From an uncultured Prevotellaceae bacterium (lineage in GTDB: Bacteria > Bacteroidota > Bacteroidia > Bacteroidales > Bacteroidaceae): a stretch of 64,000 nt of DNA. Location of the stretch: positions 62,001-126,000 of the forward strand of contig OMZS01000011.1 of NCBI GenBank assembly GCA_900315565.1, given 5' to 3'. The notes under the pieces were generated by a model. That model did not search any database. It was not told the DNA's origin and saw only the letters and a list, made by a program, of their open reading frames with translations. The position numbers were made by a program, and so were the translations under genes. This document shows positions 1 through 64,000 of this stretch, one piece after another; position 1 is the first letter of the stretch, and every line of letters starts with the position of its first letter.

Positions 1-245
1 TCGACCATGGCATCCACATCGCGCCCGTAAATCTGTATGCCCACGGGGCGCTCTTCGTCGCTGATGGTGAGCTTGTTGACGGTGCTCTTGATGCTACGCA
101 CCAACGCCTCGGCACTAACAAACTCGGTATAGACCATGGAGGCTCCGAACCGCTTGCAGAGCAGGCGGAAACCGATGTCGGTGACGTCTTCCATGGGGGC
201 GAGAAAGACGGGCTGCGGGCCAAATTCTATGTTTCCTATTTTCAT
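1..245 (-). CDS. dusB: tRNA-dihydrouridine synthase (DusB-like), N-terminal part, cut by window edge
   Basis: Only about the first 81 residues are inside the window; the gene runs off the left edge. They begin MKIGNIEFG and contain APMEDVTDIGFR, the FMN-binding start of the TIM barrel in dihydrouridine synthases, followed by GASMVYTEFVSAEAL and VGIQIYG, both typical of the Dus/NifR3 group. The enzyme reduces uridines in the tRNA D-loop with an NADPH/FMN mechanism. The start ATG (complement of 243-245) sits just after a T-rich stretch and a G8 run on the plus strand. dprA lies upstream on the same strand, behind a hairpin repeat. The family is clear; assignment to the DusB subgroup is inferred from the N-terminal motif. 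Confidence 0.85.
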   Translation of the reverse strand, partial: MKIGNIEFGPQPVFLAPMEDVTDIGFRLLCKRFGASMVYTEFVSAEALVRSIKSTVNKLTISDEERPVGIQIYGRDVDAMV

Positions 246-274
246 TGTTCTTTTTCTTTTTTGGGGGGGGGATA

Positions 275-312
275 TGGGGCTGCGGCGATGCCGCAGCACA
301 CGGGGACAAGGG
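275..312. repeat. CTGCGGC/GCCGCAG hairpin repeat, copy 1
   Basis: GCTGCGGC (279-286), loop GAT and GCCGCAGC (290-297) form a perfect 8-bp stem, followed by ACACGGGGACAAGGGG. The same layout recurs at 1519-1557, and on the other strand with changed stem bases at 43488-43548. It lies between dusB and dprA; directly after it the sequence passes into a degenerate G-rich repeat (313-364, units like GGGACTAAT and GGGCACCTA). Confidence 0.7.
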
Positions 313-364
313 GGGGCTGCTAATAGGGCGAATGGGACTAATGGGCACCTAAGGGCACCTATGG

Positions 365-1483
365 CTATTCCAGCAGGTGATACACACCTCCGGCGAGGGT
401 TTTCACTACGCCCTTCATTTCGAGTTGAAAGAGGAGCGAGGTGAGGCGGCCAATGGGAATGCCGGTGGCCGTGGCCAGGGCATTGGTCTGCAGGTCGCCC
501 TCCTGACGGAGGAAGGCCACAATGGATTGCTCGTCGATGCTGAGAGCAGGAAAGCAGCTGCGCTCAATGCCCTGTTGCTGAGCCTCTTGCAGTCGGGCGG
601 CACTCTCCCATCCCATCACACTGACAAAGGCTTCGGCACTGGTGAGCATCATGGCAACATTGTCGCGGATGAGGTTGTTGCACCCCTCAGAGAAATTGTC
701 GCCCAGACGGCCCGGCACGGCAAACACCTCGCGGTGATAGCTGCGCGCCATTTCGGCCGTGATGAGTCCGCCGCCCTTGGCTGCCGACTCCACCAGGATG
801 CAAGCGTCGGCCATGCCCGCCACGATGCGGTTGCGGCGCACAAAGTTCACCTTGTCGGCATTGGTGTGGGTGGTGAACTCGGTGAGCAGTCCGCCCTGCG
901 AGAGCATCTGTATGGCTGTTTCGCGATGGCGCGACGGATAGAGATCGTCGAGTCCATGGGCCAGCACACCCACCGTGGGCATGCCGTTGTGCAGCGCCTG
1001 CCTGTGAGCCTCAATGTCGATGCCGTAGGCCAGTCCGCTCACCACGAGCACATCGGGGCAGAGCAGGCGCAACTCGCTGAGGAACCGTCGCACCACATCC
1101 TGTCCGTAGGGCGTGCAGTGGCGCGTGCCCACCATGTTGATGACGTGCCGGCTGTTCAGGTCGGCAGTGCCGCGATAGTAGAGCACCAGTGGTGCGTCGG
1201 CACACTCGCGCAACCGCTGCGGATAGCCTGTGTCATTGAAGCACAACACGCTGATGGCATGCTTCTGGTCGAACAGCAACTCCTGCTCGGCGCGCGACAG
1301 CTCGCCGTCAACAGTGAGGAGCATTTCCTGCAGCTTGGGCGAGGCATCGGGCACCGCGGCGCGGATGTCGTTGCGGTGCTCCATGATGGCTGTTGCGCTG
1401 CCCAGCTGCTGAAAGAGCTGCAGGAGTGCCGCCGGCTGATAGCTGAACACGCGGGTGAGGGCAATGCTATAGAGGGTTTCCAT
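365..1483 (-). CDS. dprA: DNA-processing protein DprA
   Basis: 372 residues. DprA (Smf) binds incoming single-stranded DNA and loads RecA during natural transformation. The Rossmann-like core shows MVGTRHCTPYG (the GSRxxT-type motif), VVSGLAYGIDIEAH, LAHGLDDLYPS, NADKVNFVRRNRIVAGM, SAAKGGGLITAEMA and FAVPGRLGDNFSEGCN, all in family order. The C-terminal 65 residues form a winged-helix (DML1-like) domain. I chose METLYSIALTRV as start; 20 more codons are open upstream but are translated repeat (IFPISPISPISP) and match no family N-terminus. It sits between dusB and a thioesterase on the same strand, each gap filled by repeat sequence. Confidence 0.95.
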   Translation of the reverse strand: METLYSIALTRVFSYQPAALLQLFQQLGSATAIMEHRNDIRAAVPDASPKLQEMLLTVDGELSRAEQELLFDQKHAISVLCFNDTGYPQRLRECADAPLVLYYRGTADLNSRHVINMVGTRHCTPYGQDVVRRFLSELRLLCPDVLVVSGLAYGIDIEAHRQALHNGMPTVGVLAHGLDDLYPSRHRETAIQMLSQGGLLTEFTTHTNADKVNFVRRNRIVAGMADACILVESAAKGGGLITAEMARSYHREVFAVPGRLGDNFSEGCNNLIRDNVAMMLTSAEAFVSVMGWESAARLQEAQQQGIERSCFPALSIDEQSIVAFLRQEGDLQTNALATATGIPIGRLTSLLFQLEMKGVVKTLAGGVYHLLE

Positions 1484-1557
1484 GGGAGAAATGGGAGAAA
1501 TGGGGCTTATGGGGAAAATGGGGCTGCGGCGGTGCCGCAGCATACGGGGAACAAGGG
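1484..1557. repeat. G-rich degenerate tandem repeat plus hairpin repeat copy 2
   Basis: Directly upstream of the dprA start are units of about 9-10 bp (GGGAGAAAT, GGGGCTTAT, GGGGAAAAT). They are followed by GCTGCGGC (1523-1530), loop GGT and GCCGCAGC (1534-1541), then ATACGGGGAACAAGGGG, matching copy 1 at 275-312. Confidence 0.7.
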
Positions 1558-1580
1558 GTTATACGCAGAACAAGGGGTAA

Positions 1581-1994
1581 CTAGGGGTTGTTTTTCTCGA
1601 TGAAATGGGCAAAAGCGGCATCGTAGTCGGGACTGTCGGCCAGTCGGCCGTTGACGAGGCACACCAGTTCGGCCGTGCCACGGAAACAGAGTTTATTGTC
1701 GGAGGCACGGAAGATGTCCTGATTGAAAATATAACGGATGCCTTCCTTGCGAAGAGCGAGGCGCGAAAGAAATTCGTCGTCGCAATGCAGGGGCACCTTA
1801 AACTGCAGGTTCATGCGAGCCACCACCGCATCGACACCCTTGCGGTGCATGTCGGCGAAGCTCAGTCCGCACTCTTTCAGAAAGAGGTGGCGGGTGTGCT
1901 CCATGTAGTGCAGATAGTTGGCATTGTTGACAATGCCCTCGATGTCGCATTCGTAGTCGCGCACCATCATGCGCGTTTCAAAGATGTAGGTCAT
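1581..1994 (-). CDS. acyl-CoA thioesterase, 4-hydroxybenzoyl-CoA thioesterase/YbgC hotdog family
   Basis: 137 residues, a single hotdog domain. MMVRDYECDIEGIVNNANYLHYMEHTRHLF is the family N-terminus, with the Asp/Asn-rich VNNANYLHY loop and the central helix. In YbgC-type enzymes the equivalent Asp in YxDxD..G.V is catalytic; here it is YECDIEGIV. Expected role: hydrolysis of short or aromatic acyl-CoA thioesters in the cytoplasm. The ORF stays open far upstream into the next gene in another frame, but family homology begins at MTYIFETRM (complement of 1992-1994), so that start was taken. Substrate cannot be told from sequence. Confidence 0.88.
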   Translation of the reverse strand: MTYIFETRMMVRDYECDIEGIVNNANYLHYMEHTRHLFLKECGLSFADMHRKGVDAVVARMNLQFKVPLHCDDEFLSRLALRKEGIRYIFNQDIFRASDNKLCFRGTAELVCLVNGRLADSPDYDAAFAHFIEKNNP

Positions 1995-2035
1995 GGGACT
2001 TATGGGAGTTATAGGGCTTATAGGACTTGTGAGAA
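1995..2035. repeat. degenerate GGGxxTTAT tandem repeat
   Basis: Units GGGACTTAT, GGGAGTTAT, AGGGCTTAT and AGGACTTGT fill the whole gap between the thioesterase start and the end of the DUF2851 gene. They resemble the G-rich repeats before dprA (1484-1521) and after dusB (313-364). Confidence 0.6.
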
Positions 2036-3340
2036 CTACTCTCTGTCCGCTCGTTTCAGATACTCGTAGCCGAATCGGCAGCGCAGACAGTCTTTGCGGT
2101 CGCAATAGTTGTTCTTGAGTTGTATGAGGGCCTGGCTGTCGCCCGCCGTTCTGATGTTGAGGCCGCACTGCTGCCACATGCGCGTGATATGGTTGTTTTC
2201 GGCGCGGAGCTGTTCCAGCAGGTCGAAGGCACGGTCGCACAGTCGCTCGTTGCTGCGGTGCTGCCCGTAAGCAAAGAGCATGGGGATGGCGGTATTGATA
2301 ATGAGCAAGTTGAGCGAAGCACTGGTAAGGTTTTTCAGTGTCTTGCAACTGGTGGAGCCAAAGGTGTAGTGCGTTTCCCAGTAGGGCGTAACACTGGTGG
2401 CCAAGAGCGTTTTCAGCTGTTCCACGGTTTCGCACTCTATGAGCTGGCTCAGCCCTGCCCGTCGCTGATAGTAGAGATTGGCCAGCTGGGCGATGCGAAT
2501 GTGCGGGAAGTTTTGTGGCCGCAGCCTGAGAAAGCGCCACCGCTTGGCCTCCATGGGCTGCAGTGCGAACTTATGGGCCAAATAGAGATACTCGTTGCGC
2601 AGACGGGTGAAATAGCCCTCGTTGAGCGCGTCGGCCTGATAGTGTTGCGGGATGGTTTCCAGCTCGAGCAGGCCCGCCAGTCCCATGAACAGCGCTTCCA
2701 CCTGAAAGAGGTTGTCGCGGTGGTGTGCCACGGCATTGAGCGGAATGCTGAGAGCCCACGTCTCGAAAGCATCGCCATTGATGCCAAAACCGTAGTTGCG
2801 GGCCAGGGTGACAAAGTAGCCCGCCTCCCACGAGCCGTCGCACTGCTCCACACGGCGCTTGATGGCCTGCGTCTTCTGTTCCAAACGCTCGGTTTGCAGC
2901 GCACTCATCCACGAGTGTACCATGAGAGGCGTCAGGTGTGGAATGAGCCGATAGCAGGGCGGATAGTTGTCGGTGGCGAGCAGCTGCTGGTAATTCTGGC
3001 TCACCTGCTGGGGAACGTCGAGCTGCATTTGCGGCGGGCGGTTGCCACTGTGGGTTACAGCGTCGCCGTCGATGGTGCCACAGACGTGGAGCACCACATT
3101 GTCGTAGGCACTGTCGCGGTCGTGCCCGTGGCGGAACCAGTCGGAGGCGCGGTCGTGAATCTCCACGTTGCCCACCCACAGGGTACCGTCGATTTTCACT
3201 TTCGCATTGAAGAAGTCGGGGCCACTGTTGCGGTTGTGCAGTCCAGGGTCAATCACTTCCACCCTTGCGCCGCTGACAGTGGTCAGCGGCGCAAGGGGAA
3301 AGAGTTTATGTTTCCAGCAATAGTGCAACAGTTGCTCCAT
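2036..3340 (-). CDS. DUF2851 family protein
   Basis: 434 residues, full length for this Bacteroidota family. The N-terminus MEQLLHYCWKHKLFPL and the block GLHNRNSGPDFFNAKVKI, then WVGNVEIHDRASDWFRHGHD and YDNVVLHVC, are the conserved core; these Asn/Asp/Glu/His residues look nuclease-like, but no activity is established. The C-terminus carries CDRKDCLRCRFGYEYL, a CxxxxCxxC cluster that may bind metal. No signal peptide, so cytoplasmic. The next gene downstream is the thioesterase. A role in nucleic-acid metabolism would be inference from the motif style only. Confidence 0.85.
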   Translation of the reverse strand: MEQLLHYCWKHKLFPLAPLTTVSGARVEVIDPGLHNRNSGPDFFNAKVKIDGTLWVGNVEIHDRASDWFRHGHDRDSAYDNVVLHVCGTIDGDAVTHSGNRPPQMQLDVPQQVSQNYQQLLATDNYPPCYRLIPHLTPLMVHSWMSALQTERLEQKTQAIKRRVEQCDGSWEAGYFVTLARNYGFGINGDAFETWALSIPLNAVAHHRDNLFQVEALFMGLAGLLELETIPQHYQADALNEGYFTRLRNEYLYLAHKFALQPMEAKRWRFLRLRPQNFPHIRIAQLANLYYQRRAGLSQLIECETVEQLKTLLATSVTPYWETHYTFGSTSCKTLKNLTSASLNLLIINTAIPMLFAYGQHRSNERLCDRAFDLLEQLRAENNHITRMWQQCGLNIRTAGDSQALIQLKNNYCDRKDCLRCRFGYEYLKRADRE

Positions 3341-3508
3341 GAGTTTTGAGTTAGGAGTTTTTGAGTTAGGAGTTAGGAGTTAGAAGTTAGAAGTTAGAAG
3401 TTAGAAGTGAGGAGTGAGGAGTGAGGAGTGAGGAATTAGGCGAGGCTGATTCTCCATTCTTCATTCTCCATTATTAATTATCAATTGTCAATTATCAATT
3501 ATCAATTA
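3341..3508. repeat. two adjoining low-complexity repeat arrays
   Basis: First array (about 3341-3435): GTTAGGAGTT, then TTAGAAG, then TGAGGAG units. Second (about 3455-3508): ATTATCAATTGTCA-type 7-bp units. The second unit type returns at 33400-33432, and the first at 13052-13090 and (as reverse complement) 21225-21268. The gap carries nothing else recognisable. Confidence 0.75.
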
Positions 3509-4702
3509 TCAATTCTCCATTAACTTCTCAGCCATGGCGCGTCCGAGGGCTTCGCACTGGGCGAAGGTTTCGGGCGTGAGGCTCTGCTTGATTTCCACAG
3601 GATTGCCGACGGCCTCGAAGTGCAATTTTTCCTCATTCCATCGGGCAATTTCGGCCACAGCCTTGCTGGCCCAACCGTAGGAGCCAAACCATCCAATGAG
3701 GTGGTTTTTGATGTCTTTGCCGGCCAGCTCGCTGAGCAGCACGTCCATTTCGTGATAGAGGCCGGTGTTGTAGGTGGGCGCACCGACAATGAGACCGCGG
3801 TAGCGGAACACATCGCGGATGATGTACGAGTGGTGAGTTTTCGACACGTTGTACATCACGATGTTTTTCAGGCCGGCCTGACTGGCGGCGCGGGCGATGA
3901 CCTCGGCAGCGCGCTCGGTGTTGCCATACATGGTGCCGTAGCAGATGACGAGACCCGGCTCGGTTTCGTAGCGGCTCATGCGGTCGTACATCTCCACCAC
4001 CTTATTTATATAGGTGTGCCACACGGGGCCGTGGGTGGCGCAGATATAGTCGAGATGAATGCCGGCCAGTTTTTTGAGCGCGTTTTGCACAGGAGTGCCA
4101 TACTTGCCCACGATGTTGGAATAGTAGCGCACCATTTCGAGCCAGAAGGTGTCGCAGTTGATTTGCTCGTCGATGATGCCACCATTGAGCGCACCGAAGC
4201 ATCCGAAGGCATCGCCGCTGAAAAGCACGGTTTTATCGGTAGTTTTGCAGAGTGTCACCATGGTTTCGGGCCAGTGAACCATCGGCGTGAGCACGAAGTT
4301 CAGGGTGCAGTTGCCCAGCTCAAGCGCGTCGCCGTTTTTCACTTCCATCTGGTCGCTATTGATGCCGTAGAAGCCACTGAGCATGCCGAAGGTCTTTTTG
4401 TTGCCAATCATCTTGACGTCGGGGTAGTACTTCTTGATGAGAGCCAGCGAGCCGCTGTGGTCGGGCTCCATGTGGTTGATGACGAGATAGTCGATGGGGC
4501 GGTCGCCTATCACCTCGCGTATGTTCTGAATGAAGGGCACGAAGAAATCGACCTCCACGGTGTCGATGAGGCACACTTTTTCATCTACAATGAGATAAGA
4601 GTTGTAGCTGACGCCGTTTGGCAGCGGCCAAAGACCCTCGAAAAGATTCTTGTTGCGGTCGTTGACGCCTACATAAAAAATTTTGTTGGTAATTTCGGTC
4701 AT
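3509..4702 (-). CDS. flavodiiron protein (FprA family A-type flavoprotein)
   Basis: 397 residues: an N-terminal metallo-beta-lactamase-like diiron domain (1-250) and a C-terminal flavodoxin domain (about 255-395). The metal-ligand signature is VINHMEPDHSG (HxExDH), then MVHWPETM, LFSGDAFG and ATHGPVWH. The flavodoxin part has ICYGTMYGNTERAAE for the FMN phosphate and GAPTYNTGLY. Flavodiiron proteins reduce O2 to water or NO to N2O and protect anaerobes in the cytoplasm; no rubredoxin or flavin-reductase extension is fused here. It is followed by a repeat array and the PfkB kinase gene on the same strand. Confidence 0.95.
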   Translation of the reverse strand: MTEITNKIFYVGVNDRNKNLFEGLWPLPNGVSYNSYLIVDEKVCLIDTVEVDFFVPFIQNIREVIGDRPIDYLVINHMEPDHSGSLALIKKYYPDVKMIGNKKTFGMLSGFYGINSDQMEVKNGDALELGNCTLNFVLTPMVHWPETMVTLCKTTDKTVLFSGDAFGCFGALNGGIIDEQINCDTFWLEMVRYYSNIVGKYGTPVQNALKKLAGIHLDYICATHGPVWHTYINKVVEMYDRMSRYETEPGLVICYGTMYGNTERAAEVIARAASQAGLKNIVMYNVSKTHHSYIIRDVFRYRGLIVGAPTYNTGLYHEMDVLLSELAGKDIKNHLIGWFGSYGWASKAVAEIARWNEEKLHFEAVGNPVEIKQSLTPETFAQCEALGRAMAEKLMEN

Positions 4703-4720
4703 GGTTGTTATTGTTTTAAT

Positions 4721-4791
4721 TCAAGGAGTTCAAGAAGTTCAAGGAGTTCAAGAAGTTGCAAGGAGTTCAAGGAGTTGCAAGACAATAGCTT
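4721..4791. repeat. composite repeat: CAAGGAGTT array with linker, reverse orientation
   Basis: On the plus strand, 9-bp units of CAAGGAGTT/CAAGAAGTT run from 4722 to about 4777 and end in CAAGACAATAGCTT (4778-4791). The reverse complement, AAGCTATTGTCTTG followed by AACTCCTTG units, matches the arrays at 12184-12246 and 13104-13160. It abuts the pfkB-family stop codon (4793-4795). Confidence 0.8.
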
Positions 4792-4792
4792 T

Positions 4793-5722
4793 TTACAATT
4801 TCATTTTTTCACCAAACTCCTTGCTGATGGAGTTGCTGATGCTCTTGCAGCAGTCGGCCGAGAACTCCTGGGCACAGCGCATGATGTTGTCCCACTGCTC
4901 CTCGGTGAGTCCGCGCTCAATGACCTCGCGGGTGATGTTGTATTTCATCATGCCATACACGAAACCAGCATTGAAGTTGTCGCCTGCGCCGATGGTGCTC
5001 ACCGTGTCGGTGACAATCACGGGGTAGCTCTTCTTGAAACCGCCTTCGGCACGCAGCTGCACGGGCTGTGCACCCTGGGTGTAGATGAACTTTTTGCAGT
5101 AGAACGATATTTCGGCATTATACACGCGGTCGGGGTCGTCTTTCTTGAACATCACGGTGAAATCCTCGTAGCTGCCACGCACAATGTCGGCCATTTCGAG
5201 GTTTTCCAGTATGTTGGGCGTCACTTTCATGATATCGTTGCGGTGCGACGGACGGAAATTCACGTCATAGTAGAGTATGGCACCGTGGCTGCGCGCATAG
5301 TCGAGAAATCCCATCACCTGCGGGCGGATGACGGGGTTGACGGCGTAGTAGGATCCGAACATCACAATATCGTCGGCCTGCACGTCGGGATAGACAAAGT
5401 CGAGTTGGTCGTGGGGGTGGTCTTTGTAGAAGATGTAGTCGGCATCGTTGTTATCGTCGAGAAACGCCAACGAAATGGGCGACTTGGAGTCGGGGAAAAT
5501 GTTCACATTGTCGGCATTCACCCCGTTTTCCTTGAGAAAACTGATGATTTCATCGCCAACACGGTCGTTGCCCGCCTCGCTGATGAAGGTGGTGTTCACT
5601 CCGGCCCGTCCCAACGAAATGATGCCGTTGAACACCGAGCCGCCCGGCACAGCCCCGATGGGCTGTCCGTTTTTGAAGATGATGTCGAGAACTGTCTCGC
5701 CTATACCAATTACTTTACGCAT
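4793..5722 (-). CDS. PfkB-family carbohydrate kinase
   Basis: 309 residues, the usual length for ribokinase-type kinases. The N-terminal PfkB signature region has GETVLDIIF, GGSVFNGIISLGRAG and SEAGNDRVGDEI. The C-terminal signature DTVSTIGAGDNFNAGF holds the catalytic Asp and the anion-hole GAGD. Such enzymes phosphorylate a sugar hydroxyl, often fructose in Bacteroidota, but the substrate is not readable here. MRKVIGIGETVL was taken as start; an open 43-codon extension upstream spans the -7 box at 5752-5759 and the palindromic repeat, so it is probably non-coding. Confidence 0.92.
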   Translation of the reverse strand: MRKVIGIGETVLDIIFKNGQPIGAVPGGSVFNGIISLGRAGVNTTFISEAGNDRVGDEIISFLKENGVNADNVNIFPDSKSPISLAFLDDNNDADYIFYKDHPHDQLDFVYPDVQADDIVMFGSYYAVNPVIRPQVMGFLDYARSHGAILYYDVNFRPSHRNDIMKVTPNILENLEMADIVRGSYEDFTVMFKKDDPDRVYNAEISFYCKKFIYTQGAQPVQLRAEGGFKKSYPVIVTDTVSTIGAGDNFNAGFVYGMMKYNITREVIERGLTEEQWDNIMRCAQEFSADCCKSISNSISKEFGEKMKL

Positions 5723-5751
5723 GTTAGTGGTCTGTTTGCTGATATTGTTTG

Positions 5752-5759
5752 CAAAAATA
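5752..5759 (-). promoter_or_regulatory. predicted -7 box for the PfkB kinase gene
   Basis: CAAAAATA on plus is TATTTTTG on minus, a match to the Bacteroidota TAnnTTTG element, 30 nt before the chosen start codon. No clear -33 TTTG. Confidence 0.5.
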
Positions 5760-5794
5760 CGAAAAAAGAATGGATAGCGTGGCGTTTCGCTGAA

Positions 5795-5812
5795 AAATTT
5801 TCTAGAAAATTT
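5795..5812. repeat. TCTAGA-centred palindrome, copy A
   Basis: Perfect 18-bp palindrome AAATTTTCTAGAAAATTT, followed by a CACCGTGAAATAA segment that is seen again after copy C (6205 area). Confidence 0.75.
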
Positions 5813-5924
5813 GTTCGTCGCACCGTGAAATAAAAAATTATCTCCGCACATGGCAAAATTATCTCTCGACGATACGTTGAGATTTTCAAGCCATCATTAT
5901 TCATATTAACACAAGGCGGAAGCA

Positions 5925-6042
5925 GCTCCCCTCCCCTCGAGGGGAGGGGTCAGGGGTGGGGTCTGTAATATCGCTATTGAGGAAAAATAATACTGACCCC
6001 ACCCCGGCCTACGGCCACCCCTCCCCTACAGGGGCGGGGAGC
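5925..6042. repeat. facing pair of G-rich/C-rich interspersed repeats
   Basis: Copy 1 (5925-5963) reads GCTCCCCTCCCCTCGAGGGG then AGGGGTCAGGGGTGGGGTC. Copy 2 (5995-6042), read on the minus strand, gives GCTCCCCGCCCCTGTAGGGG then AGGGGTGGCC...GGGGTGGGGTC with a short GGCCGTAGGCC insertion. The copies face each other across about 31 AT-rich bases. Confidence 0.75.
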
Positions 6043-6105
6043 GGCTCGCGCATCGGAAGGTATGAAGAGTGTCTTGGACGAAGTGAAAAATTCAAACTTG
6101 AGAAT

Positions 6106-6194
6106 TTGAATAACAACTCTCGACGATAAGATGAAATTTTCTAGAGAATTTGAAAACAACTCACGACGTTACGCTCAGATTTTCTAGAGAATTT
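6106..6194. repeat. TCTAGA-centred palindromes, copies B and C, in a roughly 45-bp tandem
   Basis: Palindrome cores at 6134-6151 (AAATTTTCTAGAGAATTT) and 6179-6194 (ATTTTCTAGAGAATTT). Each core is preceded by GAATTTGAA(T/A)AACAACTC(T/A)CGACG..., so the unit repeats with a period near 45 bp. The spacer AAAACAACTCACGACGTT is also inside copy D at 30815-30905. Confidence 0.75.
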
Positions 6195-6292
6195 AAACGC
6201 CGCGCCGTGAAATAATTCAGCATTTTTCGACATGGAGACTGCAAAGCATGGAGATATTTTGAAAAAATGCCGATTATTCAAAAGTTTTTCAT

Positions 6293-6300
6293 TATTTTTG
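6293..6300 (+). promoter_or_regulatory. predicted -7 box for the GH127 gene
   Basis: TATTTTTG matches TAnnTTTG and is followed by an A-rich leader of 78 nt. No clear -33 element. Confidence 0.45.
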
Positions 6301-6378
6301 CAGACAAAACAACAACAAAAAAACAACCATAGCTAAAAACACACGACAAACCCAATTGTCGCACATTCAGCAAGCAAG

Positions 6379-8442
6379 ATGAAGAAAACTGTTTCAACAC
6401 TGGTGCTCGCCACTCTGCTGAGCACTGCCGCCGTGGCACAAAAAGCCACCGTGGCCAGCAACGGCTACCCCATCAGCCAAGTTCCGTTTACTGCCGTGAA
6501 GGTGACTCCAGGCACTTTCTGGGGCCAGCGCATCAAGGCGGCCCGCGAGGTGACCATTCCGTTGGCGTTCAGCAAATGCGAGAGTGAGCACCGCTACAAA
6601 AACTTTGAAATGGCTGCCTACACCTTGCAGCACCCTGGACACGCCGGACTGCAGACCGACGAATGGAATGTGGCCAAGTTCATGGGCTTCTCGTTCGACG
6701 ACACCGACGTGTATAAGACCATCGAGGGCGCCAGCTATGTGCTGCAGACTTTCCCCGACAAACGGCTGAAGGAATACATCGACTCGGTGCTCGACATCGT
6801 GGCAGCCGCACAGGAGCCCGACGGCTATCTCTACACCGCCCGCACCATCAACCCCCAGCACCCGCACCAGTGGGCCGGAACCAAGCGTTGGGAAGCCGAG
6901 GAGTGGGCCAGCCACGAGCTTTACAACCTCGGACACATGGTGGATGCGGCCTGCGCCCACTATCAAGCCACGGGCTCAGACAAGTTTCTAAACATTGCCC
7001 GCCGCTATGCCGACTGCGTTGTGCGCGAAGTGGGTCCCAACCCCGGACAGGCCTGCGTGGCCCCCGGCCATCAGATAGCCGAGATGGCCCTGGCACGGCT
7101 CTATGTGCTCACCGGCGAGAAGAAATACCTTGACGAAGCCAAATTTCTGCTCGACTACCGCGCCAAGACGGGCCACCGCGACATTTACTCGCAGAGCGAC
7201 AAGCCCGTGGTGGAGCAAACGGAGGCCTGGGGACACGCCGTGAGGGCCGGCTACATGTATGCCGGCATGGCCGACGTGGCCGCCTTGATAGGCGACTCTT
7301 CCTATCTGAAAGCCATCGACAAAATCTGCGAGAACATTATTTCCAGGAAATACTACATCACCGGCGGTGTGGGAGCGCGCCACGAGGGCGAGGCTTTTGG
7401 CGCCGACTACGAGCTGCCCAACCTGACCGCCTACAACGAAACGTGCGCTGCCATATCGATGGTCTATCTGTTCCACCGCATGTTTCTGCTCCACGGCAAC
7501 TCCCGCTACATTGACTGCATGGAGCGCACGCTCTACAACGGTGTGATCAGCGGCATGGCCATAGACGGCGGCACATTCTTCTACCCCAACCCGCTGCAGG
7601 CCGACGGCAAATACATGTTCAACGCCGACAACACCAACACGCGCCAGCCTTGGTTCGGATGCGCCTGCTGCCCCAGCAACCTGTGCCGCTTTATTCCCTC
7701 GTTCCCCGGCTATATGTATGCCGTGAAAGACCGCAACCTCTACGTGAACCTCTTTGCCGGCAACACCGCCACCATCGACGTGGAGGGCAAGGCCGTCGCG
7801 ATTGAACAGCAAACCAACTATCCGTGGGACGGCGACATCAGCCTGAAGGTGGCAGCCAACAAGGCTGGCCTGTTTACCATGAAGGTTCGCATTCCCGGAT
7901 GGGTGAAGGGCCAGGTGGTGCCCACCGACCTCTACAGCTATGCCGACGGCCGGAAGCTGGGCTACACCATCCGACTGAACGGACAATCCGTGATGAAGGA
8001 CGGCGGCGAGCCTCAGCCCGACAGCGACGGCTACGTGAGCCTGACACGCAAATGGAAGAAGGGCGACGTGGTGAGCATTCACTTCGACATGGAGCCGCGC
8101 ACCGTGAAGGCCAACAACCGCGTGGCTGACGACCGCGGCAAGCTCTCCATTGAGCGCGGACCGCTGGTATATTGCGCCGAAGGGGCTGACAACACCGGCT
8201 TCAACATCTTCAACTTCATGCTCAACCGCGAGCCGCAATTCAAGGTGAGCGACAATCCCGCACTGGTGGGCGGAGTGAAGCAAATCACAGCCACGGGCCA
8301 GGCCTTGGGCTACGATGCCAACGGACGCATCACCGTGAGCGACGCCACCATCAGCCTCATCCCCTACTACGCCTGGAACCACCGCGGAGCAGGCAAGATG
8401 CAGGTGTGGATTGCCAACATGCTGAAAGGACTTGACGAATAG
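6379..8442 (+). CDS. glycoside hydrolase family 127 (beta-L-arabinofuranosidase-like, DUF1680)
   Basis: 687 residues with a Sec signal peptide (MKKTVSTLVLATLLSTAAVA), so exported to the periplasm or surface. The catalytic (alpha/alpha)6 domain shows GHAVRAGYMYAGMADVAAL, ITGGVGARHEGEAFG and, near residue 430, WFGCACCPSNLCR. In characterised GH127 enzymes the Cys residues of this motif bind Zn and one Cys is the nucleophile. A beta-sandwich follows (RIPGWVKG, IERGPLVYC). Expected role: release of beta-linked L-arabinofuranose from plant cell-wall glycans, consistent with the PL11 lyase at the right end. An M16 peptidase gene follows after 18 bp. Confidence 0.92.
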   Translation: MKKTVSTLVLATLLSTAAVAQKATVASNGYPISQVPFTAVKVTPGTFWGQRIKAAREVTIPLAFSKCESEHRYKNFEMAAYTLQHPGHAGLQTDEWNVAKFMGFSFDDTDVYKTIEGASYVLQTFPDKRLKEYIDSVLDIVAAAQEPDGYLYTARTINPQHPHQWAGTKRWEAEEWASHELYNLGHMVDAACAHYQATGSDKFLNIARRYADCVVREVGPNPGQACVAPGHQIAEMALARLYVLTGEKKYLDEAKFLLDYRAKTGHRDIYSQSDKPVVEQTEAWGHAVRAGYMYAGMADVAALIGDSSYLKAIDKICENIISRKYYITGGVGARHEGEAFGADYELPNLTAYNETCAAISMVYLFHRMFLLHGNSRYIDCMERTLYNGVISGMAIDGGTFFYPNPLQADGKYMFNADNTNTRQPWFGCACCPSNLCRFIPSFPGYMYAVKDRNLYVNLFAGNTATIDVEGKAVAIEQQTNYPWDGDISLKVAANKAGLFTMKVRIPGWVKGQVVPTDLYSYADGRKLGYTIRLNGQSVMKDGGEPQPDSDGYVSLTRKWKKGDVVSIHFDMEPRTVKANNRVADDRGKLSIERGPLVYCAEGADNTGFNIFNFMLNREPQFKVSDNPALVGGVKQITATGQALGYDANGRITVSDATISLIPYYAWNHRGAGKMQVWIANMLKGLDE

Positions 8443-8460
8443 ACTACTTAAGGGGAGACA

Positions 8461-9696
8461 ATGACTTACAACACCCACACACTGAGCAACGGACTTCGTG
8501 TGATTCACCGCCCATCGGCATCGCCGGTGGTGTTCTGCGGCTTTGAAATCAACGCCGGGTCGCGCCACGAGCCGACAGGCAGCGAGGGACTGGCGCACTT
8601 CTGCGAGCACGTCAGCTTTAAAGGCACCCGCCATCGGCGGGCGTGGCACATACTGAACTGTCTGGAGAGTGTGGGTGGCGACCTCAACGCCTTTACCAAC
8701 AAAGAGGACACGGTTTATTACGCCGCCATACTGAACGACCACCTGCCGCGCGCCGTGGCACTGCTGTGCGACATTGTGTTCAACAGCACCTTTCCGCAAC
8801 ACGAGATTGACAAGGAGGTGGCCGTGATCTGCGACGAGATAGAAAGCTACAACGACACGCCCACCGAGCTGATTTTCGACGATTTCGAGAACATCGTCTT
8901 CAAAGGTCACCCGCTGGGGCACAACATTCTGGGCAACGCCGAACGGCTCAAGCAGTTTACCACTGCCGACGCGCTACGGTTCACCCAACAGTACTACCGC
9001 CCGCAGAACATGATTTTCTTTGCCGACGGCGACATCAGTTTCAGCCGTCTGGTGAAGCTGTTGGAGAAAAATCTGACCGCTGTCGCTGCTCCCGAAGGGG
9101 AAACAAAAGCGCTGGCCGAAGAAACCATCCCCCCTGTGAGCACGGGGGGAACGGTTGTTCTCGACAAGCACACCCACCAGTCGCACGTCATGGTGGGGAC
9201 GCGGGCATTCGACATACACCACCCGCTGCGCATACCGCTCTACCTGCTCAACAACATGCTCGGCGGCCCTGGCATGAACGCACGGCTCAACCTCGCCCTG
9301 CGCGAACGCCATGGACTGGTTTATACCGTTGAGAGCAGCATGGCCACTTACAGCGACACGGGCATGTGGAGCGTGTATTTCGGCTGCGACCCGCACGACG
9401 TCAACCACTGTCTGCGACTGGTGCGCCATGAACTCGACCGGCTGATGCAACAGCCGCTCACACTGCGCCAGCTCAATGCCGCCAAGAAACAGCTGAAAGG
9501 CCAGATAGGCATCGCCGCGGACAATCGCGAACAGTTTGCACTCGACTTTGGGAAAAGCTTCCTGCACTACGGATGGGAGAAGAACGTGGAACGGCTCATG
9601 CAGCACATCGACGACGTTTCGGCCGAGCAAGTGCTGCAAACAGCTCAGCAGCTTTTCGCCCCCGAACGGCTCACCACGCTCATCTATCAATGTTAG
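8461..9696 (+). CDS. M16 family zinc peptidase
   Basis: 411 residues, the size of a single-chain bacterial M16B (PqqL/processing-peptidase-like) protein. The inverted zinc motif HFCEH (residues 46-50) is followed by the distal Glu region (NKEDTVYYAAIL...E in the second helix). The C-terminal half has the conserved GGPGMNARLNLALRERHGLVYTVES, containing the R..Y substrate-binding pair. No signal peptide is visible, so it is probably cytoplasmic. It follows the GH127 gene by 18 bp and is probably co-transcribed. The substrate is unknown. Confidence 0.93.
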   Translation: MTYNTHTLSNGLRVIHRPSASPVVFCGFEINAGSRHEPTGSEGLAHFCEHVSFKGTRHRRAWHILNCLESVGGDLNAFTNKEDTVYYAAILNDHLPRAVALLCDIVFNSTFPQHEIDKEVAVICDEIESYNDTPTELIFDDFENIVFKGHPLGHNILGNAERLKQFTTADALRFTQQYYRPQNMIFFADGDISFSRLVKLLEKNLTAVAAPEGETKALAEETIPPVSTGGTVVLDKHTHQSHVMVGTRAFDIHHPLRIPLYLLNNMLGGPGMNARLNLALRERHGLVYTVESSMATYSDTGMWSVYFGCDPHDVNHCLRLVRHELDRLMQQPLTLRQLNAAKKQLKGQIGIAADNREQFALDFGKSFLHYGWEKNVERLMQHIDDVSAEQVLQTAQQLFAPERLTTLIYQC

Positions 9697-9800
9697 GGGG
9701 AGTTAACTGGAAGTTAGCGGGAGTTAATAGGGAGTTAGCGGAAGTTAACAGGGAGTTATCGGGGAGTTAACAAGGAGTTAACAGGAGTATTTCCTGCAAG
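9697..9800. repeat. degenerate GGAGTTAAC/GGGAGTTAG tandem repeat
   Basis: About ten units of 9-11 bp (GGGAGTTAAC, GGAAGTTAGC, GGGAGTTAAT and similar) start directly after the peptidase stop codon and run to about 9790. The remainder up to the next start codon is AT-rich without a recognisable element. Confidence 0.75.
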
Positions 9801-9844
9801 CCCAAATAGAATGTGTAGAATATGGTAAAGATTACTAACAACGA

Positions 9845-12103
9845 ATGAAAAAGACGATCGTATTATTGTCCGCCCTGCTGATATGCGGCATGGCGAGCGC
9901 ACAGCAAGACAGTGTCCGCACCGAGAGAAAAAAGGTGGCGGTGGTACTGAGTGGCGGCGGTGCAAAAGGCATGGCCCACATCGGTGCGCTGAAAGTGTTG
10001 GAACGTGCCGGCATTCCTATCGACATTGTCACCGGCACATCGATGGGCAGCATCATCGGCGGTCTTTATGCCATTGGCTACAATGCCAACTCGCTCGACT
10101 CCATGGTGCGTGTGCAGGACTGGAGCTACGTCATTACCGACAAGGAGAACCTGCGCCGCCAGAGCCTCAGCGACCGGCGGAAACAAAACACCTACGCCTT
10201 CACCACCGGACTGACCATCGGCAAGAAAGACATGAACGCCGGCGGCATTATCAAAGGCAAGAACCTGGCCGAACTGTTTCAACAGCTATGCACGGGCTAC
10301 ACTGACTCAATAGACTTTTCACGCGACTTGCGCATACCTTTTGCCTGTGTGGCCACAAACATCATCGACAACAGCGAGGTGGACATGCACAGCGGACGAC
10401 TGCCGCAGGCCATGCGCGCCTCGATGGCCATTCCCGCCGCTTTTTCGCCTGTCAGAGTGGGCGACAAGGTGCTGGTAGATGGCGGTTTGAAAAACAACTA
10501 TCCTGCCGACATTGCCCGTCAGATGGGGGCCGACATTATTATCGGTGTCACCGTGCAGGGACCGCCGAAGATGGCCGAGGACATGGGCGGCACCATGAGC
10601 ATTCTGAGTCAGATTATCGACGTGAACTGTAAGAACAAGTACGACGAGAACCTTGAAATAACCGACGTGCATGTGGCAGTAGATACCCGAGGCTACAACG
10701 CTGCCAGCTTCTCGCTGGAAGCTATCGACACACTGGTGCGCCGGGGCGAAGAGGAAGCCATGCGCCACTGGGACGAGATTGTTGCCCTGAAACAGCGCAT
10801 CGGCATCGACGACTCGTTCCGCCCCACTATATACCATCCGCTACGGCCGCAGGTGCTGACCGAAAAGCAACTTGTAACGGGCTACACCTTCGAGAACATG
10901 ACACCGCTGGCAGAGCGGTTCCTGCGTCAGAAATTCCATCTTAACAAAGGGGAGCGCAACGACAGCATCGACGCTAAACTGGAACAGGAACTCACCACGT
11001 CGATGCGTGTTGACTTGTTCTACCAAACTGCTGAGTGCCGGCTGGTTCCCGACGGCGACGGGGTGCGTGTCATTCTCTCGGCGGGCAACCGCAAATCGGC
11101 ACAGTTGCATGCTGGTTTCCGTTTCGACACCGAGGAGTATGCCACGGTGCAACTGGGTCTCGACATCCCGCTGAAAACCGCCGTGCCTGTCAACACCGAC
11201 ATCACGCTGCGCCTGGGCAAGCGGCTGATGGTGCGTGGCGACCTGACCATCCATCCGCACAGCTTCACCCGACCGACAATCAGCTACGCCTTCCGCCGCA
11301 ACGATGTGGATTTGTATATCGACGGCGAACGCGACTACAATATTCTCTATAACCAGTTTCAGGGTGAGGTAACACCCATTAACTTCGACCTGCGCCACTT
11401 CAACCTGCAGATGGGACTGCGCTGGGATTTCATGCACTACCGCAACAAACTCGGCTCAGAGAAATCGAAGGAGGTGACACTCAAAAACGAGCACTTCTTC
11501 AGCTACCGCGCCCGAATCAGTTACAATAGCGAGGACAACTGGTATTTCCCCACTCGAGGTGCCCGTTTCAAGGCAGAGTACGCCTACGTAACCAACGATT
11601 TCGCCAAGATTAACGAGCGGGCTCCCGACGGCACAAAAATCGGGAAGAAGAGCGGCATGAACGACATCAGTGCCAACTGGCGCATGTCGTTCACCTTCGG
11701 CAGCCGTTTCACTCTGCAGCCGATGCTTTACGGCCGACTGCTCTTTGGCGACATCATACCACCGGTGTTCGGCAATGCCATTGGCGGTGAATGGTTCGGC
11801 CATTACGTTGAACAGCAAATGCCCTTTGCCGGCATCGGCAACATGGAGTACGTTAACCATCAGTTCGTGGCCGCACAGCTACAGGCCCAGCAGCGCATCG
11901 GAGCCAACAGCTACGTGCTGCTCCGCGTGGCCGGTGCTCAGCATGCCGACAAAACAAAGAAACTCCTGGACTACCGCACTCTGCTGGGAGTACAGGCAGC
12001 CTACTACTACAACACGATGTTCGGCCCCGTAGGTGCTACCCTTGGCTATAGCAACCGCACCAAAGAGCCGTACTTCTTCGTGAACCTGGGATATGAGTTC
12101 TAA
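9845..12103 (+). CDS. patatin-like phospholipase fused to POTRA and outer-membrane beta-barrel (type Vd-like)
   Basis: 752 residues. Signal peptide (1-19), then a patatin lipase domain: glycine-rich oxyanion loop GGGAKG (37-42), nucleophile elbow GTSMG (Ser66) and the Asp of the DGG motif in LVDGGLKNNYPADIA. After about residue 340 comes a POTRA-like segment (VTGYTFENMTPLAERFL...) and then a 16-strand-type barrel ending FFVNLGYEF with a terminal aromatic residue, as for BamA substrates. This order is that of PlpD-type type Vd autotransporters, in which the lipase is carried to the surface. Predicted function: phospholipase A-type acyl hydrolase at the outer membrane. No operon partner is evident. 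Confidence 0.92.
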   Translation: MKKTIVLLSALLICGMASAQQDSVRTERKKVAVVLSGGGAKGMAHIGALKVLERAGIPIDIVTGTSMGSIIGGLYAIGYNANSLDSMVRVQDWSYVITDKENLRRQSLSDRRKQNTYAFTTGLTIGKKDMNAGGIIKGKNLAELFQQLCTGYTDSIDFSRDLRIPFACVATNIIDNSEVDMHSGRLPQAMRASMAIPAAFSPVRVGDKVLVDGGLKNNYPADIARQMGADIIIGVTVQGPPKMAEDMGGTMSILSQIIDVNCKNKYDENLEITDVHVAVDTRGYNAASFSLEAIDTLVRRGEEEAMRHWDEIVALKQRIGIDDSFRPTIYHPLRPQVLTEKQLVTGYTFENMTPLAERFLRQKFHLNKGERNDSIDAKLEQELTTSMRVDLFYQTAECRLVPDGDGVRVILSAGNRKSAQLHAGFRFDTEEYATVQLGLDIPLKTAVPVNTDITLRLGKRLMVRGDLTIHPHSFTRPTISYAFRRNDVDLYIDGERDYNILYNQFQGEVTPINFDLRHFNLQMGLRWDFMHYRNKLGSEKSKEVTLKNEHFFSYRARISYNSEDNWYFPTRGARFKAEYAYVTNDFAKINERAPDGTKIGKKSGMNDISANWRMSFTFGSRFTLQPMLYGRLLFGDIIPPVFGNAIGGEWFGHYVEQQMPFAGIGNMEYVNHQFVAAQLQAQQRIGANSYVLLRVAGAQHADKTKKLLDYRTLLGVQAAYYYNTMFGPVGATLGYSNRTKEPYFFVNLGYEF

Positions 12104-12250
12104 GTTAGGTGATAGGTGATAGGTGATAGGTGATGGGTGATAGGTGATGGGTGTTAAGAGTTACCGTTATTGTTGACGTTGTCGAAGCTATTGTCTTGAA
12201 CTCCTTGAACTCCTTGAACTCCTTGAACTCCATGAACTTCTTGAAGCGAA
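12104..12250. repeat. composite repeat, forward orientation (copy 1)
   Basis: Three blocks: TAGGTGA units (12108-12150); a linker from GAGTTACCGTTATTGTTG to GAAGCTATTGTCTTG (12158-12198); then AACTCCTTG units (12199-12246) ending in a slightly changed AACTTCTTG. The next start codon is at 12278. The same linker and 9-bp unit return 925 bp later on the far side of the gene. Confidence 0.8.
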
Positions 12251-12277
12251 TACAAAACAAATTAAAACATAAATAAC

Positions 12278-13051
12278 ATGAAACGAACAATTCTTTGGAT
12301 GCTAGCCAGCATCGTGATTCCCTTGGGCACTGAGGCACAAGAACAAAATGAAATTGAACTTGGCTTACTGAACCATGCCAGTGTGGCTGTGGGTGTGGGA
12401 ACAACAGGTATCACAGCCGATCTTAATTTGCCCGTCTCACCTTTCGTGGTGGTGCGTGGCGGCGTTGACATTTTTCCGTTCAAGTACTCAACCAACCTTG
12501 ACATTGACTACCGCGACAAGTTGGCAAATGCAGTGCTGCCAAACGAAGTAAAGGTGGAAGGCAAACTCAGCATGACGAGTGGCCACGTGCTGGCCGACTT
12601 CTTCCCGTCGAAACAGAGCGCATTCCGACTGACGGCCGGTCTCTATCTGGGCGGCGAAAAGGTGGCAGAGGCCTACAACAAAGAAGACGGTGCACTGATG
12701 GCCGTCACTGCCTACAACCACGCCGTGCCCGAAAGCAAGAAAGCGGGCTACCCGCTGGGCGACTACTTCCTGATGCCCGACGAACATGGTAATGTTCATG
12801 CCGACATCACCGTGAAGAAACTACGCCCATACGTAGGTATTGGCTTCGGGCGCCCTGTTCCCACCAATAGCCGAGTGTCCTTCAACTTCGACCTTGGCGT
12901 GCAGTTCTGGGGCAAGCCCACGGTGACATGCCAAAATCAGAAACTGCAGGATGAAGACATGAAAGGTGATGACGGCGGCCTGGTGAAGTACATATCAATG
13001 GCATCCATCTGGCCCGTAATGAACATCCGCGTGGCCTTACTTCTATTTTGA
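12278..13051 (+). CDS. predicted outer-membrane beta-barrel protein, unknown function
   Basis: 257 residues with a signal peptide (MKRTILWMLASIVIPLGTEA). The mature part has alternating beta-strands (GLLNHASVAVGVGTTGITADL, FVVVRGGVDIFPFKY, RLTAGLYLGGEKVAEAY, LRPYVGIGFGR, RVSFNFDLGVQFWG) and ends VALLLF with a terminal Phe, as expected for an 8-10 strand barrel inserted by Bam. Similar proteins are common in Bacteroidota and have no assigned function. The gene is bracketed by two direct copies of the composite repeat, so it could be a unit that moved or was amplified with them; that is inference. Confidence 0.75.
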   Translation: MKRTILWMLASIVIPLGTEAQEQNEIELGLLNHASVAVGVGTTGITADLNLPVSPFVVVRGGVDIFPFKYSTNLDIDYRDKLANAVLPNEVKVEGKLSMTSGHVLADFFPSKQSAFRLTAGLYLGGEKVAEAYNKEDGALMAVTAYNHAVPESKKAGYPLGDYFLMPDEHGNVHADITVKKLRPYVGIGFGRPVPTNSRVSFNFDLGVQFWGKPTVTCQNQKLQDEDMKGDDGGLVKYISMASIWPVMNIRVALLLF

Positions 13052-13165
13052 GTTAGGAGATAGGAGTTAGGAGTTAGGAGTTAAGAGTTATCGTTATCGT
13101 TGCCGAAGCTATTGTCTTGAACTCCTTGAACTCCTTGAACTCCTTGAACTCCTTGAAATTCTTAT
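13052..13165. repeat. composite repeat, forward orientation (copy 2)
   Basis: GTTAGGA units (13054-13084), then the linker from GAGTTATCGTTATCGTTG to GAAGCTATTGTCTTG (13085-13119), then AACTCCTTG units to about 13155. It is the direct counterpart of 12104-12250; the first block has a different unit (GTTAGGA instead of TAGGTGA) while linker and third block agree. Confidence 0.8.
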
Positions 13166-13188
13166 AAAAATCATATCTATATATAAAA

Positions 13189-14679
13189 ATGAACAAAATT
13201 CAACAGAAACTAACTATGACATTCTGGGCCTTGGGGCTCGGAATGCTAATGGCGTTGCCTATGACGTGTAGGGCGCAGCGGATACTGACGCTCGACAGTT
13301 GCAGGGCAATGGCACTGAGGAACAACAAACAGATGAGTGTGGCGAAGGTCAAGCAAGACGTGGCTGCGAACACTAGGAAATCGGCCCGTACGAAATATCT
13401 GCCACACGTGAATGCCTTGGGTGGATACATGTGGATGAGCAAAGAGATTTCCATCCTGAACAATGACCAGAAGGATGCGCTGAGCCACCTCGGCACGAAT
13501 GTTGGGGCAACCTTGTCGAGCAGTCTGACCTCGGCCATTTCGCAGTTGCCGGCAGCCTCACAGATGAATATTGCCCAAGATTTGTCGCAATTTGTGGGTA
13601 CGCTCGACCAAACGGGTGCGGGACTTGTGAACTCGTTGCGAACGGACACACACAACATGTTTGCCGGAGCAGTAATGGTGACCCAGCCCGTATTCATGGG
13701 CGGTGCCATCACGGCAGCAAACAAGATAGCTGACATCAACGAGGAGATGGCTGCAAACACACTGGAAACCAAACGGCAGGGCACCTTATATAATATAGAC
13801 CATGCCTACTGGCAGGTGGTGTCGCTGCATCACAAACAGAAACTTGCCGAGAGTTTCGTGGAGCTGGTGAAGAAACTGAAGGGCGACGTGCAGAAAATGA
13901 TTAACCAGGGTGTGGCCACCAAAGGCGACGGGCTGAGTGTTGGCGTAAGGGTGAACGAGGCCGAAATGGCCCTGACGAAGGTCACCGACGGGCTGGCACT
14001 GTCGAAAATGCTGCTGTGCCAACTTTGTGGACTGCCTGTGGAGGAAAACATTGCTCTGGCCGACGAGAACGAGAACGCCAGCGAGAACGTCAGCGGATTT
14101 ATTCTTCCCAGCGGTGATTTAGTGGAGAGCATTAACCGCCCCGAGCTGAAAGTGCTGCAGAACACGGTTGACCTTAGTCGCCAGACAACTAACTTGCTGA
14201 AGGCAGGAAACCTGCCGCAAGTGCTGCTGACCGGCGGCTACGCCCTGTCGAATCCGAACACCTTCAACGGATTCGAGAAAAAGTTCAGCGGTTTCTGGAA
14301 TGTGGGCCTGTTGGTGCGTGTGCCCATCTGGAACTGGGGCGACGTGAAATATAAAGTGCGCGCCTCGAAAGGTGCTACAACCATCGCAAGCCTTGAACTT
14401 GACGAAGCACGCGAACTGATTGAGCTGCAGGTTCACCAGAGCAAGTTCAAGGTGAATGAAGCCAACAAGAACCTGGAGATGGCACTGTCGAACGTTGCCA
14501 ACGCTGAGGAGAACCTGCGCATGGCAAACCTCGGATTTAAGGAGGGCACCGTTTCGTTCACCACCGTCATGGAGGCACAGACTGCCTGGCAGCAGGCACA
14601 ATCGCAAAAAATTGATGCCGAGATTGGAGTGAAACTCTCGCAGGTAGAGCTGCAAAAGGCACTGGGAACGCTGCAGTAA
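13189..14679 (+). CDS. TolC family outer-membrane efflux protein
   Basis: 496 residues, signal peptide ending near MTCRA. Two repeated coiled-coil halves are seen: LDSCRAMALRNNKQMSVAKVKQDVA at the start of the first, and RPELKVLQNTVDLSRQTTNLLKAGNLPQVLLTGGYALSNP at the start of the second. The C-terminal helix pair includes ANLGFKEGTVSFTTVMEAQTAW, the usual TolC motif. It forms the outer-membrane channel of a tripartite exporter, here with the adaptor and two permeases that follow. First gene of the operon. Confidence 0.94.
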   Translation: MNKIQQKLTMTFWALGLGMLMALPMTCRAQRILTLDSCRAMALRNNKQMSVAKVKQDVAANTRKSARTKYLPHVNALGGYMWMSKEISILNNDQKDALSHLGTNVGATLSSSLTSAISQLPAASQMNIAQDLSQFVGTLDQTGAGLVNSLRTDTHNMFAGAVMVTQPVFMGGAITAANKIADINEEMAANTLETKRQGTLYNIDHAYWQVVSLHHKQKLAESFVELVKKLKGDVQKMINQGVATKGDGLSVGVRVNEAEMALTKVTDGLALSKMLLCQLCGLPVEENIALADENENASENVSGFILPSGDLVESINRPELKVLQNTVDLSRQTTNLLKAGNLPQVLLTGGYALSNPNTFNGFEKKFSGFWNVGLLVRVPIWNWGDVKYKVRASKGATTIASLELDEARELIELQVHQSKFKVNEANKNLEMALSNVANAEENLRMANLGFKEGTVSFTTVMEAQTAWQQAQSQKIDAEIGVKLSQVELQKALGTLQ

Positions 14680-14758
14680 ATGAGAAATGAAAAATGAAAA
14701 ATGTAAAATTGTGAAATTGTGAAATTGTGAAATAGTATAATTGTAAAATTGTAATAAA
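14680..14758. repeat. degenerate AAATG / AATTGTGA tandem repeat
   Basis: Starts with GAGAAATGAAAAATGAAAAATG, then TTGTGAAA units (8 bp) up to the next start codon. The TTGTGAAA units return between the adaptor and first permease genes (15752-15798). Confidence 0.7.
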
Positions 14759-14761
14759 GTT

Positions 14762-15751
14762 ATGGATAAAGCAAAACAACAACACAACAATATTCTGCTG
14801 GCCGTAGGCGGTTTCTCAGCAGTTGTAATCATTGTGGCACTCATCGGTTTCCTTACCCTGGGCCGTGACCCCGAAGTGATACAGGGCGAGATGGAAGTAG
14901 AGGAGTACCGCGTGTCGGGCAAAGTGCCTGGACGTATTCTCGAACTCCGCGCTAAAGAGGGTGACATGGTACAGGCTGGCGACACGCTGGCTATCATTGA
15001 GGCTCCCGAGGTTCATGCCAAGATGTCGCAGGCACGGAGTGCCGTTGATGCCGCCTCAGCTATGGAGCAGATGGCCCGCAATGGTGCGCGCAAAGAGCAG
15101 ATTCAGGGTGCGCGCCAACTGCTGGAGCAGGCAAAGGCAGGACTTGAGATAGCCGAGAAGTCGTACAACCGCATGAAGATTCTTTTCGAAGAAGAGGTGG
15201 TCAGCGCGCAGAAGTTCGACGAGGCCCAGGCCATGTATAAGTCGGCCCAAGCTCAGGTGAAGGCCGCGCAGAGCCAGTACGACCTGGCCCTGAACGGTGC
15301 CCGTGCTGAGGAGCGCCGCGCCGCATCGGCTACTGTCGGTCAGGCCCGTGGTGCTGTGCAGGAAGTGAACAGCTACATCCGCGAAACCGTGCAGGTGGCA
15401 CAGATGGCGGGCGAGGTGACCGACGTTTATCCGAAAGTGGGTGAACTGGTTGGCACAGGCACTCCCATCATGAGCATTGCCGTGATGGACGACCAGTGGG
15501 CCACGTTCAACATCCGCGAGGATCAGCTGAAGGACATCAAGGTGGGCCAGGAAATCACCGTTCAAGTGCCCGCACTCGATAAAGAGACGAAGATGAAGGT
15601 AACATCGATGAAGGACAAGGGCTCGTTCGCCGTGTGGAAAGCAACAAAGGCCAGCGGCCAGTACGACCAGAAGACCTTCGAGGTAAAAGCCCGTCCGAAA
15701 GAGAAAATCGAGGGTGTAAGGCCTGGCATGTCGGTGATTCTGAAGAAGTAA
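14762..15751 (+). CDS. HlyD-type periplasmic adaptor (membrane fusion protein)
   Basis: 329 residues. One N-terminal membrane anchor (residues about 16-37, ILLAVGGFSAVVIIVALIGF), then a lipoyl half-motif (YRVSGKVPGRILELRAKEGDMVQAGDTLAII), a coiled-coil hairpin (about 85-200) and the second lipoyl half with a beta-barrel (AGEVTDVYPKVGELVGTGTPIMSI). It bridges inner-membrane permease and TolC. The gap to the tolC-type gene is 82 bp of repeat. In family terms it is closest to YbhG/EmrA-like adaptors working with ABC-2 type permeases. Confidence 0.93.
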   Translation: MDKAKQQHNNILLAVGGFSAVVIIVALIGFLTLGRDPEVIQGEMEVEEYRVSGKVPGRILELRAKEGDMVQAGDTLAIIEAPEVHAKMSQARSAVDAASAMEQMARNGARKEQIQGARQLLEQAKAGLEIAEKSYNRMKILFEEEVVSAQKFDEAQAMYKSAQAQVKAAQSQYDLALNGARAEERRAASATVGQARGAVQEVNSYIRETVQVAQMAGEVTDVYPKVGELVGTGTPIMSIAVMDDQWATFNIREDQLKDIKVGQEITVQVPALDKETKMKVTSMKDKGSFAVWKATKASGQYDQKTFEVKARPKEKIEGVRPGMSVILKK

Positions 15752-15798
15752 TGTGAGATTTGGGAATTGTGAAATTGTGAAATTGTAAAATAGTGAAA
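15752..15798. repeat. AATTGTGA repeat overlapping a start codon
   Basis: TTGTGAAA, TTGTAAAA and TAGTGAAA units. The GTG start of the next gene (15793) lies in the last unit. Confidence 0.65.
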
Positions 15799-16965
15799 TA
15801 CCTCAGACAAATAGGAAACATCGCGCTACGTGAACTCGACATCGTCGTGCGGAAAAACCGAATTTACGGTTTCTGCACGATTGTGTTCCCGCTGCTGCTG
15901 GTGCTGTTCTTCACCACGATGCTCGACCAGGGTCTGCCTCAGGACCTGCCCATCGGGGTAGTAGATCAGGACAACAGTGCCACGTCGCGCGGTCTGATCC
16001 GCAATCTCGACGCAATGCAAAGCTCACGCGTAGTGTATCGCTTTGCTTCGGTCACAGAGGCACGCAATGCCATGCAGGAGGGCAAGGTTTATGCCTACCT
16101 CTACATCCCTGATGGCACGGCTGCCAAGCTCTTGGCAGGACGGCAGCCGAAGATTTCGTACTACTACACGATGACTTGCCTGACTGCTGGTTCGATGGCT
16201 TCGAAGGACTTGAAAACCATAGGCATGCTTGGCTCGATGGCTGTAGGACAAGCCACCCTGAGTGCCAAAGGTGCATCGAAGCAGCAAATCAAAGCTGCAC
16301 TGCAGCCCGTGACCATCGACGCGCACATGATAGCCAACCCGCAGGGTAGCTACAACTACAGTTTGACTACTGTCTTCGTGCCGGGCATCCTGATGCTCTT
16401 CATGGCCTTGCTTTCGGCTTACTCCCTCGGCATGGAAATGAAATTCGACACGGGCAAGGAGTGGCTTGCCTTGGCCGACAACAACATTCTCGTGGCCATT
16501 ATCGGCAAGTACGTTATTCATGCGCTGGTGTTCCTGCTCGTGATGTTCCTCTTTCTGTACTACATCTTCAACGTGCTCCACTTCCCACATTTAGGCGGCG
16601 TATGGAGCATCGTTCGCATCACTCTTCTGCAGGTTGCCGGGTCGCTCGGTTTTGGCATCTTCGCCTTTGGTCTGATGCCCTCGCTGCGCATGTCGATGAG
16701 TATCAGTTCGCTGTGGTTTGTACTCGGTCTTTCGATGTGCGGCTCAGCCTTCCCCATCATGGGCATGGACGCGCCGCTGCAGGCCATGTCGTGGCTGTTT
16801 CCCCTGCGCCACTATTGGATGCTCTATCAGGCGACGGTGCTCAACGGATTCCCCGTCATCGATGTATGGTTCCACCTGGTGGCACTCGTGGCCTTCACGC
16901 TGCTGCCCTGGTTCGTACTCCGTAAAGTAAAAAACGCAATGCTGAATTATGTCTTTATTCCTTAA
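15793..16965 (+). CDS. ABC-2 type export permease, first subunit
   Basis: 390 residues. TM1 (about 24-44), a long periplasmic domain (VGVVDQDNSATSRGLIRNLDA...), then five C-terminal TM helices from about residue 190 (VFVPGILMLFMALLSAYSLGMEM ...). This is the YhhJ/YbhR/ABC2_membrane_3 layout. Start is GTG, chosen because the family's N-terminal amphipathic stretch (KYLRQIGNIALRELDIVVRKNRIYG) lies directly after it; the next ATG would remove TM1. The second permease gene overlaps its last 17 bp, so translation is probably coupled. No nucleotide-binding subunit is present in the operon. Confidence 0.9.
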   Translation: MKYLRQIGNIALRELDIVVRKNRIYGFCTIVFPLLLVLFFTTMLDQGLPQDLPIGVVDQDNSATSRGLIRNLDAMQSSRVVYRFASVTEARNAMQEGKVYAYLYIPDGTAAKLLAGRQPKISYYYTMTCLTAGSMASKDLKTIGMLGSMAVGQATLSAKGASKQQIKAALQPVTIDAHMIANPQGSYNYSLTTVFVPGILMLFMALLSAYSLGMEMKFDTGKEWLALADNNILVAIIGKYVIHALVFLLVMFLFLYYIFNVLHFPHLGGVWSIVRITLLQVAGSLGFGIFAFGLMPSLRMSMSISSLWFVLGLSMCGSAFPIMGMDAPLQAMSWLFPLRHYWMLYQATVLNGFPVIDVWFHLVALVAFTLLPWFVLRKVKNAMLNYVFIP

Positions 16966-18154
16966 TAGATTACGCGAGCACTTCAGCGATGTGCTCTATA
17001 TATGGCGCCACGAAATGGTCAAAGTCGTCAAGGACGAGGGTGTGCTCATGTTCCTTGTCATTGTGCCGCTGGCCTACCCGTTGCTCTACTCGTGGGTTTA
17101 CAACAACGAGTCGCTCCACGAGGTACCAGTGGTGGTGGTCGATCAGTCACACTCCGCACTTTCGCGACAATTCATCAAGGACTGTAATGCCTCGCCCGAT
17201 GTCAATGTGAAATATTATGCCGAAGACCTTGACGAGGCCCGCTCGTTGGTCAGCCGACAGATAGTCAAAGGCATTTATCTTATCCCTGCCGACTTCGGTG
17301 AGCGCATCAATCGTGGCGAGCAAGCCACCGTCAGCGTTTATTGCGACATGTCGCTCATGCTTGCCTACAAGGCTGTTTATCAGACAGCTATGGTTGAGGC
17401 CGGACGGCTTGGCGCGGGCCTGAAGATGAAGAAGGCGGGCAACTTCTCCAAACGCGAGGATGCCATCACGGCGCAGCCGCTGGCTGTCGATGACGTGGCC
17501 ATGTTCAACCCTTCGGGCGGTTATGGCTCGTGCGTGTTGCCTGCCGTGCTCATGATTCTGTTGCAGCAGGCACTTGCTCTGGGAATTGGCATGGCTGCAG
17601 GTACCACCCGCGAGCGCCACCGCAACGGTCAGCTCATCCCCGACGATGACCCGCATTTTCGGGGTGCCTACCGCATCGTTTGGGGCAAGGCTCTCTGCTA
17701 TGGCATGATGGGTGCCGTGGCCGCCGCCTACTTGTCGATGGCTGTCCCACGTATGTTCTCCTTCCCGCAGATGGCCAACGGCTGGACACTGTTTTGGATG
17801 CTTTTGCCCTACACCATGGCCTGCATCTTCTTCGGTATGACCGTGTCGTGTCTTGTGCGCTACCGTGAGAATGTGATGCTGCTGATGGTGTTCGTTTCCG
17901 TGCCGTTGCTCTTCCTGACGGGTGTGTCGTGGCCACAGTCGAGCATTCCCGGCTACTGGCAGGGTGTTTCGTGGCTCTTCCCAAGCACCTTTGGTGTGCG
18001 CGCCTTCATTCGCATCAACTCGATGGGGGCCACCCTCAACCAGATTCTGCCAGAAATCCGTATTCTCTGGATTCAGGCTGCCGCTTATCTCGGCATGGCC
18101 TGCCTCGTTTATCGCCACCAGTTCAGGCTGGCGCGCAAATACGGCAACAACTAA
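16949..18154 (+). CDS. ABC-2 type export permease, second subunit
   Basis: 401 residues with the same architecture as its neighbour: TM1 (VLMFLVIVPLAYPLLYSWVY), a periplasmic domain starting VPVVVVDQSHSALSRQFIKD, and a C-terminal TM cluster from GGYGSCVLPAVLMILLQQALALGIGM. The two presumably form a heterodimer. A conserved extra loop (GTTRERHRNGQLIPDD) between TM helices is seen in Bacteroidota members. It overlaps the first permease by 17 bp. Together with the upstream TolC and adaptor this is a trans-envelope exporter; cargo unknown. Confidence 0.9.
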   Translation: MSLFLNRLREHFSDVLYIWRHEMVKVVKDEGVLMFLVIVPLAYPLLYSWVYNNESLHEVPVVVVDQSHSALSRQFIKDCNASPDVNVKYYAEDLDEARSLVSRQIVKGIYLIPADFGERINRGEQATVSVYCDMSLMLAYKAVYQTAMVEAGRLGAGLKMKKAGNFSKREDAITAQPLAVDDVAMFNPSGGYGSCVLPAVLMILLQQALALGIGMAAGTTRERHRNGQLIPDDDPHFRGAYRIVWGKALCYGMMGAVAAAYLSMAVPRMFSFPQMANGWTLFWMLLPYTMACIFFGMTVSCLVRYRENVMLLMVFVSVPLLFLTGVSWPQSSIPGYWQGVSWLFPSTFGVRAFIRINSMGATLNQILPEIRILWIQAAAYLGMACLVYRHQFRLARKYGNN

Positions 18155-18165
18155 ACTGGAATAAA

Positions 18166-18188
18166 AAACGAGAAGGAAAATCTCGTTT
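18166..18188 (+). terminator. possible terminator after the export operon
   Basis: AAACGAGA (18166-18173) pairs with TCTCGTTT (18181-18188) across a 7-nt loop. There is no long T-run, so this is weak. A GATGATGATGATGATGG microsatellite follows at about 18202-18218. Confidence 0.35.
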
Positions 18189-18250
18189 GAACAACTGCCA
18201 TTGATGATGATGATGATGGCAGCTATACCTGACACTAATTAGATGAAACC

Positions 18251-18771
18251 ATGAGACTGCACGCTGTTATATTCCTTCTGATGTTCGTTTCGCCGGGAGC
18301 CCTTGCCGGGAATCCGGTGAAACGGTTGTTGATGAGTGCCGACAGCCTGTTGCAGAAGCATTATTATAAGGTGGACTACGACACGGCCTACATCAGCCGA
18401 TCATCAGGCAAAATAGGTTTGAAAGCATGGGGCAGTCTCTCCGGGGCAAGCCTCAGGGCTCATGGCGAAAACACCAAGGCAAATCTGAAAACCAACATGA
18501 AAAGCTCCATCAGCTCTTTCACTTCTCATTTGTGCCCAATCTGATGGTATGGACAAGAAACAACATAGAGATAGGCGGTGAGAAACAACACACCCACACC
18601 AAATTCCCCACAGTGCTGGTAAATGGCCGTTTAGGAGCTGTTTACTTCTTCAATCCACGTCACTTCATAGGCCTATATGGTGTTGCCAACACTCTTTTGA
18701 AGCGTAAGAGTGAGACAGAACTCGTGGAGAACAAATGGATTGTCAGGACATTTTACGGCATGAGAATATAA
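18251..18771 (+). pseudogene. DUF4421-family gene with internal deletion and frameshift
   Basis: The first part encodes a signal peptide and the N-terminal DUF4421 pattern (ADSLLQKHYYKVDYDTAYISRSSGKIGLK, then SLSGASLRAHG) and stops at 18544. The last part, in the +1 frame from about 18500 to 18771, encodes the family's C-terminal pattern: FVPNLMVWTRNNIEIGG, FPTVLVNGRLGAVYFFNPRHFIGL and NKWIVRTFYGMRI. The central roughly 200 residues that normally join these parts are missing. Full-length relatives are about 320-380 residues; together the pieces give only about 170. A disabled copy with an out-of-frame deletion is the simplest reading. Confidence 0.7.
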
Positions 18772-18801
18772 GAAGAAAGTTTTTAAAACAATAAATATTG
18801 A

Positions 18802-21204
18802 ATGATTATGAAGAAATCCGACCTCAAACTATTGTTGTTTGTCACAACACTGATGGTAGCCACGACGGCTTCTGCCCAAATTCATCATGGCATCGCCTTC
18901 GATTTGGGCAAGTCCAGCAAGAAAGACTCTGCACGCGTTACTAACTTCGGTTTTGGTCTTGTTCATAATACCGACACGCTGAAGGGCCTTCAGCTGAATG
19001 GCATACAAAACTATGCCCGAAACGTAAACGGCGTGCAGTTGTCGAGTTTCTCCAACATCTCTGGCTCGCCGATGAAGGCACTCCAGTTCAGTGGCATCAC
19101 AAATATTTCGATGGGTATGGAAAAGGGTGCCCAGATAGCCGGTCTGTTGAACATCTCGTCGGGAATGATGAGAGGTTTGCAATTGGGTACCTACAACTAT
19201 GCCGACCGATTGAGCGGAGCCCAAATAGGCGTATTCAATGTAGCAGATTCGCATCCAAAGGGCTGGCAGATTGGGCTTGTCAACTATACGAAAGACGGTG
19301 GCGGGCACAAAATAGGCCTGGTGAATGTGAACCCTACGACTACCGTTGATGTAATGGCCTTTGTCGGCACCAGCTCAAAACTTAACTCTGCCATCCGTTT
19401 CCGCAACCGTAGCACCTATAACATCGTTGGTTTTGGAACCCACTATATGGGATTCGACGAGGAGTTTTCTGGTGCTTTCTTCTACCGCTTAGGCCAGTAT
19501 GCCCAACTCTCGCCAAAATTCTCACTCAGCGCCGACATTGGCTATTATCACATAGAGACTTTCCAAAAGCATAGCGAAGAGACACCCGAACGCCTTTTTT
19601 CCATTCAGGCCCGTCTGAATGCCGACTATCAGCTGACACGCAATCTGGGTCTGTTTGCCTCGATAGGTTATGGCGACACACGCTATTATTATCACGAGAA
19701 AAAATATCGCAGCCGCATGCTGGCTGAGGCAGGACTGACATTCCGCTACCCTCACAACATGAACCGTAATACGGCCGTAGTACACAGGAGCGAGGACGAT
19801 TCGCCTGCCGACTCGCTGATGGCACTCGGACTGGGCAAGAAGCATCCTTGGTGGGCACTGGCTCAGGTGACTGGAGTAAACGTATTTGTTCACTGCTTCG
19901 ACCGTTTTGCCATGAACGCCGACTTTGCACAGACCACCTTGCACACCTGGGGCGAGAATTTCAAGAACGGCTTTGTATGGGACAACGACCAGTTCTCTAC
20001 CAACCTGTTCATGCATCCTTATCATGGCAATCTTTACTTCAACTCGGCCCGCTCACAGGGACTTAACTTCTGGGAGTCGGCACCCTTTGCCATGATAGGC
20101 TCGTTGGAGTGGGAATTTCTCGGTGAGATAGAGCCGCCCGCTATCAACGACCTCATTGCCACCACCTTTGGCGGTATCTGTATTGGCGAAATCACCAACC
20201 GCATCAGCCGCATTTTCCTCGACGATTCAAAACGAGGCTGGCCAAGATTCTGGCGCGAATTGGGAGCCACTATCTTCAACCCCATGGGACAGCTGAAACG
20301 TTTTGCTACGGGCGATGCATGGAGAGTGAGGAGCGACCATTATCGCTACCACGACTACAACCGCAATCCGGTAGAAATATCCTTGTCGCTGGGCGACCGC
20401 TATCTGGCCGACGATGGCAGTTTCTTTAAGGGTGAGCACAATCCTTATATCGACCTTTCAATGCAATATGGCGACCCCGTGAACGAGGATGAGCACAATG
20501 CCCCGTACGATTTCTTCGAGACTCAACTGGTTTTCGGACTGTCGAAGAACCAGCCCATCCTGAATCAGGTACACCTGTTGGGCCGCTTATGGAGCACACC
20601 CATGATTGAGCGAAAAAACATCAAAGGTGAGGTGGGCATTTACCAGCATTTCGACTATTTCGACTCAAAACCCGTGAAGGACGGCTCCGACCTGACTCCT
20701 TACCGCATCAGCGAAGCCGCTGCATTCGGACTGGGTGCCATCGTACAGATGCCCGAGGTGGGCGCCCTCTCGCACCTCGAGCAGCGCATCTTCCTCACCG
20801 GCATTCTGCTGGGCGGAACAAAGAGCGACTACTATAGCATCATCGACCGCGACTATAACATGGGCAGTGGTTACAGCGTGAAGACCAAGACGCACATGGA
20901 ACTGCGCCACTTTGGGCGTTTCATCCTCAATGCCCATTATTATCGCATTTACACGTGGAAAGGCTATGAGCAGAAAGACATGTCGAATCTTACTCAAGAA
21001 GACATGCTGCACCTGAATTCGCAGGGCGATAAGGGCCATGCCGCCCTGCTTGTCGTCAACCCGATGACAGAGTTCGACATCACTCGCAACTGGAGCATCA
21101 CACTCGCGGGGTCCTATTTCGCCCGCCGCACCCACTACAAGTTCTACGACAACGTGAAAGCCAATACCTTCGAGATTCGGCTGGGTGCCACCATACATCT
21201 GTGA
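18802..21204 (+). CDS. DUF3943 domain outer-membrane-associated protein with LA_2272-like repeats
   Basis: 800 residues, signal peptide ending near TASA. Residues about 45-170 are short repeats of the type GLQLNGIQNYARNVNGVQLSSFSN and GAQIAGLLNISSGMMRGLQLG, as in surface proteins with LA_2272-type repeats. A short barrel-like stretch follows, then the DUF3943 block: NQFSTNLFMHPYHGNLYFNSARSQGLNFWES (here DNDQFSTN...), EWEFLGEIEPPAINDLIATT, GEITNRISRIFLDD and WRELGATIFNPMGQLKR. The end ANTFEIRLGATIHL is beta-strand-like. Probably an outer-membrane protein; function unknown. ATG at 18808 (MKKSDLK) is an equally good start. Confidence 0.85.
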   Translation: MIMKKSDLKLLLFVTTLMVATTASAQIHHGIAFDLGKSSKKDSARVTNFGFGLVHNTDTLKGLQLNGIQNYARNVNGVQLSSFSNISGSPMKALQFSGITNISMGMEKGAQIAGLLNISSGMMRGLQLGTYNYADRLSGAQIGVFNVADSHPKGWQIGLVNYTKDGGGHKIGLVNVNPTTTVDVMAFVGTSSKLNSAIRFRNRSTYNIVGFGTHYMGFDEEFSGAFFYRLGQYAQLSPKFSLSADIGYYHIETFQKHSEETPERLFSIQARLNADYQLTRNLGLFASIGYGDTRYYYHEKKYRSRMLAEAGLTFRYPHNMNRNTAVVHRSEDDSPADSLMALGLGKKHPWWALAQVTGVNVFVHCFDRFAMNADFAQTTLHTWGENFKNGFVWDNDQFSTNLFMHPYHGNLYFNSARSQGLNFWESAPFAMIGSLEWEFLGEIEPPAINDLIATTFGGICIGEITNRISRIFLDDSKRGWPRFWRELGATIFNPMGQLKRFATGDAWRVRSDHYRYHDYNRNPVEISLSLGDRYLADDGSFFKGEHNPYIDLSMQYGDPVNEDEHNAPYDFFETQLVFGLSKNQPILNQVHLLGRLWSTPMIERKNIKGEVGIYQHFDYFDSKPVKDGSDLTPYRISEAAAFGLGAIVQMPEVGALSHLEQRIFLTGILLGGTKSDYYSIIDRDYNMGSGYSVKTKTHMELRHFGRFILNAHYYRIYTWKGYEQKDMSNLTQEDMLHLNSQGDKGHAALLVVNPMTEFDITRNWSITLAGSYFARRTHYKFYDNVKANTFEIRLGATIHL

Positions 21205-21206
21205 TA

Positions 21207-21268
21207 TTAACGTTAACGTCAACGATAACTCATAACTCCTAACTCCTATCTCTTAACTCCTAACTCCA
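21207..21268. repeat. composite repeat fragment, reverse orientation
   Basis: AACGTCAACGATAACTC is close to the reverse complement of the linker start at 12158-12180. It is followed by TAACTCC units (TCCTAACTCCTA...). The GAAGCTATTGTCTTG part of the linker and the AACTCCTTG array are absent here. Confidence 0.65.
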
Positions 21269-21302
21269 AAAAGAAGAATCTTGGAAAAAAAACACAAAAA
21301 TG

Positions 21303-21334
21303 TTTGGGGTGTTCAAAAAATCTTTGTACTTTTG
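21303..21334 (+). promoter_or_regulatory. predicted promoter of tRNA-Val
   Basis: -33 TTTG (21303-21306), 20-nt spacer, -7 TACTTTTG (21327-21334). This is a good match to the Bacteroidota consensus, 19 nt before the tRNA. Confidence 0.75.
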
Positions 21335-21353
21335 CAGCCGCAAGTACAATTTC

Positions 21354-21428
21354 AGGGGCGTAGCCCAGTTGGTTTAGAGCGCTGCAGTCACATTGCAGAG
21401 GTCCCCGGTTCGAGCCCGGGCGTCCCTA
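21354..21428 (+). tRNA. tRNA-Val (CAC)
   Basis: 75 nt folding as a cloverleaf: acceptor stem AGGGGCG/CGTCCCT (with one G-U), discriminator A, anticodon stem CTGCA/TGCAG with loop GTCACAT giving anticodon CAC (codon GUG), and T-arm CCCGG-TTCGAGC-CCGGG. The D-stem GCCC/GAGC has one C-A mismatch. No CCA is encoded. It stands alone, with a strong promoter upstream. Confidence 0.92.
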
Positions 21429-21507
21429 CGTTGCAAGCAAGGAATCCACATTTGATGGGTTCCTTTTTCTTTTCCAACGAAACAAATCAAAAAACGAGCA
21501 CGTTTTA

Positions 21508-21539
21508 TTTGGCTTTTTGCTCAGTTATCAGTAACTTTG
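21508..21539 (+). promoter_or_regulatory. predicted promoter of the DEAD-box helicase gene
   Basis: -33 TTTG (21508-21511), 20-nt spacer, -7 TAACTTTG (21532-21539); the start codon lies 78 nt further on, leaving a long 5' leader, which is common for cold-inducible helicases. Confidence 0.7.
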
Positions 21540-21617
21540 CAGCCGAAAATAAAGTAGTCTCTTGAAACAGAAGTATTTGAGAGGCAAAGAGAATCATCCG
21601 TTAATAATAAGTTTAGA

Positions 21618-23513
21618 TTGAAAACATTCGCAGAATTGGGCGTCAGCGAGCAGATTCGCCGCGCCATTGAAGAACTGGGATTCGTCAGTCCAATGCCAGT
21701 TCAAGAAGAAGTTATCCCCCATTTGTTAGAAAACAGCGAGCAAGACCTTATTGCTCTCGCACAAACAGGCACGGGCAAGACCGCAGCCTTTGGCCTGCCA
21801 TTGTTGCAACGGCTGGATGCCGGCAACAAAGCCACCCAAGCACTTATTCTCTCGCCGACACGCGAATTGTGTCTGCAAATCACCGACGACCTGCGCGACT
21901 TTGCAAAGTACATGCCCGAGGTGCGCATAGTGCCCGTCTATGGTGGCACCGACATCATGCTGCAGATAAAAGCATTGCAGCGCGGAGCGCAGATTATAGT
22001 GGCTACCCCCGGACGACTGATTGACCTGATGGGACGCGGCAAGGTGCATCTTGAAGAAGTGCACAACGTGGTGCTCGACGAGGCCGACGAAATGCTCAAC
22101 ATGGGATTCTCTGAGAGCATCAACGCCATTTTCGAGGGTATTCCTGCCGACCGCAACACACTACTCTTCTCGGCTACCATGAGCCGCGAAATAGAAAAGA
22201 TAGCCATGAACTATCTGCACGACCACAAGGAAATTGTGGTGGGCAGCCGCAACGAGGGCGCCGAAAACGTGAACCACATCTATTACATGGTGAACGCCAA
22301 AGATAAGTATCTGGCCTTGAAACGCATTGTGGATTTCTATCCCAAAATATTTGCCATTATTTTCTGTCGCACAAAGATTGAGACACAGGAAATTGCCGAC
22401 AAACTGATAAAAGACGGCTACAACGCCGAGGCGCTGCACGGCGACCTCAGTCAGCAACAGCGCGACCTCACCATGCAGAAGTTCCGCCGCCACCTGACGC
22501 AACTGCTCGTAGCTACCGACGTGGCTGCACGCGGACTCGATGTAGATGATCTGACGCATGTCATCAACTTTGGACTTCCCGATGACATAGAGAACTACAC
22601 CCACCGTTCGGGCCGCACAGGACGTGCCGGAAAAAAAGGTACCAGCATCAGCATCGTTCACTCGCGCGAAAAACACAAGATACGTGCCATTGAAAAGGAA
22701 ATTGGGAAGGAATTTGTAGAAGGCGAAATGCCAACAGCCCAAGAAATCTGCAAGAAACAGCTCTACAAAGTGATGGACAAGATTCTGAAAACCGATGTCG
22801 ATGAAACACAGATTGCCACTTTCATGACCGACATCATCCGTTACTTTGAATACATAGACAAAGAAGACCTCATCAAGAAAATCGTTTCGCTGGAATTCGG
22901 AAAATTCCTGGCCTACTATGCCAGCGCGCCTGAAATAGAGAAGCCAAAGGAAAGAGGAAAGAGAAGAGAGGAAAGAGGTGAGAGAAGAGGAGAAAGAAAC
23001 CAAGGCTCAAAGTTCAAAGGCCAAGGTTCAAAGTCAAGGGATGGTCGCCGTCAGGCTGAACCGGGCTACACGCGTCTGTTTATCAATCTGGGCAAAGACG
23101 ACGGTTTCTATCCTGGCGAAATGATGCAGATGCTCAACCGCAACCTGCACGAACGTCAGGCCGTAGGTCACATCGACCTGCTGGGCAAGTTCTCTTATTT
23201 TGAAGTCCCTTCGAAAGATGCCCGCCGGGTGATGAAAGCACTGAACGGCATTTTCCACAAGGGGCGCGAGGTGCGCTGCAACGAAGCCGACGAGCCGATG
23301 AAATCGGGCAAAACAGAGCGTAAGTCCCGCCGCGACAGCGATCCGAAAGCTAAGTATCCGAAAGATTTCACAGGCAACAGGCAAAAAACCTCAAAAGGAA
23401 AGAAGAAGTCTGCCAAGGCAGAAGAATTTTTCGATGAAAACGGCAATAAATATGATTGGCGCGAACTGATGAACGCGGGAAATCCTACTTTGAAGAAAAA
23501 CAAAAAGAAGTGA
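21618..23513 (+). CDS. DEAD-box ATP-dependent RNA helicase (DeaD/CsdA-like) with DbpA-type RNA-binding domain
   Basis: 631 residues. Q-motif region FAELGVSEQIRRAIEELGFVSPMPVQ, Walker A AQTGTGKT, PTREL, TPGRLIDL, VLDEADEML, SAT and HRSGRTGRAG form a complete helicase core (1-370). A low-complexity Arg/Glu/Gly/Ser linker (about 440-478) leads to a DbpA-like RNA-binding domain (YTRLFINLGKDDGFYPGEM...DLLGKFSYFEVP). It remodels structured RNA in ribosome assembly or mRNA turnover. The start is TTG, chosen because the Q-motif follows directly and no upstream ATG is in frame. The linker DNA is purine-rich and repeat-like. Confidence 0.94.
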   Translation: MKTFAELGVSEQIRRAIEELGFVSPMPVQEEVIPHLLENSEQDLIALAQTGTGKTAAFGLPLLQRLDAGNKATQALILSPTRELCLQITDDLRDFAKYMPEVRIVPVYGGTDIMLQIKALQRGAQIIVATPGRLIDLMGRGKVHLEEVHNVVLDEADEMLNMGFSESINAIFEGIPADRNTLLFSATMSREIEKIAMNYLHDHKEIVVGSRNEGAENVNHIYYMVNAKDKYLALKRIVDFYPKIFAIIFCRTKIETQEIADKLIKDGYNAEALHGDLSQQQRDLTMQKFRRHLTQLLVATDVAARGLDVDDLTHVINFGLPDDIENYTHRSGRTGRAGKKGTSISIVHSREKHKIRAIEKEIGKEFVEGEMPTAQEICKKQLYKVMDKILKTDVDETQIATFMTDIIRYFEYIDKEDLIKKIVSLEFGKFLAYYASAPEIEKPKERGKRREERGERRGERNQGSKFKGQGSKSRDGRRQAEPGYTRLFINLGKDDGFYPGEMMQMLNRNLHERQAVGHIDLLGKFSYFEVPSKDARRVMKALNGIFHKGREVRCNEADEPMKSGKTERKSRRDSDPKAKYPKDFTGNRQKTSKGKKKSAKAEEFFDENGNKYDWRELMNAGNPTLKKNKKK

Positions 23514-23523
23514 CCAAAAAGGA

Positions 23524-23604
23524 ATGCTCATGGCAGCTGTGCTCATGCTGAGCTTGTCTGCTGTTGCTGTAACCAATAACATTTGTTTTCGACTATGGTA
23601 CTGA
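23524..23604 (+). CDS. 26-codon hydrophobic leader-like ORF
   Basis: Encodes MLMAAVLMLSLSAVAVTNN and seven more residues, resembling a signal peptide without a mature protein. Its stop codon overlaps the ATG (23595) of the next gene by reading-frame offset, so it could couple translation of that membrane protein or be a remnant of a lost exported protein. There is no independent support that it is translated. Confidence 0.25.
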   Translation: MLMAAVLMLSLSAVAVTNNICFRLWY

Positions 23605-24827
23605 ATTACATTTGGATAGCATTTTTCCTGATTGCCTTTGTTATTGCATTGGTGAAACTTGTGGTGATGGGCGATACGACCGTGTTCCCGGCGATGATGG
23701 ACTCCACGTTCTCGTCGTCGAAAACGGCCTTTGAGATTTCGTTGGGATTAACAGGCGTGCTTGCCCTGTGGCTGGGAGTCATGAAAATAGGCGAGCGAGG
23801 CGGTGTCGTGAATCTGTTGGCGCGACTGCTTAGCCCCGTGTTCACCCGCCTGTTTCCTGACATACCCAAAGGACACCCCGTGACGGGCAGCATCTTTATG
23901 AATATTGCAGCCAACATGCTGGGACTAGACAATGCCGCTACCCCGCTAGGCCTCAAGGCCATGGAACAACTGCAAGAACTGAACACCAAAAAGGATACTG
24001 CCACCAACCCGATGATTATGTTTTTGGTGCTCAACACCAGCGGACTGACACTGATTCCGGTCAGTATCCTGGTTTACAGGGTACAGCTCGGAGCAGCCCA
24101 GCCCACCGACGTGTTTATTCCCATTTTGCTGGCTACATTCTTCTCTACACTGGCCGGCATCATCATCACCAGTCTTTATCAGCGCATCAACCTGCTGAAC
24201 CGCACCATGCTGCTCACACTTGGCATCATGTCGGCTGTGGTGGCCACCATTATCTGGGGCTTTGGCCGTATGTCGAAAGAGCAAATGGACGTGGCGAGCA
24301 CCTCGACAGCCAACATTATGCTGATGGTTATCATCATCGGCTTCATTTTGGCAGGCATGCGCAAGCGGGTGAATGTTTATGATGCCTTTATCGAAGGAGC
24401 AAAAGACGGTTTCCAAACTGCCGTGCGAATTATTCCCTATCTGGTGGCCATACTGGTGGCTATCGGTGTTTTCCGTGCCTCGGGAGCCATGGACATGCTG
24501 GTTGACGGCGTGCGCTGGTGTGTGGAGGCCTGCGGAGGCAACTCCGACTTTGTAGGAGCTCTGCCCACAGCCCTGATGAAACCGCTTTCGGGAAGTGGGG
24601 CACGCGGTATGATGGTAGATGCCATGACCACCTACGGAGCCGACTCGTTTGTGGGCCGACTGAGCTGTGTGTTCCAAGGCAGCACCGACACCACATTCTA
24701 CATTTTGGCTGTTTATTTCGGCAGTGTGGGCATACGCTATACGCGCCACGCCGTGGCTTGCGGCCTGCTGGCCGATTTGGCCGGCATTATAGCTGCCATC
24801 GCCATCTGTTACATGTTTTTTGGATAA
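23595..24827 (+). CDS. fused spore-maturation-protein A/B-like membrane protein (nucleoside recognition/Gate domains)
   Basis: 410 residues, about ten TM helices. Two Gate (nucleoside_rec) domains are joined in one chain: the first includes PVTGSIFMNIAANMLGLDNAATPLGLKAMEQL, the SpmA signature, and the second includes ALPTALMKPLSGSGARGMMVD and SCVFQGSTDTTFYILAVYFGSVG, the SpmB signature. In non-sporulating Bacteroidota the fused form is a housekeeping membrane protein of unknown transport function. ATG (MVLNYIWIAF) is preferred over a TTG four codons upstream. A flippase gene follows after 12 bp. Confidence 0.9.
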   Translation: MVLNYIWIAFFLIAFVIALVKLVVMGDTTVFPAMMDSTFSSSKTAFEISLGLTGVLALWLGVMKIGERGGVVNLLARLLSPVFTRLFPDIPKGHPVTGSIFMNIAANMLGLDNAATPLGLKAMEQLQELNTKKDTATNPMIMFLVLNTSGLTLIPVSILVYRVQLGAAQPTDVFIPILLATFFSTLAGIIITSLYQRINLLNRTMLLTLGIMSAVVATIIWGFGRMSKEQMDVASTSTANIMLMVIIIGFILAGMRKRVNVYDAFIEGAKDGFQTAVRIIPYLVAILVAIGVFRASGAMDMLVDGVRWCVEACGGNSDFVGALPTALMKPLSGSGARGMMVDAMTTYGADSFVGRLSCVFQGSTDTTFYILAVYFGSVGIRYTRHAVACGLLADLAGIIAAIAICYMFFG

Positions 24828-24839
24828 CCACTTCAGGAC

Positions 24840-26330
24840 ATGGCAAATTTAAAAAGTTTGGCAAAAGACACAGCCATCTACGGTCTTTCGAGCATCGTAG
24901 CCAGGTTTATCAATTATTGGCTTGTGCCCATACAGACGCAGAAGTTTAACGCGGCAGGCGGACAATATGGCATCATCACCAATGTTTATGCCTATGTGTC
25001 GCTGCTCATCATTCTGCTCACCTATGGCATGGAAACCACCTTCTTCCGCTTTATGAGCAAAGAAGGCGAGAATGCCGACAAAGTGTATTCCACCACGTTG
25101 CGCATGGTGTTGCTTACGTCGGCAGTGTTTGTTGTGGTCATCACCTTGATGCTCCACCCCATCGCATCGGCCATGGGCTACCAAGACCACCCCGAATACG
25201 TGTGGGTGATGTTTTTCACGGTGGCCATCGATGCTTTTGTGGCTATTCCCTTTGCTTACCTGCGCTACGTTCACAGGCCGATTAAGTTTGCCACACTCAA
25301 GATTCTCAACATCACTTTCAACATCGTCCTGAATCTTCTTTACTTGATAGTGCTGCCTGCGTTGCGGCTCAATCCTTTCGGCATCTACGACGAGCAGTTC
25401 ACGCTCGACGTGGTGTGGGTGTTCTACATCAACATGTTCTGTAGTGTAGTCACACTCTTCATGCTCTGGAAAGAACTGAAAGGCTTTCGCTTCGGATTCG
25501 ACATGGGCACCTGCCGCCGCATGCTCAGCTACACATGGCCGCTGCTTGTCATGGGACTGGCCGGCCAGTTGAACCAAGCCGCCTCGCAGATTCTTTTCCC
25601 GTACTTTTTCGACGGCACTCCCACCGAGGCCAAGGCACAGTTGGGCATTTACGGTGGCTGCATCAAGATAGCCATGATTATGGTGATGATTACGCAGGCT
25701 TTCCGCTATGCCTACGAACCGTTTGTTTTTGGCAAGTCGCGCGACAAGGACAACAAAGAGACCTACGCCACGGCCATGAAGTACTACCTCATTTTCACGC
25801 TGCTGGCATTTCTCGTGGTCATTGGCTACATGGACGTGCTCCGCTATCTGGTGGGCCGCAGCTATTGGGAAGGTTTGCGAGTAGTACCCATTGTGATGGC
25901 CGCTGAGATTATGTTTGGAGTGTTCTTCAACCTGTCGTTCTGGTACAAGCTCACCAACCGCACCATCTGGGGCGCGTGGTTCTCGGGCATCGGTGCCGTG
26001 GTGCTCATCGTGGTCGATGTACTCATGATTCCGCGTTTCAGCTACATGGCCTGTGCCTGGGCTGGCTTTGCCGCCTATGCCGTCTCGATGATTATATCCT
26101 ATCTGGTGGGCCAGAAATACTATCCCATTAAATATCCCATTGGCGAGATGCTGGTGTATGTAGTGGTGGCCATGGTGCTATTTGCCGCTATGAGCTGTGT
26201 CAACAGTCAACTGCCCATTTGGGGCGCTTTGGCAGCCAACACGCTCATCATTTTCCTTTTCCTGGCATTCATTGTGAAGCGCGACTTCCCGCTGAGCCAG
26301 CTGCCTGTTGTAGGAAAGTATTTCAGATAA
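24840..26330 (+). CDS. polysaccharide/lipid-linked oligosaccharide flippase (MOP superfamily)
   Basis: 496 residues, 12-14 predicted TM helices. The N-terminus LAKDTAIYGLSSIVARFINYWLVPIQTQKF and the helix AGGQYGIITNVYAYVSLLIILLTYGMETTFFRF have the Wzx/MATE-like pattern. The second half begins MLSYTWPLLVMGLAGQLNQAASQILFPYFF. Members of this family move undecaprenyl-linked glycans or peptidoglycan precursors across the inner membrane. There are no glycosyltransferase genes next to it, so a general role rather than a capsule-locus role is likely. Probably co-transcribed with the preceding SpmAB-like gene. Confidence 0.88.
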   Translation: MANLKSLAKDTAIYGLSSIVARFINYWLVPIQTQKFNAAGGQYGIITNVYAYVSLLIILLTYGMETTFFRFMSKEGENADKVYSTTLRMVLLTSAVFVVVITLMLHPIASAMGYQDHPEYVWVMFFTVAIDAFVAIPFAYLRYVHRPIKFATLKILNITFNIVLNLLYLIVLPALRLNPFGIYDEQFTLDVVWVFYINMFCSVVTLFMLWKELKGFRFGFDMGTCRRMLSYTWPLLVMGLAGQLNQAASQILFPYFFDGTPTEAKAQLGIYGGCIKIAMIMVMITQAFRYAYEPFVFGKSRDKDNKETYATAMKYYLIFTLLAFLVVIGYMDVLRYLVGRSYWEGLRVVPIVMAAEIMFGVFFNLSFWYKLTNRTIWGAWFSGIGAVVLIVVDVLMIPRFSYMACAWAGFAAYAVSMIISYLVGQKYYPIKYPIGEMLVYVVVAMVLFAAMSCVNSQLPIWGALAANTLIIFLFLAFIVKRDFPLSQLPVVGKYFR

Positions 26331-26380
26331 CAGTGCTATTACCGAATAAAAAGAACAAATAATAAGACATTCTGCAAAAT

Positions 26381-28504
26381 ATGAAAAAAATCATTCTATC
26401 CCTTTTCATGCTTCTTGGCTTGGGTATGGCTCATGCCGACGAAGGAATGTGGACGCTTTACAATCTTCCGCAGGCCGTTTACGAGCGCATGCAGCAAGAA
26501 GGTTTCAAAGTCCCCTATAACGACCTTTACTACGGACCTCATGCTATCAAGAATGGCGTGGTGAACTTCTCGGGCTATTGCTCGGGCGTGGTGGTCAGCC
26601 CCGACGGACTGGTGTTCACCAACCATCACTGTGGTTTCGAGGCCATCCGCTCGCATTCCACCGTTGAGCACGACTACATGCTGAACGGCTTCTATGCCAA
26701 GAGCTATGCCGAGGAACTGCCCAATAAAGACATGTTTGTGAGTTTTATGGTCGAGCAAGACGACATCACCGACCGTGTGCTGAAGCTCGGCTACGAAACT
26801 ATGAACAACGAACAACGCGCACTGTTGCTCGACTCGCTCGAAAACGTCATGCTCAAAGACGTGCGAGCCAAAGACTCTACGCTGATGCTCGAAATCAAGC
26901 CCTTCTACGAGCGCAACATGTTCTATGCCACCACCTACCGCGTCTTCCGCGACCTGCGCCTGGTGTTTGCCATTCCCAAGTCGATGGGTAAGTTTGGCGG
27001 CGAAACCGACAACTGGATGTGGCCACGCCAGACGTGCGACTTTTCGGTGTTTCGCATCTATGCAGACCCCAAAACCAACGGTCCTGCCGAATACAGCGAA
27101 GAGAACGTGCCCTACCATCCCGAGCACTGGGCACCCGTTTCTATGGAAGGTTACAAAGAGGGCGATTTCGCCATGACCATAGGCTATCCGGGCAGCACCG
27201 AACGCTACATGTCGAGCTATGGTATCCGTGAGATGCGCGATGCCGAGAATGTCCCACGTGTGCAAGTGCGCGGTGTGAAACAAGACATTATGATTCGCCA
27301 TATGCGTGCCTCTGAGGCCGTGCGAATCAAGTACGACTCGAAATACGCCCAAAGCTCCAACTACTGGAAAAACTCCATGGGAATGAACAAATGTATCGAT
27401 TCCATCGGTATTATCGGGCAAAAACAGGCTTTCGAAAAACTGCTTCAGCAATGGCAGGACACTACCGGTTTCCTGAAAGACAAGCTCGACTTCAAGAAAC
27501 TGAAAAAATACTACGACCAGCGCTTCGAGCAGACACGCGCCTTCTATTATTGGTTTGAAACCTTCCGCCGCACCAACGAGTTCACCACCCGTGCCATGCG
27601 CGCACATAGCGGCATGCCCGTGCTGGGACCAAAGGAGAAACCCAAGAAACAATACTTACAGTTCGACGACAACTCCGACGAGTGGGACTATGCCCTCGAC
27701 CGCGAGGTGATGATAGCCCTGCTGAAAAACTATGCCGAGCAGGTGGATGAAAAATTCCATCCGTCGTTCTACAAGGTTATTCGCGACAAGTTTGGTAACA
27801 ACTACGAACGCTACGTAGATAACATGCTCAAAAAGTCGGTGCTCTTCAAACCCGGCAAGCGCATCTACTTCAACAAGAAAAAATACTGGAAAGACCCCGG
27901 TGTTAGCTACGGCATGTCGCTCATCGAGTCGCTGGCCGAAATGCAGGACGCGCTTGCCAATGTGAGCGATTCCATCGAGGAACAGGAACACTATCTCTGC
28001 GCAGCCAAACTGCGCATGGAGGAAAATTTGCCCCACTATAGCGACGCTAACTTCACCATGCGTCTGAGCTACGGGCAGGTGGGCGGTTTCGAACTGGGCG
28101 GTCAACCCTCGGGCTACTACACTGCTGCTCCGAGCATCGTGGCCAAAATGAACCGTGCCAACGATATCATCGACTACGAGGCCGAACCCATTATGAAAGA
28201 GCTTCTGTCGGCCAAAGACTTCAGCCCCTACGCCGACAAGACCACGGGCGAAATGCAACTCTGTTTCCTTACCAACAACGACATCACCGGCGGCAACAGC
28301 GGATCGCCCATGTTCGACGGCGAGGGACGACTCATCGGACTGGCTTTCGACGGCAACTGGGACAGTCTTTCGAGCGACATCAATTTCGACGCGCGTCTGG
28401 CCCGCTGCATCGGCGTTGACATTCGCTACGTTTTGTTTATGATGGACCGCTGGGGCCATGCCGAAAGGTTGCTCAAGGAGATTGGAGCGAAGAGTGAGAG
28501 ATAA
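26381..28504 (+). CDS. S46 family dipeptidyl-peptidase, DPP7-like
   Basis: 707 residues, signal peptide (1-19), periplasmic. The split chymotrypsin-like fold shows catalytic His in FTNHHCG (81-84), the DNWMWPRQTCDFSVFRIYADP block around the catalytic Asp, and Ser in GGNSGSP (about 640). The S1-pocket position in FDGNWDSLSSD is Gly (about 658). In characterised S46 enzymes Gly here goes with DPP7 (hydrophobic P1) and Arg with DPP11 (acidic P1), so DPP7 specificity is inferred. It releases dipeptides from the N-terminus of oligopeptides for use as carbon and nitrogen source. Confidence 0.94.
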   Translation: MKKIILSLFMLLGLGMAHADEGMWTLYNLPQAVYERMQQEGFKVPYNDLYYGPHAIKNGVVNFSGYCSGVVVSPDGLVFTNHHCGFEAIRSHSTVEHDYMLNGFYAKSYAEELPNKDMFVSFMVEQDDITDRVLKLGYETMNNEQRALLLDSLENVMLKDVRAKDSTLMLEIKPFYERNMFYATTYRVFRDLRLVFAIPKSMGKFGGETDNWMWPRQTCDFSVFRIYADPKTNGPAEYSEENVPYHPEHWAPVSMEGYKEGDFAMTIGYPGSTERYMSSYGIREMRDAENVPRVQVRGVKQDIMIRHMRASEAVRIKYDSKYAQSSNYWKNSMGMNKCIDSIGIIGQKQAFEKLLQQWQDTTGFLKDKLDFKKLKKYYDQRFEQTRAFYYWFETFRRTNEFTTRAMRAHSGMPVLGPKEKPKKQYLQFDDNSDEWDYALDREVMIALLKNYAEQVDEKFHPSFYKVIRDKFGNNYERYVDNMLKKSVLFKPGKRIYFNKKKYWKDPGVSYGMSLIESLAEMQDALANVSDSIEEQEHYLCAAKLRMEENLPHYSDANFTMRLSYGQVGGFELGGQPSGYYTAAPSIVAKMNRANDIIDYEAEPIMKELLSAKDFSPYADKTTGEMQLCFLTNNDITGGNSGSPMFDGEGRLIGLAFDGNWDSLSSDINFDARLARCIGVDIRYVLFMMDRWGHAERLLKEIGAKSER

Positions 28505-28537
28505 TGAGAAATGAATAAGGAAAAATGAATAATTACC

Positions 28538-29326
28538 ATGAGACAGACAGCATTTTTAGTGATTTTCTCGCTCACCGTACTGACAGCATGTGCTCAGTCG
28601 CCAGCTAGCAGAACACCGGCTGCAGCTTCTATCAGGACACAAGCAAAGACTGCCAAAGCCAAAGCTGCACCCAGCACCCAACACCCAACACCCAACACCC
28701 CCCAACAACAGCCGCTGAGCAAAACAGCACAGAGCCTTGAGAAGCGCGGCTACGTAAACATCAAGGACCGCGACCAAAGCATCTACGTGAGCCTGATGTA
28801 CGCGCGTGCTGATAACTTTTGCGGAAAGATTCTTTACACAGACCTGCGCGAAGCCTATCTTCATCCGCTGGCTGCCGATGCACTGGTGAAGGCTCAGCAG
28901 CGACTCAAGGAGCTGCGCCCCGACCTTAGCCTGAAGATTTACGACGCAGCCCGTCCCTTGAGCATCCAGCAGCGCATGTGGGACGAGGTGAAAAACACCG
29001 ACCACAGTTTCTATGTGTCGAATCCCGCCAATGGCGGCGGATTGCACAACTACGGTCTGGCCGTTGACATCACCCTCTGCCAGGCAGCCACGGGCGACTC
29101 CATCCCCATGGGCACCAAGGTTGACCACATGAGCTCAGCCTCGCACATCGACCATGAGGCGCAGCTGGTAGCCCAGCACCGCATTTCAGCCGAGGCCAAA
29201 CGCAACCGCGAACTGCTGCGCGAAGTAATGGAATATGGCGGTTTCAAACCCCTGCGCACCGAATGGTGGCACTTCAACCTGCGTTCGCGCGCTGAGGCCA
29301 AGAAATATTTCAAAGTCATTCAGTAG
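28538..29326 (+). CDS. M15 family D-Ala-D-Ala dipeptidase (VanX-like) lipoprotein
   Basis: 262 residues. Lipobox LTAC with Cys18 predicts a lipoprotein. A Pro/Gln/Thr-rich spacer (about 21-62) is encoded by repeated ACCCAACACC units. The catalytic domain carries GGLHNYGLAVDIT (zinc ligands His170 and Asp177, the SxHxxGxAxD-type motif) and EWWHFN (Glu242, His245). VanX-type enzymes cut D-Ala-D-Ala; chromosomal homologues in susceptible bacteria probably take part in peptidoglycan turnover, so resistance should not be assumed: no vanH, vanA or vanRS is nearby. A terminator hairpin follows. Confidence 0.9.
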   Translation: MRQTAFLVIFSLTVLTACAQSPASRTPAAASIRTQAKTAKAKAAPSTQHPTPNTPQQQPLSKTAQSLEKRGYVNIKDRDQSIYVSLMYARADNFCGKILYTDLREAYLHPLAADALVKAQQRLKELRPDLSLKIYDAARPLSIQQRMWDEVKNTDHSFYVSNPANGGGLHNYGLAVDITLCQAATGDSIPMGTKVDHMSSASHIDHEAQLVAQHRISAEAKRNRELLREVMEYGGFKPLRTEWWHFNLRSRAEAKKYFKVIQ

Positions 29327-29360
29327 CCCCCATGAGGGGGATTCACGGTAATCCCAAAAT

Positions 29361-29404
29361 CCCGTGCCTGCCAGTTGTGACTGAGCAAGGCACGGGAATT
29401 TTTT
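29361..29404 (+). terminator. Rho-independent terminator after the M15 dipeptidase gene
   Basis: CCCGTGCCT (29361-29369) pairs with AGGCACGGG (29388-29396), followed by TTTTTT (29399-29404). Confidence 0.8.
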
Positions 29405-29427
29405 GTATCTCTACACAAGCCTTTCAC

Positions 29428-30738
29428 ATGGAAGTAAGTCAAGAAACCCTCGATTTCATCGGCCGTCATGCCAACGACGACGTGCGCCTGCTGGCTCTGC
29501 AAGCCAACAAGCAAAGCGGCATCGACCTTACCTTTGCACTCAACCAGATTGCAGGCCGACAGAAAGCCCGGCTGAAGATTCCCAGTTGGGCTGCCACAGA
29601 CGGCATTCTCTATCCGCCCCATCTCAACATGGAACAGTGCTCAAGCGAAGCAACAGCCCGCTATAAGGCCAGCATCCTACTGGCTGCGCCCTGCACGACT
29701 TTTGCCGACCTGACAGGCGGACTCGGAGTTGATTTCTCGTTCATGGCCAGAGGCAGCGGCCAGGCATTCTATGTTGAGCAGAACAGCGACCTGTGCCAGC
29801 TGGCAGCGCATAACATGCCGCTTCTGGGACTGAACAATGTGGAGATAACAAACACCGATGCTGAGGAATTTCTCAACCGCTGCGAACCGCTTGACGTGCT
29901 CTTTGCCGACCCAGCCCGACGTGACAGCCACGGCGGACGTACCTACGGCATAGCCGACTGCACTCCCGATGTGCTGAGGCTCATGCCCCTGATGGCCACC
30001 AAGGCGAGGCGCATCGTCTTGAAACTATCACCCATGCTCGACTGGCAGAAAGCCGTAGCCGATATCCATACAGCTGCCGATGAGCGTGCGCGCGTCACTG
30101 CCGTCCACATTGTCGCCGTTGCCAACGAATGCAAAGAACTGCTGCTCGACATCTCCACACAACCGCCCACGGTCCAGAAAAAACCAGCAACCCACCCCAC
30201 CACGCTAGCAGAGGAAGAGCGGCCTTTCACCGCCCCTTGTTGCATCGTCTGCGTCAATTTGTTGCCCGACGGCACCATGGAACAGTTCGTTAGCGAAGCA
30301 GTGCCCAAAGCAACATCTACCGAGAAGAAACAGGCCGGAAGAACCTGCTCTTTTGATAACCTTTCTGAGGCAGTTTTTCTCTATGAGCCCAATGCCGCTA
30401 TCATGAAAGCCGGATGTTTTGACCAGCTGACCGAAGTGTTTGGCATTTTGCCCATTTCTGCCAACAGCCATTTGTTCGTTTCTTCCGATTTCATCGGCAA
30501 TTTCCCTGGCCGAAGTTTCCGCATCAATACCGTGAGCAGCCTCAACAAGCGCGACCTGCGCACGGCACTCAGCGGCCTTACGCAAGCGAATATCACAGTA
30601 AGGAACTATCCCCTTTCGGTGGCAGAACTCCGCAAGCGTCTCCGCCTGAAAGACGGTGGCTCGGTGTATATCTTCGCCACCACCGCGGCCAATAACGACC
30701 ACCTCCTCCTGATCTGCGAGAAGAATAACTCACAGTAA
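29428..30738 (+). CDS. class I SAM-dependent methyltransferase with THUMP-like C-terminal domain
   Basis: 436 residues. The SAM-binding motif I is FADLTGGLGVDFSFMA and the catalytic-type motif is VLFADPARRDSHGGR. The C-terminal part (about 330-435) matches the THUMP-like domain of this Bacteroidota family: FDNLSEAVFLYEPNAAIMKAG and SFRINTVSSLNKRDLRTALSG. An RNA substrate is likely but unproven. MEVSQETLDFI was chosen as start; the 32 open codons upstream cover the terminator of the previous gene and show no homology. Confidence 0.88.
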   Translation: MEVSQETLDFIGRHANDDVRLLALQANKQSGIDLTFALNQIAGRQKARLKIPSWAATDGILYPPHLNMEQCSSEATARYKASILLAAPCTTFADLTGGLGVDFSFMARGSGQAFYVEQNSDLCQLAAHNMPLLGLNNVEITNTDAEEFLNRCEPLDVLFADPARRDSHGGRTYGIADCTPDVLRLMPLMATKARRIVLKLSPMLDWQKAVADIHTAADERARVTAVHIVAVANECKELLLDISTQPPTVQKKPATHPTTLAEEERPFTAPCCIVCVNLLPDGTMEQFVSEAVPKATSTEKKQAGRTCSFDNLSEAVFLYEPNAAIMKAGCFDQLTEVFGILPISANSHLFVSSDFIGNFPGRSFRINTVSSLNKRDLRTALSGLTQANITVRNYPLSVAELRKRLRLKDGGSVYIFATTAANNDHLLLICEKNNSQ

Positions 30739-31004
30739 TACGAAATTATCTCACGGTAATAAAAGAATAACTCACGGTAATAAATTGTTATTTCACGACA
30801 ATAGAAAAATAAAGCCGTGCTTTACGAAAGAATTCTCTAGAAAATTTAAAAACAACTCACGACGTTGTACCTAAATTTTCTAGAGAATTCTTTCGTAAAG
30901 CACGGTTTTATTTTAGCCTACTCTTAAACAGCGATATTATTGCCATGAATTAGAAGGCGTTTCGACGATGATTGACGTCATAGCTCATGGGCTGATATCG
31001 TAGC
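30739..31004. other. intergenic region between convergent genes with palindromic element D
   Basis: Contains three CTCACGGTAATA or TTCACGACAATA segments (30750-30803), the inverted repeat described next, and a direct repeat TAGCTCATGGGCTGA at 30981-30995 and 31001-31015, the second copy overlapping the stop codon of the LD-carboxypeptidase gene. No coding frame. Confidence 0.7.
30815..30905. repeat. TCTAGA-centred palindromic element, copy D (34-bp inverted arms)
   Basis: Perfect 34-bp arms at 30815-30848 and 30872-30905; each arm contains one core (AATTCTCTAGAAAATTT and its complement). The 23-nt spacer has AACAACTCACGACGTT, shared with copies B/C at 6106-6194. It sits between convergent genes and could also end transcription. 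Confidence 0.85.
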
Positions 31005-32018
31005 TCATGGGCTGAGAAATTGGAGCGAGGTGCCGTCTGTACCAACGGTTAGGCGGACGGTGGCACCTTCAATCATGGGGAAGTTGTTGAGCCGTGCGTG
31101 GCCCACAGGAAAGGCATAAGCCACGGGTATGGCATAATGCTGAAGGTAGTAATGCAGCATGTAATACATGTCGTCGAAACCGTTCTCAGGGTGACGGTAG
31201 TCGGAAAACCTACCCACGATGATGCCACGCAGACGACCGAGAATGCCACGAATCTCCAGCTGGTGGAGCAGACGGTCAACCTTGGTCATCGACTCGCCCG
31301 TGTCCTCGATGAACAATATAAGCGGCTCCGGGCGGTTGAGAAAATCGACATGGCTGCCCGCCAAGGCGCAAAACACAGAAAGATTGCCGCCCACGAGCAT
31401 GCCCGTGGCAGTGCCAGGCTGATCGAGTTCGTGGTGAGCCACACGGTAGTGGGGCAACTTGCCGGCAAGAAGGCGGCGAAGCGCCTGGCTGACGGTGTCG
31501 GTGCCCTGCATGGAAGAGATGGCGTGGCACATGCTGCCATGAATGCTCATCACGCCTGCACTGACGGCAGCACTATGCAGGGCCGTGACATCGCTGAAAC
31601 CAATGAGCCACTTGGGATGGCTGGTGAACGCTGACAGCGGCACACGTGAGAGCAACTGAACAGCACCGTCGCCACCACGCGTGCAAAGAATAGCGCGGAC
31701 AGTGGTGTCGCGAAGCGCCCAAAGCAAGTCGGCAGCACGCTCGTCGGCCGTTCCGGCAAAACCATGGTGCTCAGCCAGCACATGCTTGCCTAGAACGGGC
31801 TGGTAACCCCAATCAGCAAGGGTGCGACAGCCGCCAATCACGGTGGCCGAGTCAGTAGCGCTGCACGGCGAGATAACGGCCACGCGGTCGCCTGGCTGCA
31901 AAAAACGGGGCATCTGCATGGTTCCGTTCACAGGAAGCCCTGATGCGGTGGGGTGCTCTTGCGCCATGCTGGAGGCTACCACCAGTGCCAACAGAAGAGA
32001 AAGTAAGTGCCTTTGCAT
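31005..32018 (-). CDS. LD-carboxypeptidase (family S66)
   Basis: 337 residues. A signal peptide (MQRHLLSLLLALVVASSMA) sends it to the periplasm. N-terminal motif RVAVISPCS, nucleophile Ser in IGFSDVTALH, catalytic Glu in LFIEDTGE and catalytic His in PVGHARLNNFPMIEGA are all present. It removes the terminal D-Ala from murein tetrapeptides, or acts on related muropeptides, during peptidoglycan recycling. In many bacteria the enzyme (LdcA) is cytoplasmic; the clear signal peptide here is characteristic of a Bacteroidota subgroup. It stands alone with its own promoter. Confidence 0.93.
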   Translation of the reverse strand: MQRHLLSLLLALVVASSMAQEHPTASGLPVNGTMQMPRFLQPGDRVAVISPCSATDSATVIGGCRTLADWGYQPVLGKHVLAEHHGFAGTADERAADLLWALRDTTVRAILCTRGGDGAVQLLSRVPLSAFTSHPKWLIGFSDVTALHSAAVSAGVMSIHGSMCHAISSMQGTDTVSQALRRLLAGKLPHYRVAHHELDQPGTATGMLVGGNLSVFCALAGSHVDFLNRPEPLILFIEDTGESMTKVDRLLHQLEIRGILGRLRGIIVGRFSDYRHPENGFDDMYYMLHYYLQHYAIPVAYAFPVGHARLNNFPMIEGATVRLTVGTDGTSLQFLSP

Positions 32019-32058
32019 GATGATCTGTATTCGAACGGCGAGTGGGTATTATTGTTTG

Positions 32059-32092
32059 CAAAGATAACAAGTGTTTTACATTTTTGAGCAAA
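32059..32092 (-). promoter_or_regulatory. predicted promoter of the LD-carboxypeptidase gene
   Basis: On minus: TATCTTTG (complement of 32059-32066) with TTTG 22 nt upstream (32089-32092). A second TATTTTTG at 32089-32096 is an alternative -7 box. Confidence 0.5.
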
Positions 32093-32339
32093 AATAGCAA
32101 GAAAAGTGACAACATGAAAGCGAATGTTTCAAACGAAAAGGCATTTGAAACATTTTTCACGTGCAAAAACCGAAAAAATGTATAATTTTGCCGAAGAAAC
32201 CGCTACTTTTTGTTCTTTTCATTTGCGCTGTGGCTCTCAGCTCTGCCTTCAAGCCTCACGGCAGATAATGCATAACGAGAATATTAACCATACATATCCA
32301 TAAATTCTCTAACTAATTATCAACTGACATTACGCATTT

Positions 32340-32401
32340 CCGCCCCTCTCACTTTTTCTGCGACAGAAAGGGTGATGAGGGGCGGATGATTATTTTGTTT
32401 T
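32340..32401 (+). terminator. long hairpin with T-rich tail
   Basis: CCGCCCCTC (32340-32348) pairs with GAGGGGCGG (32377-32385); the inner part TCACTTTTTCTG/CAGAAAGGGTGA also pairs with mismatches. ATTATTTTGTTTT follows. It may end a plus-strand transcript or act for the minus-strand gene that stops at 32452. Confidence 0.5.
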
Positions 32402-32451
32402 GAATATGGTTAATAAGGTGTTATAAAGGAGTTACGAGGAATTGTATGGAG

Positions 32452-33333
32452 TTACAATACCGACTTCACCTTCTGCAGCAACGCCTCTGAAGGCTGCGCA
32501 TCCTCAGCAACGGGCAACAAGTACCATCTCACCGTCCACGACAACGACTCGCCGGGCTTCAGTTCGGTGTACGCGCCCTGACTTTCCAACTCAATGTAGG
32601 TTTTTCGTAGGTTCACATAAACCTGTATTTCAGCCTCGCCAGGGGCTGGCTGCGACGCATCGAGGTCCTGGAATTTCTTCACCAGCAGCAGCCCGTTGGC
32701 ACAATAGGCCAGCCAGCCTTTGCCGTCGGCATTGATTTTACGGTTCTGAGGAGCTTCGTCGGCAGTGTACCAAACGGCGCCATGCTTGGCTTCAAACCGC
32801 ATCAGGTCGGCCGGAGTGATACTGTCGATGGGGGCATCGAAAAAGATGATGCCATCGTTGGCCACGCGTGTAATTTCCCAAGGAGCCACCTTTCGGGCCG
32901 CGTCAGACTCGTTCTTAATGGAATAGGTAATGACAATGGCATTGTCGGCGGGGTCAACAGCAAATGCCTTTCCCACGCTGCATTGCAGCTTTTCCGACAC
33001 ACCGCTGGTCAGCACCAGCGTGTCGCCCTTTTGCTCTACGGTGTAGGGCTGTTTGTCGAACTCTGGAACGGGCGGCCAGTTCCATTCTTTCTGCGGACTG
33101 GTCCAGAACGTGCTGCCAAACGACTCCGGCCATCGCAACTGCGAGATAATCTCGGCATCGCCGTGTTTCAGCGAAAGAATTTTGCCACCTTTCTGGGCAT
33201 CGATGGTCATCGAGAGGCTGCCCACTTTCAAACAATACTTGCCATCGTCTTGCGGCTCAGAAAGAACGGCGGCCGATGCGGCTGAACATCCCACGACGAC
33301 AGCCACTGTAAGTAATAATAGTTGCTTTTTCAT
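32452..33333 (-). CDS. DUF4380 family protein, galactose-mutarotase-like fold, exported
   Basis: 293 residues, signal peptide with VVVGCSAASA; Cys16 in VGCS could make it a lipoprotein, though cleavage after ASA is also possible. The body resembles the DUF4380 family, which has an aldose-1-epimerase-like beta-sandwich: MTIDAQKGGKILSLKHGDAEI, FGSTFWTSPQKEWNWPPVPEFDKQPY, VAPWEITRV and PGESLSWTVRWYLLPV. No catalytic His/Glu pair of a true mutarotase could be confirmed. Probably binds or modifies a carbohydrate in the periplasm; function unproven. No partner gene is adjacent. Confidence 0.75.
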   Translation of the reverse strand: MKKQLLLLTVAVVVGCSAASAAVLSEPQDDGKYCLKVGSLSMTIDAQKGGKILSLKHGDAEIISQLRWPESFGSTFWTSPQKEWNWPPVPEFDKQPYTVEQKGDTLVLTSGVSEKLQCSVGKAFAVDPADNAIVITYSIKNESDAARKVAPWEITRVANDGIIFFDAPIDSITPADLMRFEAKHGAVWYTADEAPQNRKINADGKGWLAYCANGLLLVKKFQDLDASQPAPGEAEIQVYVNLRKTYIELESQGAYTELKPGESLSWTVRWYLLPVAEDAQPSEALLQKVKSVL

Positions 33334-33339
33334 TGTTAG

Positions 33340-33432
33340 AATTTTGAACTTTGAATTATTTTCTTTGAACTTTGAACTTTATGATTTGCTAAATAATCAA
33401 TTGTCAATTATCTATTGTCAAATATCAATTCT
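33340..33432. repeat. low-complexity repeat (TTTGAACTTTGAA and AATTGTCAATTATC units)
   Basis: The first half has TTTGAACT units; the second has 7-bp TCAATTG/TCAATTA units also seen at 3455-3508. It fills the gap between the DUF4380 start and the end of the next gene. Confidence 0.65.
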
Positions 33433-33438
33433 TCTTGT

Positions 33439-35568
33439 TTAATCACCGAGGAAATCGAACAGCAGCTGCTCTTCTTCCTGTTTTTGCTCACCGCGCTGAG
33501 GCAGTTCCATCGGCTGAATCGGCGGCAGCGGCTCACAGAGCTTGGCAATGGTTTCCTGGGTCTGCGAAAACATATATTTGCGAAAGCCCCTGAACGAACC
33601 AGCCTGAGAGCACTGCGCCTTATACCAGGTAATCAGCCTCGGCTGCTCTTGATGATGGGGCAAATGGTGGTATTTCTGGCAGAAATCGATGAGCTGGTTG
33701 CAACGGCTTACAAATTGCAGGTCGCGCTCGCACGAGGGGTAATGATCGGGGCAAATATCTGCCATTCCCTGGCGGAAAAACTCGATTTCATCGTCGGTGA
33801 CACATTTCTTGACGGAATATTTCCGATGGGTGTAACAGAGAGCCCGCTCAAGGCTAGTGGCAGCCGAATTGAAAGGCCAGCGCCCATACTCCTGAAGAAA
33901 ACGTCTCATGCTACGCACGGCACCTTCGACGACGAGCGGCGAAGCCCAAAAGCGGTCGGGATAGGATTTCTGAAACAATCCCACATAATAACGGCTCTCA
34001 GCCGTATCCTCTTTCGACTCAGCAACATCATCACCTGCTGAACTGTCGATATAGAACATCAGCTGTTTGGCATTGATGGCGAGATAAATGCTGGTATAGC
34101 AGCTTTTCATCGTGGTGTTGTGCCGATGCTCCATCATCCGTTGGCAGAGTATGTCGGCTCTCACTGGTTCTGGGCTGTTTTCTACCAGATGCACGGCCAA
34201 ATCGCCCAAAGAGCCCGCAAAACGGTTCCATTCTTTCAACTGATAGGTGGATTTACTGCCTACTGCCTCGAACCGGTCGTCGCGCAGCATGTAGCTGCGC
34301 ACAAAAAGACTGTCGGTGTGATGGTCGTCTGGGTGAAGGCGCAAAAACTCAGCAAAAATCTCGTTAATGGTCATGGCTTCGCCCTTGCGCCGCAATATCT
34401 GATAAATCTCCTCAATGTAGTTGATGCGGTTGACTTGAAAAACAATGTCATCGTCCTCAACCGCCACATGGGGAAACATGGTAACCACCTCGCGCAGAAT
34501 GTCTTCGACAGCCTTTATCTCTACGGCATCAATATCAGACATTTGACGGTTTACCAATCCTCTGCTGATAATGCCCGAAAGCGGCATTCGGTCTTCAGTG
34601 ATTCGCTGCAGACTGGCCACATGACCCACTTCGATCAGCGCATTCTCAAACGAGAAGAAAGAGTAGCGCGAGTTGTAGGCAAAAAGCACATCGGGCATTT
34701 CCCAAGGAGTATTAGCAGAAAGACGGGCATTGGCTCGCCGGCCGTCGGCGCGCAGGGCCACGGTCTGGAGCGGAACCATCTGACCAATAATAGCCAGTGC
34801 GGCATAAAAATCGATTCCCTCTACATGCTCTTTCTCGGCCAGTTCTTTCCATTGGATATTGTCCGCTGTAAGAACCGGTTTCTGGAGAAAGCCCAAAGAC
34901 TGCCAGCGATATTCATCCCATAGCATCCCGGCATCGTTTGCACTCGTTAAGTCTATCAAACTCAGCTGCCTTACCCGCTCGCGCGTTATACCAAATTCGT
35001 CGGCTAGAGCATCGTAGTGCAGATGACTGCACATAACGCCATTTGCCCGTGCGAAAATCTGGGCATTCCGCTCGGATGTGTGCTGAAAATAGCGCGTGGC
35101 AAGAAAGAATACGGGATAGCGGCCTTCTGATTTCAGGAAAGAACCCACAAAACGCTGTTCGTCTTCTTCTAGAAAAGGATATTCGATGGACACAAGTTGA
35201 ATGGCAACTTCCTCGTTCGTCTTAGAAGCAATGGTCTTGTATTCCTGATAAAAATCAAACAGAAATCTGAGGATGACATCAACACTCCGCCTGCCTGCAC
35301 CATGCCATCTTTCAATGAGAGATGGATTATTCAGATATACTTCGGCCTGCTGGTAGTCGGTAATGTACTTTAAAATAAGATTGCGCGCCCTCACGTCCGT
35401 AAGAGCCTCCACCATCCTACTGAAAACATCCTGAAGCAGCAGGTCGTGCTCTGTGCTTTCTGCACGAATCCGCAGAATCTCTTTTTCAGCATTTGGCGTA
35501 AAAACGCTCATATCATCTGCCATTTGCTGGCATTTCATGGTTGGTTTGTAGATAACGGTTTCTTCCAT
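33439..35568 (-). CDS. large nucleic-acid-binding protein with RNA-polymerase-like domains (alpha-CTD-like, sigma-4-like HTH, HARE-HTH-like)
   Basis: 709 residues from METTVIYK-type start MEETVIYKPTMK (complement of 35566-35568); upstream codons cross the predicted promoter. Residues about 55-105 resemble the RNA polymerase alpha C-terminal helix-hairpin-helix domain (LTDVRARNLIL ... GAGRRSVDVILRFL). Residues about 185-203 (YDALADEFGITRERVRQLSL) match the sigma-70 region-4 helix-turn-helix. Residues about 384-447 (EEIYQILRRKGEAMTINEIF ... RSYMLRDDRFEAVGS...YQLKEW) resemble a HARE-HTH winged helix. Two C-terminal segments (about 554-580, 626-652) are helicase-associated-like. No catalytic motif was found. 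A regulator or DNA-scanning protein is inferred. Confidence 0.75.
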   Translation of the reverse strand: MEETVIYKPTMKCQQMADDMSVFTPNAEKEILRIRAESTEHDLLLQDVFSRMVEALTDVRARNLILKYITDYQQAEVYLNNPSLIERWHGAGRRSVDVILRFLFDFYQEYKTIASKTNEEVAIQLVSIEYPFLEEDEQRFVGSFLKSEGRYPVFFLATRYFQHTSERNAQIFARANGVMCSHLHYDALADEFGITRERVRQLSLIDLTSANDAGMLWDEYRWQSLGFLQKPVLTADNIQWKELAEKEHVEGIDFYAALAIIGQMVPLQTVALRADGRRANARLSANTPWEMPDVLFAYNSRYSFFSFENALIEVGHVASLQRITEDRMPLSGIISRGLVNRQMSDIDAVEIKAVEDILREVVTMFPHVAVEDDDIVFQVNRINYIEEIYQILRRKGEAMTINEIFAEFLRLHPDDHHTDSLFVRSYMLRDDRFEAVGSKSTYQLKEWNRFAGSLGDLAVHLVENSPEPVRADILCQRMMEHRHNTTMKSCYTSIYLAINAKQLMFYIDSSAGDDVAESKEDTAESRYYVGLFQKSYPDRFWASPLVVEGAVRSMRRFLQEYGRWPFNSAATSLERALCYTHRKYSVKKCVTDDEIEFFRQGMADICPDHYPSCERDLQFVSRCNQLIDFCQKYHHLPHHQEQPRLITWYKAQCSQAGSFRGFRKYMFSQTQETIAKLCEPLPPIQPMELPQRGEQKQEEEQLLFDFLGD

Positions 35569-35670
35569 CTTTGCTCTCACAATTGAAGAATTAGCTTGGC
35601 TGCCCAACGCAGCATGAAGCACAACAAACAATGCCCACTGCCACCATCTGCGCCAAGTTCTCTCAACCTG

Positions 35671-35702
35671 CAAAAATAGCAAATAAATCTGTTATCCGCA
35701 AA
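35671..35702 (-). promoter_or_regulatory. predicted promoter of the RNA-polymerase-domain protein gene
   Basis: On minus: TTTG (complement of 35699-35702), 20-nt spacer, TATTTTTG (complement of 35671-35678). It leaves a leader of about 95 nt. Confidence 0.65.
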
Positions 35703-35862
35703 CAAAACTGCCGTTTTTTCTGCTTTACAAATGCTTATGCCCGCGCAGAAGAACAATTCCAAAGCAAAACTCTTGCATAAAGACAGTCCATTAACCGGAT
35801 AAATGCGGTGAATTGCAAATCCGCTGAACACTCAACGGAACAGGTTTCCATTATAATTATAA

Positions 35863-35898
35863 AAGGAGTACCACAAATATGCCTCTGTGGTACTCCTT
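35863..35898 (-). terminator. terminator after frdB
   Basis: A 13-bp perfect stem, AAGGAGTACCACA (35863-35875) and its complement (35886-35898), lies 17 nt beyond the frdB stop codon; on minus the stem is followed by TTATAATTATAA. Confidence 0.75.
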
Positions 35899-35915
35899 AA
35901 TTTTAAAAAGACAAT

Positions 35916-36623
35916 TTAGTCTGCTAGTTTTGCCTTGATCATCTCGCGGTTGAGGCGGGCGATGTTGGCGATGGTCTCGTTCTTCGGGCAGACGGCCTCG
36001 CAGGCGCGAGTGTTGGTGCAGTTACCGAAGCCGAGCTCGTCCATCTTGGCAATCATGTTCTTCACACGACGGGCGGCCTCTACGCGACCCTGTGGGAGCA
36101 GGGCGAGCTGGCTGACCTTCGACGAAACGAAGAGCATAGCAGAGCCGTTCTTACAAGCTGCTACGCAAGCGCCACAGCCGATGCAGCTGGCGCAGTCCAT
36201 AGCCTCGTCGGCATCCTCCTTGGGAATGAGGATGGCGTTGGCATCCTGAGCCTGACCGGTGCGGATGGTGGTGTAGCCACCAGCCTGGATGATCTTATCG
36301 AAAGCGTTGCGGTCAACCATACAGTCCTTAATCACGGGGAAGGCTGCAGAGCGCCAAGGCTCGACGGTGATGACGTCGCCATCATTGAAGCGACGCATGT
36401 AGAGCTGGCAGGTGGTGGCACCGCGCTCGGTCTTTCCGTGAGGAGTACCATTGATGTAGAGTGAGCACATACCGCAGATACCCTCGCGGCAGTCGTGGTC
36501 GAATACGAAGGGCTCCTTGCCTTCGTTGATGAGTTCCTCGTTCAGGATGTCGAGCATCTCGAGGAACGAGGTATCATCGGGAATATCGTGCATTTCGTGG
36601 GTGTCGAAATGTCCCTGGTCCAC
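35916..36623 (-). CDS. frdB: fumarate reductase/succinate dehydrogenase iron-sulfur subunit, N-terminus replaced
   Basis: 235 residues from a GTG. All cluster ligands are present: CREGICGMC and the later Cys for [2Fe-2S], [11 protein letters not shown] and [13 protein letters not shown] for the [4Fe-4S] and [3Fe-4S] centres. It passes electrons between the flavoprotein and the menaquinone-linked cytochrome b. Homologues begin about 18 residues earlier with a strand of the type ISFTLKVWRQNGPK; here that part is absent. The in-frame codons before GTG (FHSI) end at a TGA near 36646, and the DNA up to frdA is unrelated and AT-rich. The gene may be impaired, or the join may be an assembly fault. 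Confidence 0.85.
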
Positions 36624-36754
36624 AATGGAATGAAACCACCATATTCAGTAATTATTATTGTTCCTATGACAACGATGCATATACAAGCAATAATGCTACT
36701 TTTCACCAATTGTCTGGGATTTTGCCAGCCAGAAAATAAATCTCTCAGCGTCAT
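36542..36754 (-). CDS. 70-codon ORF spanning the foreign segment between frdA and frdB
   Basis: Starts 3 nt after the frdA stop. Its first 45 codons ([20 protein letters not shown], then [20 protein letters not shown]) predict a short cytoplasmic stretch and one TM helix, which looks like the N-terminus of a real membrane protein. The remaining codons are frdB read out of frame. So this is probably the truncated 5' end of some other gene joined to frdB, not a functional protein. No family recognised. Confidence 0.4.
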
Positions 36755-36757
36755 CTG

Positions 36758-38737
36758 TTAGTTCTTATAGTTACGTGTCTGTACCTTAATAGCCTCATAC
36801 TCCAGCGGCTCCTTGATGAGTTCGGGCTCGTTGCCCTTGCCTTTGTACTCCCAGCAGCCTACGTAGAAGTAGTTCTCGTCGTCGCGCTTGGCCTCGCCTT
36901 CCTCGGTCTGATACTCCTCGCGGAAGTGACCACCGCAGGACTCGTTACGAGAGAGAGCGTCGAAGGCAACGAGCTGACCCATGGTGAAGAAGTCGCGCAG
37001 GTGGATGGCCTTGTCGAGTTCGACATTAAGGCCTTCCTTCGTGCCGGGAACGAACAGGTTGCTGTCGAATTCCTTCTCCAGCTCGTGCATCTTCTTCAGA
37101 CCAATCTTCAAGCCCTCGGCGGTGCGGCCCATACCAACATACTCCCACATGATGTGGCCGAGTTCCTTGTGGATAGAGTCCACAGAGCGCTTGCCCTGAA
37201 TCTTCAGCAGGCGGTCCATCTCGGCATCCACCTTCTTCTCTGCCTCAGCAAACTCGGGCAGATCGGTGCTGACCTTCGGCCATACAGCCTGGTCGGCCAG
37301 ATAGTTCTGAATGGTGTAAGGCAGCACGAAATAACCGTCGGCCAGACCCTGCATCAGGGCCGAAGCACCCAGACGGTTGGCACCGTGGTCGGAGAAGTTA
37401 CACTCGCCGATGGCGAACAGGCCGGGGATAGTGGTCTGCAGCTCGTAGTCGACCCAGATACCACCCATGGTGTAGTGGATGGCGGGATAAATCATCATGG
37501 GTTTGTAGTACTTCACGCCGTTGATTTCGTTGGCGACGTCGCCAGGGAACACGTCGGTAATCTCCTCGTACATCTCGAAGAGGTTGCCATAGCGCTGCAT
37601 GATGACATCGATGCCCAGACGGTTGATACTCTCCGAGAAGTCGAGGAACACGGCCAGGCCGGTGTTGTTCACGCCGAAGCCCTTGTCGCAACGCTCCTTG
37701 GCAGCACGCGAGGCCACGTCACGAGGAACGAGGTTACCGAAAGCAGGATAGCGGCGCTCCAGATAGTAGTCGCGGTCTTCCTCGGGAATCTCCCAACCCT
37801 GTTTGGTTCCGGCCTGCAGAGCCTTGGCGTCCTCAATCTTCTTGGGCACCCAGATGCGGCCATCGTTACGCAGCGACTCAGACATCAGCGTCAGCTTAGA
37901 CTGCTTGTCGCCGTGAACGGGGATACAGGTGGGGTGAATCTGGACGTAAGAGGGATTTGCAAAGTAAGCACCCTTGCGATAGCACTGAACGGCAGCGGTG
38001 CAGTTGCAACCCATAGCGTTGGTAGAGAGGAAGTAGGTGTTGCCATATCCGCCAGTGGCAATGACCACGGCGTTGGCCGAGAAGCGGACGAGCTTGCCTG
38101 TGGTGAGGTCCTTGGCAATGATACCGCGGGCGCGGCCATCGACAATCACCACATCCTCCATCTCATAACGAGTATAGAGTTTCACCTTGCCGGCCTGCAC
38201 CTGGCAGCTCAGCGAGCTGTAGGCACCAAGCAGCAACTGCTGGCCCGTCTGACCTTTAGCATAGAATGTACGGCTTACCTGAGCACCACCGAACGAACGG
38301 TTGGCCAGCATGCCGCCATACTCGCGGGCGAAGGGAACACCCTGAGCCACGCACTGGTCGATAATATTGTTGCTGACCTCAGCCAGACGATAAACGTTGG
38401 CCTCGCGAGCACGATAGTCACCACCCTTCACGGTGTCGTAGAACAGACGATAGATGGAGTCACCATCGTTCTGATAACACTTGGCGGCGTTGATACCACC
38501 CTGAGCGGCGATGGAGTGAGCGCGACGGGGAGAGTCCTGGATACACAGGTTAATCACGTTGAAGCCCATCTCACCAAGCGAAGCAGCTGCAGATGCACCA
38601 GCCAATCCGGTACCTACGACGATGATGTCGAGCTTCAGCTTGTTCTTCGGGTTGACCAAGCGCTGATGAGCCTTATATTCCTTCCATTTCTCAGGCACTG
38701 GGCCTGCGGGAATCTTAGAATCAATTACTTTTGCCAT
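36758..38737 (-). CDS. frdA: fumarate reductase/succinate dehydrogenase flavoprotein subunit
   Basis: 659 residues. FAD dinucleotide motif [20 protein letters not shown], the covalent-FAD region [16 protein letters not shown], the substrate region [31 protein letters not shown] and the capping/active-site segment [15 protein letters not shown]...[19 protein letters not shown] are intact. It catalyses fumarate-succinate interconversion at the cytoplasmic face of the inner membrane; in anaerobic Bacteroidota it mainly reduces fumarate as the terminal step of the succinate pathway. frdC lies 41 bp upstream on the same strand, and frdB downstream behind a 134-bp foreign segment. Confidence 0.96.
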
Positions 38738-38778
38738 AATTTTACTTTTCGATTTACGGATTTTCGATGATCAATGGA

Positions 38779-39462
38779 TTAGCTACACAGAGAAGGGGCA
38801 CAATTGAAGGCAAAGACCAGCACCACGATGAGGAACAACGCCATGAGAATGGTGGTGTAAATAAGACCTATCAGCTTCCAGCGGCAGAACCATGTCTTGC
38901 CGTTCCAGCCCAGTGTGTGCATGGCACTCCAAAAGCCGTGAGACAGGTGGAACCAGATGGCCACAAGCCAAATCACGTAGAGCACAACGAAGACAGGATT
39001 GCTGAATGTCTCCTTAATCCAGCCGAAACCGTCGGCCGGGCCGCAAGTAAGGCCCTCGATGCCCACCAGCTCGGCAAACATCATGTTGTACCAGAAGTTG
39101 AACAAGTGAAGCAACAAGCCCAGCAGGATGATGATGCCCAGCACCAGCATGTTCTGGCTGGCCCACTCCACCTTTTCAGGCTTGTCGGTCACCTGATAGC
39201 GCTCGGAGCCACGGGCGCGGCGGTTTTGCGCAGTCAGGATGAAAGCGTAAACAATGTGAATCACAGCCAAGGCGGCCAAGCCAAGAGTTGCCACAACGGC
39301 ATACCAGTTGGCACCCAGCAGTTCACAAATCATGTTGTAGGCTTCTCCGCTAAAGAGAGCCACGACGTTCATGCAGCAGTGGAACGTCAGAAACAGGATA
39401 AGCGCAATGCCGGTAACCGACATCACTACTTTCCTACCAATAGATGAATTGATTAACCACAT
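38779..39462 (-). CDS. frdC: fumarate reductase/succinate dehydrogenase cytochrome b subunit
   Basis: 227 residues, five TM helices, the single-subunit type-B anchor found in Bacteroidota (Wolinella-like). Heme-ligating His residues are in TM helices: LFLTFHCCMNVVALFSG, AALAVIHIVYAF, LGLLLHLFNFWYNMMFAE and WLVAIWFHLSHGFWSAMHTLGW. It oxidises menaquinol and passes electrons to FrdB. It is the first gene of frdCAB, with a predicted promoter about 165 nt upstream. Confidence 0.94.
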   Translation of the reverse strand: MWLINSSIGRKVVMSVTGIALILFLTFHCCMNVVALFSGEAYNMICELLGANWYAVVATLGLAALAVIHIVYAFILTAQNRRARGSERYQVTDKPEKVEWASQNMLVLGIIILLGLLLHLFNFWYNMMFAELVGIEGLTCGPADGFGWIKETFSNPVFVVLYVIWLVAIWFHLSHGFWSAMHTLGWNGKTWFCRWKLIGLIYTTILMALFLIVVLVFAFNCAPSLCS

Positions 39463-39625
39463 AGAATGTTGATTTTGATGATAAATAATTAATAAATATT
39501 GTTTGTCTGTTAGATTTAAATGTTACTCTTTCGTCACTCAAAATGTGCTGCTCATGTGTGCTGCTCATGTCATAGATGGGTGCAGAAATAACCAATTATG
39601 AGTATTTCAGCACCCTTTCTGACTG

Positions 39626-39656
39626 CAAAAATACCATAAATTAATGATTCTTCAAA
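39626..39656 (-). promoter_or_regulatory. predicted promoter of frdCAB
   Basis: On minus: TTTG (complement of 39653-39656), 19-nt spacer, TATTTTTG (complement of 39626-39633). Confidence 0.65.
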
Positions 39657-39728
39657 GTATTTTGCGCAAAAAAATAAGGTAAAAGGAAAAAAAAGAAGCA
39701 CCACGATGCATTTTTCACAGTAAATTTC

Positions 39729-39736
39729 TATCTTTG
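39729..39736 (+). promoter_or_regulatory. predicted -7 box
   Basis: TATCTTTG, 45 nt before the start codon of the secreted hypothetical gene; no clear -33 element. Confidence 0.5.
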
Positions 39737-39781
39737 CGCAAAAAAGTAACACGCATTTGTAACAAATCAATCGCAAACAAC

Positions 39782-40363
39782 ATGAAGAACCTAAGAAACA
39801 TCATCGCAGCCATGGTGCTGCTCACTGCCACAGCAGCTCAGGCGCAACAGCTGCCCCAAACAGCTGTACTCAAAGCGCACGACGTAAGGACCGACATCTA
39901 CACCTGCGTAGAGCGCGAAGCCAACGAGGATGACCAGGCCGAAGTGGTTTCGGTATGGATTCACGACCTGAACACCAACAAAGTGAGCCGCCTGCTCACC
40001 ACCAATCCCGATGCTCCCACGCAATGGGAGAAAATGAAAAACGGCAACGGCGTGAAAGTGTCCTTCGACAACATTGCCGCAGCCGCCAATGTCTCTTTCA
40101 TTCCCTACGACACCAACAAAATTCTGGTTGAGGGTTGTCCCGACGCCCGCAACGTGTGGTCGTACATCATCGACATCAAACAGCGCACGGCCTGTCAGCT
40201 CAGCTCCACCAGCGGACTCATAGGATTCTCGCACGAAGCTGGCTACATCATCATGGAAGGCTACCACTACGACATCGACGCTGGCGGACGCTCGCCCGTC
40301 ATCAAGGTGTTCAACCTCGACGGACAGCTCATCAAACAAATGCCACTGCCCAGCGACGAGTAG
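39782..40363 (+). CDS. secreted hypothetical protein
   Basis: 193 residues. Signal peptide MKNLRNIIAAMVLLTATAAQA; the mature part is predicted beta-rich (TDIYTCVEREANEDDQAEVVSVWIHDLNTNKVSRLLTTNP...), with alternating short motifs such as VWIHDL, VWSYIIDI and IIMEGYHYDI that look like blades or repeats of a small propeller or sandwich. I do not recognise the family. ATG at 39782 is chosen since the predicted -7 box overlaps the earlier possible start. It is followed by a strong hairpin at 40414-40477. Confidence 0.6.
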   Translation: MKNLRNIIAAMVLLTATAAQAQQLPQTAVLKAHDVRTDIYTCVEREANEDDQAEVVSVWIHDLNTNKVSRLLTTNPDAPTQWEKMKNGNGVKVSFDNIAAAANVSFIPYDTNKILVEGCPDARNVWSYIIDIKQRTACQLSSTSGLIGFSHEAGYIIMEGYHYDIDAGGRSPVIKVFNLDGQLIKQMPLPSDE

Positions 40364-40413
40364 CTTTGCTAAAGCCGCGCCGAGCATTACATACTTTGGG
40401 CTCAGCACTGCAC

Positions 40414-40477
40414 AAATATCTCCCCACGTTACGCCAAAATTCTCTAGAGAATTTGAACGTAACGTGGGGAGATATTT
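40414..40477. repeat. TCTAGA-centred palindromic element, copy E (nested hairpin)
   Basis: AAATATCTCCCCACGTTACG (40414-40433) is perfectly complementary to 40458-40477; in the middle lies AATTCTCTAGAGAATT (40439-40454). Located 50 nt after a stop codon, it can act as terminator. Confidence 0.85.
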
Positions 40478-40672
40478 TTGTCCTGCCAAGGAATACAGAA
40501 ACAACGTCGGGAGAAAAAACATTTTTCCCCATTTCATCGGCATTATTTCTTGTTTTTGCAACGGTTTTCCGTATGTTGTAAAAAGTGTTCTTTTCGACTA
40601 CAAAAGTGCATTTTGATTAAAAATGAATACTTTTTGGTCAGAAATGACAACCGCCGTTATGGGTTTCCATTA

Positions 40673-40680
40673 TAACTTTG
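40673..40680 (+). promoter_or_regulatory. predicted -7 box
   Basis: TAACTTTG followed by CAACCGG, 60 nt before the start codon of the 911-residue protein gene. Confidence 0.55.
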
Positions 40681-40740
40681 CAACCGGAAACAATCACCAA
40701 AGTCTAAAATATGTCAAACCTATTATAAAACTAAACAATT

Positions 40741-43476
40741 ATGAAAAAAGTAATTACCACCCTTTTGTTCCTCATGGGAATTGTAGGAACAACATCAGCA
40801 ACAGACTACGATCTCTACGTAGCCGGTACACGAGTGACGTCGAGCAACGCCAAGAATATTATGGCTGGCGTAAGTTATGATGCCACAAACAAGGTGCTGA
40901 CACTGAACAACGCTACTATCACGAGTTCTTCTGAACGAACCGCAGGCATCTGGAACAGCGGCATCGACGGACTCACCATCAAGGTGATTGGCAACTGTTA
41001 TGTAACGACAGCTAATGCCCACGCCATGGCCATGGCCTGCAGTACCACCATTTTGGGAGAGGACTTCCCAACGCTGTCGGTCAAAAGCAGTGACAATGAC
41101 AAAGCTGGCTGGTGCGGCATCTGGATGATGAACGGCAAAACTCTTACCATTCAGAACATCTGGCTCTATGTTACCGCATACGATTATGGGCTTTACGGCG
41201 CCAACAACTCCAACAGCTCGGAAAATGCGAAGCTGGAGCTCAAGCGGTGTACGGTTAGTGCCCAGCTCACCAACTCCAATGCCAGCAGGTCGGCTGTCAG
41301 CAATTGGAAATCAATTGACACTTGGGGTGTTTCGATTGACTGGAATGGTAACAAATTCGACTCGAATAAGAACACGATTACTGACGGCAGCGGCAAAAAC
41401 GTTACAAACCTCTGGATGGTGGGACGTCTCACCATAGGCCGCTACATCATTAACCCATACTACGATATTACCCTCACCAAAAGCAACGCTTCTGCAGGCA
41501 TCAGCTCAGGAACCATCAAATGGTATAGCTCGACGAAAGAGCTACAGCTGGACGGTGTCAGCTTGACAGTCATAAACGGCGCTTATCCCATCGCTTTCTA
41601 CGGCTATTCTGGTTCGTCAGAACCGATCAACATCTGGGTCAGCGGCACAAACCTGATACAAGTCAGCAAAGATTTATACGCTATTTGGAGCTACAAAAAC
41701 GACCTGAAAATTGACGGGCAGAGCTACACTTCTTCCAGTCTTCAGATTACTAACAGCAGCAGCGCATACGCTGCCATTAACTGCGGAGGTGCAAAACTGG
41801 ACATCGGCACCGTTTATCTGAACATCACCTCTGGAACAAACTGCCTCAGGGGCAACGGATCAACCGAGCTGACCATCGGCACGACCAGCGGCTCTAACCC
41901 AGGCAGCAAACTGTCGCTCCTAGCTACAAGTCCCAGTGCCATTTCCGGCTTCAAAAGCTGCACCATGAACAACTCATCCACGTCAAACGGTACCTATTTC
42001 AACACGTCAAAGAAAGCTTTCACCAACATTGGCGGCTCGCTGGCACAGAAAGTAACTATTGAGCAGGTTTCCACAAACTACGACTGCTACATCTTTGGCA
42101 ACAGGCTGAACAATGTGAACTGCAACAACTTTGCCTGCGAGGGCGTGGAGAGCGGAACAATAAAATGGGACAACTCGACGAAGACACTCACCATGACAGA
42201 TGTCTTGCTCGACAACAAGAACGTCACCTCACAGGCAGCCATCCGCCCAAGTTCAACCGCTGGCAGCTCTGTAACCGTCAGTATCTCGGGCGACAACGTC
42301 ATCAGGGGCGGACACAGCTCGTTCTATCCTACCAGCGACCTTACCATTAAAGGAAAAGGCAACCTGACCTGCGACAACACAGGCGAATGGGGAGCTATTC
42401 TGCAGGGAGGCAACGGTACAATCACCATCGATGTTGACGGAAAGGTATATTTCAAGGGAAAATACGGCTATAATACAAACGGTGGCAGCAATTCGACTAA
42501 CAAGCTTGTGCTGAAGAACAACAACAAATCTGACTATACTTTCGAAGGCTCAACGGCAGCCATTGACAAATTGTATGGCGGACTGACACTCACCGAACTT
42601 GACTTCTACTCCGATGTATCATACGGAGGTGCCCCTGGCTGCTACTTCGATACAGAAGACCACCGTGCCGAACAGAACGGTGGAGCAACGGCCAAGAAGG
42701 TGAATTTCATCAAACCATCCAAAAAGTACAACATCAATGTGGGCGGAACACGAGTGACAAACTGCAACGCATCCGGCATCGGAAGCAAATACATCAGCAG
42801 CGGCACAACCTCGGTTACATACAATTCGAGTAGCGATAAACTCATCCTGAACAATGCCAAAATATCTATTCCCGAAAACACCAAAACCCACGCCATTTAC
42901 ACATACAGCGACACATATTGCACCGTGGAGCTGATAGGCAAAAACGAACTGTCAAACAACAACTCTAACTACACGGACATCTATTTTGTCAACGGCGGAA
43001 CAATCACTGGCGGTGAGTTGGTCACCAAGGGAACAAGCCGCTCCGACCTGTATGCTGTAGAAGGGGAAATGACCATCGAGAACAGCAAAATAACGTGCGC
43101 CCATTCCATCTGGGGCGAGAAAAAGACGGCCACACTCACCATCGACAACTCTACCGTGGAAGCCAACTACTACATCGGCGGCTTTGGCAATCTCTATACA
43201 GCCAACACCTACCTCATTGAGCCGAAGAACGGAAAATACGACTCGTCGGCATCAACGCCCTACGTGGTGGATGCCAAAGGTACCCGTGCGGCTCACGTGC
43301 TCTACGGCCCGCAGGAGCTGCTCGGCATCGAGAACATGGAGGCCGACACTGCTGACGGCAACGCCGAGATGAAGCACATCTACGACACGAACGGCAGCGA
43401 ACAGGGCGAGCTGAAGCGCGGCGTGAACATCATCCGCATGAGCGACGGCACCGTGCGCAAGGTTATCAAGAAGTAA
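40741..43476 (+). CDS. large secreted repeat protein, four homologous modules and a Prevotella-type C-terminal tail
   Basis: 911 residues, signal peptide MKKVITTLLFLMGIVGTTSA. Four modules of roughly 210 residues each start with a related strand set: YDLYVAGTRVTSSNAKNI...VSYDATNKVLTLNNATI, YDITLTKSNASAGISSG...WYSSTKELQLDGVSL, YDCYIFGNRLNNVNCNNF...WDNSTKTLTMTDVLL and YNINVGGTRVTNCNASGI...YNSSSDKLILNNAKI. The Asn/Ser/Thr-rich, periodic sequence suggests a parallel beta-helix or stacked sandwich. The last 45 residues (IYDTNGSEQGELKRGVNIIR then MSDGTVRKVIKK) are a tail also used by other exported Prevotella proteins. No enzyme motif was seen; a surface adhesin or glycan-binding role is only a guess. 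Base use is more AT-rich than in neighbours. Confidence 0.8.
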   Translation: MKKVITTLLFLMGIVGTTSATDYDLYVAGTRVTSSNAKNIMAGVSYDATNKVLTLNNATITSSSERTAGIWNSGIDGLTIKVIGNCYVTTANAHAMAMACSTTILGEDFPTLSVKSSDNDKAGWCGIWMMNGKTLTIQNIWLYVTAYDYGLYGANNSNSSENAKLELKRCTVSAQLTNSNASRSAVSNWKSIDTWGVSIDWNGNKFDSNKNTITDGSGKNVTNLWMVGRLTIGRYIINPYYDITLTKSNASAGISSGTIKWYSSTKELQLDGVSLTVINGAYPIAFYGYSGSSEPINIWVSGTNLIQVSKDLYAIWSYKNDLKIDGQSYTSSSLQITNSSSAYAAINCGGAKLDIGTVYLNITSGTNCLRGNGSTELTIGTTSGSNPGSKLSLLATSPSAISGFKSCTMNNSSTSNGTYFNTSKKAFTNIGGSLAQKVTIEQVSTNYDCYIFGNRLNNVNCNNFACEGVESGTIKWDNSTKTLTMTDVLLDNKNVTSQAAIRPSSTAGSSVTVSISGDNVIRGGHSSFYPTSDLTIKGKGNLTCDNTGEWGAILQGGNGTITIDVDGKVYFKGKYGYNTNGGSNSTNKLVLKNNNKSDYTFEGSTAAIDKLYGGLTLTELDFYSDVSYGGAPGCYFDTEDHRAEQNGGATAKKVNFIKPSKKYNINVGGTRVTNCNASGIGSKYISSGTTSVTYNSSSDKLILNNAKISIPENTKTHAIYTYSDTYCTVELIGKNELSNNNSNYTDIYFVNGGTITGGELVTKGTSRSDLYAVEGEMTIENSKITCAHSIWGEKKTATLTIDNSTVEANYYIGGFGNLYTANTYLIEPKNGKYDSSASTPYVVDAKGTRAAHVLYGPQELLGIENMEADTADGNAEMKHIYDTNGSEQGELKRGVNIIRMSDGTVRKVIKK

Positions 43477-43487
43477 CCCCTGTCTTG

Positions 43488-43548
43488 TATGCTGAGGCAT
43501 TGCCTCTGCTCCCCCACCCAGTATGTTGAGGCCACCGCCTCAGCTCCA
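43488..43548. repeat. hairpin repeat, two copies in tandem, reverse orientation
   Basis: GCTGAGGC (43491-43498)/GCCTCTGC (43502-43509), and GTTGAGGC (43525-43532)/GCCTCAGC (43537-43544). On minus the second reads GCTGAGGCGGTGGCCTCAAC then ATACTGGG, aligned with GCTGCGGCGGTGCCGCAGC then ATACGGGG at 1523. Confidence 0.7.
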
Positions 43549-43614
43549 CTAGCGCACAGCTTCGGCCCTCGGGCCACTGTCACAGAAAATTTATTGCTAA
43601 AACCCTCTAAAAAG

Positions 43615-43647
43615 GTTGCAAGTTTACGAAAAATATTCGTAAATTTG
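43615..43647 (+). promoter_or_regulatory. predicted promoter of the ATPase-CYTH gene
   Basis: GTTG (43615-43618), 21-nt spacer, TAAATTTG (43640-43647); the start codon is 33 nt further on. Confidence 0.6.
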
Positions 43648-43680
43648 CAACCTATTAGTTTTATTATTTCCTCACATCCA

Positions 43681-44778
43681 ATGAAAGACATCAAACGTAT
43701 TGTGCTCACGGGAGGCCCCTGCGCCGGAAAAACCACCGCACTGGTGAGAGTCATCGAACACTTCTCGAGCCTCGGCTACAAAGTGTTTACCATTCCCGAA
43801 GTGCCCACCATGTTTACACAGGCGGGCATGAACTATCTCACCAAGAACCCCAACTTCTTCTACGAAGGCGAAAAGGCCACACTCGAAATTCAGCTGGCCC
43901 TGGAAGACAAGTTCATGCGCATGGCCGAGGCCTGCGACGAGCCGAGCGTCATTGTGTGTGACCGTGGTACCATGGATATTTCGGCCTATATGAAACCCGA
44001 AATGTGGGAACAGATTACCCACGACGTAGGCACCACTACTCAACAGCTGCGCGACCAGCGCTACGACGCCGTGCTCCATCTGGTGAGTGCTGCCGACGGT
44101 GCCGAACAGTTCTATACCACCTCCAACAATGCCAGCCGCAACGAGGCCGCCGACGAGGAGGGGCTCAAGATAGCACGAATGCTCGACAAGAAAGTGATTG
44201 AGGCATGGACGGGTCACAGCCACCTGCGAGTCATCAACAATCAGGACGATTTCGACCGCAAGCTCAACCGCGTAGTGAAAGAGATCTCCAATGTGCTCGG
44301 ACTGCCGCAACCCATCGAGGAAGAGCGCAAGTACATCGTTGAACTGACGGGCGAAATGCCCGAATCCATCGAGAGCGACATCACCCAGACCTACCTCGTG
44401 GCTGAGCCGGGATGCGAGGTTAGACTCAGACGACGCGGATGGGGAGGAAAGTTCGTCAATGTGCATACAACAAAAAAGAAAATCTCGGAAACAGAAGAGC
44501 TTGTCACCGAACGGCAAGTGTCTAACAACCTGTATCAGAGCCTGTTACAGCAAGCAGACCCCTATCGCCAAACCATACACAAGATGCGCCGCAGCTTTAT
44601 ATGGAAAGGACAGTTCTTTGAGCTCGACACGTATCTCAGCCCGCATACCAACCTCATTATTCTGGAAACGAAAGGCATTGCCGAACACAACGATGTGAAG
44701 TTCCCGCCCTTTGTGCGCGTGGTAGAGGACATTACTGGCAACAAACGCTACTACAACTACAATCTTGCCCTGCGGTAA
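43681..44778 (+). CDS. AAA-family ATPase/CYTH domain fusion (TTD14-like)
   Basis: 365 residues. N-terminal P-loop domain (1-190): Walker A TGGPCAGKTTALV, Walker-B-like VIVCDRGTMDISAYM and an R-rich lid. The C-terminal CYTH/triphosphate-tunnel domain (about 215-365) has its ExExK signature in EEERKYIVEL, followed by EVRLRRRGWGGKFVNVHTTKK and FELDTYLSPHTNLIILETKG. The same domain order is found in the animal protein TTD14, a GTP- and phospholipid-binding protein. In bacteria the function is unknown; triphosphate or polyphosphate chemistry coupled to a kinase-like domain is inferred. The start was set at MKDIKRIVLTGG; 64 open codons upstream cross the promoter. Confidence 0.88.
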   Translation: MKDIKRIVLTGGPCAGKTTALVRVIEHFSSLGYKVFTIPEVPTMFTQAGMNYLTKNPNFFYEGEKATLEIQLALEDKFMRMAEACDEPSVIVCDRGTMDISAYMKPEMWEQITHDVGTTTQQLRDQRYDAVLHLVSAADGAEQFYTTSNNASRNEAADEEGLKIARMLDKKVIEAWTGHSHLRVINNQDDFDRKLNRVVKEISNVLGLPQPIEEERKYIVELTGEMPESIESDITQTYLVAEPGCEVRLRRRGWGGKFVNVHTTKKKISETEELVTERQVSNNLYQSLLQQADPYRQTIHKMRRSFIWKGQFFELDTYLSPHTNLIILETKGIAEHNDVKFPPFVRVVEDITGNKRYYNYNLALR

Positions 44779-44817
44779 TGGCACCGCTACGGCAACAGAA
44801 CACAGTTTTTCTGAACC

Positions 44818-46734
44818 ATGACTCTTCAATACGACGTTATAGTGATTGGCGGCGGACACGCCGGATGCGAGGCAGCCACCGCTGCTGCCAACATGGGCGC
44901 ACGCACCTGTCTGGTGACCATGGACATGAACAAGATTGCCCAAATGTCGTGCAACCCTGCCATCGGAGGCATTGCCAAAGGCCAGATAGTGCGCGAAATC
45001 GACGCGCTGGGCGGTCAGATGGCACTCGTCACCGATGCAACGGCCATTCAGTTTCGCATGCTTAACCGAGGCAAAGGCCCGGCCGTATGGAGTCCGCGAG
45101 CGCAATGCGACCGCGGTAAATTTATTTGGCAATGGCGAAAAACGCTCGATGAAACCGCAAATTTAGACATTTGGCAGGATCAGGCCGACGAACTCCTGGT
45201 TGAAGATGCGCCCGAGGGGAGCGAACGTAAGAAAAGGGTCATTGGCATGCGCACGATATGGGGCGCAGAGTTACGCACCAAATGTGTCATCATCACTGCG
45301 GGCACATTCCTAAACGGGCTCCTGCACATCGGACGCAAGATGGTGCCTGGCGGGCGCATTGCCGAGCCCGCTGTAGCCCATTTCACCGAGAGTATCACCC
45401 GACATGGCATACGCTCAGCACGAATGAAAACAGGTACACCCGTGCGAATCGACAAGCGCAGCGTGCATTTCGAAGACATGAACGAACAACAAGGTGAACA
45501 GGGTTACTACCAATTTTCCTATATGGGCGCACCACGCCGGCTGAAGCAGCTGTCGTGCTGGGAATGCTACACCAACCCCGATGTTCATCAGGTTTTGCGC
45601 AGCGGACTGGCCGACTCACCACTCTATAACGGACAAATACAGTCCATCGGGCCGCGTTATTGTCCTTCTATCGAAACAAAACTCGTAACGTTTCCCGAAC
45701 GCGAGCAGCACCTCTTGTTTCTTGAACCAGAGGGAGAGAGCACCAACGAGATGTATCTCAACGGTTTCTCATCATCACTTCCCATGGATGTGCAAATCAG
45801 CGCGCTGAAGAAAATACCCGCACTTCGCGACATCAGAGTTTATAGGCCTGGCTACGCCATAGAATACGATTTCTTTGACCCCACACAACTCAATCACGCG
45901 TTGGAATCGAAAATTATCGACGGTTTGTTCATGGCCGGCCAAGTGAACGGTACCACTGGCTACGAAGAAGCCGGAGGCCAGGGAACCATAGCAGGCATCA
46001 ACGCAGCACTGAAGGTGGGTTCGGCAGGCTCGGATTCGGGCGCAGCCCAACCGTTTATACTCCACCGCGACGAAGCCTACATCGGTGTACTCATAGACGA
46101 CCTCGTGACCAAGGGCGTTGACGAGCCCTACCGCATGTTTACCTCGCGTGCCGAATACCGCATTCTGCTCCGTCAGGACGATGCCGACGCACGACTCACT
46201 GAAAAGGCCTATCAGCTGGGACTGGCCACACGCGAGCGTTATGATTGGTGGATGGAGAAAAAGAACGCTATTGACGAGCTGACCGATTTCTGCCAAAAAA
46301 CAACGATAAAACCGAACGAAATAAATGGTACGCTCGAACACCTTGACACCGCCCCACTCCACGGAACAACAAAACTCTATGATCTCTTAGGAAGACCGCA
46401 ACTCAACTTAGAAATTCTAGCCGAACTTTCGCCCGCGCTGAAACAGAAGATTTCATCGCTGGAAAAACGAAACGAAGAAATTGCCGAAGCCACGGAAATA
46501 AAAATAAAATACCGCGGATACATCGAACGTGAGAAAATGGTTGCCGAGAAAATGCACCGTCTGGAAAACATAAAAATAAAAGGACACTTTGATTATCCCA
46601 ACTTAGCGGCCATTTCTACCGAGGCACGCCAAAAGCTACAAGCCATACAGCCCGAAACACTGGCGCAAGCCAGTCGTATTCCGGGTGTTTCGCCCAGCGA
46701 CATCAACGCCATGCTGGTGCTCATGGGCAGATAA
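44818..46734 (+). CDS. mnmG: tRNA uridine-5-carboxymethylaminomethyl modification enzyme MnmG (GidA)
   Basis: 638 residues. FAD motif VIVIGGGHAGCEAATAAANMG, CNPAIGGIAKGQIVREIDALGG, the conserved GTFLNGLLHIGRKMVPGGRI, TGTPVRI, and GQVNGTTGYEEAGGQGTIAGINAAL are all present, with the helical C-terminal tRNA/MnmE-binding part (IKYRGYIEREKMVAEKM...IPGVSPSDINAMLVLMG). With MnmE it adds the cmnm5 group to the wobble uridine of several tRNAs. mnmG is often close to oriC, which fits the parS sites directly downstream. Confidence 0.97.
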   Translation: MTLQYDVIVIGGGHAGCEAATAAANMGARTCLVTMDMNKIAQMSCNPAIGGIAKGQIVREIDALGGQMALVTDATAIQFRMLNRGKGPAVWSPRAQCDRGKFIWQWRKTLDETANLDIWQDQADELLVEDAPEGSERKKRVIGMRTIWGAELRTKCVIITAGTFLNGLLHIGRKMVPGGRIAEPAVAHFTESITRHGIRSARMKTGTPVRIDKRSVHFEDMNEQQGEQGYYQFSYMGAPRRLKQLSCWECYTNPDVHQVLRSGLADSPLYNGQIQSIGPRYCPSIETKLVTFPEREQHLLFLEPEGESTNEMYLNGFSSSLPMDVQISALKKIPALRDIRVYRPGYAIEYDFFDPTQLNHALESKIIDGLFMAGQVNGTTGYEEAGGQGTIAGINAALKVGSAGSDSGAAQPFILHRDEAYIGVLIDDLVTKGVDEPYRMFTSRAEYRILLRQDDADARLTEKAYQLGLATRERYDWWMEKKNAIDELTDFCQKTTIKPNEINGTLEHLDTAPLHGTTKLYDLLGRPQLNLEILAELSPALKQKISSLEKRNEEIAEATEIKIKYRGYIEREKMVAEKMHRLENIKIKGHFDYPNLAAISTEARQKLQAIQPETLAQASRIPGVSPSDINAMLVLMGR

Positions 46735-46893
46735 CAAGAACCAAAAGAAGCGAAACCAAGAGGCGGGAAAGGAGAGCGAAGAGATGGAAAGCAAAGAGTG
46801 AAGAAGTGGAAAACGAAGAGTGAATAACGAGAAACCCATGTTGTGTTTCACGTGAAACAATAGTCAATACAACAAATTTATAATAAGCTGAAA
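46735..46893. other. purine-rich spacer with parS site
   Basis: After the mnmG stop come purine-rich degenerate units (GAAGAGATGGAAAGCAAAGAGTG and similar) to about 46830, then parS site 1, then an AT-rich leader of apt. Confidence 0.6.
46844..46859. other. parS: parS site 1 (ParB-binding centromere sequence)
   Basis: TGTTTCACGTGAAACA, an exact match to the conserved bacterial parS palindrome (TGTTNCACGTGAAACA). It is located 35 nt before apt. ParB binds it and spreads to organise and segregate the origin region. Confidence 0.9.
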
Positions 46894-47421
46894 ATGAACA
46901 ATCAAGTATTAATTGACAATCTGCGTTGCATTCCAGATTTTCCAAAAAAAGGAATTAACTTTCGCGACGTAACGACGCTCTACAAGAGTGGCGAGTGCAT
47001 GAAAATCATGCTCGACGAATTGTACGAACTTTACAAGGACAAGGGCATCACTAAAATCGTGGGCATTGAGAGCCGTGGTTTTGTCATGGCGTCGGCATTG
47101 GCTGCCCGCCTGGGCTGCGGAGTAGTGCTAGCCAGAAAGCCGGGCAAACTGCCTGCCACCGTCATCAAAGAATCGTTCTCAAAAGAATATGGTGTTGATA
47201 CCATCGAAATGCACATCGATGCCATAGAACCTGACGACGTGGTGCTGATTCACGACGACCTGTTGGCAACAGGAGGAACAGCAAAGGCAGCCTATAAACT
47301 GGTGAAGCATTTCCACCCGAAAAAGATATACATCAATTTCATCATCGAAATCACCGACGAAGGTCTTCACGGACGCGACGAATTTGAGGGTCTCGACCTT
47401 ACAACACTCGTCACCGTCTGA
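46894..47421 (+). CDS. apt: adenine phosphoribosyltransferase
   Basis: 175 residues, standard length. MNNQVLIDNLRCIPDFPKKGINFRDVTTL is the typical N-terminus; IVGIESRGFVMASALAARLG, VVLARKPGKLPATV and the PRPP-binding loop VVLIHDDLLATGGTAKAA are intact. It salvages adenine to AMP with PRPP in the cytoplasm. The gene lies exactly between two parS sites; ParB spreading could affect its expression, which is speculative. Confidence 0.96.
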   Translation: MNNQVLIDNLRCIPDFPKKGINFRDVTTLYKSGECMKIMLDELYELYKDKGITKIVGIESRGFVMASALAARLGCGVVLARKPGKLPATVIKESFSKEYGVDTIEMHIDAIEPDDVVLIHDDLLATGGTAKAAYKLVKHFHPKKIYINFIIEITDEGLHGRDEFEGLDLTTLVTV

Positions 47422-47457
47422 CAGGCGAGCAACCCCGTGGAAATCAGGAAACAAAGC

Positions 47458-47495
47458 AGCCGTTGTTTCACGTGAAACAACGGCTTTCTTGTTTT
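47458..47495 (+). other. parS: parS site 2 inside a 28-bp palindrome, possible apt terminator
   Basis: TGTTTCACGTGAAACA (47464-47479) is the centre of a perfect 28-bp palindrome (47458-47485) whose arms add AGCCGT/ACGGCT. TTCTTGTTTT follows. As RNA this can form a hairpin with a T-rich tail 36 nt after the apt stop, so one sequence may serve both ParB binding and termination. Confidence 0.88.
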
Positions 47496-47537
47496 AAGGC
47501 AAAAGAGTAAACAAAGAAAACTAAATACAAGGCAAAC

Positions 47538-49364
47538 ATGACGAGAGAAGAAAACGAGCAAAGGCTGGAACGCCTAAAGAGTATCGTACTCAACATGCCC
47601 GAAAAGCCGGGCAGTTATCAGTACTACGACGAAGACGGAACCATCATCTACGTTGGCAAGGCCAAAAAGTTGAAAAGCCGTTGCTCGTCTTACTTTCATT
47701 CAGAGGTTGACCGATTCAAAACCAAAGTACTCGTCAGCAAGATTCACAACATCACATACACCGTGGTGAACACAGAAGAAGACGCTCTTCTGCTAGAAAA
47801 CAACCTGATTAAAAAATATCAACCACGCTACAATGTACTGCTGAAAGACGGTAAAACCTACCCATGCATCTGCATTACCAACGAGCTGTATCCCCGCATC
47901 TTCAGTACGCGAAACATCAACAAAAAATGGGGCACTTATTTCGGCCCTTACAGCCACATCAGTACCATGTATGCCATGCTCGACATCATCAAGAAACTTT
48001 ATAAGCCGAGAACCTGTAGGTTTCCAATAACAAAAGAAGGCGTTGAGCAAGGAAAATATAAACCGTGTCTGGAATACCACATCAAAAACTGCGACGCACC
48101 TTGCATAAACAAGCAAACCTACGAAGCTTACCAGGAGAACATGCGCCAGGCACGCGAAATACTAAAAGGAAACACGCGTCAGCTGTCACGTCAGCTGTTC
48201 GAAGCCATGCAGAAAGCTGCCGAGGAACTTAGATTCGAAGAGGCCGAAATGCTCAAGAGACGCTATCTGATGCTAGAAACCTACTGCTCGAAAAGTGAGG
48301 TGGTAAGCCACACCATCAACAATGTGGATGTGTTCAGCATAACCAACGACGACAAACAGGCATTCATCAACTACATGCACGTGAGCAACGGATCGATAGT
48401 GCAAGCCTTCACATTTGAATATAAAAAGAAACTCAACGAGACCGATGAAGAACTCTTGCAACTGGGAATTGTGGAAATCAGACAGCGTTTTAAAAGCACA
48501 TCGCGCGAAATCATTGTACCTTTCGAACTGAACGTAGAACTGGAAGGAATAACGCTGACCATTCCGCAAAGAGGTGACAAAAAAACGCTGCTCGACCTGT
48601 CGATTATGAACGGAAAACAGTATAAATTCGACCGTCTGAAACAGGCCGAGAAGCTGAATCCCGAGCAAAAGCAAACGCGCCTAATGAAAGAATTGCAGAA
48701 TGCCTTGAAACTAGAAAAACTGCCTTATCAAATAGAATGTTTCGACAACTCCAATATATCGGGCACCGATGCCGTGGCGGGATGCGTAGTGTTTAAGGGC
48801 ATGAAACCTTCGAAAAAAGATTACCGCAAATACAACATCAAAACCGTGGTTGGCCCCGACGATTATGCCTCGATGCAGGAGGTGGTGAGAAGGCGTTACA
48901 GCCGCATGATGGAAGAACGCACTCCCCTACCCGACCTGATCATTACCGACGGCGGAAAAGGCCAAATGGAGGTAGTGCGCCAGGTGGTGGAAGACGAACT
49001 AAACCTGAAGATACCTATCGCCGGTTTGGCCAAAGACGACCGCCACCGCACCAACGAATTGCTGTACGGTTTTCCTCCGGTAGTCATCGGCATGAAAACC
49101 GACTCGGAACTATTCCACATACTGACGCAAATACAAGACGAGGTACACCGTTACGCTATTACATTCCACCGCGACAAACGTTCCAAACATGCGCTTCATA
49201 GCGAATTGGACGAGATAAAAGGCATCGGACCCAAGACAAAAGAACAGCTGTTGAAGAAACTAAAGAGTATAAAACGAATAAAAGAAGCTGATATTCAGCA
49301 ACTTACAGAAATTATTGGCAACAATAAAGCCAATATTGTTTACAATTACTTTCATCAGTCATGA
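47538..49364 (+). CDS. uvrC: excinuclease ABC subunit C
   Basis: 608 residues. N-terminal GIY-YIG nuclease (PGSYQYYDEDGTIIYVGKAK), the UVR helix pair that contacts UvrB (LFEAMQKAAEELRFEEAEMLKRRY), the RNase-H-like second nuclease (IECFDNSNISGTDAVAGCVVF ... LPDLIITDGGKGQMEV) and a C-terminal double helix-hairpin-helix (LDEIKGIGPKTKEQLLKKLKSI). It makes both incisions in nucleotide excision repair. Its stop codon overlaps the start of a small membrane protein ORF (ATGA). Confidence 0.97.
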   Translation: MTREENEQRLERLKSIVLNMPEKPGSYQYYDEDGTIIYVGKAKKLKSRCSSYFHSEVDRFKTKVLVSKIHNITYTVVNTEEDALLLENNLIKKYQPRYNVLLKDGKTYPCICITNELYPRIFSTRNINKKWGTYFGPYSHISTMYAMLDIIKKLYKPRTCRFPITKEGVEQGKYKPCLEYHIKNCDAPCINKQTYEAYQENMRQAREILKGNTRQLSRQLFEAMQKAAEELRFEEAEMLKRRYLMLETYCSKSEVVSHTINNVDVFSITNDDKQAFINYMHVSNGSIVQAFTFEYKKKLNETDEELLQLGIVEIRQRFKSTSREIIVPFELNVELEGITLTIPQRGDKKTLLDLSIMNGKQYKFDRLKQAEKLNPEQKQTRLMKELQNALKLEKLPYQIECFDNSNISGTDAVAGCVVFKGMKPSKKDYRKYNIKTVVGPDDYASMQEVVRRRYSRMMEERTPLPDLIITDGGKGQMEVVRQVVEDELNLKIPIAGLAKDDRHRTNELLYGFPPVVIGMKTDSELFHILTQIQDEVHRYAITFHRDKRSKHALHSELDEIKGIGPKTKEQLLKKLKSIKRIKEADIQQLTEIIGNNKANIVYNYFHQS

Positions 49365-49483
49365 GAAAGCCTGCCACAGATAACGGAGTTATAAAAACCC
49401 TCATAGGCTTTCTTTTGACCATGCTGGCCTTCTTCGTCGCCTACGTGGCCATGGTATTCATCATGCTTTATTCGAAAGACTGA
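49361..49483 (+). CDS. 40-residue predicted single-pass membrane protein
   Basis: ATGA overlap with the uvrC stop. The product starts MRKPATDNGVIKTLIGF and continues with a hydrophobic helix (LLTMLAFFVAYVAMVFIMLY) ending SKD. The clean charged-hydrophobic-charged layout and the four-base overlap favour a real gene translated by coupling. Family unknown; too short for homology from sight. Confidence 0.5.
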   Translation: MRKPATDNGVIKTLIGFLLTMLAFFVAYVAMVFIMLYSKD

Positions 49484-49506
49484 ACGCAAAAAAAACGATG
49501 TTTTTT

Positions 49507-49538
49507 CTTGACTATTTCGATTATTTAAACTAACTTTG
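49507..49538 (+). promoter_or_regulatory. predicted promoter of dtd
   Basis: CTTG (49507-49510), 20-nt spacer, TAACTTTG (49531-49538), 14 nt before the dtd start codon. Confidence 0.65.
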
Positions 49539-49552
49539 CCGAAAAGAATATC

Positions 49553-50005
49553 ATGAGAGCAGTAATTCAACGCGTAAGTCATGCCAGCGTAACCATCGAA
49601 GGCACCGTGAAATCGGCCATCGGAGGCGGTTTTCTCATCCTTCTGGGCGTCTGTTCAGACGACACTAGCGACGACGTAGATTGGCTGGCAAAGAAGATTG
49701 CCGCCCTGCGCGTGTTCGACGACGAACAGGGTGTGATGAACCGCTCCATTATCGATGTAGGCGGCGAAGTGCTGGTGGTGAGCCAGTTCACGCTGTACGC
49801 CAGCTACAAAAAAGGCAACCGACCCTCGTGGTTCAGGGCTGCTACACACGACATTTCGGTGCCCCTGTACGAGGAATTTTGCAGCAAACTGAGCCATTTC
49901 ATCGGCAAACCCGTTGGCACCGGCGAATTTGGAGCCATGATGCAAGTAGAGTTGCTCAACGACGGTCCCGTGACCATCTGCATGGATACCAAAAACAAAG
50001 AATAA
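49553..50005 (+). CDS. dtd: D-aminoacyl-tRNA deacylase
   Basis: 150 residues, the usual length. [58 protein letters not shown] (the SQFTLY motif near the active site) and [23 protein letters not shown] (the GTGxFGAxM cross-subunit Gly-cisPro-type motif region) are present. It hydrolyses D-amino acids wrongly attached to tRNA. It leads a short run of closely spaced genes up to deoC. Confidence 0.96.
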
Positions 50006-50030
50006 CCCTCAAAATATAAACCACAGAACC

Positions 50031-50261
50031 ATGGAAAAAAGAAAAATCGTCAACTATTGCAACCTCGGAGGCTTCGCACTCTACGTGGTTGGCCGTTTCG
50101 CCAAGATTCCAGCAGTTGCCATTGCCGGTCTGGTGCTCATTATCATCGCCATGTTCATCACCCTGTTCAACCGCAAAGAGTTCACTAACTTTGAATTTTG
50201 GCTCGCCATTGCCGTGCTGGCCATATTTGCCGTTGCCATCATCCTGTTGTTCACGCTATGA
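50031..50261 (+). CDS. small membrane protein, unknown function
   Basis: 76 residues with three short hydrophobic helices: LGGFALYVVGRFA, VAIAGLVLIIIAMFITLF and FWLAIAVLAIFAVAIILLFTL. No signal peptide. It lies 25 bp after dtd, and its stop overlaps the ATG of the next gene (ATGA), indicating an operon. Not recognised as any named family. Confidence 0.7.
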   Translation: MEKRKIVNYCNLGGFALYVVGRFAKIPAVAIAGLVLIIIAMFITLFNRKEFTNFEFWLAIAVLAIFAVAIILLFTL

Positions 50262-50584
50262 CGCTGCGCGAAGCACAGGATGCCGTTGACCGCTGGATAA
50301 AAGAGTACGGCGTGCGCTATTTTTCGGAACTCACCAACATGGCCTGCCTCACCGAGGAGGTGGGCGAATTGGCACGCGTCATTGCCCGTACCTACGGCGA
50401 CCAGAGCTTCAAGCGCGGCGAAAAAGCCAACCTGGGCGAAGAAATGGCCGACGTATTGTGGGTACTTCTTTGTCTGGCCAACCAAACGGGGGTAGATTTA
50501 ACCGATGAATTGCGGAAAAACTTCGAAAAAAAGACCTTCCGCGACCGAACACGCCACCTGGAAAACCCAAAACTGAAAGCATAA
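50258..50584 (+). CDS. MazG-like nucleotide pyrophosphohydrolase
   Basis: 108 residues from MTLREAQDAVDRWI. The all-alpha NTP pyrophosphatase signature ExxE(12-28)ExxD is seen as LTEEVGELARVIA followed by NLGEEMADVLWVLLCLAN. Such enzymes remove pyrophosphate from (d)NTPs, often damaged or surplus ones, with Mg. Start chosen at the ATGA overlap with the small membrane protein; an upstream in-frame ATG at 50198 would run through that gene and is unlikely. deoC follows after 25 bp, so a nucleotide-metabolism grouping is plausible. Confidence 0.9.
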   Translation: MTLREAQDAVDRWIKEYGVRYFSELTNMACLTEEVGELARVIARTYGDQSFKRGEKANLGEEMADVLWVLLCLANQTGVDLTDELRKNFEKKTFRDRTRHLENPKLKA

Positions 50585-50609
50585 AAACAACCCTAAAATC
50601 ATAACAACT

Positions 50610-51548
50610 ATGGCAGAAAATCACGACCATTCGCACGGACATGAACACCACCAGCATGCTCCGCTTATGAGCAAGTACGAACAGGCACTTGCCAAGTATA
50701 ACACGAACATCAGCGACGAAGAAGTGCGCCAGGCGGTGAAAAAAATCATTGCCGAGAAAGTCCACGAGAACGATACACCCGAAGTGAAACGTTTTCTCAT
50801 GGGAAGCATCGAACTGACCACACTCAAAACCACCGACTCAGACGACAGCGTGCTCGCATTCACCGAGAAAGTGAACCAGTTTGACGAAGCCTACAGCGAA
50901 CTGCCCCACGTGGCCACCATCTGCGTGTATCCCTGCTTTGCAAAGATTGTGAGCGAAACGCTCGAAATCGACGGAGTGGAGATAGCCTGTGTCAGTGGCA
51001 GTTTCCCCTCCTCACAGGCACTTATAGACGTGAAAGTCATCGAGACGCAACTGGCCATTAAGGACGGAGCCACCGAAATCGATATCGTCATGCCCGTTGG
51101 CAAATTCCTCAGCGGCGACTACGAAGGCGTTTGCGACGACATTGAGCAGATGAAAGAGGCCTGCGGTGACCACGCCATGAAGGTAATACTCGAAACAGGC
51201 TGCCTGAAAACGGCCGAAAACATTAAAAAAGCGTCCATTTTATCGATGTATGCGGGTGCCGACTACATCAAGACGAGCACCGGAAAGCTGGAGCCGGCGG
51301 CCACTCCCGAAGCTGCCTACGTGATGTGCCAGGCCATTAAGGAATACTACGATGAAACGGGCATACAGATTGGTTTCAAGCCTGCCGGAGGCATCAACAG
51401 CGTAATGGATGCCCTCATCTACTACACCATTGTAAAGGAAGTGCTGGGCGAAAAGTGGCTCACCAACAAGTGGTTCCGTCTGGGAACATCGCGTTTGGCC
51501 AACATGTTGCTCAGCGAGCTGCTTGGAAAAGAAACAAAGTTCTTTTAA
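50610..51548 (+). CDS. deoC: deoxyribose-phosphate aldolase
   Basis: 312 residues. The TIM-barrel core shows VATICVYPCFAKI, the conserved EIDIVMPVGKFLSGDYEGV, KVILETGCL and the Schiff-base lysine segment ADYIKTSTGK, then IGFKPAGGINS. It converts 2-deoxyribose 5-phosphate to glyceraldehyde 3-phosphate and acetaldehyde. Odd: the chain starts with a His-rich stretch (HDHSHGHEHHQH, residues 5-16) that is not part of the fold and could bind metal. Last gene of the dtd-deoC run. Confidence 0.95.
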   Translation: MAENHDHSHGHEHHQHAPLMSKYEQALAKYNTNISDEEVRQAVKKIIAEKVHENDTPEVKRFLMGSIELTTLKTTDSDDSVLAFTEKVNQFDEAYSELPHVATICVYPCFAKIVSETLEIDGVEIACVSGSFPSSQALIDVKVIETQLAIKDGATEIDIVMPVGKFLSGDYEGVCDDIEQMKEACGDHAMKVILETGCLKTAENIKKASILSMYAGADYIKTSTGKLEPAATPEAAYVMCQAIKEYYDETGIQIGFKPAGGINSVMDALIYYTIVKEVLGEKWLTNKWFRLGTSRLANMLLSELLGKETKFF

Positions 51549-51640
51549 GCCTTAGTCATGCCGGCAACTCTTCAGCTTACGCCGGCAATTCTGTCAATGA
51601 TGTCGTAAGATATTCCGACGAAATCTGAAAACACAAAAAT

Positions 51641-51696
51641 ATTGTCGTGCTTTAGCCGAAAATTCTCTAGAGAATTTCATGCTAAAGCACGACAAT
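51641..51696. repeat. TCTAGA-centred palindromic element, copy F (nested hairpin)
   Basis: ATTGTCGTGCTTTAGC (51641-51656) pairs with 51681-51696; the core AATTCTCTAGAGAATT is at 51661-51676. CTCACGGTAATAA and CTCACGACATTA follow at 51707-51740, as near copy D. It lies between the convergent deoC and polyprenyl synthetase genes. Confidence 0.85.
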
Positions 51697-51781
51697 AATT
51701 TTTTATCTCACGGTAATAAAAAAATAACTCACGACATTATTTCCATCATACCGCACAACAGAACCTTCAAGCTTCGGGCGA

Positions 51782-52759
51782 TTAGTTGTTGCGCTGGGCT
51801 ACAAACTCAAGATAGGCCGTAAAAGCCTCCTTCAGCACGGGATCGGAAACATAATGGTCGATATACTCCTGGGCATCGCGGGCATAGCGTTCCATTTGCC
51901 GCTCAGCATATTCAATGCCTCCACTTTCTTTGGCATAATCCACCAAAACGGCGATTTCATCGGTATTCACGGTTCCGCCTTTCACTTTTCGTGCCAGCGT
52001 AAGCATCGATTCCATGGGATGGGTATTGAGGGCATAAATCACGGGGAGCGTCAACTTGCCCTCAGCCATATCGTTTCCAGTGGGCTTGCCGATTTCCTTT
52101 GAGTCGAAGTAGTCGAATATATCGTCGCGAATCTGGAATATGATGCCAATGTTATGTCCGAAACGCTTGGCCTGCTCCACCTGCTCGGCAGTGGCATGGG
52201 CCGAGAGGGCTCCAATGGCTGCACACGACTCAAAGAGCGCGGCTGTTTTCTGGCTGATAACGTCGTAATAAACCTGCTCCGAAATCTCCAGGTTCTGTAT
52301 GTTGGCAAGCTGAAGAATCTCGCCGTTGGAAAGTGTGCGGCCCAACTCTGCCAGATTCTGCACAATGGTCTGATGGCCCGTGAACGATACATGCAGCAGA
52401 GCCGTTGAGAGAATATAATCGCCCACCAACACGGCCACCTTATTATTATACGTGGCATTTACCGAGGCCTGTCCGCGACGCTCTGCACTTTCGTCCACCA
52501 CATCGTCGTGAACGAGCGAGGCCGTGTGGAGCAGCTCCAGACCGACGGCAGCATGCTGGGTGACCTGCGAAACAGAGCCATAATTCTTGGCAACAAGCAA
52601 TACGAGCATAGGGCGCATGCGCTTGCCTCCACGGCCGCGGATATGGTTCAGCGCACTACCCAACAGACCGTCGGAATGCGTCAGCGACTGGTTGAACAAG
52701 ATGATAAAGTCTTGCAGTTCTTGCTCAATAGGTTGTTTAATCAGCGATAAATAGTTCAT
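51782..52759 (-). CDS. polyprenyl diphosphate synthase (octaprenyl/heptaprenyl type)
   Basis: 325 residues. First Asp-rich motif LVHDDVVDESAERRG, second QIRDDIFDYF, plus GGKRMRPMLVLL near the N-terminus and the KT-type QKTAALFESC: a complete trans-isoprenyl synthase. It elongates allylic diphosphates with IPP to make the menaquinone side chain. The residues before the first Asp-rich motif (VGLELLHTASLVHDD) have small or medium side chains, consistent with a long-chain product, but chain length is inference. Confidence 0.93.
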   Translation of the reverse strand: MNYLSLIKQPIEQELQDFIILFNQSLTHSDGLLGSALNHIRGRGGKRMRPMLVLLVAKNYGSVSQVTQHAAVGLELLHTASLVHDDVVDESAERRGQASVNATYNNKVAVLVGDYILSTALLHVSFTGHQTIVQNLAELGRTLSNGEILQLANIQNLEISEQVYYDVISQKTAALFESCAAIGALSAHATAEQVEQAKRFGHNIGIIFQIRDDIFDYFDSKEIGKPTGNDMAEGKLTLPVIYALNTHPMESMLTLARKVKGGTVNTDEIAVLVDYAKESGGIEYAERQMERYARDAQEYIDHYVSDPVLKEAFTAYLEFVAQRNN

Positions 52760-52777
52760 GCATTAGAAATATTTGTG

Positions 52778-52785
52778 CAAAAATA
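52778..52785 (-). promoter_or_regulatory. predicted -7 box of the polyprenyl synthase gene
   Basis: Minus-strand TATTTTTG, 18 nt before the start codon; no clear -33 element. It is divergent from the polA promoter 34 bp away. Confidence 0.5.
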
Positions 52786-52818
52786 GCTATTTTATTCGGA
52801 TTAATGAAAAAGAATTCG

Positions 52819-52826
52819 TACTTTTG
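52819..52826 (+). promoter_or_regulatory. predicted -7 box of polA
   Basis: TACTTTTG, 20 nt before the polA start codon. Confidence 0.55.
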
Positions 52827-52846
52827 AGCGGAAAAAACGTAAAACC

Positions 52847-55612
52847 ATGGATAAATTGTTTCTTTTAGACGCTTACGCGCTCATCTATCGCGCCTATTAC
52901 GCATTTATCAAGAACCCGCGCATCAATTCGAAGGGACAAAACACTTCGGCCATCATGGGATTTATGAATACCCTGCACGAGGTGCTCACCAAAGAGCGGC
53001 CCACCCATCTGGGCGTGGCGTTCGACCCTCACGGCCCCACGTTCCGCAGCGAGGCTTTCCCAGCATACAAGGCACAGCGCGAGGCAACACCCGAAGACAT
53101 TCATGCCTCGGTGCCCATCATTAAAGACATACTGAGCGCCATGCGCATTCCTATTCTTCAGGCCGACGGTTTCGAAGCCGACGACGTGATTGGCACGCTG
53201 GCCAAAAAAGCCGATTCCATCGGTGTTGATACGTATATGCTCACTCCCGACAAGGACTACGGACAGCTGGTGGGCAACCATGTTTGGCAATTCCGCCCGC
53301 GCCACGGTGGCGGCTACGAAACCATGGGCGAACACGAAGTTACCACAAAATACGGCATCAGTTCTACCCATCAGGTCATCGACCTGCTGGCGCTCATGGG
53401 CGACTCTTCGGACAACTTCCCGGGTTGTCCGGGTGTGGGCGAGAAAACCGCCGTCAAACTCATCAGTCAGTTTGGCTCGGTGGAGAACCTCCTCCAGCAC
53501 ACCGATGAACTGAAAGGTGCATTGCAGAAAAAAGTCATCGAACACGAAGAGGACATCCGCATGTCGTACTTCCTCGCCACCATCCGCACCGATGTGCCCA
53601 TCGAACTCAACATGGACGAACTGGTCGTCAGCCAACCCGACGAGCCTGCTTTGCGAAAAATTTTCGACGAACTGGAATTTAAGACGCTCGCCGACAAGTT
53701 TCTTAACAAAACTGAAAATAAGCCAAAAAAGATTGAAATCCAGCCCGATTTATTCGGATTTTTCACGCCCGAGAGCCAAGAACCTGAAAAAAAATCGAGC
53801 TACGAGACGATAAAAACCACACCCCACAACTATCAACTCATTGAAACAGAAGAAGATGCAAAGAGAATTTGTGACTTTTTCTTGACAACGGGAATTTTAA
53901 GTCTAGACACCGAAACCACGTCAACCAACGCCATCGATGCCGAATTAGTGGGTTTGAGCTTCGCCGTGAAGGAAAATGAGGCGTTTTATGTGGCTATTCC
54001 TGCCAAACGTGAAGAAGCCGAAAAGATTGTTAATATTTTCAAACCACTCTACGAGAACCCGAAAATCCTGAAAGTGGGTCAGAACATCAAGTACGACCTT
54101 GAGGTGCTGGCCAACTATGGCATCAAACTGGCAGGCCCAATGTTCGACACCATGATTGCGCATTACCTCATCCAACCCGAACTTCGTCACAACATGGACT
54201 ACATGGCCGAGGTGTATCTCAACTATCAGACCATTCATATCGACGAGCTCATTGGGCCAAAGGGCAAGAACCAGCGCTCCATGCGCGACCTCTCCCCTAC
54301 TCAAGTGTATGAATACGCAGCCGAAGACGCTGACATAACGCTACGACTGAAGAACATACTGGAGCCAAAACTCAAAGAGGCGGGCGTGGAGCAACTGTTC
54401 TACGACATAGAGATGCCACTGGTGCCCGTATTGGCTAGCATGGAGATGAACGGAGTGTGCATTGATACTGAATCGCTCAAAGAAACGTCAAAAGTTTTCA
54501 CAGAACGAATGCTCCAACTGGAGCAACGCATTTACGAACTGGCTGGCGAACAATTCAACATCGCATCGCCCAAACAGGTAGGCGACATTCTGTTCGGTAA
54601 GATGAAGATTGTGGACAAGCCCAAAAAGACAAAAACGGGCCAGTACGTAACGAGCGAGGAGGTGCTTCAGCAACTGAAAGGCAAAAACGAAATCATCAGC
54701 GACATCCTGGCACACAGAGGATTAAAAAAACTGCTCGGTACGTACGTGGATGCGCTGCCTAAGCTCATCAACCCACGTACTGGACACATTCACACCTCGT
54801 TCAACCAGACCATTACCGCAACAGGCCGTCTCTCGAGCAGCGACCCCAATTTGCAAAACATCCCTGTGCGAGGCGAAGACGGAAAAGAAATCCGCAAGGC
54901 TTTTGTTCCAGAGCCTGGTTGTCTGTTTTTTTCAGCAGACTACAGCCAGATAGAGCTGCGAGTGATGGCACATTTGTCACAGGACGAAAACATGATTCAG
55001 GTGTTCAGCGAGGGCAAGGATCTGCATGCGGCCACGGCTGCCAATATTTATAAAAAAGACATTAGCGAAGTGACGCGCGACGAGCGTACAAAGTCGAAAC
55101 GCGCCAACTTTGGCATCATCTACGGCATCACCGTCTTCGGACTGGCCGAGCGTCTCGACATCAGCCGCGATGAGTCGAAGCTGCTCATCGATGGTTTCTT
55201 CCAGACTTTCCCGCAAGTACACGACTACATGGAAGCTTCCAAGGAAAAAGCCCGCCAGATGGGCTATGCCGAAACCGTTTTCCACCGCCGTCGCTACCTG
55301 CCCGACATCAACTCGCGCAACGCCACCGTCAGGAACTTTGCTGAGCGAAACGCCATCAACGCCCCCATCCAGGGCTCTGCTGCCGACATCATTAAGGTGG
55401 CCATGATTCGCATTTACCGCCGCTTCAGCGAAGAGGGCATCCGCTCGAAAATGATTCTGCAAGTACACGACGAACTCAACTTCTCTGTATATCCCGACGA
55501 GCGCGACCGCGTGGAGCGCATCGTGCTCGAGGAAATGCAAAACGCCTACGCCCTGCGCGTACCTCTCATCGCCGACTGCGGCTGGGGCGAAAACTGGCTC
55601 GAAGCACACTAA
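52847..55612 (+). CDS. polA: DNA polymerase I
   Basis: 921 residues with all three domains. 5'-3' exonuclease (1-290): FLLDAYALIYRAYYAF, GVAFDPHGPTFR, FEADDVIGTLA, PDKDYGQLV and GDSSDNFPGCPGVGEKTA. 3'-5' exonuclease (about 340-530): LSLDTETTSTNA, VGQNIKYDLEVL and YAAEDADITLRL keep the DEDD carboxylates, so proofreading should be active. Polymerase (about 560-921): SADYSQIELRVMAHLS, RAKSK-type region RTKSKRANFGIIYGI and ILQVHDELNF. It removes RNA primers and fills gaps in repair. Divergent from the polyprenyl synthase gene. Confidence 0.97.
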   Translation: MDKLFLLDAYALIYRAYYAFIKNPRINSKGQNTSAIMGFMNTLHEVLTKERPTHLGVAFDPHGPTFRSEAFPAYKAQREATPEDIHASVPIIKDILSAMRIPILQADGFEADDVIGTLAKKADSIGVDTYMLTPDKDYGQLVGNHVWQFRPRHGGGYETMGEHEVTTKYGISSTHQVIDLLALMGDSSDNFPGCPGVGEKTAVKLISQFGSVENLLQHTDELKGALQKKVIEHEEDIRMSYFLATIRTDVPIELNMDELVVSQPDEPALRKIFDELEFKTLADKFLNKTENKPKKIEIQPDLFGFFTPESQEPEKKSSYETIKTTPHNYQLIETEEDAKRICDFFLTTGILSLDTETTSTNAIDAELVGLSFAVKENEAFYVAIPAKREEAEKIVNIFKPLYENPKILKVGQNIKYDLEVLANYGIKLAGPMFDTMIAHYLIQPELRHNMDYMAEVYLNYQTIHIDELIGPKGKNQRSMRDLSPTQVYEYAAEDADITLRLKNILEPKLKEAGVEQLFYDIEMPLVPVLASMEMNGVCIDTESLKETSKVFTERMLQLEQRIYELAGEQFNIASPKQVGDILFGKMKIVDKPKKTKTGQYVTSEEVLQQLKGKNEIISDILAHRGLKKLLGTYVDALPKLINPRTGHIHTSFNQTITATGRLSSSDPNLQNIPVRGEDGKEIRKAFVPEPGCLFFSADYSQIELRVMAHLSQDENMIQVFSEGKDLHAATAANIYKKDISEVTRDERTKSKRANFGIIYGITVFGLAERLDISRDESKLLIDGFFQTFPQVHDYMEASKEKARQMGYAETVFHRRRYLPDINSRNATVRNFAERNAINAPIQGSAADIIKVAMIRIYRRFSEEGIRSKMILQVHDELNFSVYPDERDRVERIVLEEMQNAYALRVPLIADCGWGENWLEAH

Positions 55613-55646
55613 AATTCACAAAAAGCACACCTAACAACATTCAACA

Positions 55647-56225
55647 ATGAAAAAACTTTTATTTACTATCATCATCATTGGCATGGCCATCCTGATGACA
55701 CAGACACTGCCCGACAAAAAAGAACACAAACGCGCCATGATGGATGCGGTGAAGGAACTGGTGGAAGAGCGTGCCAACGAAAAAGGTATCGCCGACAATG
55801 CCATCACGCGCATCGGCAAAAACCTGGTGAGCAAGTCGATTGAAGCCGGACTGGGTGCCAAACTGCGCATGAACAACTATTTCCTGTTCAACACCACCCA
55901 CATCAAGACAGGCGGCGAAGACAAGCTACTCTCGGTGGGCGTGCTTGGTCAGGTAATTACGTTCAACAAGGACATGCTCCGCGACGCTCTCGAGGAGTCG
56001 AAACAGATTCGGAAGGAAGCCAAGGAGGAAAAGAAAATGCTCAAAGAAGAGCAGAAACGGCTGAAAAAACAACTTAAAGAGCAAAGAAAACTGGAGAAAA
56101 AACGCGAAAAGGAAGCCCGCAAACGCGAGAAAGAAGCAAGAAAAGCACAGGAAAAGGCTGAAAAAGAAAGACTCAAAGCAGAGAAAGAAAGACTTAAAGC
56201 CGAGAAACGGGCAATGAAAGAATAA
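55647..56225 (+). CDS. membrane-anchored protein with charged coiled-coil tail (DUF4359-like)
   Basis: 192 residues. N-terminal signal anchor (KKLLFTIIIIGMAILMTQTL), a small domain (about 22-112) with LVSKSIEAGLGAKLRMNNYFLFNTTHIKTG...LLSVGVLGQVITFN, similar to DUF4359 proteins, and a Lys/Glu-rich helix (about 113-192) in a 7-11 residue repeat (KEEQKRLKKQLKEQRKLEKK). The tail is predicted coiled coil. The function is unknown; the family assignment is tentative. Confidence 0.7.
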   Translation: MKKLLFTIIIIGMAILMTQTLPDKKEHKRAMMDAVKELVEERANEKGIADNAITRIGKNLVSKSIEAGLGAKLRMNNYFLFNTTHIKTGGEDKLLSVGVLGQVITFNKDMLRDALEESKQIRKEAKEEKKMLKEEQKRLKKQLKEQRKLEKKREKEARKREKEARKAQEKAEKERLKAEKERLKAEKRAMKE

Positions 56226-56262
56226 AGAGGGAGAAATGCAAAAGAAAATCACTGGTTTTCCT

Positions 56263-56292
56263 TTTGCATTTCTTTCATTTTTCGTACCTTTG
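56263..56292 (+). promoter_or_regulatory. predicted promoter of ychF
   Basis: TTTG (56263-56266), 18-nt spacer, TACCTTTG (56285-56292), 28 nt before the start codon. Confidence 0.6.
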
Positions 56293-56320
56293 CAACCCAA
56301 TAATAAACGTTTATTGAAAT

Positions 56321-57421
56321 ATGGCATTAAAATGTGGTATAGTAGGTCTGCCCAACGTGGGCAAATCTACCCTTTTCAACTGCCTGTCGAGCGCCAAGGC
56401 GCAGGCAGCCAACTTCCCCTTTTGTACGATTGAGCCCAACGTGGGCGTCATTACCGTGCCCGACGAGCGCCTCACCCGCCTGGCAGAACTTGTGCATCCC
56501 GGGCGCATCGTGCCGGCCACCTGCGAGATAGTGGATATTGCCGGACTGGTGAAAGGTGCGTCGAAGGGTGAGGGACTGGGCAACAAATTCCTGGGCAACA
56601 TACGCGAAACCGATGCTATCATCCATGTGCTACGCTGCTTTGACGACGATAACATCACCCACGTGGATGCCACCATCGACCCCATTCGCGACAAAGAAAT
56701 CATCGACACCGAACTGCAGCTGAAAGACTTGGAGACCATCGAGAGCCAGATGGCCAAAGTGCAGAAAACCGCCGCTGCGGGCAACAAAGACGCCAAGACT
56801 CTGCTGCGCGTGCTGGAGGCTTTCAAGGAAGTGCTCGACCAGGGCAAAAACGCCCGCGTGGTGGAGTTCGACTCCAAAGAGGAACAAGACGCTGCGCGCA
56901 ACCTGTTTCTGCTCACCACCAAGCCCGTGCTCTACGTGTGCAACGTAGATGAGGCCAGTGCCAAGACCGGCAACGACTATTCGAAAAAAGTGGAGGCCAT
57001 TGCAGCCGAAGAAGGCGCAGAAATGATGATTATTGCCGCCAAAACCGAAGAGGACATCGCCGAACTGGAAAGCTACGAGGACAAGCAGCTGTTTCTCGAC
57101 GAGCTGGGGCTGGAAGAAAGCGGCGTAAACCGCCTCATCAAGAAAGCCTACGCGCTGCTCAACCTCGAAACCTTCATCACCGCCGGACCTATGGAGGTGA
57201 AAGCATGGACCTACAAGCGCGGCTGGAAGGCTCCGCAGTGTGCCGGAGTCATTCACACCGACTTCGAAAAAGGCTTCATCCGCGCCGAGGTTATTAAGTA
57301 CGAAGACTACATCAAGTATGGCTCAGAGGCAGCCGTGCGCGAAGCCGGAAAAATGGGCATCGAAGGCAAAGATTACGTAGTCCAAGACGGCGACATCATG
57401 CACTTCCGTTTCAACGTTTAA
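56321..57421 (+). CDS. ychF: redox-regulated ATPase YchF (OLA1 family)
   Basis: 366 residues, standard. P-loop GLPNVGKSTLFN, switch II VDIAGLVKGASKGEGLGNKFL and the altered G4 motif VLYVCNVDE (NVDE instead of NKxD), which explains the preference for ATP over GTP. The C-terminal TGS domain (ETFITAGPMEVKAWTYKRGWKAPQCAG...KDYVVQDGDIMHFRFNV) is complete. It associates with ribosomes and acts in stress responses. lgt follows after 12 bp, so the two are probably co-transcribed. Confidence 0.97.
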   Translation: MALKCGIVGLPNVGKSTLFNCLSSAKAQAANFPFCTIEPNVGVITVPDERLTRLAELVHPGRIVPATCEIVDIAGLVKGASKGEGLGNKFLGNIRETDAIIHVLRCFDDDNITHVDATIDPIRDKEIIDTELQLKDLETIESQMAKVQKTAAAGNKDAKTLLRVLEAFKEVLDQGKNARVVEFDSKEEQDAARNLFLLTTKPVLYVCNVDEASAKTGNDYSKKVEAIAAEEGAEMMIIAAKTEEDIAELESYEDKQLFLDELGLEESGVNRLIKKAYALLNLETFITAGPMEVKAWTYKRGWKAPQCAGVIHTDFEKGFIRAEVIKYEDYIKYGSEAAVREAGKMGIEGKDYVVQDGDIMHFRFNV

Positions 57422-57433
57422 ACACTTGCTACC

Positions 57434-58288
57434 ATGACTACCCTTTTCAACTACATCGTATGGAACCCCAACGAGGTAATAGGCCATTTAGGCCCTATCA
57501 CGCTGCGTTGGTATGGCATGTGCTGGCTGCTGGGCCTGGCAGGCTCCGTCATTGTGGTGCGCTGGCTTTACAAAGACCAAAAGTTGAAGGACGAGCTTTT
57601 CGACCCACTGTTCTTTTACAGCTTTATTGGCATTCTGGCAGGCGCACGCCTGGGCCATTGTCTTTTCTATGAGCCCGATTATTTCCTCACCTCTGGTACT
57701 CATTTCATTGAAATGTTTCTTCCCTTTCACCAGATGGCCGACGGCTCTTGGAAATTCACAGGCTACGCAGGACTGGCCTCGCATGGCGGCACCATCGGAC
57801 TGATTCTGGCCCTGATTCTCTATTGCCGTAAATACAAAGTGAAACTTTGGCATGTTCTCGACGACATTGCCATCGCAACCCCCATTGCTGCCTGTTTCAT
57901 CCGATTAGGCAACCTGATGAACAGCGAAATCATTGGCAAAGTGACCGACGTTCCCTGGGCATTCATCTTTGAGCGTGTTGACCAGTTTCCGCGGCATCCA
58001 GGACAGCTCTACGAAGCCATCGCCTATGCCTGTTTCTTCTTTGTCAGCCTGTGGTTCTATCTCAGGGGAAAGAAAGAAGGTTCTCCCTTCAAAGTGGGTA
58101 CGGGTTTCTTCTTCGGTCTCTGTCTGGCACAGATTTTCACCTTCCGTTTCTTCATCGAATATACGAAAGATGTACAGGAAGCATGGGAGTCGGGCATGCT
58201 CTTCAACATGGGACAATTGCTCAGCATTCCCTTCATCATCATCGGCGTATGGAGCATTTGGCATGCGCTGAAAAGAAAAACTGCATAA
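57434..58288 (+). CDS. lgt: prolipoprotein diacylglyceryl transferase
   Basis: 284 residues, seven TM helices. GPITLRWYGMCWLLG, GARLGHCLFYEP (the conserved R..H region), GLASHGGTIG, FIRLGNLMNSEIIGKVTDVPWAF (the Lgt signature), and PRHPGQLYEA match the family. It moves the diacylglyceryl group from phosphatidylglycerol to the lipobox Cys of prolipoproteins at the inner membrane. It ends toward mutS (convergent) with a shared bidirectional hairpin. Confidence 0.96.
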   Translation: MTTLFNYIVWNPNEVIGHLGPITLRWYGMCWLLGLAGSVIVVRWLYKDQKLKDELFDPLFFYSFIGILAGARLGHCLFYEPDYFLTSGTHFIEMFLPFHQMADGSWKFTGYAGLASHGGTIGLILALILYCRKYKVKLWHVLDDIAIATPIAACFIRLGNLMNSEIIGKVTDVPWAFIFERVDQFPRHPGQLYEAIAYACFFFVSLWFYLRGKKEGSPFKVGTGFFFGLCLAQIFTFRFFIEYTKDVQEAWESGMLFNMGQLLSIPFIIIGVWSIWHALKRKTA

Positions 58289-58330
58289 ACGTTTTCTGAA
58301 AACAGAAGGTTTGACAAAATAGACAAAAAG

Positions 58331-58373
58331 ATGACCGATGGTCTGTTCGTGTATAGAATAGGCCATCGGTCAT
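58331..58373. terminator. bidirectional terminator between lgt and mutS
   Basis: ATGACCGATGG (58331-58341) pairs with CCATCGGTCAT (58363-58373). On minus it is followed by CTTTTTG; on plus by TATTATATG. It fits the end of both convergent genes, better for mutS. Confidence 0.7.
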
Positions 58374-58401
58374 TATTATATGTAAAATGAGCGACGAATG
58401 A

Positions 58402-61113
58402 TTAATTCTTCCCCGTAACAATTTTCTTGATTTCGTTGAGTTTGTTAAGGGCTTCGAGTGGGGTGAGGTTGTTCACATCGAGGCCGAGGATTTCGTCGCG
58501 AACCTGACAAAGCACAGGGTCTTCTAACTGGAAGAAACTCAACTGCATGCCCTCGCGACGGTTGGCATCGGGAATGAGCGACGAAGGACGCGCCCCCTTC
58601 CCTACCCTTTTGGCGCCGCCTTGACCGCTGCCATCGCCCTGAAGGCCTGAAGCATTCGTCATCGGCCGTCCGTTCTGGCTTTCAACGGCGGCACTCTGGC
58701 TCTCTAGCTGACTCAGCACGTCGTTGGCCCGTTTCACAATGCTCTTGGGCATACCGGCAATCTGCGCCACATGGATACCAAACGAGTGCTCACTGCCGCC
58801 ACGCACCAGTTTGCGCAAGAAAATGACGCGGTTGTCCACCTCCTTCACACTCACATTGTAATTCTTGATGCGACGGAAGTTCTTCTCCATTTCGTTCAGC
58901 TCGTGGTAATGGGTGGCAAAGAGCGTGCGCGCCTGCGCCTTGGGATGCTCGTGCAGATACTCCACAATGGCCCAGGCAATGCTAATGCCGTCGTAGGTGC
59001 TGGTGCCGCGGCCCAGCTCATCGAAGAGCACCAGGCTCTTGGGCGTCACGTTGTTCAGAATGTTCGACGCCTCGGTCATTTCCACCATAAACGTAGATTC
59101 ACCCAACGAAATGTTGTCTGACGCACCCACACGAGTGAAGATTTTATCCACCAGGCCTATTTTCGCGCTCTCTGCGGGCACGAAACAGCCCACTTGGGCC
59201 AACAGCACAATGAGCGCCGTTTGGCGCAGCAGGGCCGATTTACCGGCCATATTCGGACCTGTGACGATAATAATCTGCTGTTGCTCTTTGTCAAGCCTTA
59301 TGTCGTTGGGCACATAGCTCTCCCCTATCGGCAGCTGCTGCTCGATGACGGGATGGCGACCCTGATGTATTTCCAGCACGTCAGTAGTGTCAATAACAGG
59401 ACGTATGTAGTGATTTTCCTCGGCCGTCTTGGCAAAGCCCAGCAGACAGTCGAGCCGTGCCACCAGGTTGGCATCAATCTGTATGGCCGGAATATACTCC
59501 TGCATGGCCATTACCAGCTCGCCAAACAAGCGGGTTTCCAGCGAGAGAATCTTTTCTTCGGCTCCCAAAATCTTCTCCTCGTATTCTTTCAGCTCCTGCG
59601 TAATATAGCGTTCGGCCTGTGCCAGCGTCTGTTTGCGAATCCAGTCGTGAGGTACTTTGTCTTTATACGTATTACGCACCTCCAGATAGTAGCCAAACAC
59701 ATTGTTGTAACCTATTTTCAGCGAGGCGATGCCTGTTTGCTCGGTCTCGCGCTCCTGAATCTTCATCAGATACTCCTTGCCATGTTCCGAAATGTCGCGC
59801 AGCTCATCAAGTTCGGCATTGCATCCACGGCGGATAACGTGACCTTTGTTCACCAGTTGTGGCGGGTCGTTTTCCACCTCACGGCCAATGCGGTCGCGCA
59901 AGCTCTCGCAAAGATTGATTTGCTCCCCCACCCTATGCAACACAACATTATCCGACTGCAGACAGGCTTCCTTCACCGCCACCAGTCCTTGCAGTGCTAC
60001 CCGTAGCTGCACCACTTCGCGTGGCGATACACGCCCTACGGCCACCTTCGATATGATACGCTCCAAGTCACCCATGCGGTGGAACTCGTCGTCTAGCGTC
60101 TGGCGGAATGCCGGCTCGCGGAAGAAATAATCCACCATGTCAAGCCGTTCGTTGATGGGGCGCTCGTCTTTGAGCGGAAAAACCAGCCATCGCCTCAGCA
60201 TTCGTCCGCCCATGGGTGTTACGGTGCGGTCGATAACATTCAAGAGCGACGTGCCGCCCTCCTGCATCGTGTTCACCAGCTCCAACGAACGTATGGTGAA
60301 TTTGTCAAGTCTCACGTATTTGTCTTCCTCAATGCGTGCCAACTGAGTGATATGGCCTATCTGCGTGTGCTGTGTCAGCTCCAGGTATTGCAGAATGGCT
60401 CCCGATGCTATCACACCGTTTTGCAGATGATCCACTCCGAAACCCTTGAGGCTCTTCACCGCAAAATGTTTCAGCAGCTTCTGCCGCGAACTCTGCTCGG
60501 TAAACACCCAGTCGTCCATCTCGAACACACACAGCCGCGAACCGAAATAACGCTCAAACTGCTCCTTACGCCCACGTTCGTAAAGCACCTCCTTGGGCTG
60601 GAAATTAGCCAGCAACTTCTCCACATAATCCACTGTGCCCTCACCCGTAAGAAACTCACCCGTAGAAATGTCAAGAAAAGCCACACCTACCGATGCCTTG
60701 CCGAAATGCACGGCGGCCAGAAAATTGTTTTCTTTGTAGTTGAGCACCGTATCGCTCATGGCCACACCCGGCGTCACCAGCTCGGTGATGCCGCGCTTCA
60801 CCAGTTTCTTGGTCAACTTAGGATCCTCCAACTGGTCGCAAATGGCCACGCGCTTGCCGGCACGAATCAGCTTGGGCAGATACGTGTCGAGCGCATGATG
60901 CGGAAAACCCGCCATCTCGTCGCCCTTCACTCCTGCCCCGTTGTTTCGTTTGGTGAGCGTAATACCCAGAATGCGCGCAGCCTCAACGGCATCGTCGCAA
61001 TAAGTTTCATAAAAGTCACCACACCGAAACAGCAGCAGCGCGTCGGGATGCTTGGCCTTCAGCGAGAAAAACTGCTGCATCATCGGGGTCAGTCCTTTAT
61101 CTTTTTTTGGCAT
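58402..61113 (-). CDS. mutS: DNA mismatch repair protein MutS
   Basis: 903 residues from [16 protein letters not shown]; an ATG six codons earlier (61131) is also possible but lies only about 14 nt from the -7 box. The mismatch-binding domain has [12 protein letters not shown] (Phe-X-Glu motif). The lever and clamp domains follow. The ATPase has [38 protein letters not shown] and [10 protein letters not shown], and the helix-turn-helix ends near [19 protein letters not shown]. An insertion of low complexity (about 800-850, [20 protein letters not shown]...) precedes the C-terminal helices. It recognises mismatches and recruits MutL. Confidence 0.96.
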
Positions 61114-61210
61114 TCTCGATTCTGTTTTCAACTAATGATTCTTGCAAATTTAATGATTATATTCTACATAGCCCCATTAATGGGCTTTTTTTTAATCATT
61201 TTTCAAACAA

Positions 61211-61248
61211 CGAAGCCCTGCAACCACGCGCGTGGTTGCAGGGCTTCG
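61211..61248. repeat. 38-bp perfect palindrome, possible terminator for the PL11 gene
   Basis: CGAAGCCCTGCAACCACGCG followed by its exact complement. On minus it lies about 385 nt after the PL11 gene stop and is followed by TTGTTTG, a weak T-tract. It could end transcription before the mutS promoter. Confidence 0.6.
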
Positions 61249-61462
61249 ATGCTTTATCTGGTTGGTTGGCAGATTTCCGCTGAGGGGCTGCCAACAGATT
61301 ACTCGTCCCATATGCTCTTCACCTGTGGGGCATTTACAACAAAAAGAATAATGGAAAATAGATATAGTAACATACTAACAAAGAATCTCTATAGGGGGAT
61401 TTTGTCGGTATGTTACTATGTCAAAATAATGAAGTTTCGCTTGCTGGGAATCAATAACGAGC

Positions 61463-61542
61463 CTCCGCATTGTAGGGAACCTAGCTTGTCTAGTTCCCTA
61501 CACAATATCACTGACACAAGCTAGGTTCCCTACAATGCGGAG
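61463..61542. repeat. 27-bp inverted repeat with CTAGGTTCCCTACA sub-repeats
   Basis: Perfect arms 61463-61489 and 61516-61542, each containing the word CTAGGTTCCCTACA or its complement. Related words are in the loop (CTAGTTCCCTACAC, 61489 area) and just outside (CTAGGTTCTCTACT, 61550 area), giving four related copies in about 110 bp. Confidence 0.8.
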
Positions 61543-61632
61543 ACATGTGCTAGGTTCTCTACTCACAATCCCCTGACTATTTCCAACAGGAGAAAGTTGA
61601 GTATATTATTCTGTCAAAATGAGAGGCGACTG

Positions 61633-64000
61633 TTACTTCTCAACCACGTATTTGCGGCCATTCTGTATATAGACCCCGCGCGAGAGGTGCTGGCTTTGAA
61701 TACGGCGGCCCTGCAGGTCGTAGATGGTATTGGAGGCTTTCTTTTCGGCCATCTCAATCTGTCGGATGCCCGTGGATTGCTTTGAGGCCAGGTAGTCGGG
61801 CAGATAGTAACCCAAGTGGGGCGGCTGGTTGTAGGCCGTCTGCTGCCAGACGATGCCCATGCGATAGACATGATCGTGGAGCAAGGTGGGCACACGCAGG
61901 TCAGAGGGAATGTTGGTGGTGAAGATGTTGATTTGCGACGGGTCGTCATAGTTCCAGCAGATGATTTCCTCTCGCCAGTCGCCCAGTAGGTCGGCCTGCA
62001 GGCAGGGCGTGGCCTTAGTGGTGTTGCAAGTCTGCGAAGCACCGTAGCTGCCGAGTGCGAGCAGTGTGGAGTTGCTGGTGCCGTTGAGCTTGGTGATGAC
62101 GGGAGCGCACTTGCCGCTTCCGCTGTCATACTTGCCGTCGAAGAGCTCGTCCTGGGCGTCGCCGTCCCAATAGATACGGAAATCCATGCTGAGCGATTTC
62201 GAGTTGACCACCTCGCCCGTCTGAGCGCTGCGCTCCACGCGGTCGTCGCTGGACCAGAACTCCTGTCCACGGCTGTCGGCCACCACATCGGCAGCCATAC
62301 CGCGGCCATTGTCAACACCCTTGTTGCCACCTTTCCAGATGACTTCGCCCGTGGCAGCATCGTGGAGGTCCCACGAGTAAGTGCCTTTCTCCTCGTGCAC
62401 CTGGAAAAGCTCCAGTCCAGGGCGGTCGGGGTCAATATCGCCCAGGTGGATGGCATCGCCATGGCCGAATCCCGTGGCATAGAGCAGCGAGCCGTCGTTG
62501 TCGCAAGCAGCTGAGCCCCAGATGATTTCGTCGCATCCGTCGCCATCCACGTCGCCCACGCTGAGGTTATGGTTGCCGTTGCCATACATGGTGCCACTGC
62601 CGCCGCCGCTGGTAGGACTGCCATGGGTGGTCTTCGTGGTGTTGCCGTCGGCATCGGTCACTTCCACCTCAGAGGTAGAATTAGAGGCATGCAGCCAACG
62701 GGTCGTCAGCTTGCTGCCGTCGAAATCGACTGCCCAAAGGTAGGCGCGGGTATAGTAGCCGCGGCACATCACGGCACTGGGATTCTGACTTGTTCCGCCC
62801 AGATAGGCCACGCAGGCCAGATAGCGGTCGGCGCGCCCGCCGTAGTTGTCGCCCCAGAACGTCTTGCTGGGGTGGGAGGGAGCACCGCCCAGTGAGCCGG
62901 CGCGGTTGGGATTGTAGAAGATGGTGTGGAGGGCCTCGCCCGTTTCGCCGCTGAACACGGTGAGATACTCAGGGCCTTCGTTCACGTAGCCCGTTTCGTT
63001 GCGGTAGTCCTTGGTGTTGTCGGCCGACTTGATGTCGCTGTCGTCGGCAGCCTCGGTAACATAACGGCCCAGTCCGTCCTTTGAGCCGGGAGCGGTCTTA
63101 CAGATGAGCTCAGCCTTGCCATCGCCATCGAAGTCATAAACCAGGAACTGGGTGTAGTGAGCACCAGCGCGGATGTTGTCGCCCAGGTCGATGCGCCACA
63201 GTTGCTCTCCGTCCATTTTGTAAGCGTCCAAATAAACACTGCCCGAGAAGCCGCTGCCGATGGAGTTGTCCTGCGAGTGCGAGGGATCCCATTTGACGAT
63301 GAGTTCCATCTGTCCGTCGCCATCCACATCGCCCACCGACACATCGTTGGGGGTATATTCGTAGGGCACGTTGTCCTGCCATGAGCCATATTTCTTGGTG
63401 CTTGAATTGTATTCGCGCCAACGGTGGGTGCCACCAGCCGGGCGGTCGAGTTTAACGCTTTTGAAGATGTTGGCCCACGGGGTGACCGGACTTGTGGTTT
63501 CCAATTCTGTGCCATTCTGTTTCACCACCACCTCATACTGGCTCGACGCCGTACCATTGGCATCGGTAAAGTTGCTCACACTGAGGTCGGTAGCCACGCT
63601 GACACCATCGCGCAGCAGGTCGAACGTCACATCGTCAGCATCGGTACCCAGCAAGCGCCAGCTTACAAAAATGCCCTTATTGTTCTTGGCGGGCACAGCC
63701 ACCACGTCACGCCCCAGAGGCTCCATCTGCTCGGCTGGTGTAGGCCATACGAAGTTCTCGGCCCCGCCACCCTGACTATTGCCGCCGGGCACATAGTCGT
63801 AGAGCGTGATGATCCAGACCACCTGCTTGCCCATGGGGGTGAAAGTCAGCTCGTCAGTAACAGGTGAGCTCAGCTCAATAGCATGTTTCACATCGGTGCT
63901 GTTGCCGCTGGCATCTTTCTGCGGCCACACATAGTCGTTCTCGCCATACTCCGTGCCACCGAGCTCGCCCAAATAAGCATCCACCTCGGCATAGTTGTCG
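61633..64000 (-). CDS. rhamnogalacturonan lyase, polysaccharide lyase family 11, N-terminus outside the window
   Basis: At least 789 residues are visible and the frame is open through the right edge, so the N-terminus is missing. A fibronectin-like region (about LGTDADDVTFDLLRDGVSV) precedes the eight-bladed PL11 propeller: RPAGGTHRWREYNSSTKKYG, then PNDVSVGDVDGDGQMELIVKWDPSHSQDNS, FDGDGKAELICKTAPG, HNLSVGDVDGDGCDEIIWGS and LLGDWREEIICWN. The DxDGDG loops are the Ca-binding blades of YesW/YesX-type lyases. It cleaves the rhamnogalacturonan I backbone of pectin by beta-elimination. The end (IYDLQGRRIQSQHLSRGVYI) is a Bacteroidota export-type C-terminal tail. Confidence 0.93.
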   Translation of the reverse strand, partial: DNYAEVDAYLGELGGTEYGENDYVWPQKDASGNSTDVKHAIELSSPVTDELTFTPMGKQVVWIITLYDYVPGGNSQGGGAENFVWPTPAEQMEPLGRDVVAVPAKNNKGIFVSWRLLGTDADDVTFDLLRDGVSVATDLSVSNFTDANGTASSQYEVVVKQNGTELETTSPVTPWANIFKSVKLDRPAGGTHRWREYNSSTKKYGSWQDNVPYEYTPNDVSVGDVDGDGQMELIVKWDPSHSQDNSIGSGFSGSVYLDAYKMDGEQLWRIDLGDNIRAGAHYTQFLVYDFDGDGKAELICKTAPGSKDGLGRYVTEAADDSDIKSADNTKDYRNETGYVNEGPEYLTVFSGETGEALHTIFYNPNRAGSLGGAPSHPSKTFWGDNYGGRADRYLACVAYLGGTSQNPSAVMCRGYYTRAYLWAVDFDGSKLTTRWLHASNSTSEVEVTDADGNTTKTTHGSPTSGGGSGTMYGNGNHNLSVGDVDGDGCDEIIWGSAACDNDGSLLYATGFGHGDAIHLGDIDPDRPGLELFQVHEEKGTYSWDLHDAATGEVIWKGGNKGVDNGRGMAADVVADSRGQEFWSSDDRVERSAQTGEVVNSKSLSMDFRIYWDGDAQDELFDGKYDSGSGKCAPVITKLNGTSNSTLLALGSYGASQTCNTTKATPCLQADLLGDWREEIICWNYDDPSQINIFTTNIPSDLRVPTLLHDHVYRMGIVWQQTAYNQPPHLGYYLPDYLASKQSTGIRQIEMAEKKASNTIYDLQGRRIQSQHLSRGVYIQNGRKYVVEK

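Follow-up and report, generated by a model that had tools for sequence, protein, structure and literature searches.

The window, a stretch of 64,000 nucleotides that corresponds to positions 62001-126000 of contig C35 of genome G000, contains the genes mnmG, apt and uvrC, whose identities were assigned with NCBIfam models, and two exact copies of the 16-bp palindrome TGTTTCACGTGAAACA, one on each side of apt (Table 1). The earlier note's central observation, that two exact parS sites flank apt beside mnmG, was thus confirmed for both the sites and the genes. The two sites are identical over 17 bp and their starts are 620 bp apart; alignment of the mnmG-apt gap with the apt-uvrC gap revealed no common flanks outside the sites of interest, and an Rfam search returned one tRNA and no match at either parS site. 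Regarding the surroundings, a purine-rich 22-bp tandem pair, 77% alike, is located just 5' of site 1 (window 46773-46816), an AAA_28-domain protein (PF13521) is encoded directly upstream of mnmG (window 43489-44778), and further upstream there is a 911-aa open reading frame (window 40741-43476) with an apparent signal peptide at its start and without a Pfam or NCBIfam match at the thresholds used.

Table 1. Features of the mnmG-apt-uvrC region and the candidate replication origin; positions are those of the window unless a contig is named.
Feature	Position	Strand	Description
mnmG (gidA), anchor gene adjoining the sites	44818..46734	+	TIGR00136, 767.7 bits vs cut-off 524.85
parS site 1	46844..46859	.	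exact TGTTTCACGTGAAACA; mnmG-apt gap; ~110 bp past mnmG stop, 34 bp before apt start
apt, adenine phosphoribosyltransferase, between the sites	46894..47421	+	NF002636, 193.1 bits vs cut-off 125
perfect palindrome of 28 bp enclosing parS site 2, intrinsic-terminator-like, after apt	47458..47485	+	predicted RNA hairpin
parS site 2	47464..47479	.	exact TGTTTCACGTGAAACA; apt-uvrC gap
uvrC, next gene past site 2	47538..49364	+	TIGR00194, 528.3 bits vs cut-off 285.45
rubredoxin-nadA gap, oriC candidate	C35:148900-149500, ~23 kb past the window's right end		five DnaA boxes

At up to three mismatches the window holds three parS matches, compared with a shuffle mean of 0.30 and with none of 100 shuffles reaching three. 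Across the whole genome (3,328,013 bp in 40 contigs) the exact 16-mer occurs at sites 1 and 2 only, so that its copies are not scattered around the chromosome, and since 6.7e-4 exact copies are expected in the genome from base composition, chance is excluded for the exact pair. One further match was detected, with two mismatches, at C20:70921; a reversed-pattern control gave four matches per strand at up to two mismatches, and this lone site is therefore meaningless by itself.

The presence of parB, on which the earlier note had made its centromere reading depend, was established by the detection of one chromosomal TIGR00180 (parB_part) protein in the genome (C36:97989-98522; 195 bits vs cut-off 58.45). 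This ParB of 306 aa has the Pfam domains ParB_N, HTH_ParB and ParB_C and contains GERRWRA and ENIQR, which we take to be CTP-binding motifs. At 76 bp upstream of it, a ParA-like open reading frame of 254 aa is encoded (positions 540-1304 of L033, the 3.5 kb parB locus), which carries KGGVGKTT and belongs to the ParA/MinD superfamily while reaching no NCBIfam cut-off. Most of this ParB can be aligned with Caulobacter ParB (6t1f/7bm8; E 1.5e-49), and in this alignment, read by eye, it keeps R173 and G201, given as the parS-specificity residues in the available part of PMC7383237, as well as Q162, G170, K171, S172, N178 and R204, given there as shared contact residues. Positions 179 and 184, likewise read by eye, are Tyr and Lys, and according to the same part of that source Lys184 is a residue characteristic of Noc that is permissive (PMC7383237). 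Lys184 is not clean evidence, yet in its RXXG class, judged from the alignment, the protein goes with ParB. A Noc-binding site (NBS), for which an NBS motif together with a Noc carrying Q173, K179, K184 and R201 was taken as the criterion, was considered and rejected: the sites are exact parS, and the sole TIGR00180 protein has R173, Y179, K184 and G201.

Both parAB and dnaA (C36:130597) are located on contig C36, that is, on a contig other than that of the parS sites, and the 3.5 kb parB locus contains no parS-like site at up to three mismatches, in agreement with the earlier note's proposal of a centromere that does not sit beside parAB. The same separation is seen in 20 single-contig genomes (18 from the phylum sample together with the relatives G016 and G024), in which parB is never closer to mnmG than 301 kb and the median distance is 24% of the chromosome, six of the chromosome lengths being rounded or approximate. 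Regarding dnaA, this gene is located within 50 kb of mnmG in eight of these 20 genomes and farther away in the other 12. That dnaA still neighbours mnmG and parS in some classes suggests that such an arrangement is ancestral, and dnaA would then have been displaced afterwards in the class to which the window belongs.

The placement of the sites beside mnmG is widely shared. Among 60 relatives, G000 included, 40 have a site at up to one mismatch, and in 37 of these 40 it is no more than 4 kb from the mnmG match, the site and mnmG being on separate contigs in the remaining three (G001, G043 and G052); at all 30 relative loci examined the site is at mnmG, apt or uvrC. In the phylum sample, an exact parS site was detected in 65 of 118 genomes. 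Among the matches listed, which comprise 75 sites in 52 of these 65 genomes, a site is located within 4 kb of mnmG in 51 of the 52 genomes, on the 5' side of the gene, on its 3' side or on both, and for the 74 sites on the contig of mnmG the median distance to the gene is 20 bp, with 54 sites no more than 50 bp and 68 no more than 200 bp away. The exception among the matches listed, G168, has its exact site at C42:67753, on the contig of parB and approximately 54 kb from that gene. The surroundings of mnmG were also taken from 20 genomes without such sites, namely nine of the 53 phylum genomes and 11 of the 20 relatives lacking a site (those with a detected mnmG; the nine without were left out), and a palindrome with a CACGTG core was present beside mnmG in all 20. 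These variants match parS at up to three mismatches, within approximately 110 bp of mnmG, in 19 of the 20 genomes and at four mismatches in G036, while shuffles gave 0.03 such sites per locus at three mismatches and 0.38 at four. In addition, 80 named loci, all from Prevotella-type bacteria, were selected for the similarity of their Apt. A site is present in every one of their 79 complete mnmG-apt gaps and in 74 of 79 apt-uvrC gaps, with both gaps occupied in 73 of 78; the named loci come from related species and these counts are therefore not independent. Judged by position across these genomes, the anchor of the sites is mnmG and not apt.

Regarding the replication origin, the AT-rich rubredoxin-nadA gap (670 bp) of contig C35 holds five DnaA boxes at up to one mismatch, with a stretch of less than 500 bp containing four of the five, where 30 shuffles never gave more than three. 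This cluster is located outside the window, on the same contig and 39.4 kb from parS site 2, and is probably oriC. In relatives, at least three DnaA boxes are present in the kilobase upstream of nadA at 21 of 30 loci (shuffle means at most 0.5), several of them at matching positions, and eight of the 30 loci have no boxes, although in two of these the available sequence upstream of nadA is short (15 and 382 nt). Both nadA and mnmG were found in 42 of the 60 relatives and share a contig in 21, in 20 of which they are 7.6 to 53 kb apart; the exception is the three-contig congener G010, with 883 kb between mnmG and a nadA without DnaA boxes. In G010 the GC skew gave no signal (148 of 200 shuffles as good). 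Its dnaA is on contig C1 and its parS and parB are on contig C3, and this bacterium may be a Prevotella with two chromosomes in which the origin has been relocated.

The earlier note had placed the window in the origin domain, a claim that is supported by the DnaA-box cluster and by the GC skew of a congener and that finds no echo in the skew of the contig itself. In the single-contig congener G024, sampled as 40 stretches of 20 kb, the skew places the origin at 1.41-1.67 Mb, a fit that none of 100 shuffles equalled, and parS is at 1.54 Mb, with dnaA at 2.35 Mb, 0.8 Mb from parS, and parB at 0.48 Mb. In G016, a balanced fit has 0.61-0.77 Mb among its best three solutions and parS is at 0.60 Mb, but the skew is weak, with 12 of 100 shuffles as good and an unconstrained fit at 1.09 Mb, 0.49 Mb off parS. 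The cumulative GC skew of the 197 kb contig C35 reaches its minimum at 164.7 kb, 55 kb from parS, and not at the sites themselves, and it therefore does not decide the origin claim either way. Within the window, DnaA boxes are scattered (36 vs 26.5 expected; 6 of 100 shuffles reach 36) and do not cluster at the sites.

Thus, with two exact sites, a ParB with parS-type contacts encoded together with a ParA and a probable origin nearby, it is highly probable that a ParABS system for chromosome segregation uses the two palindromes as its parS centromere, a centromere of the ordinary kind whose location has been remarkably durable. ParB would load on the two parS sites as a CTP-dependent clamp and spread over the DNA of mnmG, apt and uvrC. 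ParA would then move this DNA with its ParB, and the probable replication origin, 39 kb away, would be segregated first. Closeness to oriC and a long-standing association with mnmG, rather than closeness to parAB or dnaA, would set the placement of the sites.

Site 2 differs from site 1 in its immediate surroundings. The predicted RNA hairpin of the 28-bp palindrome has 12 pairs and an ACGU loop and is followed by TTCTTGTTTT, an imperfect T-tract; it is predicted to fold at -21 kcal/mol (z -5.1), a stability that none of 200 shuffles reached, while site 1 has no comparable fold (z -0.84). A stable, G+C-containing hairpin and a T-rich tract after a gene, as expected of a Rho-independent terminator, are thus predicted at site 2 only, and the element probably also ends the apt transcript. 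A simple terminator scan of the region listed the site 2 element with the longest stem, the number of terminator-like sites (nine vs 12.2 in shuffles) showing no excess. The extension as a conserved feature was rejected, since a terminator-like extension is present at only two of 25 post-apt sites and at none of the 153 sites in the gaps of the 80 named loci. A longer palindrome of 40 bp surrounds the same post-apt site in G016, and the remaining 23 post-apt sites, like the named-locus gap sites, have perfect half-palindromes of at most 10. The extension is apparently an occasional, repeated elaboration and, being rare among relatives, is not the reason why the sites are conserved. In the apt-uvrC gap of Prevotella communis (CP091794), a record in which both parS sites are present, a separate G+C-rich hairpin was seen by eye directly before parS, and the first bases of parS could serve as the T-tract of this hairpin.

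The embedding of site 2 in a palindrome with a T-rich tail raises the alternative that only the mnmG-proximal site is the working centromere and that site 2 has been taken over by termination, with little or no ParB binding. The named loci, in which the apt-uvrC gap lacks a site more often than the mnmG-apt gap, point to site 2 as the more dispensable one. We nevertheless regard this alternative as unlikely, because site 2 is still the exact 16-mer and most relatives keep a post-apt site without the terminator-like extension, which argues that it is kept for another reason.

A considerably less probable explanation is that some unknown regulator of apt or uvrC uses the palindromes as operators and that their identity with parS is coincidental. 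It would fit the position of the sites near gene starts (in other classes a distance of 14-20 bp to mnmG is frequent), but the sequence of the sites is the parS consensus used in PMC10197239, as given in the available part of that source, a ParB with parS-type residues is encoded in the genome, and the sites accompany mnmG on either side even where apt is not a neighbour. That the palindromes arose by chance is practically inconceivable given the genome-wide counts and the conservation of their place in relatives.

With a parS centromere of the ParABS system as the preferred reading, the placement data provide a testable rule for draft genomes of Bacteroidota, in which dnaA is a poor marker of the origin; according to this rule the centromere and origin domain are to be sought beside mnmG and not beside dnaA or parAB. 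They also pose a puzzle, in that over long evolution parS has remained only tens of bases away from a single gene for tRNA modification while the genes of its binding protein have moved. More tentatively, and with rather more doubt than confidence on our part, the centromere of Bacteroidota may have been locked to mnmG since before the classes split while parAB, and in many lineages dnaA, wandered off by hundreds of kb, in which case mnmG, oriC and parS would constitute the true origin domain; in the lineage studied here one parS would have grown into an intrinsic terminator, and occupancy by ParB could tune readthrough of apt or uvrC. Site 2 would then be a case of centromere loading and transcription termination on one palindrome.

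In other phyla, parS is usually located close to parAB and gidAB. The founding survey of parS sites is that of Livny et al. (2007). Among the open-licence PMC papers brought up by searches, none was recognised as linking parS to mnmG/gidA or to Bacteroidetes neighbourhoods, and none as linking parS with terminators. The oriC of Prevotella intermedia has several DnaA boxes and is far from dnaA, which according to its authors is common in Bacteroidetes (PMC4755523, in the available part of the text, where parA and parB do not occur); the candidate described here shares both properties. In Bacteroides caecimuris and Muribaculum intestinale, parS clusters identified in a Hi-C study are located at the origin indicated by GC skew and coverage, which need not coincide with dnaA; they mark the origin domain in these two Bacteroidetes, in which known condensins were not found (PMC10197239, available part). 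These clusters belong to the same phylum and have the same motif as the sites described here, and the available part of that study mentions neither their gene neighbourhood nor a link to mnmG. The ParABS systems of Bacillus subtilis and Caulobacter use the same exact consensus TGTTTCACGTGAAACA (PMC7333895; PMC7383237; available parts). The system described here resembles chromosomal ParABS in the DNA-contact residues and CTP-motif sequences of ParB, in having ParA beside ParB, in its few clustered sites and in their probable closeness to the origin, but differs in that, in this phylum, hundreds of kb separate parS from parAB and the distance to dnaA is often large as well.
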